Origin: a virus
Reading direction: 5' to 3' (one strand)
Virus record (IMG/VR): IMGVR_UViG_3300030331_005458
Location: 15,084-47,741 of that record
DNA length: 32,658 nt
This document shows, piece by piece, positions 1-32,658 of this stretch. Position numbers and translations under genes: made by a program. The stretch's first letter is position 1. Each line of letters opens with the position of its first letter. Below the pieces are notes generated by a model. The model was not told the origin of the DNA. It did not search any database and was given only the letters and a program-made list of their open reading frames with translations.

Positions 1-638
1 TGTCTAATATCTTTATTCTTAATATCATCGGAACTTTTTATTGCATCATCTATTATGCAAAGATGTGATCTTTTTGATGTAACAGCACCTTTTAATCCTG
101 CACAACAAACACTAAATTCTTCTTCACCTGTTGATTTTATTCCTGCAAATTTCCAATCTATACTCCAATATTCATTCGAATTTATTCCCTTAGCAATCTT
201 AACTTTTGGAAAAATTTCTTTATAGATTTTACTTTCATCTATTATTCTTTTTATTGCTGCACTCTTTGGTCTAGCTACATCAACGGTATAAGAAATATAT
301 AAAATTTTTAAAGGTAATTTTTGTGTTGCATGAACACCTATTGCCCATGCTGTATACAAACCCAAAACTGTAGATTTTGCAGATCCTCTTGGAGCCAGGA
401 TATCAATATTAGGTCCGGCTATTCCTCTTAGACAAACACTGTCATCACCAGTACATAAATACTTATGCCATTCTCGATGATGCTTAGCAGGTGGTTTTCC
501 CCCTACAACATCACAAAAATAGGCAAAATCTTTTCTAGCTCTTTCTACATCAACATTAGAAGTTTTTTTAACTACTTGTTGTTTTGCAGCTGCTCTTGCT
601 GTACGTCTATAGACGCTATAAATACTAGTTCCTGCCAT
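1..638 (-). CDS. terL: Terminase large subunit (TerL), 3' part cut by window edge
   Basis: ATPase motor that packages phage DNA into procapsids. The reading frame starts at the ATG at 638 and runs off the left edge with about 212 residues visible. Residues 82-90 (APRGSAKST) form a Walker A loop, ILYISYT near 112-118 is the strand that follows it in terminases, and LCIIDD at 193-198 is Walker B with the acidic catalytic pair. The nuclease domain lies outside the window. It follows the putative small subunit by 24 bases. The two genes share a reading frame separated by a TGA, so 638 is the first ATG available. No clear Shine-Dalgarno site precedes it. The assignment rests on the motif pair and gene order. 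Confidence 0.88.
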   Translation of the reverse strand, partial: MAGTSIYSVYRRTARAAAKQQVVKKTSNVDVERARKDFAYFCDVVGGKPPAKHHREWHKYLCTGDDSVCLRGIAGPNIDILAPRGSAKSTVLGLYTAWAIGVHATQKLPLKILYISYTVDVARPKSAAIKRIIDESKIYKEIFPKVKIAKGINSNEYWSIDWKFAGIKSTGEEEFSVCCAGLKGAVTSKRSHLCIIDDAIKSSDDIKNKDIR

Positions 639-662
639 GAACGTAGCATAGCGTACTTTTGC

Positions 663-1148
663 TCAAGATTCTTCTTGTAATATTTTTGTCCAGACTCCCA
701 TCGATGCTTCCTGTAAAGGACCTTCTATTGGATCATCTCTAAAAATAGAAAGCATTTCTCTTAATGCTCTATCGGCACCTGCGAGAATTAAACCTTGTTT
801 ATCCTGTAAAATTTTCTTATCTTCTATTTGTTTTATAGCTCCACGTAATTCTTTCTGGAGCATTGCAATTCTTGCTGCACCCATATCCTGTTTTACAATT
901 CCCATATCAATAGCATCGCGAAGTTTATTTATATCAACTCTCATATTATCTATTTCAGATTCTAAAACTTCATTAAAATTACGTTTTTTAAATTCTTTTA
1001 TTGACCATTCATTACATTCCACTACCGTCCCTTGGAAACCTAAAAATCGGGCAAATAAATATATCTGTATTGGACTTGAGGCTTTTTTACAAAATTCAAG
1101 AAAGGATTCACGATCTTTGTTAGATAAAGTCTGAATCCATTTCTTCAT
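663..1148 (-). CDS. Putative terminase small subunit
   Basis: A 161-residue, mainly helical, charged protein. The N-terminal half is compact (WIQTLSNKDRESFLEF, then an aromatic stretch IYLFARFLGFQG). The second half is a predicted coiled coil (residues about 70-115, many Lys/Glu heptads). It sits directly upstream of TerL and its ATG overlaps the stop of the preceding gene (1145-1148), which is the usual place for a DNA-recognition small subunit. No diagnostic helix-turn-helix signature is obvious, so the role is inferred from position and size. Confidence 0.5.
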   Translation of the reverse strand: MKKWIQTLSNKDRESFLEFCKKASSPIQIYLFARFLGFQGTVVECNEWSIKEFKKRNFNEVLESEIDNMRVDINKLRDAIDMGIVKQDMGAARIAMLQKELRGAIKQIEDKKILQDKQGLILAGADRALREMLSIFRDDPIEGPLQEASMGVWTKILQEES

Positions 1149-1630
1149 GTTCTATATTGGCTCTGAGCCTGTTCGTAATCTCTATTCTCTTTATAGCGTC
1201 TAAACATCTCTCTTTGCAAATCTGTCTGTCTTGTCTCTTTACCTGTTTCTCTTGTCAACGCTCTATCTTGTTCTCCTGCAGTCTCTAATCCTCTTCTATA
1301 TTGAAGACCAGTTTCACCTATCTCAGCACGACGCTCTTGGCCGACAACTCTTTGAGTTGCACGAGTATCTTCTCCAGCTTTATCAATAGTTAGACGTTGT
1401 TCTGCAGAAGCAGCTTGTCCACGCCTAATATCTTGACCAGCAAAGAACTCTGCGTTAGTTCTATCTAACTGGGCACCAAGCTCCATATTCAACCTTTGCT
1501 GTTTTCCACTTACTTCATTAAGTGCTCCTTGAGCAGCAAGAGCCTGAGTAGGAACCTGCGTTGTTGGAGCTGCAGACACAGCTGGTGGATATATTATCTG
1601 TGGTGGTGGTGGGGATCCTCCTCCCATCAT
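1145..1630 (-). CDS. Gln/Arg-rich putative virion protein
   Basis: 161 residues. The N-terminus is Gly/Pro-rich (GGGSPPPPQIIYPP). The rest is very hydrophilic, rich in Gln, Arg, Glu and Thr with repeated ET/ER/GQ patterns, suggesting an extended helix or coiled coil. There is no transmembrane segment and no enzymatic motif. The stop overlaps the next gene start by 4 bases, so the two are translationally coupled. Composition and place in the terminase-side cluster suggest a structural or ejected protein. I do not recognise a named family. Confidence 0.75.
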   Translation of the reverse strand: MMGGGSPPPPQIIYPPAVSAAPTTQVPTQALAAQGALNEVSGKQQRLNMELGAQLDRTNAEFFAGQDIRRGQAASAEQRLTIDKAGEDTRATQRVVGQERRAEIGETGLQYRRGLETAGEQDRALTRETGKETRQTDLQREMFRRYKENRDYEQAQSQYRT

Positions 1631-1664
1631 AACGGTTTACCTCAAGTAACTCTTTTAGTTTAGA

Positions 1665-2504
1665 TTAACCAAATCGACGTTGCATGCCGAGTCCGGCAAA
1701 TCTAGTCGCAGCATCTTGTTGTGCAGCGGTGGCTCTTTGTCTCTCAGCTTCCGATAAAGAAGCAAGAGATTGTTGCGACTGTTTAGCAGTCATTATGTTT
1801 TGGATATTAGAAGGCATTGCTTCTAATGCTCCTCTAATTCTTAATCCTCTTTGTGCTGCCTGCTCTGCAGCTCTATTTAAAAATGCTTGTCTTATGGGTT
1901 CAGTGGCTATGTAATTTAATTGTGAATCTATTGCAGCTTTTCTTCTTTCTTTACGAGCCATGTCTGATAGCTCAGGATATACTTCTTTTAAAGCTTGAAC
2001 ATTTTCTATTATACCTTCTGTAGCGGTCTTCTCTTTACCAAAATCTTCTTGTAGTACCTTTTGAACTTGCTTTTGTTGAATAGGAGTTAAAATTCTTTTT
2101 GATAAATCATCTGATTTTATAAACTCTGGTTTTAAATTGTATTCTTCTAAACCTGATCCCATTTTATCAAGATCAGTACTACCTCCCATAATATATTCAT
2201 CTATAAATCCTCCTGCTGCTCTAAGTAAAGGATTAGTTACAGCCTCTTTAGGTACTATACGACCGCTAGGTAACCGCTTCATACCTTTTGGTAAATCAAA
2301 TTTTATCTTTTCTCCTGAAGCACCTAAAATTTCTTGTAAATTTGATGGTAAATTATCAAAGCCATATTTATCCTCAATATCCTGAGCAGTTATTTTACTA
2401 GGGTCTGGAAACTCTTCACTTAATTTTTTATTTTCTTTTTTTAAATCAACATTTCTCTTCCCAGATCCAAGGTCTAGTCCGATAATATCAAAAAAATCTT
2501 CCAT
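1665..2504 (-). CDS. Putative internal virion protein
   Basis: 279 residues. The N-terminal third is acidic and polar, followed by LPKGMKRLPSGRIVPKEAV near residue 75. A long, Ala/Gln/Arg-rich helical C-terminal half (from about residue 150) ends in GLGMQRRFG. The composition matches proteins carried inside the heads of marine podoviruses, but no catalytic motif is visible. It is separated by one base from the glycine-zipper gene upstream, so the two are surely co-transcribed. Function unknown. Confidence 0.75.
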   Translation of the reverse strand: MEDFFDIIGLDLGSGKRNVDLKKENKKLSEEFPDPSKITAQDIEDKYGFDNLPSNLQEILGASGEKIKFDLPKGMKRLPSGRIVPKEAVTNPLLRAAGGFIDEYIMGGSTDLDKMGSGLEEYNLKPEFIKSDDLSKRILTPIQQKQVQKVLQEDFGKEKTATEGIIENVQALKEVYPELSDMARKERRKAAIDSQLNYIATEPIRQAFLNRAAEQAAQRGLRIRGALEAMPSNIQNIMTAKQSQQSLASLSEAERQRATAAQQDAATRFAGLGMQRRFG

Positions 2505-2505
2505 C

Positions 2506-3279
2506 TTAGTAGTTGTACCTTTGAGTTAAAGCATCACCTGCTTGCTGAGCAGCTGTCATACCTAAGTTTAATCCAGCCCTCTGCATATTTTCTGTAAGAG
2601 CTGCATTAGTTGCAATGTTTTGTCTAATACCTGCACCAGCCATACTTCTTGCAAACTCATCTCTCTTAGCTTGCTCTGAAAACTTCCTAACTGTTGGGAG
2701 AACAATATTTGTTGCATCTCTTAAAGCCTCAGCATCTTTCACAGTTCTTAGTCTTCTACCTGCATCTAGACCTAGTGGACTTAAAACACTTAATGGATCT
2801 CCTAAAGGAAGTACTCCTCCATACTGATTCATGCCGGGTGGTAATGGTGATCCTCCCATACCTTCTCCTCCTACTGTTCCATATCCTGCTAATCCTGCAG
2901 CTCCTTTAGCAACACCACTAGCTGCTCCTCCTCCAATTCCTCCTGAAAGACTTCCAAGTGCAAGACCACCTGCTAAAGGAATACCAGCTCTTGCTGCACC
3001 TTGTAATGCTGCTGTTGTTGTAGAACCTAAACCTGCTTTAGCTGCCTGATTAAATATTGCTTTACTGGCTGCTGTCGTTCCTTTTCCTGCTAAACCTCCC
3101 ATTCCTACTGTTCCTAAAGCTCCAAGGCCACTACCTAATGCTGCTCCGGCTAAATCCCCTCTAAGTAAAGAAGGTAGTCCACCTCCTACTGCACCAGCTG
3201 TCCTAAGTAATAAAGGTAATTTTGCCGAACCTACAGCTTTTAATGCTGGTAAAAATATACCTGCTAGAGGAATTCCCAT
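2506..3279 (-). CDS. Glycine-zipper rich protein, candidate ejection/membrane-inserting virion protein
   Basis: 257 residues. The first 150 are almost entirely Gly, Ala and Leu with many GxxxG-type spacings (for example ALGSGLGALGTVGMGGLAG), which can pack as membrane helices. The C-terminal 100 residues are polar and helical. This two-part design (membrane-active segment plus soluble tail) is common in phage proteins ejected ahead of the DNA, an inference not shown by the sequence itself. The antisense strand reads as a Pro-rich open frame only because of the GC-rich Gly/Ala codons. Confidence 0.78.
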   Translation of the reverse strand: MGIPLAGIFLPALKAVGSAKLPLLLRTAGAVGGGLPSLLRGDLAGAALGSGLGALGTVGMGGLAGKGTTAASKAIFNQAAKAGLGSTTTAALQGAARAGIPLAGGLALGSLSGGIGGGAASGVAKGAAGLAGYGTVGGEGMGGSPLPPGMNQYGGVLPLGDPLSVLSPLGLDAGRRLRTVKDAEALRDATNIVLPTVRKFSEQAKRDEFARSMAGAGIRQNIATNAALTENMQRAGLNLGMTAAQQAGDALTQRYNY

Positions 3280-3320
3280 TTTTTTCCTTCTTTATAAATT
3301 CTTGTTAGTGATATTCTAAA

Positions 3321-3878
3321 TTATGCCAACCCACCAACAACAGCTCCACCAATCATACCTGGTATTCCTCCTGCCTTAAATCCACCTATTCCACCTTTTA
3401 TTGCTCCACCTATACTAAATATAGACTCATCAGGTTTTTCACCTGGAATAAACATTTGTTGACTTTGTGCAGGTAATTGACCATACCTAAAACCTTGTGC
3501 AACCTCTGAAAATGCACCACTACCTGCACCACCAAACTGGGCTTGCCCAACTTGATTTTTATAAAAATCAATTAATTTATCAGCATCTGTTTTTTCTTTA
3601 TCTTTTGTCTTATCGAAATAATCAAGTCCTCCTGCAATAGCTTTATCTAAAAAACTCTTTCCTTTATTTTGTTTATTAAATCTTTCATTTAAAGCTTTGT
3701 TTTCTTTTACATACACTTGATCAGACTCTATCTCATTTGAAGTATCCGTATCAAAACCTGCAGGTCGCCCTTTAAACATATTTTGTAATTTATTTACGTA
3801 ATTATCTTTAAATCCTACAAAAGGATTGTTACCTTTTGCTCTTTCTAAACCGGAAACTCCACTACTGTATCTACTCAT
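3321..3878 (-). CDS. Putative virion protein with C-terminal glycine-rich hydrophobic tail
   Basis: 185 residues. The N-terminus is polar (MSRYSSGVSGLERAKGNNPF), the middle is Lys/Asp-rich, and the last 35 residues are a Gly-rich hydrophobic stretch (GGAIKGGIGGFKAGGIPG followed by MIGGAVVGGLA) that looks like a glycine zipper. It shares this tail style with its neighbours, suggesting a common membrane-related role in the particle. No family recognised. Confidence 0.75.
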   Translation of the reverse strand: MSRYSSGVSGLERAKGNNPFVGFKDNYVNKLQNMFKGRPAGFDTDTSNEIESDQVYVKENKALNERFNKQNKGKSFLDKAIAGGLDYFDKTKDKEKTDADKLIDFYKNQVGQAQFGGAGSGAFSEVAQGFRYGQLPAQSQQMFIPGEKPDESIFSIGGAIKGGIGGFKAGGIPGMIGGAVVGGLA

Positions 3879-3908
3879 TATTTTAAAGCTTTTTTATTAT
3901 TATAAATT

Positions 3909-4451
3909 CTATGCACGTAGACCTGTACCATAAATCATTCTGGCAAGACCTTGTACTTCTTGGTTCGTAACCTCTCCAGCCTCAGACATGATTTTTTCTG
4001 CTTGAGCAGCATCCGCTAAAGAACCACCATATTGAGCACCAGGTATTCTAGATTCTTGTCTAGCCTGTATCAAAGCCATGTCATGCATAAATTTTTGATT
4101 TTGTAATAATTGACTTTGCGTAAAATTATCCATACCCCGACTCATTGGCTGTGTATGTTCTGATTGTTGATCAGCAATATTTCCTAACGCAAATAAACCA
4201 CCAATAGTTGCTCCTTGACCAATTAACCTACCAGCTGTGGGAATAGGGGCTTTTGGAGTAGTTCTTAAAAACTTTGGAATATCTTTTGTTGCTGCATCCG
4301 CAAGTTGTGGGGCAAGTTTACCTCTACCATAATTTAATGCTGCAGTTGCAGCTGATTGACCTACATCTCCTCCGAGTTTTAAAGCTTCATCTAAATATCC
4401 ACCTAAAGCAGTTCCTGCAGTTCTTAACAAATTTTTTGTTATCATGCCCAT
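3909..4451 (-). CDS. Putative virion protein with glycine-zipper segments
   Basis: 180 residues beginning MGMITKNLLRTAGTALGGYL. It has short amphipathic Ala/Gly-rich helices in the first half and a hydrophobic stretch near residues 75-90 (GRLIGQGATIGGLFALGN). The C-terminal half is Gln/Met-rich and helical. The start is preceded by a strong AGGAGG about 11 bases upstream, inside the last codons of the preceding gene, and the two genes share one base at 4451. Likely a structural or ejected protein, by context only. Confidence 0.77.
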   Translation of the reverse strand: MGMITKNLLRTAGTALGGYLDEALKLGGDVGQSAATAALNYGRGKLAPQLADAATKDIPKFLRTTPKAPIPTAGRLIGQGATIGGLFALGNIADQQSEHTQPMSRGMDNFTQSQLLQNQKFMHDMALIQARQESRIPGAQYGGSLADAAQAEKIMSEAGEVTNQEVQGLARMIYGTGLRA

Positions 4452-4945
4452 TAGACATTTACCTCCTGACTTGGGAATTTACCAGCTACATTTGGATCTT
4501 GAACAGCATTACCACCAGTTGCTGGTTGTGATGACAATTGAGCTAAATTTTCTGGTCTTACTATTCTATCGCGTTCAATCATTTCTTTACCTTCAGCAGT
4601 GTTAGCTCCTCCTACCGCTGCAGCATATTTTCTTACAAATTCAGAGGCAAAAGCATTATTACCTTCCTCAAAAGAATTACCAAATTCGAATTGTAAACCA
4701 TCAAGTCTTCTTTGTGCATCTTCAGATTGTCCGGCAAAAGTATAAGAACTTTGGTAAAAATCTTCATTTAATGGATTTTTATCAAGGGTTGCTCTCCAAG
4801 GATCTGCTAAACCTGCTGGGTCGCCACTAGGAGCAAAACCACCAGTATTAGGACCGGTAGTTTTGTTTGCAGGATTTTTTCCTTGAAAAACAGCTTTATC
4901 TGCTGGATTCTTTAGATTTCTATTTAGGTTTACAAATTGAACCAT
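4451..4945 (-). CDS. Putative virion protein
   Basis: 164 residues, soluble, rich in Asn, Gly, Ala and Pro, starting MVQFVNLNRNLKNPADKAVF. Aromatic pairs and FEFGNSFEEGNNAFASEFVRK near residue 90 suggest a folded core. The tail is Pro/Gln/Asn-rich. It lies between two virion-type genes with almost no spacing. No enzymatic motif and no recognised family. Confidence 0.75.
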   Translation of the reverse strand: MVQFVNLNRNLKNPADKAVFQGKNPANKTTGPNTGGFAPSGDPAGLADPWRATLDKNPLNEDFYQSSYTFAGQSEDAQRRLDGLQFEFGNSFEEGNNAFASEFVRKYAAAVGGANTAEGKEMIERDRIVRPENLAQLSSQPATGGNAVQDPNVAGKFPSQEVNV

Positions 4946-4947
4946 AA

Positions 4948-5136
4948 TTACTTTTCAAATAAGGCTTTTTCAAGCTGTGCAACTAACAAGTCATCCACAT
5001 TGTTACCGGTTTTAGCAGCAGCCTTTTTTAATAAAGAAACGACGAATTTTTTTAATAAATCATCAAGATCTTCTGGAATTTTGTCAACCGCTTTGTTTAT
5101 AACATTGATTGCGATCGGTAATAAAAATTTGGTCAT
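4948..5136 (-). CDS. Small hydrophobic/basic protein
   Basis: 62 residues beginning MTKFLLPIAINVINKAVDKI. It has an amphipathic N-terminal helix, then Lys/Asp/Leu-rich helices with no Cys, His or catalytic motif. It sits 2 bases before the next gene in the same operon. It could be a short membrane-associated virion component or a chaperone. Real coding is supported by the tight spacing on both sides. Confidence 0.68.
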   Translation of the reverse strand: MTKFLLPIAINVINKAVDKIPEDLDDLLKKFVVSLLKKAAAKTGNNVDDLLVAQLEKALFEK

Positions 5137-5171
5137 GATTTTGTTGTTAGTACTTTAAATTTAGCAAAGGT

Positions 5172-6539
5172 TTATTGATCTATACCAAAAGCCATTCCTG
5201 ATTTGTCTTTTATGGACTTTTTAGCAAGATTAAATAATTTTCCAAAAGATTCCTCTTGTAGAGACTCATCTTCAACCATTTCATTTAAAGATACAGCCAT
5301 TGGAGAACTTAATTCAACAGAATAAGGTTGTGTCCCTCCATCCTTCTGATAAAGATTAAAAGTAGCTGTAGGGACTTTATTTGGCGATGTATCTAAAGAC
5401 ATAGATTCGACAAAAGAACTTGGTTTACTAGGCATAATTCGAGATTGAAGATCTTCTACTTTCTTCATTGTACTTGGAGCATCTATCCCTAAGTCCGCAC
5501 GTTTTTGGGCTGCTTTATTTACAAGTCTTTTTCTAGCAGCTTCTCTTTCCTGTTGAGGTATCCCTGCTCCTCCTTGTAATGCTTTTAAAGTATCAGCATC
5601 TTTACTAGCGAATCCAAACACTTCATTAGGACTTCTTTTATCCACAATGTCTTGAGCAATTCTTATTTGTTTTTCAAGAGGAATTGTTGCAGCTCCTTTA
5701 GCAAGAGTGCTTAAAACATTTCGAACTTCAGGCGTAAGTGTTGAAGGATCTACATTTGTTGGAATACCTGCATCTATTGGTTCTGTTTCCCTACTAAACT
5801 CACGAGATAAAGCTCTAGTCTCTTCTCCACCAGGCATTTGTGGATTATCAGACAATTGTGATGCAATAGGGAAGTCAGTCGCAATTAATTCTTCTTCTTG
5901 ACCCCTATTTTGCATTGCAGCTAGTAAAACTGGGTTTAATTTATCTTGCTTTAAAAATTCTTGAACTTTATCAGAAATGTTTGCAGGACCACCTATTTTA
6001 TTAAGTCCAGCTTGCTCCTCATATTGCTTCATTTCAGATAAAATCTGCTCTTCACTCTTTTTAGGAGTTGCATCGAAACCTGCCATTAATAAAGGGGTGT
6101 CAGTAGGTGCAGTTCCAGGTAGAGCAGGAGCTAGATCTTGGGTTTTAGATAAATTTTCAGCGATCGTGTCGTTATCATTAAGCTCCGTAACTTGTGTACC
6201 AGATTTAAATATTTGAGCTCCCCCAGTCTGGTTTTCTAATCCTTTTTGCTTTTGATTGTAATTATCAGCCGTAGTTTGTTGTTGTTCTACAGGCTTAGGT
6301 TCTTGTTGCTGTTCTACATAAGCTGGAGCTGCAGCTGCTACTGCCATACCAGTTCCAATAGTTTTACCAATATTTTTTACTAAATTACCTGTTTTTTCTA
6401 AAATATTTGGTTTTCTTGCAAAATTTCTCGTAAAATCGTATACCGCTGGAGCCATTTGCATACGCTGTGAGGCATCCATAGGCATTGGAGTGCCAGTCAT
6501 ACGGGAATATAGCTCGAAGTCTTGTGGAGAAACAGGCAT
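5172..6539 (-). CDS. Putative internal virion protein, first gene of the leftward operon
   Basis: 455 residues. It starts MPVSPQDFELYSRMTG and continues with SQRMQMAPAVYDFTRNFARK, a conserved-looking folded start. Next comes a single hydrophobic Gly/Ala segment (about residues 52-74, GNLVKNIGKTIGTGMAVAAA), then a long Gln/Glu/Pro/Thr-rich, probably disordered middle, and a more ordered C-terminus. This resembles membrane-active internal proteins of marine podoviruses (inference). It is the promoter-proximal gene of the leftward block. Its start faces the control region at 6540-7137. Confidence 0.8.
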   Translation of the reverse strand: MPVSPQDFELYSRMTGTPMPMDASQRMQMAPAVYDFTRNFARKPNILEKTGNLVKNIGKTIGTGMAVAAAAPAYVEQQQEPKPVEQQQTTADNYNQKQKGLENQTGGAQIFKSGTQVTELNDNDTIAENLSKTQDLAPALPGTAPTDTPLLMAGFDATPKKSEEQILSEMKQYEEQAGLNKIGGPANISDKVQEFLKQDKLNPVLLAAMQNRGQEEELIATDFPIASQLSDNPQMPGGEETRALSREFSRETEPIDAGIPTNVDPSTLTPEVRNVLSTLAKGAATIPLEKQIRIAQDIVDKRSPNEVFGFASKDADTLKALQGGAGIPQQEREAARKRLVNKAAQKRADLGIDAPSTMKKVEDLQSRIMPSKPSSFVESMSLDTSPNKVPTATFNLYQKDGGTQPYSVELSSPMAVSLNEMVEDESLQEESFGKLFNLAKKSIKDKSGMAFGIDQ

Positions 6540-6660
6540 TTTTATAACTTTTGTAGATCTATAGACCTAATTTTAAGTTCTCTATACTTCGCCCCCTACA
6601 AAGCCTTAAAAGGGGTGATTTTGGGGCAAAAAAATTGTGAGACATCAGGCGAAGCCGCGA

Positions 6661-6938
6661 ATTGTTACAAGGCTGAAACAAAAAAAAGAATATATATGAC
6701 AAATGTTACAGAATATGACCCAATAGGCCGAATTGTTACAGTTTATTTAAAATAATTACAAATAAAGCAAAGATTAAGCCGAAATATTACAGAAAATTGT
6801 TACAAATAACGCAATTATTACAAAATTGTTTCATTTTCCTGGTTTTTGTTACATTTTGCCCCGATTTTATACAAAATATTGTACTTTTTAGCGTTATATT
6901 ACCCTTTTTTACTCCATAATTGTTACAAATTTGTTACT
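6661..6938. repeat. Array of about eleven ATTGTTACA-like words (iteron or operator array)
   Basis: Exact ATTGTTACA occurs at 6661, 6732, 6796 and 6919. One- or two-mismatch copies begin at 6702 (AATGTTACA), 6752 (ATAATTACA), 6783 (AATATTACA), 6814 (ATTATTACA), 6825 (ATTGTTTCA), 6845 (TTTGTTACA) and 6930 (TTTGTTACT). All are in the same orientation, with start-to-start spacings of about 11-74 bases. This is too many same-strand copies of a 9-mer in 280 bases to be dismissed as AT-rich noise. The spacing is too irregular and the unit too short for a CRISPR. Confidence 0.75.
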
Positions 6939-6977
6939 TCTGGCCAAGATGTGGCCTTAAGATATGTTGAAAGAAAT

Positions 6978-6986
6978 TGTGGAAAA
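6978..6986 (-). promoter_or_regulatory. DnaA-box-like site (TTTTCCACA on the minus strand)
   Basis: The plus strand reads TGTGGAAAA, whose complement TTTTCCACA equals the DnaA box form described for cyanobacteria. It lies just right of the repeat array and left of the early promoter, next to AT-rich DNA. A single box could occur by chance, so the claim rests on location. Confidence 0.35.
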
Positions 6987-7042
6987 CTATGTTAAAAACT
7001 TTTTAGGGTTTTTTATTGCAGTTTTTTATATACTTATTAACT

Positions 7043-7073
7043 TTGAAAAAACTTATTAAGAATTTGCTATACT
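7043..7073 (+). promoter_or_regulatory. Rightward sigma70-type promoter with extended -10
   Basis: TTGAAA at 7043-7048 and TATACT at 7068-7073 are separated by 19 bases. TGC directly before the -10 gives an extended -10 element, which compensates for the long spacer. The predicted start near 7080 leaves a leader of about 58 bases before the ATG at 7138. It would be read by the host RNA polymerase and would open the whole small-gene region. Confidence 0.65.
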
Positions 7074-7137
7074 GTATATATAAGAGTATTTAAACTCTTT
7101 TTTCATATAATCCACACATCTTAAAAGGTTTAAAATT

Positions 7138-8022
7138 ATGAGTATTAAAAAACCACTTGACTATAAAAATTTTAGTCAAAAATACAATTTAGATTCAACA
7201 AATTTTTTAACTTTAACTAGTCCTAAAGTACTTAAAAATTTAAAGGAAAGTGAAGCCCCAACAGCGGTTTTATATATGTTCAATGATGAGAAGGCTTGCC
7301 CTTTTGCTGATACATGTAGAGATGTTTGCTTAATACAGAGCGGTAGAGCAATATTCTCTGAAAAAATTATGGAATGTCGCAAACGTAGACATAATGCGTT
7401 TTTGTCAGATTATTCTTTATTTATGAGATTCTGTATTGCTGAAGTAATAAGGCATTATTCTAAGCATAGAGCCTACGATGATATCGGTTTTCGCTTTAAC
7501 GGCACAAGTGATTGGAACATTTTAAGAATGCCTATCACACTTAAACAAGTTGATACTGATTATTTACTTAGAGCGTTTAATGTCTATATAGAGCCTATTA
7601 GATACGGTTCTATTATCGAGGCTTTAATGCATGGGTTTGATGTTTTATTGAATCAATCAGTAGGCATAAAGCTGAAAATGTATGACTATACCAAACGCCC
7701 CATTACATCCGATGACCTACAACTAGCTAAAAAGCTAAACTATCATTTAAGTTTAAGTCATGGGTCAAAAGCTGATCTATTTAGCGTAGCAATTGAGTTA
7801 GGTTTAAATTATGCTGCTAGTTTTAAATTAAAACATAATGAGCCATTACCAAAAACATTTACATATAAGGGTATAACCTTAGAAGTTTTGGATGGTGATA
7901 AAACTGATTGGAGACCATCAGATTTAAGTGATAAAACAAGAATCATAGGCTTGAAGCATAAGAGAACTAAGAACCAAGATATAAAAGCGGTAGAAAAATT
8001 TTGCATAAATACATGCTCTTAA
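7138..8022 (+). CDS. gp88-like protein (mycobacteriophage L5 gp88 / DUF7227-type fold)
   Basis: 294 residues. A Cys cluster CPFADTCRDVCL (Cys54, Cys60, Cys64) is followed by SGRA, then GFRFNGTSDWNI near residue 123, KMYDYTKRP near 180, YHLSLSHGSK near 201 and a C-terminal FCINTC. This order of Cys-rich start, GTSD/SGDW-like strand, YTKR strand, LSxS strand and closing Cys pair matches the gp88 family found in mycobacteriophages and plasmid-like elements, whose activity is not established to my knowledge. As first gene after the early promoter it is probably expressed at once after infection. The conserved Cys set suggests metal or Fe-S binding (inference). Confidence 0.7.
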   Translation: MSIKKPLDYKNFSQKYNLDSTNFLTLTSPKVLKNLKESEAPTAVLYMFNDEKACPFADTCRDVCLIQSGRAIFSEKIMECRKRRHNAFLSDYSLFMRFCIAEVIRHYSKHRAYDDIGFRFNGTSDWNILRMPITLKQVDTDYLLRAFNVYIEPIRYGSIIEALMHGFDVLLNQSVGIKLKMYDYTKRPITSDDLQLAKKLNYHLSLSHGSKADLFSVAIELGLNYAASFKLKHNEPLPKTFTYKGITLEVLDGDKTDWRPSDLSDKTRIIGLKHKRTKNQDIKAVEKFCINTCS

Positions 8023-8031
8023 AACTTTAAT

Positions 8032-8089
8032 AAACCTCGCTTAATGCCTTTATACCTTTACTAGTATTTAAGGCATTCTGAGAGGCTTT
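8032..8089 (+). ncRNA. Structured intergenic RNA element, copy A
   Basis: Outer stem CCTC (8035-8038) pairs with GAGG (8082-8085). An internal loop of GCTT against CTGA follows, then an inner 8-pair stem AATGCCTT (8043-8050) with AAGGCATT (8070-8077) and a 19-base loop. A C at 8086 is bulged and flanking AAA/TTT can extend the outer stem. No U-run follows, so it is not a plain terminator. The same architecture recurs at 8619-8663 with a compensatory pair change. Confidence 0.6.
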
Positions 8090-8125
8090 TAAAGCTATCT
8101 CACGTTAAATTATTTTTTATTTATT

Positions 8126-8473
8126 ATGGAATCAATCAAAACTAAATACGATGCGGTTAGTGCTGTTTATTCAGAGACTACTGACCAAAATAAACCAATT
8201 GATATTTATATTAAGGAATCAAAGAGAGATTCAAACACACCTAAAGAATGGATTAAAAACAATACACATAAATATCTAATTGTTTTTCATTTTACAGGAT
8301 GCATAAACCCTAATTATGGGCATTCTTATTACATAGATACCATACTCGAAAGCGGTGGTGGATTATGTCTAAATACGCAACCTTATGAAAGTTTGGATAC
8401 TGAAAAAATGGATTGCGTTAGGGCATTCATAGAGGGTTTTTTAATTACAAATAAAATTAACTTAGATGTTTAA
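8126..8473 (+). CDS. Hypothetical early protein
   Basis: 115 residues, starting MESIKTKYDAVSAVYSETTD. The charged, probably alpha/beta sequence contains KYLIVFHFTGCINPNYGHSY and a C-terminal helix (DCVRAFIEGFLITNK). No membrane segment and no catalytic signature. It lies between the two RNA elements, which bracket it and the next short gene as a unit. Not recognised. Confidence 0.72.
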   Translation: MESIKTKYDAVSAVYSETTDQNKPIDIYIKESKRDSNTPKEWIKNNTHKYLIVFHFTGCINPNYGHSYYIDTILESGGGLCLNTQPYESLDTEKMDCVRAFIEGFLITNKINLDV

Positions 8474-8476
8474 AAA

Positions 8477-8620
8477 ATGGAATCATTTACACATTCACAA
8501 ATTCAGAATTTTAGTACTCAAAAACTAAAATCTATAATTAAAAATGGTCTAGCAGATATTGATACTGAAGACATGATTTTTAAAGAATTATTTGAAATAA
8601 GAAGAATAAAAGAATTTTAA
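8477..8620 (+). CDS. Short hypothetical protein (47 aa)
   Basis: An ATG three bases after the previous stop opens a 48-codon frame, beginning MESFTHSQIQNF and ending IRRIKEF. The composition is that of a small amphipathic helical protein. The next RNA element starts at its stop codon. No Shine-Dalgarno site is evident beyond a run of A residues. Coding is supported by tight packing only. Confidence 0.55.
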   Translation: MESFTHSQIQNFSTQKLKSIIKNGLADIDTEDMIFKELFEIRRIKEF

Positions 8621-8663
8621 ACCTTGCTTATAGCCCTATTTATTAGGGTTATATGAAAGGCTT
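8619..8663 (+). ncRNA. Structured intergenic RNA element, copy B
   Basis: Outer stem CCTT (8622-8625) pairs with AAGG (8657-8660). The internal loop is GCTT against ATGA, and the inner stem ATAGCCCTA (8630-8638) pairs with TAGGGTTAT (8644-8652, one G-U) closing a 5-base loop. A C at 8661 is bulged before TT. Compared with copy A, the outer stem keeps pairing after a C-G to U-A change, the GCTT/(C or A)TGA internal loop is kept, and the inner stem differs completely in sequence. Confidence 0.6.
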
Positions 8664-8708
8664 AAGTCTTACTTACCTTTCCTAGTACACTTACAAAGTC
8701 AAATCATT

Positions 8709-9143
8709 ATGACGCTAACTACAACCGATTATGGGGAATGCTTTTTAACTGCATCACCTCATGTTTATATTAAAACTGTCTTACAGAAATATTTTGATAA
8801 AGAACATTTATATAATGCTGATGGGTCTCTTAAAGATCATGTAAGCAATGTTGAATTAGAAACATACAATTATATAGATACTAAGACAGGTAAAAAAGCT
8901 ACTGGCTATAAATGCCACATACCCACCTTATTTATAGAACTACAGTATAAAATGGATGGATGTCCTTATATGCTTTCTTATTCTTATGTTTTATATGAAA
9001 ATGTAGAAACTTTAAAAGAATTAGAAAATATAAAAGATATTATCTGGAGACAAGTTCCAAGCGAGGAGATAGAGGGGGAAACTTTAGACCTTATAAATGC
9101 TTTCCACAATGGTACAGGCTGCGAGTGTTTAGATTATGACTGA
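8709..9143 (+). CDS. Hypothetical early protein
   Basis: 144 residues starting MTLTTTDYGECFLTASPHVY. The mixed alpha/beta sequence has paired aromatic strands (YKCHIPTLFIELQYKMDGC, YMLSYSYVLYENV) and an acidic C-terminus ending GCECLDYD. Four Cys residues are scattered without a zinc-finger spacing. It overlaps the next gene by 8 bases. Function not recognised. Confidence 0.72.
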   Translation: MTLTTTDYGECFLTASPHVYIKTVLQKYFDKEHLYNADGSLKDHVSNVELETYNYIDTKTGKKATGYKCHIPTLFIELQYKMDGCPYMLSYSYVLYENVETLKELENIKDIIWRQVPSEEIEGETLDLINAFHNGTGCECLDYD

Positions 9144-9339
9144 TTACAAAATTACTAAACCTCAGAGAATAAGGATTAATGCCTGCGGAGGTGCAGCAAA
9201 TACCACCGAAGTTCATGACCTCCTTATAAACTTTGCGAAGTCTAAAGGGTATCAAGTTACCTTTTTTAGGTATAAGCAAAGGGGGCAAACTCCACTATTT
9301 GACTTAAAGCTTGAATTGACAGAGGATAGACCGAGTTAG
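9136..9339 (+). CDS. Small basic hypothetical protein
   Basis: 67 residues with start ATGACTGA shared with the preceding stop. The sequence TKPQRIRINACGGAANTTEV, then a helix (HDLLINFAKSKGY) and two strands (QVTFFRYKQR, PLFDLKLEL), suggests a compact alpha/beta domain of about 60 residues. The basic face could bind nucleic acid, but no family is recognised. Confidence 0.68.
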   Translation: MTDYKITKPQRIRINACGGAANTTEVHDLLINFAKSKGYQVTFFRYKQRGQTPLFDLKLELTEDRPS

Positions 9340-9368
9340 AACCTCTACCCCAAAATAAATTTTTAAAA

Positions 9369-9441
9369 ATCAGAAATTTACAAATAATTCTGATGGAGCT
9401 CCCTGCAAAATTTTCCAGGAAAAGTCAAAAATTTTTTTAAA
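9369..9441 (+). terminator. Hairpin pair with U-rich tail, possible terminator
   Basis: ATCAGAA (9369-9375) pairs perfectly with TTCTGAT (9388-9394). A weaker CCTG/CAGG hairpin follows (9402-9419), then AAAAATTTTTTT. Together with the promoter just downstream this marks a transcription-unit boundary. The U-run is not directly at the stem base, so termination efficiency is doubtful. Confidence 0.4.
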
Positions 9442-9452
9442 TTTCAATTGCT

Positions 9453-9481
9453 AGACAATTACCTTACACTATGGTAATTTA
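9453..9481 (+). promoter_or_regulatory. Promoter overlapped by dyad operator, copy 1 (TAGACA / TTACC-N9-GGTAA)
   Basis: TAGACA (9453-9458), 17 bases, then TAATTA (9476-9481) form a -35/-10 pair. Between and over them lies the inverted repeat TTACC (9460-9464), nine bases, GGTAA (9474-9478), extended to AATTACC/GGTAATT. The same unit recurs at 14044-14072 with identical spacing, which argues for a shared regulator. Confidence 0.6.
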
Positions 9482-9539
9482 ATTAAAGGTTGCACCAACC
9501 AACACACACACACTCTAATCATTAGGAGACTACTAAAAA

Positions 9540-9836
9540 ATGGAAAAATCCAAATTTTATTTACCTGCGGAGGGTTTAGATGCCCCAGAATTTGAGGGGT
9601 ATTATGACCCCAATAGAGTAGATAACCAAGCCCGATGCCCTTACTTTACTGAGGGGGTATTCAAACAAATTCAAAAGTATTATTTAAACTTTGATGATGT
9701 TGATATTCAAAAAGATGTAGTACCCCATTTAAAAGATATGGAGACTTGTAAATCAAACCTTCATGTATCTTGTGATGGTCAACTTTATGAGATAGGTAAT
9801 GGCATATTGCAATGGGGGTGCATAGCTGATGACTAA
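9540..9836 (+). CDS. Hypothetical protein
   Basis: 98 residues starting MEKSKFYLPAEGLDAPEFEG. It is preceded by TAGGAG at a good distance, and is the first gene after the promoter/operator. Cys residues occur in ARCPYF, METCKSN, VSCDG and QWGCIADD, which could form a metal site but lack a standard spacing. The acidic, aromatic composition suggests a soluble cytoplasmic protein. It overlaps the next gene by 8 bases. Not recognised. Confidence 0.72.
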   Translation: MEKSKFYLPAEGLDAPEFEGYYDPNRVDNQARCPYFTEGVFKQIQKYYLNFDDVDIQKDVVPHLKDMETCKSNLHVSCDGQLYEIGNGILQWGCIADD

Positions 9837-9993
9837 AAAATATATACATAGATACAAACTTTCCTACACGCAAATCTATAACCTTGTAGGTTATCAAGTT
9901 ATGAATTCTTACCATAATGGCAAAATAACTTTTGATGAATTTGATCAACACCTAATCACAGCAATACAGGAGCATAACAAAAATGTTTTATGA
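9829..9993 (+). CDS. Short hypothetical protein (54 aa)
   Basis: An ATG inside the previous gene's end opens a 55-codon frame: MTKKYIHRYKLSYTQIYNLV, then NSYHNGKITFDEF and a closing helix. The middle stretch superficially resembles a degenerate EF-hand loop (Asn1, Asn5, Gly6, Ile8, Glu12) but lacks the key Asp at 1 and 3. It overlaps both neighbours by 8-11 bases, typical of the coupled genes here. Confidence 0.6.
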   Translation: MTKKYIHRYKLSYTQIYNLVGYQVMNSYHNGKITFDEFDQHLITAIQEHNKNVL

Positions 9994-10210
9994 CTACAAA
10001 ATGAGTCCAAATTTTACAAATCAATTTAAAACAACAAGCGAAGCTAGAAGAGACTTCTCTAAAAAATGGTATAACCTTCGCAGTAACACTAGCCTAAACC
10101 GCTTTAATCGTCATGAATGGAACAATACATTTGATGCTATAGATGACCTAGCTAAAGCGGATTTGGAGGAGCAACAACAAGTAAACCTAATCATTAAGGA
10201 GGACATCTAA
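9983..10210 (+). CDS. Hypothetical basic protein
   Basis: 75 residues preceded by CAGGAG. It starts MFYDYKMSPNFTNQFKTTSE and has a basic aromatic centre (RRDFSKKWYNLRSNTSLNRFNR) and an acidic helical end (FDAIDDLAKADLEEQQQ). Possibly nucleic-acid binding. The stop shares a TAATG with the next gene. Not recognised. Confidence 0.7.
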   Translation: MFYDYKMSPNFTNQFKTTSEARRDFSKKWYNLRSNTSLNRFNRHEWNNTFDAIDDLAKADLEEQQQVNLIIKEDI

Positions 10211-10335
10211 TGGAAGATTTAATTAATGAAGAAATTCTTGAGAGAATTTATGAAGAGATTCAAGAAGAGTGGCCAGAATTATGCCCTAAAGATTGGCAAC
10301 AACTAGCTGAACATAGATTCTCGGAGGGAGGTTAA
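10210..10335 (+). CDS. Short acidic protein (41 aa)
   Basis: The ATG lies in TAATG after a strong AAGGAGG. The 41-residue product is very acidic and helical (MEDLINEEILERIYEEIQEE, then WPELCPKDWQQLAEHRF). It lies directly before the methyltransferase, touching its start. Acidic micro-proteins of this kind are often DNA mimics or adaptors, but that is only a guess. Confidence 0.62.
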   Translation: MEDLINEEILERIYEEIQEEWPELCPKDWQQLAEHRFSEGG

Positions 10336-11448
10336 ATGACTGAACCATTAAAAATCTTAGATTTATTCTCAGGTATAGGTGGCTTTTCATATGCTGCTGA
10401 AAATTTCTTCCAAGGACAATTTAAAACTACACAATTTGTAGAAATTAATCCTTACTGCCAAAAAGTATTAACTAAAAATTTTAAAGGAGTACCAATCCAT
10501 GACAACATCAAAACATTCAAAGCAACAGAAGGACAATTCGATATCATTACAGGAGGATTTCCCTGTCAAGATATCTCAGTTGCAGGACAACAAAAAGGAA
10601 TCGGAGAAGGAACTAGGTCAGGATTATTTTACGAGTGCATTCGGTTACTTAAAGAAGTTCGACCTAAATTCGCAATCTTTGAAAACGTTAGAAATATTCT
10701 CTCCATTGAAGAAGGGAGGGTATTCCAAGAAGTCCTCTTTCAAATTGCCAAAGCAGGGTATGATGCAGAATGGTCAATTGTTTCAGCAAGAGATGTGGGT
10801 GGCTGCCACCTTCGAGAGCGTGTTTGGATCTTATGCTACCCTAGCGACTCCGAACTGCATGGATGCATTACCCCAGAGAGGTTACGGTTCGATGCTAAAG
10901 CAAACTCAAGTACACAGAAAGGGAAGAACAAAACTAAGCAATCTCAGGGAGCAAGTAGACCCCAAAGCGAGACAGTTATTCGAGGAACTACAACAACTCA
11001 GATTACCAACTCCGACGAATCAGGAAGCAGGGAAGGGGGATTTTCTAAAGACACTAGTAACCAAGGATGGAAAGCCTGCAAAACTAGGCCAGAGAGCATA
11101 CAATCCGAAGACAGGGAAACACGTTCAGATAACTCTAGACAGAGCGGTAAAAATGAATCTGCCAACACCAACAACCAGAGATTGGAAAGATTCGGGAGAC
11201 AACATGAACTACAAGAAAGCTGCGGAGAAGAAAAGGCTCGCTGGAGTACTCAACCACACACACTCAAACCTGACTGGAGAAGCTACAACGCTGAACCCAC
11301 AATTTGTAGAAATCATGATGGGGTTTCCGAAGGATTACACTCTGGTTTCATAAATAGAAAGGAGAGAATCCAAGCACTAGGTAATGCAGTTACACCTCAA
11401 CAGGCTGCCATCCCATTAGGGAGAATCATTGACCTTATCAAGTCATAA
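10336..11448 (+). CDS. dcm: DNA cytosine-5 methyltransferase
   Basis: Transfers a methyl group from S-adenosylmethionine to C5 of cytosine in DNA. It probably marks phage DNA against host restriction or modifies regulation. Motif I is DLFSGIGG (9-16), motif IV GFPCQ (74-78) with catalytic Cys77, motif VI FENV (115-118), and motif VIII-like SARDVGGCHLRERVWI (150-165). Motif X is ALGNAVTPQQA (347-357). All the core is present at a normal length of 370 residues. Residues about 170-320 are an odd, hydrophilic Ser/Thr/Asn/Gln/Arg stretch in the target-recognition region, and this DNA also carries a second long frame (10499-11353). A strong GGAGG precedes the start. Confidence 0.93.
   Translation: MTEPLKILDLFSGIGGFSYAAENFFQGQFKTTQFVEINPYCQKVLTKNFKGVPIHDNIKTFKATEGQFDIITGGFPCQDISVAGQQKGIGEGTRSGLFYECIRLLKEVRPKFAIFENVRNILSIEEGRVFQEVLFQIAKAGYDAEWSIVSARDVGGCHLRERVWILCYPSDSELHGCITPERLRFDAKANSSTQKGKNKTKQSQGASRPQSETVIRGTTTTQITNSDESGSREGGFSKDTSNQGWKACKTRPESIQSEDRETRSDNSRQSGKNESANTNNQRLERFGRQHELQESCGEEKARWSTQPHTLKPDWRSYNAEPTICRNHDGVSEGLHSGFINRKERIQALGNAVTPQQAAIPLGRIIDLIKS
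10499..11353 (+). CDS. Overprinted gene inside the methyltransferase (different frame), methyltransferase-associated family
   Basis: A 284-codon stop-free frame lies wholly within the methyltransferase gene, shifted by one base. Its ATG has an AAAGGAG site (10483-10489) nine bases upstream, an independent sign of translation. The product has ordered motifs I recall from proteins annotated beside phage C5-methyltransferases: GMMQNGQLFQQ (87-97), LATPNCMD (115-122), LPTPT (169-173), LPTPTTRDWK (221-230) and LNPQFVEIMMGFP (265-277). GMMQNG is the shifted reading of the codons for GYDAEW, and LNPQFVEIMMGFP that of the codons for AEPTICRNHDGVS, so one DNA stretch holds two motif sets. Whether it is made alone or by frameshift fusion is unknown. 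Confidence 0.6.
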   Translation: MTTSKHSKQQKDNSISLQEDFPVKISQLQDNKKESEKELGQDYFTSAFGYLKKFDLNSQSLKTLEIFSPLKKGGYSKKSSFKLPKQGMMQNGQLFQQEMWVAATFESVFGSYATLATPNCMDALPQRGYGSMLKQTQVHRKGRTKLSNLREQVDPKARQLFEELQQLRLPTPTNQEAGKGDFLKTLVTKDGKPAKLGQRAYNPKTGKHVQITLDRAVKMNLPTPTTRDWKDSGDNMNYKKAAEKKRLAGVLNHTHSNLTGEATTLNPQFVEIMMGFPKDYTLVS

Positions 11449-11484
11449 AACTGATCTTTGTACACTTTATTTAAACCAAAACTA

Positions 11485-11742
11485 ATGACTACTTTCGCAA
11501 CAATTTTAGATCAATTATGGGCATTACCTGTATCTAATCTACAGAAAATTAAAAATTCTCTTGATGATATTATCGAATCAAAAGTTAAAAGCTCTTTATA
11601 TATAGATCAAGAGGTCTATGTAGTTCAAAAAAACAAGAAGGAAAGCGGAGTAATTAAGAAAGTAAATAAAACTAGAGCAATAGTAATTATGGATAATAGA
11701 GATTGGAATGTACCTTTTTCAATGATCGAGGTAAAAAACTAA
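11485..11742 (+). CDS. Small protein with SH3/KOW-like barrel segment
   Basis: 85 residues from the ATG at 11485. A TTG at 11458 in frame would add nine residues but is less likely. An N-terminal helix (ILDQLWALPVSNLQKIKNSL) is followed by strands YIDQEVYVVQ, SGVIKKVNKTRAIVIMD and WNVPFSMIEV. That reads like the small barrel seen in many phage proteins (a GxVxKVNxTRAxV strand and a closing WNVPxxxIE). Likely a nucleic-acid or protein adaptor. Confidence 0.68.
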   Translation: MTTFATILDQLWALPVSNLQKIKNSLDDIIESKVKSSLYIDQEVYVVQKNKKESGVIKKVNKTRAIVIMDNRDWNVPFSMIEVKN

Positions 11743-11957
11743 TGCATGATTATTTAAAAGAAATTTATTTCGATTGGTGTCTCGCAAATGATATGCCAAA
11801 ACATCCTGAGACTGCCCCACATAAAGGTTATTTATCAGCAGATGATCTTTTATGCAGTAATTATCAATTAACTAAAAATCAAGTATCTTGGTTAAAAAAT
11901 TATATAAGACTATGGGACATTCTTGAAAATACATGGCTAGAGGAGGAGCAGAACTAA
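11742..11957 (+). CDS. Hypothetical protein
   Basis: 71 residues. I chose the ATG at 11742 in the TAATG overlap rather than an upstream in-frame start at 11703 inside the previous gene. Sequence MHDYLKEIYFDWCLANDMPK, then a helical body rich in Trp/Tyr (VSWLKNYIRLWDILENTWL). Soluble, all-alpha by eye. It ends in EEEQN encoded by the GAGGAGGAG that also serves as the next gene's ribosome site. Confidence 0.68.
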   Translation: MHDYLKEIYFDWCLANDMPKHPETAPHKGYLSADDLLCSNYQLTKNQVSWLKNYIRLWDILENTWLEEEQN

Positions 11958-12205
11958 TGCAAATCAAATCTAAAAATGATTCTATGGTCATTGATTATTA
12001 TCCAATCATGACTCCTACTAAAAAAATATTTGCTAATTATCGTTTAAGAGTTGTGTATTTTCTTGGTCAAACTTTGAACAAAGAAATTGTCTCTCACACA
12101 CAGATGTTAGCTGATAGAGAAGATTTAATTAAAGATGAATCTTTTAAAGTTTCTTCAGAAACTAATCGTCCACCACAACTAATGACATTCGAGGAGGTTA
12201 AATAA
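11957..12205 (+). CDS. Hypothetical protein
   Basis: 82 residues from the TAATG at 11957 behind GAGGAGGAG. It starts MQIKSKNDSMVIDYYPIMTP, then a strand pair (FANYRLRVVYFLGQTLNKEI) and a charged tail. Probably a small beta-rich domain. It shares one base with the next gene. No family recognised. Confidence 0.68.
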   Translation: MQIKSKNDSMVIDYYPIMTPTKKIFANYRLRVVYFLGQTLNKEIVSHTQMLADREDLIKDESFKVSSETNRPPQLMTFEEVK

Positions 12206-12354
12206 TGAATCTAACTAAAGAAGAACAAATATTTCTTAGGTTACTCATGCGTGATGCATGGTATTACTGTGATGTAAGAAATATGGATAGTACAGATAGA
12301 AATCACTTTAATTCAATTCAAAAAAAATTATCTCAGGAGCTAATCAATGCCTAA
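12205..12354 (+). CDS. Short hypothetical protein (49 aa)
   Basis: The ATG follows AGGAGG in the end of the previous gene. The 49-residue helical product begins MNLTKEEQIFLRLLMRDAWY, and ends QKKLSQELINA. It overlaps the next gene by 8 bases. Size and helix-loop-helix pattern resemble one of the neighbours (13495-13662: both have a TKxE...L...R..YY layout), so they may be distant paralogues. Confidence 0.6.
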   Translation: MNLTKEEQIFLRLLMRDAWYYCDVRNMDSTDRNHFNSIQKKLSQELINA

Positions 12355-12820
12355 AACAATTACAAAAAAACCAAAGACAATTACAGTCTCAAAGCTATCC
12401 CATAGACTGTCCAGAAAAGGATGGATCTCATATAACTGTGAGCTAAGAGTCGGAAGGACTTGTTATGCTGCTGTAGACCAAGAGGGATGCGGAGGTGATG
12501 AGCGAGTTGATTGGAATAATACTGATCATTACCTATTTATTCACCATTGGATTTTAAATACTCAAAAAGATTTTCTAAGAAAGAATGAGGTCGATTGGAT
12601 TAATTACGCAGTTGAAGTAGGTAATACATCACTTAAAAAATCTTATGAACAAAAAGCAGAATTAGTAAAAAAATATAATTTATGGGATAAGTTAGCTAAA
12701 AAACAACCTAAGAATTGGAAAGAAGCTAGAGAAATCCAAGAAAAGTTAGGTTTCTTTGATGACATGGTTGGCTCTTGGGCGACTATATATGTAGAAAACA
12801 AAGTAGGGGATAAGTACTAA
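12347..12820 (+). CDS. Hypothetical protein
   Basis: 157 residues, preceded by CAGGAG. Basic Thr/Lys-rich start (MPKTITKKPKTITVSKLSHR), then SRKGWISYNCELRVGRTCYA, an acidic WNNTDHYLFIHHWILN segment with several His, and a helical C-terminal half. The mixture suggests a folded two-domain protein. No catalytic motif is convincing. Followed at once by a TAATG-coupled gene. Confidence 0.72.
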   Translation: MPKTITKKPKTITVSKLSHRLSRKGWISYNCELRVGRTCYAAVDQEGCGGDERVDWNNTDHYLFIHHWILNTQKDFLRKNEVDWINYAVEVGNTSLKKSYEQKAELVKKYNLWDKLAKKQPKNWKEAREIQEKLGFFDDMVGSWATIYVENKVGDKY

Positions 12821-12948
12821 TGGGGGAATCTTTTATACATGAAGTATTCAAAACTCTTTATGGGGATGAATATGAATACGAGGGATTTTCTTATGATGAT
12901 GCCCTTAAAAAAATTAAAACTTTAGTAAAACAATCGGAGCAAAACTAA
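12820..12948 (+). CDS. Short acidic protein (42 aa)
   Basis: TAATG-coupled to the gene before and after. The product starts MGESFIHEVFKTLYGDEYEY and ends KIKTLVKQSEQN. Rich in Tyr and acidic residues, with a single helix at the C-terminus. The upstream AGTAGGGGAT is a modest ribosome site. Function unknown. Confidence 0.6.
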   Translation: MGESFIHEVFKTLYGDEYEYEGFSYDDALKKIKTLVKQSEQN

Positions 12949-13271
12949 TGATTGCACTCAACAAAAACGTAGAAGAAAAAGCAAGGCAAGAGGAAGAACT
13001 CAAAGGTCTTGATGATGTAAAGAAGGTCTATCGTGGTTACACTCAAAAAGAATTACACATAGCTTTTGATTTAGTAGCCAACAAAAGCCATTGGAAAGAA
13101 GGTAACAGAGTAAAACTATCTGAAAGGATACTAAACAAGTATAAGGATGCAATAGAAGCAGCAGTTATCTTTTACACAGGAGGTGGCTGTGAGTTCTACT
13201 ACACAGGCAATGTGAGGAAAACATATTGGTGTGAGTTTGAAGGGTACTTTGCTAATGGTATGGAGGGCTAA
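12948..13271 (+). CDS. Hypothetical protein
   Basis: 107 residues with GGAG before the start. An N-terminal Lys/Glu coiled helix (KNVEEKARQEEELKGL) is followed by KELHIAFDLVANKSHWKEG, a helix with ILNKYKDAIEAAVIFYTGGG, and an aromatic end CEFYYTGNVRKTYWCEFEGY. It looks like a complete small alpha/beta protein with two Cys near the end. Not recognised. Confidence 0.7.
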   Translation: MIALNKNVEEKARQEEELKGLDDVKKVYRGYTQKELHIAFDLVANKSHWKEGNRVKLSERILNKYKDAIEAAVIFYTGGGCEFYYTGNVRKTYWCEFEGYFANGMEG

Positions 13272-13273
13272 TC

Positions 13274-13498
13274 ATGACTACTTACAGAATTATTTGTCGA
13301 GAAGATGTTTACTTTGTAAAAGAAGTAGAAGCTAAGTCAGAAGATGAAGCGAGAAAAAAATTAGAAAAAAATGTTAATGGTTTTAAAACCTTTAGTGAAT
13401 GGACAGAAGCATGGGAAATAAATGATATTGAAGAAAGAGATGCCCATAGTAAGACATGGGCAAACGTATTCCCTACAAGAGGAGTAAGAAAAAAATGA
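13274..13498 (+). CDS. Small hypothetical protein
   Basis: 74 residues behind GGAGG. Sequence MTTYRIICREDVYFVKEVEA then SEDEARKKLEK gives a strand-strand-helix start typical of small phage proteins with an 'EA...SEDEAxxK' pattern. The C-terminus is acidic and Trp-containing. It overlaps the next gene by 4 bases (ATGA). Confidence 0.68.
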   Translation: MTTYRIICREDVYFVKEVEAKSEDEARKKLEKNVNGFKTFSEWTEAWEINDIEERDAHSKTWANVFPTRGVRKK

Positions 13499-13662
13499 AA
13501 CAAGACGAAAACTTTTACCCATTAAACAAAACAGAAATGCAATGGCTCGCTAATCACAGATTTGATCTTTACTACAGTCTTAACGTTGAAGAAATGTACC
13601 CCAAGGATCAGGAGATATTTAGATCAATTGAAAGAAAATTAGCAAATTCAGCTAAATCATGA
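13495..13662 (+). CDS. Small hypothetical protein (55 aa)
   Basis: I prefer the ATG at 13495 (ATGA overlap, AGAGGAG upstream) over the in-frame start at 13456 inside the previous gene. It begins MKQDENFYPLNKTEMQWLAN, then RFDLYYSLNVEEMYPKDQEI and a basic helical end. Soluble and helical. The stop overlaps the next short frame by 4 bases. Confidence 0.65.
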   Translation: MKQDENFYPLNKTEMQWLANHRFDLYYSLNVEEMYPKDQEIFRSIERKLANSAKS

Positions 13663-13760
13663 AAATTTGGAGCTCCACAAGAGCCTACAACACCTTTGAA
13701 AAAAGTCTCAGGTATGTTTGTACCTTCATCCTGGGGTACATTTTATACATTAACCCTTAG
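13659..13760 (+). CDS. Possible micro-protein with hydrophobic C-terminus (33 aa)
   Basis: ATGA overlap with the previous gene opens a 34-codon frame, MKIWSSTRAYNTFEKSLRYV followed by CTFILGYILYINP, a short hydrophobic stretch that could dip into a membrane. There is no clear ribosome site, so coupling would have to start it. It overlaps a TTG-initiated extension of the next gene that I consider unlikely. Confidence 0.4.
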   Translation: MKIWSSTRAYNTFEKSLRYVCTFILGYILYINP

Positions 13761-13782
13761 TCCACCACCACAGTATTTATCT

Positions 13783-14046
13783 ATGGAACAACCCAATGTC
13801 AAATTCTTAGGCACTTTATTAGGGGAAGCTTATGCTTGTTTTAATAGAGGTGATATGGAAAATGGAAAAGCTATTCTTTATTCTTTCTTTGATCGAATGC
13901 ACCCCGAACTAATCGAGGATGCCAGAAAAGATAAAAAATTAATTTACGATTTAATTAAAGAAAAGAATCAGAAAGATCCAATGCATTCATTTGTTGCATT
14001 AGCGATGTTGAATTATTTAAAAGATAAAGGGGGAATAGATATATAG
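13783..14046 (+). CDS. Hypothetical protein
   Basis: 87 residues from the ATG at 13783. An in-frame TTG at 13696 would add 29 poorly structured residues. The helical sequence MEQPNVKFLGTLLGEAYACF, then FDRMHPELIEDARKDKKLIY, and a C-terminal helix ALAMLNYLKDKGG reads like a helical-repeat (TPR-like) miniature. It is the last gene before the second promoter/operator unit, whose -35 overlaps its stop codon. Confidence 0.66.
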   Translation: MEQPNVKFLGTLLGEAYACFNRGDMENGKAILYSFFDRMHPELIEDARKDKKLIYDLIKEKNQKDPMHSFVALAMLNYLKDKGGIDI

Positions 14047-14072
14047 ACAGTTACCACATTTCAAGGTAATAT
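14044..14072 (+). promoter_or_regulatory. Promoter overlapped by dyad operator, copy 2 (TAGACA / TTACC-N9-GGTAA)
   Basis: TAGACA (14044-14049), 17 bases, TAATAT (14067-14072). The inverted repeat TTACC (14051-14055), nine bases, GGTAA (14065-14069) sits between them exactly as at 9453-9481. The hexamers, the purine before TTACC and both spacings are the same, while the nine loop bases differ. This drives the 14115 gene block. Confidence 0.6.
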
Positions 14073-14114
14073 ACAAATCATGCGACCTAGATGATTACGT
14101 CCAAAAACTGATCT

Positions 14115-14612
14115 ATGTTCACCACAATTACTAGACACATGACCAAAAGTCAAACATCAAATAAAACTTCCAATGCTGAAGTAGTTAGACAGTTATCTGG
14201 TATCACTAATAGAAAAAGTGTACCTTCAGTAACTGGATCTAGATACGGAGCTAAGAAAGAATTTGATCCTGATACGGAACATGATGAAATGTTAACTAGG
14301 TTATCAGAAATCAAAGCTTTCAAAGATGAATTAGAAGCTGAAGAAAAGCAAATCAAATCTAATCTTAGAAAAGATCTATTAGCTTCTGAGGATGATGGAG
14401 ATGTTCCAGAAATTCATCACACTTTAGATGAAAAACTTTATGTAGGTTTTAGAAAAACTGATACTTATGAGTACAGTCCAAAACTAGATCAACGCATAAA
14501 AGATCATGAAAAAGAATCTAAACTAATCAAAAACAAAAAGGATTTTGAAAAGTTAAATGGTATAGCTAAAGTTACTAAAACTTCTAAATCAGTAGTCCTT
14601 TATAGACCATAA
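14115..14612 (+). CDS. Hypothetical charged protein
   Basis: 165 residues (start possibly 14139). A Thr/Ser/Lys-rich N-terminus, then a Lys/Glu coiled coil (residues about 55-80, LTRLSEIKAFKDELEAEEKQ), a beta segment (HHTLDEKLYVGFRKTDTYEY), and a basic end. A coiled coil followed by a small beta domain fits a DNA-binding or scaffold helper, but no family is recognised. First gene after the second promoter/operator. Confidence 0.72.
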   Translation: MFTTITRHMTKSQTSNKTSNAEVVRQLSGITNRKSVPSVTGSRYGAKKEFDPDTEHDEMLTRLSEIKAFKDELEAEEKQIKSNLRKDLLASEDDGDVPEIHHTLDEKLYVGFRKTDTYEYSPKLDQRIKDHEKESKLIKNKKDFEKLNGIAKVTKTSKSVVLYRP

Positions 14613-14614
14613 TT

Positions 14615-14959
14615 ATGTTATTTCCAATTAAAACACCACCAGAATTATCTGACTTTGGCTCTTGTGCTGTCACAGTAGGCATCAGAGAAATTCCCCAAGA
14701 GATTTGGGAGCGTTTATTAGAACGTCACATTAATGGCGATTGGGGCGATCTAGATGACACAAGCAAGGCCACCAATGATCGAGCCTATGTAAAAGGTCAG
14801 ACTTATTGGATGTATTCCGTCTACAAGAATGCTTACAAAGGTAAAGACATTTGTATAGAGACAAATGGCTACAAATTACCAAGAGAAGTAATGGATCTTA
14901 AGAACCATAAAGTAGAAGATTACAACCACACAGTAATCATGTTCCCATCGGAACGCTAG
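14615..14959 (+). CDS. Conserved hypothetical protein of the plasmid/ICE 'H-x-x-GDWGD' type
   Basis: 114 residues. LLERHINGDWGDLDDTSKAT, then ND(R/Q)A, a strand pair and VIMFPSE at the end match a pattern I know from small proteins of conjugative plasmids and integrative elements (HLSGDWGDxxxxDxxxND..., ending TTVLLPEDY). Their function is unknown to me. It lies 2 bases after the preceding gene and is closed by a good terminator, so it ends a transcription unit. Presence in a phage suggests exchange with plasmid-like elements. Confidence 0.68.
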   Translation: MLFPIKTPPELSDFGSCAVTVGIREIPQEIWERLLERHINGDWGDLDDTSKATNDRAYVKGQTYWMYSVYKNAYKGKDICIETNGYKLPREVMDLKNHKVEDYNHTVIMFPSER

Positions 14960-14968
14960 TCATTCCAG

Positions 14969-14997
14969 GGGGTTTGAAGTTTTTCAAATCCCTTTTA
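14969..14997 (+). terminator. Rho-independent terminator
   Basis: GGGGTTTGAA (14969-14978) pairs with TTCAAATCCC (14983-14992), ten pairs with one G-U and a four-base loop, followed at once by TTTTATTTATT. It ends the 14115-14959 unit on the plus strand. Confidence 0.85.
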
Positions 14998-15025
14998 TTT
15001 ATTCACTTTATTTTTTACAATTATC

Positions 15026-15352
15026 ATGAACATCGAAGAAATCAGAACAGTCTCAGTAATGGCTCTATTCCAATCAAACAAAGACAAAGAATCAGGAGTT
15101 TTCATCCCTGATATTGTAGATGAACAATCAAAAGTTATAGGTAAAGTTTTTGCCAATAAATTTTTATTCTCATGTTTAATAGAAGCACAAGAAATGAAAA
15201 CTAATCAAGAAAAATTTGATCTTTATTTTAAAAAATATGAAGTTGTTGGTGATAAATTTTGTTTAGAACAAGAAAAAATAGAAGATGAAGAATTAATTGA
15301 TCTTTTCTTAGGTATTAAAGGTCTTAAGGATGAGGAGGAGGAAAACAAATGA
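15026..15352 (+). CDS. Hypothetical protein
   Basis: 108 residues, starting MNIEEIRTVSVMALFQSNKD. Beta-rich first half (VIGKVFANKFLFSCLIEA), acidic helical end (GLKDEEEENK) whose GAGGAGGAGG codons are the ribosome site of the next gene. First gene after the terminator. No clear promoter was found in the 28 bases between, so it probably depends on read-through or an AT-rich promoter I cannot define. Confidence 0.7.
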   Translation: MNIEEIRTVSVMALFQSNKDKESGVFIPDIVDEQSKVIGKVFANKFLFSCLIEAQEMKTNQEKFDLYFKKYEVVGDKFCLEQEKIEDEELIDLFLGIKGLKDEEEENK

Positions 15353-15624
15353 GATATAATTCACCCTATGAAATCGGACTTGGGGATATAGTTACCATTG
15401 ACCCAGACTATTTTGCAAATAGTAATCATACTTATATAAAACCAGATGGTCGTATAGGTATTAAGACTGCATCATCCGATACAAAGTATATGGTTCTCAT
15501 CAACTACATCAAGGGAGAAACTGACGCTAAAGGTTTTACACCAAAGACCAACCGCACCATACTTATTGACAATGATGGTAACAAAACAACAATACACGAC
15601 TATCGCAAAATGGAGGTTAAGTAA
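15349..15624 (+). CDS. Hypothetical beta-rich protein
   Basis: 91 residues, ATGA overlap and a very strong GAGGAGGAGG upstream. Alternating strands (GLGDIVTIDPDYF, RIGIKTASSDTKYMVLINYI, RTILIDNDGNKTTIHDYRKM) suggest a small SH3-like barrel. Such proteins often contact nucleic acid or polymerase. Not recognised. The stop abuts the next start. Confidence 0.7.
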   Translation: MRYNSPYEIGLGDIVTIDPDYFANSNHTYIKPDGRIGIKTASSDTKYMVLINYIKGETDAKGFTPKTNRTILIDNDGNKTTIHDYRKMEVK

Positions 15625-15888
15625 ATGACTTTTAAATTACTTAGTTACGTTCAACATAAAGAACAAGGTATTCAAGGATTAGTTATCAGCCCTGCTGCCA
15701 ATCAAAGATCTCATGTGACTATCTATGATCCAGAATGTCCTAATGATGATGACAACCCAGAAGATTCTTATGGTACTGGTAGTGCCTTAGAGTTTCGTTC
15801 TAATGAATTAGAAGAAATTAAAAATCCTTCTGAAAAATTAATAAATCAATGTAAGGATATTATCAAATTATTTAAGGAGGTAGTATAA
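15625..15888 (+). CDS. Hypothetical beta-barrel-like protein
   Basis: 87 residues behind GGAGG. The start MTFKLLSYVQHKEQGIQGLV resembles SH3/KOW-type 'YVQHKE-GIQGLVI' barrels. An acidic loop ECPNDDDNPEDSYGTG follows, then a closing strand LEFRSNELEEI and a C-terminal helix. It may be a paralogue in fold of the two other barrel-like products (11485, 18327). Confidence 0.68.
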   Translation: MTFKLLSYVQHKEQGIQGLVISPAANQRSHVTIYDPECPNDDDNPEDSYGTGSALEFRSNELEEIKNPSEKLINQCKDIIKLFKEVV

Positions 15889-16053
15889 ATGGCTGCTACA
15901 TACTTAGATAATGATGAGCGTGAGGTTTTGTATGGCCTCATGCAAGAGCATCTAGCAGAACTTATGAAAGGAGATTGGGATGCAGTTAAAGAAGAAGTAT
16001 CTCAGGCTTATCTCATCATGCACAAGTTAACTAAAAAGGAGGACAACTCGTAA
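15889..16053 (+). CDS. Short helical protein (54 aa)
   Basis: AAGGAGG precedes the ATG. The product starts MAATYLDNDEREVLYGLMQE and is almost wholly alpha-helical with amphipathic periodicity (HLAELMKGDWDAVKEEVSQA), ending KKEDNS. TAATG couples it to the next gene. Confidence 0.62.
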   Translation: MAATYLDNDEREVLYGLMQEHLAELMKGDWDAVKEEVSQAYLIMHKLTKKEDNS

Positions 16054-16175
16054 TGCATTTATTAATAGGCATAGCTTGCGGAGCATCTATTCTTTATTAC
16101 TTTTATCTAATGGCTAATCTTTTAGATTTAAGAGCAATTAAAAAACGTAAAAGAAAAATGAGGAGGAAAAAGTAA
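16053..16175 (+). CDS. Small single-pass membrane protein (40 aa)
   Basis: A hydrophobic N-terminal segment (MHLLIGIACGASILYYFYLM) followed by a strongly basic tail (KKRKRKMRRKK). This is the layout of an inner-membrane protein with its positive tail in the cytoplasm. AAGGAGG upstream and TAATG at both ends. It may target the host membrane early (holin-like size, but no evidence for lysis genes nearby). Confidence 0.6.
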   Translation: MHLLIGIACGASILYYFYLMANLLDLRAIKKRKRKMRRKK

Positions 16176-16504
16176 TGCTTCAATCAGAATATTTAGAACT
16201 AGCCATAGAGCTCTACGACATCTACTCAGACAGTAACATTCACCATAAAAAATGGTTAACTGTTAAAGAGTTAGAAAAGTGTAAACGTGGCCCTGGATTT
16301 GTTTCAAGGGTAAAAAGAATGAAAGGTAAGATGTCTGAACTACATCCTGTCTTTGTTGATTTTGTTAATACACAGAGACAGTATCGATCTTGTAACACAC
16401 CTCAACAATGGTCTTGCAAATTCGACAAATGGCTGCAAGATGAATATGAGTTTAATAAAGAAGAACTTGATGAGTTACAGGCAGACAGAGGGCGACAAAT
16501 CTGA
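16175..16504 (+). CDS. Hypothetical protein
   Basis: 109 residues behind GAGGAGG. Helical, aromatic and basic (MLQSEYLELAIELYDIYSDS, KCKRGPGFVSRVKRMKGKM, QWSCKFDKWLQDEYEF). Its last 35 bases overlap the next gene in another frame. No motif recognised. Confidence 0.7.
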   Translation: MLQSEYLELAIELYDIYSDSNIHHKKWLTVKELEKCKRGPGFVSRVKRMKGKMSELHPVFVDFVNTQRQYRSCNTPQQWSCKFDKWLQDEYEFNKEELDELQADRGRQI

Positions 16505-16979
16505 TGAAAAATTACTCAGAAGATTACTATCGGAAAAGATGCCTGAGAAAGATGCAAAGAAAATTATTAATCATGTGTTTAGTGATTTAATCAAATGGAC
16601 ATATGAAGATGCAGTATTTCATCTTACTCAAATTTTTAATTTTACAGATGAGGAATCAGATCAACTTATAAAAGAGTATGACATCCTGTCCTCCACCACC
16701 AAAGAAGTTATTATGAATCCACCACCAAGCTTTGAAGCTACTGCACCAAGAGATGTAAATGATTACAAAGCTAATCTATGGCAAGCTAGAAAACTATTGG
16801 TAGAAGCTAAGAAACTAATCTCAGCTACTGCACTTACTCCAAGAGATTACAACAACTCAACGGATTTCGAGGAAGCAATAGTTCAAAGAATGGAACTTCA
16901 ATCAAATTTTGTCAATATAAATAAATATATTGATGATCACTTAACTTTTGCTAAAAATTACACACCACCAAGAGAATGA
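16470..16979 (+). CDS. Hypothetical helical protein
   Basis: 169 residues from the ATG at 16470, which I prefer over an upstream in-frame ATG at 16353 that would lie deep inside the previous gene. Start MSYRQTEGDKSDEKLLRRLL. All-helical with a Pro-rich hinge (VIMNPPPSFEATAP) between two helical halves. The C-terminal half (LWQARKLLVEAKKLISATAL) looks like a coiled coil. Overlaps the next gene by 4 bases. Not recognised. Confidence 0.68.
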   Translation: MSYRQTEGDKSDEKLLRRLLSEKMPEKDAKKIINHVFSDLIKWTYEDAVFHLTQIFNFTDEESDQLIKEYDILSSTTKEVIMNPPPSFEATAPRDVNDYKANLWQARKLLVEAKKLISATALTPRDYNNSTDFEEAIVQRMELQSNFVNINKYIDDHLTFAKNYTPPRE

Positions 16980-17173
16980 CACTACCAGAGAATGTTTTCC
17001 TTTTAAATGAAAATAGTCTACCAGACACCATAGATGCAGACCCTAATGGAAAAGTTATGGTCTTTCGTAAAGATATGGGATGGTCAGTAATCGAACAAGG
17101 AAATGCCGAAATTTTCTTAAAAAATCTAAAATTTACTCATTGGACTTATACCCCTGATAGACCTCATGACTAA
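16976..17173 (+). CDS. Small hypothetical protein
   Basis: 65 residues with ATGA start. MTLPENVFLLNENSLPDTID, then GKVMVFRKDMGWSVIEQ, a beta hairpin-like core, and an aromatic end. Overlaps the next gene by 8 bases. Probably a small beta domain of unknown role. Confidence 0.65.
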   Translation: MTLPENVFLLNENSLPDTIDADPNGKVMVFRKDMGWSVIEQGNAEIFLKNLKFTHWTYTPDRPHD

Positions 17174-17447
17174 AAAAGAATACTCTTATGTAGTGATTTC
17201 TTCTTCTGATAAATTAGAGGAGATACAAGGAGTCTATCAAAATACAGAAGCTGCTTCTTATGGAGCTCGATTAGCTTTAACAACTTTATTTCCAAAACAT
17301 GGAGATGAAGTAAAAATTATTAGAGTTGAAGTTATTTCTACTGAAGAAGCTTTAACTAAATTAGAAAATGCAGAACCAAAAGACATCTTTGATAAATGCG
17401 AAGATGGATTCTGTCCAATGCCCACACAACACCCAGAGGTATCATGA
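17166..17447 (+). CDS. Small hypothetical protein
   Basis: 93 residues. MTKKEYSYVVISSSDKLEEI, then a helix (EAASYGARLALTTLF) and a strand (EVKIIRVEVI), an alpha/beta layout. The C-terminus carries a Cys pair (KCEDGFCPM). Overlaps the next start by 4 bases (ATGA). No family recognised. Confidence 0.68.
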   Translation: MTKKEYSYVVISSSDKLEEIQGVYQNTEAASYGARLALTTLFPKHGDEVKIIRVEVISTEEALTKLENAEPKDIFDKCEDGFCPMPTQHPEVS

Positions 17448-17908
17448 CAAACACTAGATCAACTGAAAAAGAAACACAAAGACGTAATGAGAAAGCTGCT
17501 GACTTATTAGCTGAAGGCATTCAACCTTGCGAGGTAGTAAAGATGATGGCAGATGAATTTATGTGCAGCAAACAAGCAGCCAGGAAATATGTTGAAAAAG
17601 GTAAACAGATAATCATTGATGATATTAATCCAAAAGATCGTGCCTTTATGTTTGCTCAAGCTTATAACAATGTTTTACAAGATAGGTTAGATGCTAAAGA
17701 AGCAGGTAATCTGAATGTACAGTCTGGATCAACAAAAAGTTTGATTAAATTAATTACTTCTGTAACTACACTTGATCAAGTTGGCTGTTGGGATAGTGAA
17801 GTTGAGGCTTCAGATTTACATGTTTTTAAAAACTTTTCCGATGTTAAAAGTAAAACACATCGACATAGTGATTTAGATGCACTCGACAACTCTGATTTAC
17901 CATTTTAA
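17444..17908 (+). CDS. Putative helix-turn-helix protein
   Basis: 154 residues from the ATGA-coupled start at 17444 (an in-frame start at 17396 lies inside the previous gene). The first 60 residues read as a helix-turn-helix: KAADLLAEGIQPCEVVKMMA then EFMCSKQAARKYVEKGKQ, the second part being a plausible recognition helix. The rest is helical and acidic. It could be a transcription regulator, for instance of the twin promoter/operator units, or a second small-terminase-like protein. Confidence 0.62.
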   Translation: MTNTRSTEKETQRRNEKAADLLAEGIQPCEVVKMMADEFMCSKQAARKYVEKGKQIIIDDINPKDRAFMFAQAYNNVLQDRLDAKEAGNLNVQSGSTKSLIKLITSVTTLDQVGCWDSEVEASDLHVFKNFSDVKSKTHRHSDLDALDNSDLPF

Positions 17909-17910
17909 TT

Positions 17911-18102
17911 ATGACTTCTGTACAAGAATTTAGAACACAAACTTCTTTAGCTCGTAACGCTGAGAGAATAGCTAACGCACTTGAAAGAATTGCAAAAGTT
18001 TTAGAAAGTGACGTTCACATTAATATTGATCATGCACACATAGATCAAATAGATCATAACCACGTTGAGGGTAAGATTCACACTCACGAAGATAAGTGGT
18101 AA
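17911..18102 (+). CDS. Small coiled-coil protein with His-rich tail
   Basis: 63 residues. An N-terminal amphipathic helix (ARNAERIANALERIAKVLES) of a type common in phage small proteins is followed by a tail with eight His in 27 residues (HINIDHAHIDQIDHNH, then HTHEDKW), interleaved with Asp. The alternating His/Asp pattern suggests divalent-metal binding or a parallel beta-helix turn. Its stop opens the structured non-coding region. Confidence 0.65.
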   Translation: MTSVQEFRTQTSLARNAERIANALERIAKVLESDVHINIDHAHIDQIDHNHVEGKIHTHEDKW

Positions 18103-18104
18103 TA

Positions 18105-18275
18105 GATGGGGCAGAGGGTGCAGAAAATGAGATTAGACTGCATTCCTATATACTGCCTTAGTGAATTGTTGCTACTGCTCGGATCATGCGGTAGATTAGA
18201 TTCGATGTTTCACTAGGATAACAGGTTCCCATCGAGGAGTGATAGCGACACCAAGGTTTTTGTGTTTAACCTTTC
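18105..18275 (+). ncRNA. Candidate structured RNA with nested stems and a pseudoknot
   Basis: The 224-base gap 18103-18326 is less AT-rich than its surroundings and folds by eye into a series of helices. GGCAG (18110-18114) pairs with CTGCC (18153-18157), enclosing TGCAG (18119-18123) with CTGCA (18138-18142). CTACTGC (18172-18178) pairs with GCGGTAG (18188-18194), nine-base loop. CGATG (18203-18207) pairs with CATCG (18230-18234), interlaced with TCACT (18210-18214) and AGTGA (18238-18242), a pseudoknot topology. AAGGTT (18253-18258) pairs with AACCTT (18268-18273). No tRNA cloverleaf and no known riboswitch core was recognised. Strand is inferred from the flanking genes. Confidence 0.5.
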
Positions 18276-18326
18276 ATGGCTATTACTAAGTATATGACCT
18301 CGTAAGTCCCCAAATTATTAAAAATT

Positions 18327-18581
18327 ATGGCTTCTAACTATCAACCAAAGTATAAAGTTAATGACCGTGTCAGAATTAGATACGTTTTAAAGACTTCTAA
18401 TAGGTATGTAATGCTTAACGGAAAAGCAGTACCAACAAAAATTAGAAAAGGAATTATTAAAGAAATTGTAGCAAAAGAAAACAGTTGTGGAGCTAGAGTT
18501 CCTCATTATCAAGTACTTTGGGATCATCAATCCAAACCATCCTTAATCTCTCAACACAGAATTGAATTAGAGTCACCATGA
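18327..18581 (+). CDS. Small SH3/KOW-like protein
   Basis: 84 residues. YKVNDRVRIRYVLKTSNRYV, then IRKGIIKEIVAKE, and HYQVLWDHQSKPSLISQHRI, closing in IELES: a classic small beta-barrel pattern ('V.D.V.I....GII.EI......Y.V.WD......I....IE'). Likely binds nucleic acid or a host protein. It lies directly downstream of the structured RNA, which could act as its leader. Overlaps the next gene by 4 bases. Confidence 0.7.
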   Translation: MASNYQPKYKVNDRVRIRYVLKTSNRYVMLNGKAVPTKIRKGIIKEIVAKENSCGARVPHYQVLWDHQSKPSLISQHRIELESP

Positions 18582-18820
18582 GAAAAAGAATTTCCTATGT
18601 AATTTGTCCAAAATGTGAGGTATATACTTTTCAAAAAATATTATTTACTAGAGTAAATGAAGATGATCATCGCACTTTAAGAAAGAGATGTTGTGAAGAA
18701 TGTAATCATAAATGGAATACAATCCAGGCACCTGAGAAAACTGTAGATGATATTTCTGAAAGAGAATTTTTAAGAGGGGGGCTATTAAAAAAAAGAGTCC
18801 CTATAATAAAAAAAATTTAA
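18578..18820 (+). CDS. Zinc-ribbon protein resembling the NrdR N-terminal domain
   Basis: 80 residues. CPKC (Cys10, Cys13) and CCEEC (Cys38/39, Cys42) flank TRVNEDDHRTLRKR, matching the layout of the NrdR-type zinc ribbon (CPxC, a 'V.DSR' strand, RRRxCxxC). The ATP-cone of NrdR is absent, so this is a stand-alone ribbon. It probably binds DNA or RNA polymerase as an early regulator. The C-terminus is basic (LLKKRVPIIKKI). Coupled to 18327 by an ATGA overlap. Confidence 0.72.
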   Translation: MRKRISYVICPKCEVYTFQKILFTRVNEDDHRTLRKRCCEECNHKWNTIQAPEKTVDDISEREFLRGGLLKKRVPIIKKI

Positions 18821-18826
18821 TTATTT

Positions 18827-18907
18827 ATGATTTATCTTATTGGTTTACTTTTAACTCTTGGTGTAACAGGAGTTTATATTCTTATAAAAATGTATGATCC
18901 ACATTAA
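18827..18907 (+). CDS. Possible single-pass membrane micro-protein (26 aa)
   Basis: ATG six bases after the previous stop opens 27 codons. MIYLIGLLLTLGVTGVYILI is a clean transmembrane helix followed by KMYDPH. The only ribosome-site candidate is weak. Such micro-proteins are common at operon ends in phages, and the frame is short enough to be accidental. Confidence 0.45.
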   Translation: MIYLIGLLLTLGVTGVYILIKMYDPH

Positions 18908-18910
18908 TAT

Positions 18911-18944
18911 ACTTTCGTTTTAGCCTATTTACTTTCGTTTTTAG
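18911..18944. repeat. Tandem repeat ACTTTCGTTTT(T)AG, 20-base period
   Basis: ACTTTCGTTTTAG at 18911-18923 and ACTTTCGTTTTTAG at 18931-18944, the starts 20 bases apart, lie in the short gap between the converging plus-strand block and the kinase-like gene. Two turns of helix spacing suggests a protein-binding pair, or a minimal terminator region. There is no hairpin. Confidence 0.5.
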
Positions 18945-18961
18945 GGGAGGGTTTGTTTTAT

Positions 18962-20095
18962 TTACATAAGATCTAATTCTTCTCTATTTAAAAAAGGCAC
19001 TACGTCTTTAAATGATTTATTTCTAATTATTTCTCTACCTTCATTAACTAATTGATTAGCTGCAAGTAAATCTTTATCAGCTGCATCATTGTATATTTTT
19101 CTAAATTCTTTTGCATCACTCTTACTACCAGTAGCTTCCAGTCCTCTAACAATATTTGCTACTTTATGGTCTAGAAAATGCTCTACATTAGCTCCATATG
19201 TATAATCTTTTAACTCTTCATTTCTTAGATTTAAATTTTTAGTATGTTGATGTAAATTTTCTGCGTGATTATATTTTTCTGTGTGTCCATAATCTATAAA
19301 TTGCATCTTATTTGTATTTGGATTGTATGCAACATGGTCTTCTCTTGCATCTCCATAAGGATATTGTCCTAAATCAGTATGAACTATACCTCTATCAGCT
19401 AAGTGAAGCTGAGCTTTTGACATGGCTAAATTATATTTAGCATTTTCCTTTTGGTAAGGCTCTTCAAATTTGTCATAAGTTGTATAACCTCTCTCGCCTC
19501 CTTGTAATTTCTGCACATAATCTTGCAACATCTTTATTTTTCCACCTTGAGAGTCAACTGTATTAACTCTATCCATCTCAGTAATTTGATGTCTTGGATC
19601 AACTGTTCCATATCTATTATCAAATGATCTAAGTATTTCCATAGGCACTTCATGCTTATAAGGAAAATTAGTAACTGAATGAATTCTTGGAGCAACTCCC
19701 ATTTCTGCTGCTTCTGTTTGTCTAGCTATCTCAGTATCTCCAAATTTCTGTCTATCTAATGTGTCTTGTCTCTGTACTTTTAAGACTCTTTGAGAGTCTC
19801 CAGGTTTTTCAAAAACTGCTCCATAAGCACCTTCTCCTATGGGTTTATATCTGTCATACATGTCAACAAAACCTTTACCGTATATATTTGTAAAGGCTTC
19901 ATCTCTCATAGGTTTATATTCCTTTGTATTTTCTGGTAAATAAAAATCTTCTCCTGTACCTTGAGCATTACGAATACGTTTAAAATAATTACCAACAATA
20001 TCTCTCTCACCAGCCATCCTACCCATAAGACGAGCTGATCTATAAATACCATCGTCAGGATTCATATATTTTCTAAAAAATTCTTCTTCGTTCAC
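18962..20095 (-). CDS. Protein-kinase-like protein
   Basis: 377 residues. After an 80-residue N-terminal part come the kinase marks: Gly-rich loop IGEGAYGAVF (86-95), ATP-binding lysine in VLKVQ (Lys106), a helix with Glu122/Glu128 before MGVAPRI, catalytic loop VHTDLG (His239, Asp241), a metal-site residue in REDHVAYN (Asp253 where Asn is usual), and DYG (268-270) in place of DFG. The stretch between Asp241 and Asp253 is longer than in canonical kinases. It stands alone on the minus strand between plus-strand blocks. It may phosphorylate host or virion proteins, or be a packaged kinase. Confidence 0.72.
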   Translation of the reverse strand: MNEEEFFRKYMNPDDGIYRSARLMGRMAGERDIVGNYFKRIRNAQGTGEDFYLPENTKEYKPMRDEAFTNIYGKGFVDMYDRYKPIGEGAYGAVFEKPGDSQRVLKVQRQDTLDRQKFGDTEIARQTEAAEMGVAPRIHSVTNFPYKHEVPMEILRSFDNRYGTVDPRHQITEMDRVNTVDSQGGKIKMLQDYVQKLQGGERGYTTYDKFEEPYQKENAKYNLAMSKAQLHLADRGIVHTDLGQYPYGDAREDHVAYNPNTNKMQFIDYGHTEKYNHAENLHQHTKNLNLRNEELKDYTYGANVEHFLDHKVANIVRGLEATGSKSDAKEFRKIYNDAADKDLLAANQLVNEGREIIRNKSFKDVVPFLNREELDLM

Positions 20096-20135
20096 ACTTG
20101 CATTAGAATATTATTATATATTTTAAATCCTATAA

Positions 20136-20330
20136 ATGAACGAAATAACTATTTTTATCTATTTAATGTTTTTCGCAGGGATTTCTGGGGCTACATTTGC
20201 CTTTACATGGCGAATGATGACTTTAACACTTAATGATTTTAATGGAATCAAAAAAATACATCCAGAACTAAAGGATGTAAAACCTGGCGAAGAGCTCCTT
20301 GTTTTTAAAGTAGAAGAGGAGAAGGACTAA
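20136..20330 (+). CDS. Small membrane protein
   Basis: 64 residues with one transmembrane helix (ITIFIYLMFFAGISGATFAF) near the N-terminus, and a charged cytoplasmic tail ending VFKVEEEKD. It is divergent from the kinase-like gene with 40 AT-rich bases between, which must hold both promoters. Could be a holin-type or spanin-type protein by size, but no partner is seen. Confidence 0.68.
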   Translation: MNEITIFIYLMFFAGISGATFAFTWRMMTLTLNDFNGIKKIHPELKDVKPGEELLVFKVEEEKD

Positions 20331-20353
20331 AATAAAAGAAAATTGTTAAAAAA

Positions 20354-20845
20354 ATGGGTGCTAGTAAAGGTTCAAAGAAATCATTAGGTGCTGGTGGTGG
20401 ATCTGGCTTAGGTGGAGCTATCGGAAGCATTGTAAAAAGAGTTGCCGGTGGTCCTATGGGGGCTTTAACTGGTCTTGCAGGAGCAACTGGAAGTGCTTTA
20501 GGTTCAGCTGCAGGAGGTTCCTCTTATAGTGGTTCTGAACCTTTTACCAGAGAAGCAAGAGAAGCTTTAGCTAAATCTAAAAAAGAAGATAAAGAAGATA
20601 CCAATGCATCTAGCCCCTTTGATTATGAAGCTGTAAAAAATAGACTTTTAGGTAAAGCAAAAGAAGAAAGATTATCTAGAGATAAACAATTAGCACAAGA
20701 AAAAGAAACCTATCAACAATCCTTACCTACATTAGGAAATAATCCAGCAGCACAAACATTATTAGGTCCAACCATTCAACAAACTGTTACTAGTTCTATA
20801 AATAGATTGCCCGACCCCTTACAAATGATGTTTAGAGGTGGTTAA
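20354..20845 (+). CDS. Glycine-rich putative virion protein
   Basis: 163 residues. The first 60 are Gly/Ser/Ala-rich with zipper spacing (LGAGGGSGLGGAIGSIVKRV, LTGLAGATGSALGSAAGG), then a charged coiled coil and a Pro/Gln-rich end (SINRLPDPLQMMFRGG). This is the same style as the minus-strand virion cluster (2506-4451), suggesting a common membrane-active or ejected role. No family recognised. Confidence 0.74.
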   Translation: MGASKGSKKSLGAGGGSGLGGAIGSIVKRVAGGPMGALTGLAGATGSALGSAAGGSSYSGSEPFTREAREALAKSKKEDKEDTNASSPFDYEAVKNRLLGKAKEERLSRDKQLAQEKETYQQSLPTLGNNPAAQTLLGPTIQQTVTSSINRLPDPLQMMFRGG

Positions 20846-20866
20846 ATAAAATAGCTACTATTAAGT

Positions 20867-21142
20867 ATGAACCTTCATACCTACATGATTATGAAATTAA
20901 AAGAAAAATCTGATATTAAAAAGCATCATGCAAACATTTTAAAGAAACTTGATGGTGTATTAAAGACTATAGATGTATTGAGAGAGGATCCTATCTTTAT
21001 AGATACTATTCATGGAGAGCAAGAGCTCAGTCTAGATCAAACAATTGAAATGTTTAATGGGATTAGAACTCATTTCTTACCTCCTAATGCACCTCCAGAA
21101 TTAGTAGCTGGTTTCGAAACTAGCTCTTTTGATGTATCATAG
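20867..21142 (+). CDS. Hypothetical helical protein
   Basis: 91 residues, MNLHTYMIMKLKEKSDIKKH then a coiled helix (ANILKKLDGVLKTIDVLRED), and a C-terminal segment with a Pro-rich turn (LPPNAPPELVAGFETSSF). Placed between virion-type genes. A second in-frame Met at position 7 could be the start. Function unknown. Confidence 0.7.
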   Translation: MNLHTYMIMKLKEKSDIKKHHANILKKLDGVLKTIDVLREDPIFIDTIHGEQELSLDQTIEMFNGIRTHFLPPNAPPELVAGFETSSFDVS

Positions 21143-21165
21143 AGAAACACTTTACATTCATCACA

Positions 21166-21339
21166 ATGAAATTTAATTATGTATCAGGAGTTTTAAACGA
21201 CTCTGAAATATACAAAGATATGCTTCGTCATCAAGTAGAGAATTCTATTTCTCGTGGAAATATTAAGTATGGAGCAGCTTTAGGAGCTGGTTTATTAGGA
21301 GATGATAACTTTAACGATGATTTTCTTAATACTTTTTAA
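21166..21339 (+). CDS. Short hypothetical virion-type protein (57 aa)
   Basis: MKFNYVSGVLNDSEIYKDML, then GAALGAGLLGDDNFNDDF. Small Gly/Ala hydrophobic centre with an acidic tail. It lies 23 bases after the preceding gene and directly before a terminator, so it ends the 20136-21339 unit. Confidence 0.62.
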   Translation: MKFNYVSGVLNDSEIYKDMLRHQVENSISRGNIKYGAALGAGLLGDDNFNDDFLNTF

Positions 21340-21356
21340 ATCTTAAGATTTTAGAC

Positions 21357-21461
21357 TGTACAAAACCCCAAGCCATTGCTAGATTGAGTATCCAGAGCTT
21401 AGTCATAGCAATGGTTTTTTCATGTACAATTTTTTGTACAATGCAAGTATCTTTACTGCAT
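21357..21461. repeat. Three TGTACAA words and a small dyad around the terminator
   Basis: TGTACAA occurs at 21357-21363, 21423-21429 and 21435-21441, the last inside the palindrome TTGTACAA. A bulged dyad ATGC-A-AGTA / TACTGCAT follows at 21441-21461, just before a CATAAT-like -10. The arrangement suggests an operator for the unit starting at 21492, on both sides of the upstream terminator. Confidence 0.4.
21371..21420 (+). terminator. Rho-independent terminator with long loop
   Basis: CCATTGCTA (21373-21381) pairs perfectly with TAGCAATGG (21406-21414). A G-U and an A-T pair can extend it to eleven. It is followed at once by TTTTTT. The 24-base loop is long but can fold further. It closes the plus-strand unit ending at 21339. 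Confidence 0.75.
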
Positions 21462-21491
21462 AATAAAATACGCAAACAAGGAAAATAGATT

Positions 21492-21662
21492 ATGAGTGAC
21501 AGTAAGAACAACAAGAAACAACTCGCCTGGGCAGTACTATCAAAAGCCTCTGCAGGAGGTCTTAGTCAAGTAATTAAAGTAACTAATTGCACCGAAGCAG
21601 ACGAAACTGTAGCAGGACAACCTGACCTTTTTTATAAATCCGGACCATTTGTTATCGGTTGA
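21492..21662 (+). CDS. Short hypothetical protein (56 aa)
   Basis: MSDSKNNKKQLAWAVLSKAS, then AGGLSQVIKVTNC and GPFVIG. It has a basic start and an amphipathic middle. First frame after the terminator and TGTACAA words. The upstream AAGGAAAATAG gives a weak ribosome site. Not recognised. Confidence 0.6.
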   Translation: MSDSKNNKKQLAWAVLSKASAGGLSQVIKVTNCTEADETVAGQPDLFYKSGPFVIG

Positions 21663-21708
21663 AATTTTTAAATTATCTATTATCTTTCAAAAGTAAATAT
21701 TTTTTTTA

Positions 21709-21906
21709 ATGAAATTTCCCGTGACAGGATACGTAGTCTTTGTATACAACGATAAAATTGGTGCTCATGCTCCACAATTTAAATCTATTGATGAAGCAGA
21801 GGAATTTTCAAACGGTATAAGAGCTACTACAAACTTAACTGTTAGTGAACCAATACCAGTTGTATTAACAGATCAAATAAAAATGCCACTTAAAGGTGGT
21901 GGTTAA
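21709..21906 (+). CDS. Small hypothetical protein
   Basis: 65 residues. MKFPVTGYVVFVYNDKIGAH, a helix IDEAEEFSNGI, and a strand IPVVLTDQI, ending in KGGG. Compact alpha/beta. Stands alone between two short AT-rich gaps. Real coding is supported by protein-like hydrophobic alternation. Confidence 0.62.
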   Translation: MKFPVTGYVVFVYNDKIGAHAPQFKSIDEAEEFSNGIRATTNLTVSEPIPVVLTDQIKMPLKGGG

Positions 21907-21915
21907 TAATTTTTA

Positions 21916-21924
21916 TGCTATCTT
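21916..21924 (+). promoter_or_regulatory. Extended -10 promoter candidate
   Basis: TGC directly before TATCTT (21919-21924), the same TGC-TAT start as the strong promoter at 7068. No -35 is evident. It is about 24 bases before the ribbon-helix-helix gene start, giving a very short leader. Confidence 0.3.
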
Positions 21925-21947
21925 AGCTTATAGCAGATAAAAGTTTT

Positions 21948-22202
21948 ATGGCTGAAGTAGTTAGCGTTTCCGTCCCAGCTAGTCTTTATAAAAGGTGGAA
22001 AGAGTCCAATCGTAAAGATATTAGCCCTTCTACACTATTTCAAACCGCATTGGAGACTGAATTAGATCAAACTAACAGACTCATGACATATTGGAGTACA
22101 AGAGCTTTAAATGCTGAAAAGAAATTAGAGTTTCTTAGGTCGGTATGTGATGCTAATTTGGAGGATGTTAAAAAATTAATGCTTTTGCATAGAACAGATT
22201 GA
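21948..22202 (+). CDS. Ribbon-helix-helix (CopG/Arc-type) DNA-binding protein
   Basis: 84 residues. VVSVSVPASLYKRWKESNRK (about residues 4-23) gives the strand and first helix, and ISPSTLFQTALETELDQ the turn and second helix of a ribbon-helix-helix fold. A C-terminal coiled coil (ALNAEKKLEFLRSVCDANL) could mediate oligomers. Likely a transcriptional repressor, dimeric, binding DNA with the N-terminal strand. It may act on the adjacent late unit or on operators such as TGTACAA. Confidence 0.72.
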   Translation: MAEVVSVSVPASLYKRWKESNRKDISPSTLFQTALETELDQTNRLMTYWSTRALNAEKKLEFLRSVCDANLEDVKKLMLLHRTD

Positions 22203-22234
22203 CGTTACAATAGGTAAAATACATTCTTTATTGT

Positions 22235-22426
22235 ATGAAAGTTGTGATCACACCTACTTTTTCAAACAATTCTGATGAGGAGTTACTACAAATAAATGAT
22301 GTACTTGCAGAATTAAAAGAGGATAGGCTGATAGATCAAAATACAACGGTTTTAGATTTTAAAATTACATGTCTTCATAGAGGATTGAATGAATATAGAA
22401 AGGATTTAAGGTTATTTGATTGTTAA
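22235..22426 (+). CDS. Small hypothetical protein
   Basis: 63 residues, MKVVITPTFSNNSDEELLQI then a helix (NDVLAELKEDRLID), a strand and a Cys-containing end. The sequence upstream (TTGACG at 22199) hints at a promoter without a well-spaced -10. Unknown function. Confidence 0.62.
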   Translation: MKVVITPTFSNNSDEELLQINDVLAELKEDRLIDQNTTVLDFKITCLHRGLNEYRKDLRLFDC

Positions 22427-22459
22427 GTGATAATAGAATAGTCTTAATATGTGAGACTT

Positions 22460-24277
22460 ATGGTTAGAGAAGCACAGAAAAAAACATTAAATGTAGGTGG
22501 ATTTGTAGAACCTTCAAAAGAAGCAGCATCAAAAGCAGTAAAAGCGAAAAGAATTGCTGGCAAACAAATTTTTTACGGAGGTCTTGAAGCAGAAAAAAGA
22601 AGGAGATTAAGTGAAGAAGTAAAACAATTTAACAGAGATTTTGGTGGTGATCCAGCAGTAGATAAATTTAATCCGAAAGGAACAGGAATGGGAGATCGCT
22701 TTGATCCTACAGCTAAAAATTTCTTTTCTCCCTCTAAATTTGGATCTGAAGTCGCTAAAGTAGCATCATCAGATGTATCTAATTTAAATGTTGGAAATAA
22801 TGCTAATGAAGCGGTAGGTATTGTGAATCAAAGTACAGCAAATCTTGTTGATGCTAGTTATGACAGTACTTATAAACAAGAAAAATCTCCAGGGTATGAA
22901 GATAGTTATAAACAAATTAAGCAGATATTTGATAAGCCAAAAGAAGATGATTTCAAAACTACAGTTGAGAAAAGATTTTCAAAAAGTATGTATGGTGGTG
23001 AGGGTATAAGTGAAGAACAAGCAATAGATACATTTAGAAGAAAAAATCTCGATTATGAAAGCGGAACTGATTTCTTTGGAGATAAAGTAGATTATTCGAC
23101 AGAAACTATTAAAAGATATATGGCTACAGATGCAAAAGAAAAATACGAAAAAGATCAAGCATTTAAAAGAACACAACAGCTAAATGAAGCTAGAAAAATA
23201 GCTGCACAAGAAAGAAAAAAGATAGATGATCAGGCATATTTTAGAGCAAACCAAAAATTTGATGAACCTAGCATTACACAAAAAGTCTCTAATTTTGTCT
23301 TTGGTACTGATCTTAAGGGCAAACCAGATCCTCGTAATAAAAATCTTGTAACCAAGGATGAACGTATTTCGATGCTGCAAGGTACTGAAAGAGCTTATAA
23401 TGTACCTGGAATATCTGTAGATCAATATGGAAATTTATCTGTTCCTTACGACAAAATAAATCCTGATACAAAATTTAAAACCCGAACCCCTGCTTCTCAA
23501 TTAACAGGAGAAGATTTTAAAGCTAAAGAAGATATAGAGCGAAGAAAAATATTTAGAGAACAAGCTGGATTGTCACCTAATCCAAATCTTATGGAAAGAA
23601 CTACAAAATTTTTAGGAGATGTAATTGGAGGTGTATCTAGAATATTTACCCCAGCAGCACAAGCTGGTGGTATGCCTAGTGCGGATAGTTTAGCTAACAC
23701 ATTTACTTCAGGACAATCTTTAGGAGGATTATCTGGTCTGCCTAGTTCTATGGGGGATAATATTTCTGCTGGAATATCAGGTATGAGGGGTAATATTGGT
23801 GCAGCTGTAGAAGCAGGTGGTATGGGTGGTTTAAATAGAGGTGGTTCTGGTGATCCACGATCCTCTGGAAGAACAGTAACTATAGGAGGAAGAACTTTTA
23901 GGCAAAGTAAATATGGTAGACCACAACCTCGTGTTCAATCACCAATGGAAGCAGGAATGGGTCCAGGGGCAAAAAGAGCTAGAAATATTGCTGATGCTAA
24001 TAATCAGGGAGGTGGAGTTGCCAGAGGTAAGTCAGCAGCTAGAAGTAAAGCTCAAGCAGCAGCAAAAGCAAGGAAAGCAGCTGGTCAAACTGTTGCTGGT
24101 GTTAATGCGAGAAACAGAGCAAGAATGAGACGTAGAGCTAGAAATCGAAGTAGAGGAAGAGGAAGATCAATGTGTGATTTAAGATTTAAATTTAATATTA
24201 TGCCTCTAACAAATATGCATCTGCTACGAGATGATTTAGCTGAAGTAGCATACTTTGTAAAAGAATTACAGGCATGA
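22460..24277 (+). CDS. Large putative virion protein ending in an S74-chaperone start motif
   Basis: 605 residues from the ATG at 22460 (a GTG nine bases earlier is an alternative). The N-terminal 370 residues are charged and helical, followed by a Gly/Ser/Met-rich part. A very basic stretch then comes at about 500-570 (Arg/Ala/Lys-rich, RNRARMRRRARNRSRGRGRS) that could bind packaged DNA. The end, CDLRFKFNIMPL (Cys572-Asp573), matches the beginning of the S74 intramolecular chaperone (consensus SDxRLKxNIxPL) with Cys for Ser. It stops in an ATGA overlap with the next gene, which supplies the rest of that domain. Possibly a tail-fibre or internal virion protein. Confidence 0.72.
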   Translation: MVREAQKKTLNVGGFVEPSKEAASKAVKAKRIAGKQIFYGGLEAEKRRRLSEEVKQFNRDFGGDPAVDKFNPKGTGMGDRFDPTAKNFFSPSKFGSEVAKVASSDVSNLNVGNNANEAVGIVNQSTANLVDASYDSTYKQEKSPGYEDSYKQIKQIFDKPKEDDFKTTVEKRFSKSMYGGEGISEEQAIDTFRRKNLDYESGTDFFGDKVDYSTETIKRYMATDAKEKYEKDQAFKRTQQLNEARKIAAQERKKIDDQAYFRANQKFDEPSITQKVSNFVFGTDLKGKPDPRNKNLVTKDERISMLQGTERAYNVPGISVDQYGNLSVPYDKINPDTKFKTRTPASQLTGEDFKAKEDIERRKIFREQAGLSPNPNLMERTTKFLGDVIGGVSRIFTPAAQAGGMPSADSLANTFTSGQSLGGLSGLPSSMGDNISAGISGMRGNIGAAVEAGGMGGLNRGGSGDPRSSGRTVTIGGRTFRQSKYGRPQPRVQSPMEAGMGPGAKRARNIADANNQGGGVARGKSAARSKAQAAAKARKAAGQTVAGVNARNRARMRRRARNRSRGRGRSMCDLRFKFNIMPLTNMHLLRDDLAEVAYFVKELQA

Positions 24278-24501
24278 GTGCTTTAGAAAAACTAAAAAAA
24301 CTTCAAGCTATTCAATTTAGATATAAAGAAGAATTTGATATTGATCAAAGACTTAGGGCTGGTTTTTCTGCACAACAAGTTAGAGAAGTTATACCAGAAG
24401 CTGTGTTTGAAGAGAATGGCTATCTAATGTTAGATTTAAATGTACTTAAAAATTATGTTAAAGAAGCAAAGAAAGAATTAAAAAAAATTAATAAAAAATA
24501 G
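24274..24501 (+). CDS. Stand-alone S74-type intramolecular chaperone domain
   Basis: 75 residues reading like the core of the peptidase S74/endosialidase chaperone: ALEKLKKLQAIQFRYKEEF (3-21), GFSAQQVREVIPEAV (30-44), GYLMLDLNVL (49-58) and a coiled-coil end VKEAKKELKKINKK. In the family this C-terminal domain trimerises and folds a tail spike, then is released by self-cleavage. Here the self-cleavage start motif sits at the end of the previous protein instead, so the domain is encoded in two overlapping genes. Likely acts in trans on a fibre protein. Confidence 0.75.
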   Translation: MSALEKLKKLQAIQFRYKEEFDIDQRLRAGFSAQQVREVIPEAVFEENGYLMLDLNVLKNYVKEAKKELKKINKK

Positions 24502-24527
24502 ATTTAATCGTAGTAATAACCTAAAAT

Positions 24528-24680
24528 ATGGTTATGAGTGGCGATGCAGGACTAGAGAACGAACCTATCATTTTTTATAGTACAGAGATGACTATATCTA
24601 AAATGATTGTTTTAAAGCATAAGGGGATTAAATTTAATCTCTATAATAAAGTGATAAAAAAAATAGATAAATTAAAATAA
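24528..24680 (+). CDS. Short hypothetical protein (50 aa)
   Basis: ATG at 24528 (or the Met three codons on) opens 51 codons: MVMSGDAGLENEPIIFYSTE then MTISKMIVLKHKGIKF and a Lys-rich end. The 26-base gap before it is AT-rich with a TAAAAT that could be a -10. Small basic protein without recognised relatives. Confidence 0.52.
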   Translation: MVMSGDAGLENEPIIFYSTEMTISKMIVLKHKGIKFNLYNKVIKKIDKLK

Positions 24681-24701
24681 ATAAAAGAATTTAAGAAGAA
24701 A

Positions 24702-24857
24702 ATGCCTCATAAAATGGAAAAAGTTATGTCTGAATTTAAAGCAGGCGAACTGAAATCAGGAGGAGATAAGACAGTAAAGAAAAGAAAACAAGCAATAGCT
24801 ATAGGTCTTGCTATGGATTACAAGGCTCATGGCAAAAAAAATCCAAAAAAAGCCTAA
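24702..24857 (+). CDS. DUF6496-like small basic protein (51 aa)
   Basis: MPHKMEKVMSEFKAGELKSG followed by KKRKQAIAIGLAMDYKAHGK matches the DUF6496 pattern (K..KVM.EFK.G.L.SG....V..RKQAIAI.L). Found in bacteria and phages, function unknown. It lies at the end of the plus-strand block and its stop codon overlaps the stop of the converging minus gene (24854-24857), marking the boundary between two transcription units. Confidence 0.68.
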   Translation: MPHKMEKVMSEFKAGELKSGGDKTVKKRKQAIAIGLAMDYKAHGKKNPKKA

Positions 24858-25003
24858 TTTTTTAATTTTTTTCTTAAAGTAGCTTTGTTTATAGCTTCAG
24901 CTCTTTTAGTTTTTGCTGTAAGAGTACCTTTAGATACATCTACATATCTAGGCTGACCCTGGTTTACCTCTTCTCGTAATAATTCTGTATTAGGTCTAAG
25001 CAT
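24854..25003 (-). CDS. Short basic protein (49 aa), last gene of the leftward block
   Basis: ATG at 25003 opens 50 codons on the minus strand: MLRPNTELLREEVNQGQPRY, then SKGTLTAKTKRAEAINKATL and a Lys-rich end. It overlaps the upstream gene's stop by 8 bases and meets the plus gene tail to tail with interlocking stop codons. Basic, helical, virion-type small protein. Confidence 0.6.
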   Translation of the reverse strand: MLRPNTELLREEVNQGQPRYVDVSKGTLTAKTKRAEAINKATLRKKLKN

Positions 25004-25292
25004 TTTTCTTTTTAGTTTTTATTTTTTGTTGCTCAATAAATTTACGATAGACAGACGCAGCTTCTTTTTTACCAGCAACTTTTGCTCTTTGCTCCATAGC
25101 TATAGCAGCTTGAGTTTTATGAGCATGAGTTCTATTACTCCTTCTTATTTTCGCAACACTTAATGCAGCAACTCTTTTATTTTTAAAACCTAAACCCTTA
25201 ATAGTGCCTTTCGGATTCTCATCTGTATATAGATCACTATGCTTATCACTTTTAGCAGGCTGTCCTTTCTTTCTAGGTATACGAGGAGCCAT
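24996..25292 (-). CDS. Conserved small basic phage protein
   Basis: 98 residues. KHSDLYTDENPKGTIKGLGF, then KIRRSNRTHAHKTQAAIAME and VYRKFIEQQKIK. I recall the HSDLYTDENPKGTI.GLGF...THAHK.QAAIAMEQRA pattern from marine phages and large algal viruses. Function is not known to me. Basic enough to bind nucleic acid, possibly packaged. Shares one base with the next gene. Confidence 0.72.
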   Translation of the reverse strand: MAPRIPRKKGQPAKSDKHSDLYTDENPKGTIKGLGFKNKRVAALSVAKIRRSNRTHAHKTQAAIAMEQRAKVAGKKEAASVYRKFIEQQKIKTKKKNA

Positions 25293-25924
25293 TACTTATA
25301 TATTTCTCTATTATTAATATTTCCTGTCATAGGTATATTTATATCTATACCAAATTCTTTTGGTTTTATAGGTAATCCATACAAAAGACCACGAGCAACA
25401 CTAGTTTTAGGAGACATAGTAAAACCATATTCTGCTTTTCTTCCTACTCCTCCAAGAGCTTTAGAAAATTCTTGCAAAGCTTTTATTGGTTGTATTTTTC
25501 CAGACACTAAATCAGGATCTTCAAATTTATTTTTCATGTCATATGTATCTTTTATATTAAAGGTTTTACCATCTGGATTTACTGTTGATTGAAATCTACC
25601 CAAAGTTTGTATTACATCTTTATTCCCACTACCATAAGGATTTACAGCACCTGTTCTTGGATTTTCACTTGCGAAAGTAAATGATGACACTGGTGAAAAT
25701 GTTCTTCTTTCTCCCATTTCATCAATAAAGTCTCTATCAAATCTCGTGGTATACATATCGGCTTCCTTACTTGCTTCTCTAATATTAGATATAGTACTAT
25801 CATCTAAATCTAAATTACGTCCACCAAGTCCTGTCATATAACGTAGAAATAAATTAGCGTTGTCAGGTAATTTATTTAATCCAGCTGCAGCGAAATCTTT
25901 TGCTCTTTCTTTAAATTTACTCAT
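25292..25924 (-). CDS. Virion-associated hypothetical protein with GRF/DTYD motif
   Basis: 210 residues. NANLFLRYMTGLGGRNLDLD, later DVIQTLGRFQSTVNPDGKTF and IKDTYDMKNKF. The layout 'YxxGxGxxLxLD ... GDVxxTLGRF...NPDG...I.DTYDF' is one I know from the ends of virion or polyvalent proteins of phages. No catalytic residues can be named. Overlaps the neighbouring gene by 4 bases. Confidence 0.68.
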   Translation of the reverse strand: MSKFKERAKDFAAAGLNKLPDNANLFLRYMTGLGGRNLDLDDSTISNIREASKEADMYTTRFDRDFIDEMGERRTFSPVSSFTFASENPRTGAVNPYGSGNKDVIQTLGRFQSTVNPDGKTFNIKDTYDMKNKFEDPDLVSGKIQPIKALQEFSKALGGVGRKAEYGFTMSPKTSVARGLLYGLPIKPKEFGIDINIPMTGNINNREIYK

Positions 25925-26133
25925 TTCATACTCCTCGCTGCTCTTTTACTTGCCATTTTTCTAGCTTTTCTTGCTTTGGCAGTATTTTTTACGAATTGTT
26001 TGCCTTTTCTACTACCACGTTTCTTTTTATCATCAGTCTTTTTTCTTTCAGCTTTTGACATAGCTTTCCATGCAGCTTCAGGTAAATACCTAGAAGTACT
26101 TTTTTGACCTTTTTTTATTGCTTTATCAGCCAT
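25921..26133 (-). CDS. Small highly basic protein
   Basis: 70 residues, about a third Lys or Arg: STSRYLPEAAWKAMSKAERK then KKRGSRKGKQFVKNTAKARK and a basic end. The RYLPxxxWxxMSxxERKKTxxKKxxGSRxGKQFVxNT pattern recurs in marine phage small proteins. Likely DNA- or RNA-binding, perhaps condensed with packaged DNA. Overlaps the gene before it by 8 bases. Confidence 0.7.
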   Translation of the reverse strand: MADKAIKKGQKSTSRYLPEAAWKAMSKAERKKTDDKKKRGSRKGKQFVKNTAKARKARKMASKRAARSMK

Positions 26134-26263
26134 TTTTTTTATTCTTCTCCACGTTTTGCATGACTTTTAAAATTTTTTCAAGTCTTTGTGCTTGACCCTT
26201 ATGAGTCCGTGAGGCTTTATGCAATTCACCAATAATTTTTTTTATCTTTGGAGTTTGATGCAT
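26126..26263 (-). CDS. Short basic protein (45 aa) with THKGQA motif
   Basis: MHQTPKIKKIIGELHKASRT then HKGQAQRLEKILKVMQ. The 'L.KASRTHKGQA..L..IL' core is one I associate with tiny proteins in phage structural regions. Helical and basic. It lies 2 bases after the Cys-rich gene and runs into the next. Confidence 0.62.
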   Translation of the reverse strand: MHQTPKIKKIIGELHKASRTHKGQAQRLEKILKVMQNVEKNKKNG

Positions 26264-26265
26264 GA

Positions 26266-26688
26266 TTAACAATCCTTGATAGGTCCTCCAAATAGCCAAG
26301 CATCACATGTTCTGGCACTTGCACATTTGAATTTAAACAATTGACAGTAACCTAAGTCAGCTCTTCTTTGAACATCGTAAGGATCAGCTGCTTTTGTTTC
26401 ATTTATACCTTCGATAATACAATCAATTATTTTGTCAGATTGATCAAAAGCAGAGCAATTTGCACATAAAGCTGTTTTTACAGTATCAATATCACTTTTC
26501 CATAGTTTTGCTTTCTTTTCCCAAAATCCAGGGTCAGGATTAGCTGGATTCAAAGGACCATAACCATACTTTTTGATGGTGTAATTTCTATTTTTTACAT
26601 TCTCATCTACGTCTTTTGTTGCAGTCGGACAAGCTGCACCAACTTTACTTGCAGTCTTATTGAGAAGGATTACTACTTTTGTTTTCAT
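26266..26688 (-). CDS. Cys-rich virion-type protein
   Basis: 140 residues. YGYGPLNPANPDPGFWEKKA, then a Cys cluster: CANC (75, 78), Cys90, LGYC (115), KCASARTCDAW (122, 128), GGPIKDC (140). The motif order (YGPLNP..., W, CxxC, GYC, FKC...RTCDAW...GGPI) matches a conserved protein I recall from marine phage structural modules. Seven paired Cys suggest metal binding or disulphides in the particle. It overlaps the membrane-protein gene by 4 bases. Confidence 0.72.
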   Translation of the reverse strand: MKTKVVILLNKTASKVGAACPTATKDVDENVKNRNYTIKKYGYGPLNPANPDPGFWEKKAKLWKSDIDTVKTALCANCSAFDQSDKIIDCIIEGINETKAADPYDVQRRADLGYCQLFKFKCASARTCDAWLFGGPIKDC

Positions 26689-26897
26689 TTCTCTATTTTA
26701 ACCGAACTCCCCTTCTCAGCTGCATATAAAGCAAAAGATTTTGCAGCAATACTATTTAAAATTAAAGTAATATTATTTGAATCATTTTCATCGCATGCGT
26801 CAGTCTCAAAACAACTGACTACTGTACCAGCAACTATAAATAATTCGAAAATTACTACAGCAAATACTAATCTAAGTGCCCAAGTTACTGTATTCAT
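26685..26897 (-). CDS. Small membrane protein
   Basis: 70 residues with one transmembrane helix near the start (WALRLVFAVVIFELFIVAGT), then a Cys/Asp-rich loop (SCFETDACDENDSNN) and a polar tail. Two Cys after the helix suggest a periplasmic disulphide. Shares one base with its upstream neighbour and 4 with the downstream gene. May be a virion membrane-interaction or lysis-related protein. No evidence settles this. Confidence 0.68.
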   Translation of the reverse strand: MNTVTWALRLVFAVVIFELFIVAGTVVSCFETDACDENDSNNITLILNSIAAKSFALYAAEKGSSVKIEK

Positions 26898-27148
26898 TAG
26901 TCTTTCTTTTTCTTTTCGTATTCTTTTCTAGTCATCCACTTCTCTTTACCCCATCTCTTCAGATCTTTTTGCTTCTTACCTTTACCTCCTTTGTAACCTC
27001 CCCCTTGAGCTTTGTATTTTTGTGCTACTAATTGTGCTTTTCTAGCTGACCATTGACCTGGCTTACCACCTTTTGATCCAGCTTTGACCTGATTAAATAT
27101 TCTTTTTCTCAGGCCGGGTTTGGTGTATTTTGAATCGTCTTGTGCCAT
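26897..27148 (-). CDS. DUF5872-like basic protein
   Basis: 83 residues: YTKPGLRKRIFNQVKAGSKG, GKPGQWSARKAQLVAQKYKA then GGGYKGGKGKKQKDLKRW and KEKWMTRKEYEKKKK. The KAGSKGGKPGQWSARKAQL..YK..GGGYKG..........W..E.W pattern fits the DUF5872 family found in phages, giant viruses and bacteria, with unknown function. Very basic, so probably nucleic-acid associated. Confidence 0.78.
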   Translation of the reverse strand: MAQDDSKYTKPGLRKRIFNQVKAGSKGGKPGQWSARKAQLVAQKYKAQGGGYKGGKGKKQKDLKRWGKEKWMTRKEYEKKKKD

Positions 27149-27429
27149 TAAAATTTATTTTGTATTGGCTCTTTATTAAGAATAACAGGGGGAATACTAT
27201 CAGAATAGGATCTTGAAACCTCTCTCATGTAATGAGGATTATTCATTTCAAATTTAGGTTCATTCTTTCCTATATAAGAAACTACAAAATTACATTTATC
27301 TGATTTTTCTTTCTTTTGTGGTTGAAAAGGATCTGCTAATCCTGCTGTTACCATCGAATAATCATTGTACATATTCGAATATTTAACAGGAAAACTTGGA
27401 TAATATCCTATCGAACCAGCAAATCTCAT
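27148..27429 (-). CDS. Hypothetical virion-type protein
   Basis: 93 residues, MRFAGSIGYYPSFPVKYSNM then NDYSMVTAGLADPFQPQKKE, a strand (DKCNFVVSYIG), and a polar end. Aromatic and Pro-rich, soluble. No family recognised. One-base overlap with the next gene and four bases after the previous one. Confidence 0.68.
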   Translation of the reverse strand: MRFAGSIGYYPSFPVKYSNMYNDYSMVTAGLADPFQPQKKEKSDKCNFVVSYIGKNEPKFEMNNPHYMREVSRSYSDSIPPVILNKEPIQNKF

Positions 27430-27433
27430 GGAT

Positions 27434-27784
27434 TTATGCCTTTCTATTTATAAAATCTTTTAAAAATGCAAGATCATCTTCATCTGGACCTTCACGAGTA
27501 TCTCTCTTCTTTGGTTCAGCTGGGAAAGGTATTACAGGAATTTCCATAGATCCTGTAGCGTCAAATTTTTCTTTTCTTTGAGCTGGAGTTCCATATTGCA
27601 ACATAATATCTGCATCATCACCTAATACTTCTTTTCCGAGTTTACCTTCTTTTACCATATCAACTAAATCTTCTAATGAAGGTTCAGTAAAAGGTATGTC
27701 ACCAGCTGGAGCATTAGGGTCTAAATGATGAGCAATCATATTGCCCCCAAAGTTTTTATTTTTGAAATTATCTAAAAATTTCAT
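27434..27784 (-). CDS. Hypothetical virion-type protein
   Basis: 116 residues, starting MKFLDNFKNKNFGGNMIAHH. Acidic middle (EPSLEDLVDMVKEGKLGKEV), Pro-rich segment (IPVIPFPAEPKK) and an acidic C-terminus. Soluble, flexible, no motif recognised. Overlaps the upstream gene by 4 bases. Confidence 0.68.
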   Translation of the reverse strand: MKFLDNFKNKNFGGNMIAHHLDPNAPAGDIPFTEPSLEDLVDMVKEGKLGKEVLGDDADIMLQYGTPAQRKEKFDATGSMEIPVIPFPAEPKKRDTREGPDEDDLAFLKDFINRKA

Positions 27785-27996
27785 GCCATACCTTGTCCTT
27801 TCATCATTGTGAGAAACTGTGCTGTTCTCTGTAAAACACTTGACTTATCATTCTCTACCTGTCTTTGGGCAAGTTGTTGATCGCCAGGGCTTCTTGAAGA
27901 AAGGCTCCCAACTGAAGGGTTATTAAATTGCTGTCCATTCATAGAACGAAGCATATCTCCATATGCTTTATTTGTTGTGCCTGGCATTGTTACCAC
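27781..27996 (-). CDS. Small hypothetical virion-type protein
   Basis: 71 residues (or 68 from the Met at 27987). MVTMPGTTNKAYGDMLRSMN, Gln/Ser-rich middle and a helical C-terminus (SSVLQRTAQFLTMMKGQGMA). It is the first gene of the leftward block that runs to 24854 and lies just beyond the psbA terminator, so the block needs its own promoter or read-through. Confidence 0.64.
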   Translation of the reverse strand: MVTMPGTTNKAYGDMLRSMNGQQFNNPSVGSLSSRSPGDQQLAQRQVENDKSSVLQRTAQFLTMMKGQGMA

Positions 27997-28027
27997 TAAT
28001 GTTTTCTCAATTCTACTATTAATACAT

Positions 28028-28058
28028 AAAAAAAGACCCAGAGCACCACCTCTGGGTC
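28028..28058 (-). terminator. Rho-independent terminator of psbA
   Basis: On the minus strand GACCCAGAG and CTCTGGGTC (28050-28058 and 28035-28043) form a perfect nine-pair stem with a six-base loop, followed by TTTTTTT. It ends psbA transcription about 80 bases after the stop codon. Confidence 0.9.
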
Positions 28059-28110
28059 AACCACTTTACTTTGCACACATGCACATGAGACTACTAACCA
28101 TGTACTTTAC

Positions 28111-28131
28111 TAGCCTAGCGGTATCAGGCTA
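28111..28131 (-). other. Hairpin in the psbA 3' untranslated region
   Basis: TAGCCT (28111-28116) pairs with AGGCTA (28126-28131) around a nine-base loop, just behind the psbA stop codon and ahead of the terminator. It may protect the mRNA end from exonucleases. Confidence 0.45.
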
Positions 28132-28137
28132 TACAAG

Positions 28138-29229
28138 TCAACCTATTGCAGGAGCAGATAGAGCAACTTGAGTAGACTCAGCACAAGCTAGGTCTAATGG
28201 GAAGTTGTGAGCATTACGCTCATGCATTACTTCAAAGCCTAAGTTAGCTCTGTTAAGGATGTCTGCCCATGTAGGAACGACTTTTCCATTAACATCAACA
28301 ACTGACTGGTTGAAGTTGAAACCATTTAGGTTAAATGCCATTGTGCAAATACCCATAGATGTTAGCCATACGCAAACAACTGGGAATACAGCTAGGAAGA
28401 AGTGAAGACTTCTGCTGTTATTAAATGAAGCATATTGGAAGATTAAACGACCGAAATAGCCATGAGCTGCAACGATGTTGTATGTTTCTTCTTCTTGACC
28501 GAACTTGTAGCCATAGTTTTGTGACTCAAGACCAGTTGTCTCTCTGATTAATGAAGAGGTTACTAATGAACCATGCATTGCAGAGAATAATGCTCCACCA
28601 AACATTCCAGCAACACCAGCCATGTGGAATGGGTGCATAAGAATGTTGTGCTCGGCTTGGAATACAAACATGAAGTTGAATGTACCAGAAATACCTAAAG
28701 GCATTCCGTCAGAGAATGAACCCTGTCCAAATGGATAAACTAGGAATACTGCGAAAGCTGCGGATACTGGTGCAGAGTATGCAACACAGATCCAAGGACG
28801 CATGCCTAATCTGTAACTAAGTTCCCACTGGCGTCCCATGTAAGCTGAGATACCGATGAGGAAGTGAAAGATGACCAATTGATATGGTCCTCCGTTGTAT
28901 AGCCACTCGTCAACTGTGAGGGCTTCCCAAATTGGGTAGAAGTGGAGTCCGATTGCGTTTGAGCTTGGAACGACTGCTCCTGAGATGATGTTGTTTCCAT
29001 ATAAGAAAGAACCAGCTACTGGTTCACGAATACCGTCTATGTCTACAGGAGGAGCTGCTATGAACGCAATTATGAAGCATGTCGCTGCTGTAAGTAGGCA
29101 GGGGATCATTAATACACCAAACCAACCAACGTATAATCTGTTGTCTGTTGATGTAACCCACTTACAGAAGGACTGCCAACCGCCTAGCAACTCGGAATCT
29201 TTCCGACGCTGTAGAACTGATGATGCCAT
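28138..29229 (-). CDS. psbA: Photosystem II reaction-centre protein D1
   Basis: D1 binds the primary donor chlorophylls, QB and the manganese cluster in the thylakoid membrane. Phage copies replace host D1, which turns over fast during infection. The 363 residues (start [10 protein letters not shown], not the upstream in-frame ATG) show all key positions, offset by four from standard numbering: Tyr165 (Tyr161), Asp174 (Asp170), His194 and His202 (His190, His198), His219 (His215), then [13 protein letters not shown]. The tail [15 protein letters not shown] is present, with Cys right after the processing site. Gln134 equals Gln130 of low-light D1 types. Much richer in G+C than its neighbours, pointing to host origin. 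Confidence 0.98.
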
Positions 29230-29251
29230 AATAGTCCGTTGTAATGAATAT

Positions 29252-29287
29252 AAAAAAAGCCATCCGAGATGACTTAACATAAGTATA
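29252..29287 (-). promoter_or_regulatory. psbA promoter -10 and 5'-terminal leader hairpin with U-tract
   Basis: On the minus strand TATACT (29287-29282) is a plausible -10. Transcription would start near 29275, exactly at the hairpin AGTCATC / GATGGCT (29274-29258, seven pairs, one G-U, UCG loop), which is followed by seven U (29258-29252). The pairing is perfect only in the minus-strand RNA, because the plus strand has a C-A mismatch. The ATG lies 22 bases further. It could stabilise the mRNA end or act as an attenuator. Confidence 0.5.
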
Positions 29288-29308
29288 CAATCCCTATGTT
29301 ATGAATTC

Positions 29309-29343
29309 TTGACAAAAAACGGCTAATCTTTAGTAGATATAAT
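29309..29343 (+). promoter_or_regulatory. Candidate promoter of the cupin gene
   Basis: A perfect TATAAT at 29338-29343 lies 22 bases before the ATG. TTGACA at 29309-29314 is consensus but 23 bases away, too far for a normal -35. The complementary strand has TTGTCA at the same place, 22 bases from the psbA -10, so one shared element sits midway between two divergent promoters. Confidence 0.4.
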
Positions 29344-29364
29344 GAAAGTACAGCATCAAATATT

Positions 29365-29946
29365 ATGGACATTTCTTTAGAAGATTATTTAGATTGGATG
29401 ATGAATAAAATGCCTTTTTATGGGTCTATACCTTATAAAAATCCAATATGGATGGTTGAAAATGTAACATCAGTTTTAATTCATAGAGAAAGAGATTTAC
29501 AGACACAAATGTTTATTGTTCCTCCTGACACCATTATTCCTGAACATACTCATCCAAATGTTGATAGTTTTGAGGTTTACGGAGGTGGAGAAATATATTT
29601 TACTCACGGTGGGAAATTTGTAAGTGATAAAAAATTAGTAAAAGAAAATGAACATAAAAATTGTTATTTAAGAGGTGTAACCATTCGAGTAAAACCTAAC
29701 GATAAACATGGAGGAACCTTTGGAAAGGAAGGTGGAATATTCTTCTCAGTACAAAAATGGTTAAATGGTGTTCAACCTCACTGTGTAGCATCTGATTATA
29801 TAGGAAAGACAATGGGAGAACATCATCTAGGTAATGTGAAATATGGTGATGCCTACTTTGATTCTCCTTTGGAACCTGTAGATGCAATGAAATCAAATAA
29901 AAAACATAAAAAAAGAGGGTTAATACCCTCAATTTTTAAATGGTGA
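29365..29946 (+). CDS. Cupin-fold protein, divergent from psbA
   Basis: 193 residues. Cupin motif 1: PEHTHPNVDSFEVYGGGEIY with His61, His63 and Glu70. Motif 2: RVKPNDKHGGTFG with His115. Together these can bind one divalent metal in a beta barrel. A helical N-terminal part (LEDYLDWMMNKMPF) and a basic C-terminus flank the barrel. Substrate is unknown. Cupins range from dioxygenases to sugar epimerases and sensors. The position back to back with psbA suggests expression together with the photosynthesis gene. Single barrel, normal length. Confidence 0.75.
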   Translation: MDISLEDYLDWMMNKMPFYGSIPYKNPIWMVENVTSVLIHRERDLQTQMFIVPPDTIIPEHTHPNVDSFEVYGGGEIYFTHGGKFVSDKKLVKENEHKNCYLRGVTIRVKPNDKHGGTFGKEGGIFFSVQKWLNGVQPHCVASDYIGKTMGEHHLGNVKYGDAYFDSPLEPVDAMKSNKKHKKRGLIPSIFKW

Positions 29947-29953
29947 TCAGTAA

Positions 29954-30106
29954 TTAAACGGATGTTTTTTCGTCATCTTTACTATTTTCATAGTGATAAA
30001 CAGTTCCACGATAAACATGATTCACTCTTCCTGTAACAAGCTTCACTGAAGAATTGTTTTTATCATTCTTCTTGTAAGCAATGCCTCTGTAAGTAAGTTG
30101 TTTCAT
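29954..30106 (-). CDS. DUF4278-type small peptide under glutamine riboswitch control
   Basis: 50 residues starting at the ATG at 30106. The in-frame extension to 30214 would run through the riboswitch and is rejected. MKQLTYRGIAYKKND, then LVTGRVNHVYRGTVYHYE matches the cyanobacterial DUF4278 pattern (LTYRG..Y.........YRG..Y). The 'downstream peptide' of cyanobacterial glutamine riboswitches is often of this kind. Function unknown; in hosts, linked to nitrogen control. AGG lies eight bases before the ATG. Confidence 0.75.
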   Translation of the reverse strand: MKQLTYRGIAYKKNDKNNSSVKLVTGRVNHVYRGTVYHYENSKDDEKTSV

Positions 30107-30130
30107 AATTACACCTAACAAAACGGCTAT

Positions 30131-30184
30131 ACCCCCGTTCCCTGGAATAGCTCGGTCTGCGTCCTTAAGATAGGATGAACGACT
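30131..30184 (-). ncRNA. Glutamine-II (downstream-peptide type) riboswitch
   Basis: The minus strand reads CGTTCATCC, an eight-base loop, GGACGCAGACCGAGC, then a short stretch and GGGAACGGGGG. CGTTC (30182-30178) pairs with GAACG (30141-30137) as P1, and TCC (30076+100 to 30174) with GGA (30065+100 to 30163) as P2. This order and the CGTTCA...GGACGCA...GGAACG words fit my memory of the downstream-peptide RNA, which binds glutamine in marine cyanobacteria and their phages. It sits about 25 bases before a DUF4278 ATG, as expected. Confidence 0.7.
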
Positions 30185-30206
30185 AGTAGCTGAAACTACG
30201 TGTTTA

Positions 30207-30212
30207 TTATAC
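30207..30212 (-). promoter_or_regulatory. -10 box for the riboswitch transcript
   Basis: TATAAT on the minus strand (30212-30207), about 25 bases before the riboswitch core. No good -35 is seen 16-18 bases upstream, which is common for cyanobacterial-type promoters. Predicted start near 30200. Confidence 0.5.
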
Positions 30213-30251
30213 ACATTTTGTAGCGATTACTACCGTTTGTTGCTGAACATT

Positions 30252-30276
30252 AAATCTTAAGAAATTGTTAAGATTT
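30252..30276 (+). terminator. AT-rich hairpin between divergent units
   Basis: AAATCTTAA (30252-30260) pairs perfectly with TTAAGATTT (30268-30276), seven-base loop, followed by TATC. A weak terminator or a protein-binding dyad between the riboswitch unit and the rightward promoter. Confidence 0.35.
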
Positions 30277-30318
30277 TATCATTATTTAGGCTCGATTACA
30301 TCAAAATATTACAAATCC

Positions 30319-30347
30319 TTGTCATATCAAGGGATCTCAGCTATATT
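30319..30347 (+). promoter_or_regulatory. Strong rightward sigma70 promoter
   Basis: TTGTCA (30319-30324), exactly 17 bases, TATATT (30342-30347). Each hexamer differs from consensus by one base. It would transcribe 30408 onward towards the polymerase gene. The -35 overlaps a CCTTG/CAAGG dyad (30317-30332) that could be an operator. Confidence 0.65.
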
Positions 30348-30407
30348 AATTATATCGAAAGAGGTAACTTTTTCGATTTATGTAAACAAAATCACTTAAA
30401 ACACACC

Positions 30408-30599
30408 ATGACAAATGAAGAATTAGACTATCTCTTCGATTTACTAAGAGATAAAAGAAGAGGCTTTGAAAGCCTACTTAAGCCAAATAAATATAGAGTC
30501 TTTCATTACAGTTCTGATAGTAAAAAACAATTCAGAAAAGATTTAAAACTAGTTAAATCTATAGAAGAAAAATTACTTCATATCTCACCTGAAGATTAG
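30408..30599 (+). CDS. Small hypothetical protein
   Basis: 63 residues, MTNEELDYLFDLLRDKRRGF then a basic helical body (SSDSKKQFRKDLKLVKSIEE) and the end LLHISPED. All-helical, charged. First gene after the promoter at 30319. The 61-base leader contains GAAAGAGG but far from the ATG. Unknown function. Confidence 0.66.
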   Translation: MTNEELDYLFDLLRDKRRGFESLLKPNKYRVFHYSSDSKKQFRKDLKLVKSIEEKLLHISPED

Positions 30600-30612
30600 T
30601 AAACAAAAAGAA

Positions 30613-30643
30613 TCCCCTCTCTGTTGTTCAAGCAGAAAGGGGA
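30613..30643 (-). terminator. Rho-independent terminator reading on the minus strand
   Basis: TCCCCT (30613-30618) pairs with AGGGGA (30638-30643). The inner TCTG pairs with CAGA (30620-30623 with 30633-30636). The pair 30619/30637 is a mismatch in the plus RNA but a G-U in the minus RNA. The minus RNA continues in TTCTTTTTG. Orientation therefore favours minus-strand termination, perhaps of a transcript from the minus gene at 31195-31764. Confidence 0.55.
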
Positions 30644-30700
30644 AACTTAACAAAGAGGAGTCGCACCACCCCTGTCTCTCTGGCAATGCGATCGTTTACT

Positions 30701-30729
30701 GAGTGTAAGAAACAGTAAAAATTACACTC
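30701..30729. repeat. Inverted repeat in the 30600-30802 gap
   Basis: GAGTGTAA (30701-30708) and TTACACTC (30722-30729), 13 bases apart, perfect eight-pair dyad. The rest of this 203-base gap holds the terminator above, a GCGATCG site at 30688 and a TATAAT at 30768-30773 that may be the -10 for the next gene. No gene is visible. Confidence 0.45.
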
Positions 30730-30802
30730 TCCTCTAGGGCTGACACTGTTCTTCTTCGCCCTTGTCTTATAATAATACTAATAATGAAATTATCCACCCA
30801 AA

Positions 30803-31033
30803 GTGACTGCAATTTACAAACCAAAACTTATTGGTAGTGTCGCTGTAGACTCTGGAATTATTTCAGTCATAGATTCTTCACATATAAAAGCAGATAAAAG
30901 TGGCTCAATTCATTTACCTAGTTATAATTTGTATACAGATATAAATACAGAAATTGGCGATGGAGAGTACAACATCTACGAATGCAGAGATGACAAAGGA
31001 GGACTTAGAAAAATCATTATTGATATCCAATAA
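30803..31033 (+). CDS. Hypothetical protein, GTG start
   Basis: 76 residues from a GTG at 30803. The only nearby ATG (30784) is in another frame. MTAIYKPKLIGSVAVDSGII, then SVIDSSHI and GDGEYNIYECRDDKGGL with a closing strand resemble a small beta family I know from phages and bacteria ('GxVxVDSGxxxIxDPxYI ... GDGxYxV'). Function unknown. Its end overlaps the next gene in another frame. Confidence 0.65.
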   Translation: MTAIYKPKLIGSVAVDSGIISVIDSSHIKADKSGSIHLPSYNLYTDINTEIGDGEYNIYECRDDKGGLRKIIIDIQ

Positions 31034-31292
31034 AACAGCTGGCATGGATCCCAGAGATGATTATCGTCAATGGTTAAGAAATACATTACACGCTGTACTA
31101 GACGATGCAGTAAAAGGAGATGAAGGAGCTAAAAATTTTGTAAAAACGGCAATAAGTAGTTTATGTCTTTGGTCGAAAGAGGAAGATATAAAAATTAATT
31201 TTGATGCTTGGATTTGGCCTTATGTTGATCTTTTGGAAGAAGTGAAAAAGAATCCGAGTATCGACACTGCTCCGTGTTCAATAGAGGATTAG
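30990..31292 (+). CDS. Hypothetical protein
   Basis: 100 residues from the ATG at 30990. Alternative in-frame starts are at 30960 and 31044. MTKEDLEKSLLISNKTAGMD, then RQWLRNTLHAVLDDAVKGDE and an aromatic C-terminal helix (INFDAWIWPYVDLLEEVKKN). Helical, soluble. Its last 98 bases overlap the C-terminal codons of the minus-strand gene 31195-31764, an antisense coding overlap. Confidence 0.6.
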   Translation: MTKEDLEKSLLISNKTAGMDPRDDYRQWLRNTLHAVLDDAVKGDEGAKNFVKTAISSLCLWSKEEDIKINFDAWIWPYVDLLEEVKKNPSIDTAPCSIED

Positions 31293-31764
31293 CTGGAGTT
31301 TTACCTATAACTTCATAGTTTTCCCATACAGGATCATTAACATGTGGTGGTCTATGCCAAAAGAAAACTTTTTCTTTCTCATCTACTGTCCACTCAGGAT
31401 GATATTTATGCCAATACTTCCATGCTCTAAATTGTTTATCTGGTAATCCAGAAGTACAATCGCAAAATATTACATCCCCAGGTTGGACTATCCATCTTAA
31501 TTTCAAAACTTTTCTAAAAGCTATTATAAGAATTTTTATTCCTGATTTACCCATCATTTTATTATTTAAAGATTTTACTCTTCTATTTTTTCTCTTGCGA
31601 TACCAATCGTTTAACTGCCTATTTGATTTTCCAACAGCAAAACCTACATTCCAAATCCAGAATCCTTTTTTAAATTCTGCAAGAGGTTCAAAGAATAATT
31701 TACACATCTGACCCTCGACAAAAAACTTGGAGGTAGTAAACTGTCTGCGACCGGACTTTTTCAT
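31195..31764 (-). CDS. Hypothetical phage protein with GDVIFCDCTSGLPDKQFR core
   Basis: 189 residues if started at 31764, 170 if at the Met at 31707 (MCKLFFEPLAEFKKGFW), which leaves room for promoters and is my preference. WIWNVGFAVGKSNRQLNDWY, then a basic part, WIVQPGDVIFCDCTSGLPDK and QFRAWKYWHKYHPEW. The GD.I..D....PDKQFR.W..W pattern recurs in marine phages, function unknown. It lies alone on the minus strand, its 3' end antisense to the gene before and its start one base from a divergent ATG. Confidence 0.62.
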   Translation of the reverse strand: MKKSGRRQFTTSKFFVEGQMCKLFFEPLAEFKKGFWIWNVGFAVGKSNRQLNDWYRKRKNRRVKSLNNKMMGKSGIKILIIAFRKVLKLRWIVQPGDVIFCDCTSGLPDKQFRAWKYWHKYHPEWTVDEKEKVFFWHRPPHVNDPVWENYEVIGKTPANPLLNTEQCRYSDSFSLLPKDQHKAKSKHQN

Positions 31765-31765
31765 A

Positions 31766-32050
31766 ATGGAAGAATTACTCAGACTAATACAACAAGATCC
31801 AGAGCTTTGGGATTTAATTGAAAAACTAAAGCATAATGATCAAACACCACAAGAATTTTTAGAAAGTGTGGCTCACATGTATGCCATTGAATTTGAAGAA
31901 ATGCACAAAACAGATCTAAGAGATAAACTCTCAGCATTGTTTGGTGGTCTTCCCGAAAAAGCATACATAATGGTTCCTTACCTTTTACATATTGCACTTG
32001 ATATGTTTTTATTAAAATCTATTCCTGATGCCAAGTCAATAAGAGATTAA
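31766..32050 (+). CDS. Hypothetical helical protein
   Basis: 94 residues. I prefer the ATG at 31766 (MEELLRLIQQDPELWDLIEK) to an in-frame start at 31727 inside the opposite gene. All-helical with amphipathic repeats, ending YIMVPYLLHIALDMFLLKSI and a short polar tail. Two bases before the next gene. Possibly a polymerase accessory factor by position. Confidence 0.66.
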   Translation: MEELLRLIQQDPELWDLIEKLKHNDQTPQEFLESVAHMYAIEFEEMHKTDLRDKLSALFGGLPEKAYIMVPYLLHIALDMFLLKSIPDAKSIRD

Positions 32051-32052
32051 TC

Positions 32053-32280
32053 ATGCAATTTGGATTTGTACTGTGTGATCCTAAAAGATCAAAAATTTTA
32101 ATACTTACAAAAAAGAATGAAGTAAAATTCTTACCAACAAAAAATAAAGAAAATATCAACAAAGCATTCTGTTTGAGAGATATGTCTTCTATCAAATCTT
32201 TATACTTTTCATTAAAAGAAAAGAAATTAGTTGACAAACTTGATATAGTGAATATCCAAGAACTTTATAGGACAATCTAA
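32053..32280 (+). CDS. Small hypothetical protein upstream of DNA polymerase
   Basis: 75 residues, MQFGFVLCDPKRSKILILTK then a Lys-rich segment and helices (SSIKSLYFSLKEKKLVDKLD). TAATG-coupled to the polymerase start, so translated together. No family recognised. Confidence 0.66.
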   Translation: MQFGFVLCDPKRSKILILTKKNEVKFLPTKNKENINKAFCLRDMSSIKSLYFSLKEKKLVDKLDIVNIQELYRTI

Positions 32281-32658
32281 TGCTAAGGTTCGTATTTGAC
32301 TGTGAAACAAACGGTCTATTACATGAATTAGATACTGTTCATTCTTTAGTTTTAAGAGATATAGATTCTGGGGATGTAACAAGTTGTGCAGATCATGAAG
32401 GATACGAACCAATATGTAATGGTATTTATATGTTGTCTCAAGCCGATCTCCTTGTCGGACATAATATAATAAATTTTGATTTTAGAGCTCTTAAAAAAGT
32501 TTATAAAAATTTTAAATTAAAAAGAAATTGCAAAATAAATGACACCTTAATAGTTAGTAGGGTTTTATCTCCAGAAATGGAACCAGTCGATGAAACAAAA
32601 TTTTCACACATACCTCCAAAATATAAAGGTAAGCATTCTTTAGCTGCATGGGGTGAAC
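32280..32658 (+). CDS. DNA polymerase, family A (T7 gp5-like), N-terminal exonuclease part, cut by window edge
   Basis: Replicative phage DNA polymerase; 126 residues visible before the window edge. FDCETNGLL gives the 3'-5' exonuclease motif I (Asp7, Glu9), GHNIINFDFRALKKVY motif II (Asn62 to Asp67), NDTLIVSRVLSPEM follows as in T7 gp5 ('IDTLVLSRL'), and GKHSLAAWGE corresponds to 'GSHALEAWG'. The polymerase domain lies outside. Start in TAATG shared with the preceding stop, no strong ribosome site, so coupling is likely. Confidence 0.9.
   Translation, partial: MLRFVFDCETNGLLHELDTVHSLVLRDIDSGDVTSCADHEGYEPICNGIYMLSQADLLVGHNIINFDFRALKKVYKNFKLKRNCKINDTLIVSRVLSPEMEPVDETKFSHIPPKYKGKHSLAAWGE

Follow-up and report, generated by a model that had tools for sequence, protein, structure and literature searches.

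Our analysis supports a model, which we regard as highly probable, in which one C5-cytosine methyltransferase (C5-MTase) consists of two polypeptides made from the same DNA, with a separately started subunit, beta, nested in the gene of the catalytic subunit, alpha, and selecting the target by means of cassettes. Beta is selected as a protein, the conserved motifs are divided between the two frames, stop codons have been removed from the internal start onward, and cassettes have been gained, lost and reordered. In our model, alpha (10336-11448) would supply the SAM-binding and catalytic domain (motifs I-VIII) together with motif X, and beta (10499-11353), starting at its own internal ATG, would supply the small domain, made of at least one LPTP cassette followed by motif IX. 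The two would assemble in the usual domain order of motifs I-VIII, target recognition, IX and X, with beta selecting the DNA target. Two regions, the 3' one of alpha lying between motifs VIII and X and the 5' one of beta, would be disordered as a by-product of the overlapping frames. Cassette exchange would change or add methylation targets and in this way protect the phage from different host restriction enzymes. The physical association of alpha and beta, the methylation activity and the recognition of a target by each cassette are inferences only, as there are no expression, binding or activity data.

The locus and its two frames

The window, i.e. the whole stretch of 32,658 nucleotides analysed here, is part of a 59,963-base virus record. 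Because it carries psbA (photosystem II D1; 28138-29280, - strand; Pfam E=4.7e-87, phrog_182), we assign it to a cyanophage with cyanobacteria as hosts; most of the other large ORFs tested in the window had no family match. A GP88-like protein of unknown function (PF17338, phrog_1617) is encoded at 7138-8022 (+). An earlier note on this DNA had pointed to a 284-codon frame lying wholly inside the methyltransferase gene and to an AAAGGAG nine bases before its ATG, and both are present: the ORF at 10499-11353 lies within 10336-11448 in the +1 frame, and AAAGGAG is found at 10483-10489. The features of the locus are as follows.

10336-11448 (+): alpha subunit gene, C5-cytosine methyltransferase, 370 aa, with motifs I-VIII and X and no IX (PF00145 E=2e-49, phrog_363)
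10336-10857 (+): alpha residues 1-174, predicted folded catalytic domain (structure prediction, M.HhaI fit Z 24.9)
10357-10383 (+): alpha motif I
10483-10489 (+): Shine-Dalgarno-like AAAGGAG, 9 bases 5' of the beta ATG (from sequence; AGGAG kept in L001)
10499-11353 (+): beta subunit gene, 284 aa, ATG start, nested in alpha in the +1 frame (phrog_1008 E=5e-17, stop depletion, dN/dS)
10499-10840 (+): beta residues 1-114, predicted mostly disordered, nearly neutral, yet stop-free
10552-10572 (+): alpha motif IV, GGFPCQD
10678-10689 (+): alpha motif VI, FENV
10751-10774 (+): KQGMMQNG in beta, shadow of alpha GYDAEW at 10756-10773 (substitution pattern)
10813-10830 (+): alpha motif VIII, RERVWI
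10841-11002 (+): beta cassette 1 (LATPNCMDALPQRG...HRKGRTKLSNLREQVDP...), putative target-recognition module
10858-11325 (+): alpha residues 175-330, predicted disordered, nearly neutral, codons dictated by beta
11003-11158 (+): beta cassette 2 (LPTPTNQEAGKGDFLKTLVTKDGKPAKLG...), second in the window and first in L042 and L046
11159-11290 (+): beta cassette 3 (LPTPTTRDWKDSGDNMNYKKAAEKKRLAG...), putative target-recognition module
11291-11350 (+): beta C-terminus, assigned as C5-MTase motif IX (LNPQFVEIMMGFPKDYT)
11293-11325 (+): EPTICRNHDGV in alpha, shadow of beta motif IX (substitution pattern)
11365-11403 (+): alpha motif X (RIQALGNAVTPQQ), past the end of beta

The database search that the earlier note had proposed for the 284-aa product returned phrog_1008 ('DNA methyltransferase'), matched over residues 6-281 with E=5e-17, and no Pfam or NCBIfam family. 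The same phrog was matched by 68/68 beta proteins tested, and a Pfam and NCBIfam search of these 68 proteins gave no family for any of them.

Stop codons are depleted from the second frame

Expected stop counts were obtained by shuffling synonymous alpha codons within each gene. For the 292 open codons in the window, 4.5 stops are expected on average, and none of 1000 shuffles left the frame open. Since the span in this test is conditioned on the open frame itself, which biases it, our main test uses a span set from alpha alone, beginning at motif IV and ending 32 codons short of motif X. Over this span, the +1 frame of 57 distinct viral or phage loci contains 21 stops compared with 273 expected, and the +2 frame of the same loci 791 compared with 816; in the 25 of these 57 loci that were fetched with alpha as sole query, the +1 frame contains a single stop against 92.4 expected. 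Ten ordinary C5-MTases show no depletion in their +1 frame (143 stops, 139 expected). The residual +1 stops mostly belong to lineages whose beta start lies further downstream. Beta is a real, second gene. Frequent second-frame stops in homologous loci, which according to the earlier note would have refuted this, did not appear in the 57 loci, and among the options that it listed, the true second gene is favoured by stop depletion, selection and spread alike.

Purifying selection changes frame at motif VIII

Single-base changes in 26 disjoint locus pairs were sorted by their effect in each frame. From the beta start to motif VIII, constraint falls on alpha (dN/dS 0.08-0.19) and hardly on beta (0.95 where the change is silent in alpha, 0.41 otherwise); after motif VIII, beta has a dN/dS of 0.08-0.14 and alpha is nearly neutral at 0.46-0.79. 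Purifying selection thus acts on alpha before motif VIII and on beta after it. Codon-position variation, a check suggested at the outset, agrees: the position that varies most is the third of alpha before motif VIII and, past it, the first of alpha, equivalent to the third of beta. The suspicion that methyltransferase residues 170-320 are dictated by the other frame is upheld by these ratios and by the predicted disorder of alpha.

Single motifs can be assigned to one frame or the other in the same manner. The conserved motifs of the second frame had been interpreted as shifted readings of methyltransferase codons, and the positions confirm this, KQGMMQNG being the shifted reading of GYDAEW and LNPQFVEIMMGFP (11291-11329 in beta) that of EPTICRNHDGV (11293-11325 in alpha). 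At GMMxNG, 34 changes are silent in alpha and replacing in beta compared with 9.8 expected, and from this excess we conclude that GMMQNG is a shadow of alpha GYDAEW. The same class of change is rare in LPTPT (4 compared with 27 expected) and in beta motif IX (9 compared with 29.5 expected), and the deficit at motif IX makes alpha EPxxxRxxDGV the shadow of beta. The option of a conserved shadow therefore stands for these single motifs and falls for the beta frame overall. Proof of function as a protein is limited to the part of beta after motif VIII; the first 110 residues are nearly neutral.

Structure predictions were run on alignments without rows from annotated phage records. In the alpha model, residues 1-174 are confident, residues 175-330 disordered and the C-terminus helical, and both ends fit M.HhaI (Z 24.9, rmsd 2.9, 220 residues). 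The beta model is weak overall (mean pLDDT 62.9, pTM 0.35), disordered to about residue 110 and best at residues 117-245 and 261-284. In these models, the switches between order and disorder in alpha and beta coincide near 10850, the same point as the switch in selection. A Foldseek search with the beta model gave no match with E below 1, sequence searches of beta against solved structures (single and profile) gave nothing or one chance match, and the cassettes matched no known target-recognition domain or solved structure.

Conserved motifs are divided between the two frames

Judged by PF00145, alpha meets the criteria for the catalytic motifs I, IV (PC), VI (ENV) and VIII, and the criterion of IX and X with target recognition in one chain is not met, as X lies in alpha and IX in beta. 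The match of the alpha profile to M.HhaI ends at motif VIII, apart from a weak one at motif X, and alpha has no motif IX and no apparent target-recognition region. At the C-terminus of beta, LNPxFVExMMGFP is colinear with LHPRECARVMGYP of M.HhaI; on this sequence evidence we identify it as the missing C5-MTase motif IX, an identification that goes beyond the earlier note. Nearly all complete loci have motif IX in the +1 frame and motif X in the alpha ORF. In L108, L135 and L140, motif IX stands in the alpha frame directly before X and the cassettes remain in beta; alpha of L108 and L140 matches PF00145 end to end, and the alignment of L140 alpha with M.HhaI 272-314 (motifs IX-X, LHPRECARVMGYP...GNSVV) is gap-free and colinear, with a score that is not significant. 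In L106 (3503-5083), alpha stops after motif VIII, and an overlapping beta carries the cassettes, IX and X. The order of I-VIII, variable part, IX and X stays constant whichever chain bears IX or X, and we take this constancy to indicate that alpha and beta form one composite enzyme.

Several loci have other gene structures. In L187 and L206, the catalytic part of alpha (169 aa) and motif X are in the same frame in separate ORFs that are bridged by beta. An HNH endonuclease ORF lies directly 3' of beta and in the same frame in L069 (3806-4234), and the alpha frame of that locus is open across the whole HNH insert to motif X. In L062 (2169-2949), an indel fuses the beta frame to motif X and displaces motif IX, either as a natural variant or as an assembly error.

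Cassettes in the variable part of beta

Between motifs VIII and IX, beta usually contains 1-5 units that start with LPTP and have a median length of 40 residues; the window has three. From their sequences, we read the LPTPT repeats, which the earlier note had listed simply as motifs, as marking exchangeable cassettes. Cassette 2 of the window (LPTPTNQEAGKG...) stands first in L042 and L046, with 84% amino-acid identity. L010 and L012 have flanks with about 97% DNA identity; what separates them are exact insertions, 99 and 156 bases long, placed at cassette borders. As multiples of three, these lengths leave both frames intact. Each gain, loss or reordering of cassettes thus affects the two frames together. 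One-linkage clustering lumps most of them together, and types were read from sequences and pairwise identities instead. For 116 cassette pairs, similarity exceeds that of the corresponding catalytic domains by more than 20 points, suggesting exchange between lineages; the excess is smaller at the DNA level. By analogy, the cassettes are probably exchangeable target-recognition modules, with recognition itself inferred in the absence of an assay. We lean, with reserve, towards the broader proposal that phages of many lineages carry a specificity subunit overprinted in the catalytic gene and exchange target-recognition cassettes there. If this is true, each cassette would have to stay free of stops in both frames, giving a folded segment under selection in one and being merely tolerated as disordered filler in the other, and one short gene would amount to a modular, multispecific two-subunit methyltransferase.

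Comparison with known methyltransferases

Lee et al. reportedly found in 1995 that the smaller polypeptide of M.EcoHK31I is read from an alternate frame inside the gene of the larger one, and the small-subunit gene in the window is likewise nested in the large one in another frame. M.EcoHK31I (YGGCCR) has motifs I-VIII and X in the larger subunit and IX in the smaller polypeptide, and its target-recognition domain has been predicted in the larger subunit (PMC3404938). The window shares this motif split; the corresponding stretch of its alpha contains no segment that is constrained and predicted to be ordered, and the beta family has 1-5 cassettes. On the strength of the shared motif split and nesting, and without a comparison of the sequences, we place the window beside M.EcoHK31I in its mode of working; what it adds is the array of cassettes. 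If the broader proposal above is true and M.EcoHK31I is built in the same way, target recognition in M.EcoHK31I would fall in the small subunit, contrary to the published prediction. M.AquI (CYCGRG) is similarly one C5-MTase formed by two polypeptides, but its beta carries both IX and X (PMC3404938), whereas X remains in alpha in the window and only L106 resembles M.AquI. The C5-MTases of the Bacillus phages SPR, phi3T and H2 carry target-recognition modules in tandem, which have been interpreted as a defence against several restriction enzymes (PMC8936443, PMC5923457). Such modules lie between motifs VIII and IX, as do the three cassettes of the window, for which recognition is inferred; unlike these single-chain enzymes, the window has its cassettes in a nested second subunit, on DNA that also encodes alpha.

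Start of beta and alternative explanations

The boundary of stop depletion was mapped in fixed 20-codon bins, since counting after each locus's own presumed start gives zero by construction. In the group of loci with a start near codon 50, the +1 frame has no stops over codons 60-179 compared with about 170 expected, and 126 before the internal start compared with 82 expected; in the codon-85 group, 4 stops are left at codons 120-159 compared with 33 expected. The boundary moves with the start, lying near codon 50, 85 or 12 by lineage; ahead of it, +1 stops are at least as frequent as expected, and past it they vanish, inside the catalytic region, where the amino acids of beta hardly matter. 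A Shine-Dalgarno-like site is found at a usable beta start in 61 of 118 loci, so that the conservation of this site, a point raised in the earlier note, holds for about half of the loci and fails for the rest; the relatives L002-L017 have the ATG mostly at the same place without a Shine-Dalgarno site.

These boundaries bear on a frameshift fusion, in which a +1 shift near motif VIII, perhaps with a shift back before X, would yield a single chain and leave the internal ATG unused. The near neutrality of beta before motif VIII, the joining of the beta frame to motif X in L062 and a motif order that is that of a single chain would all fit, but stops are cleared from the internal start and not from motif VIII, the boundary tracks the start by lineage, and a full chain needs two shifts; we consider such a fusion improbable, and as the main route it is disfavoured. 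That the second frame is open merely through the amino acids of alpha and base composition can be virtually ruled out: GMMQNG behaves exactly so, but shuffling synonymous codons breaks the frame, ordinary C5-MTases lack the depletion, and the substitution pattern already contradicts the idea, with beta-changing substitutions strongly avoided in LPTPT, in motif IX and in the whole 3' part.

Beta might also be a separate protein with another role, such as a regulator or an anti-restriction protein, and no part of the methyltransferase, given that there is no structure or biochemistry for beta and that its predicted fold matched nothing. But it carries the motif IX that alpha lacks, and relatives move IX into alpha and X into beta with the domain order kept, which makes this highly improbable. 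An unlikely reading that nevertheless deserves consideration accepts the composite enzyme and takes the LPTP cassettes as flexible spacers or interaction repeats, with specificity residing elsewhere. It could draw on the larger-subunit prediction for M.EcoHK31I (PMC3404938) and on the failure of the cassettes to match any solved structure, but purifying selection on the cassettes is strong, their types are varied and reappear in different orders, and their place between motifs VIII and IX is the one at which C5-MTases have target recognition and at which alpha is disordered and nearly neutral.

Annotation and spread

Standard annotation usually calls one frame, so that a specificity subunit encoded by the second would often be absent from databases, and anyone predicting targets from alpha alone would inspect the wrong sequence. 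In the E. coli, Enterobacter and Leptospira records L143, L144 and L145, only alpha is annotated and beta is missing. In the records of two Paenibacillus phages, Diva (DIVA_50, 'g49 internal gene') and Likha (LIKHA_52), both frames are annotated, so that their annotators recorded the same nested ORF, and phrog_1008 matches all beta proteins tested; these entries differ from our account in giving no two-subunit, motif IX or cassette reading. A literature search found no description of the arrangement in phages. Outside small viruses, it is rare to find one gene nested entirely within another on the same strand with constraint measured in both frames, and the locus represents a recurring nested pair with a clear division of labour and a natural experiment in the sharing of constraint between frames. 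The cassettes make the methylation specificity of phages, and its exchange, directly testable.

The conjecture that the overprinting is old and widespread is supported by stop depletion, by two-frame selection and by the occurrence of the +1 arrangement at 119 distinct loci, which are spread over viruses, prophages and genomes from many phyla. Part-wise profiles identified 127 fetched loci in which IX falls in the +1 frame and the alpha ORF holds X. Carriers include E. coli prophages, a Leptospira and an Enterobacter plasmid. Across bacteria and archaea, a genome scan yielded 60 loci from many phyla, and within one class, that of the Pseudomonas locus L132, the beta profile matched in 24 of 369 genomes, about 10 of them with a clearly open and nested frame.
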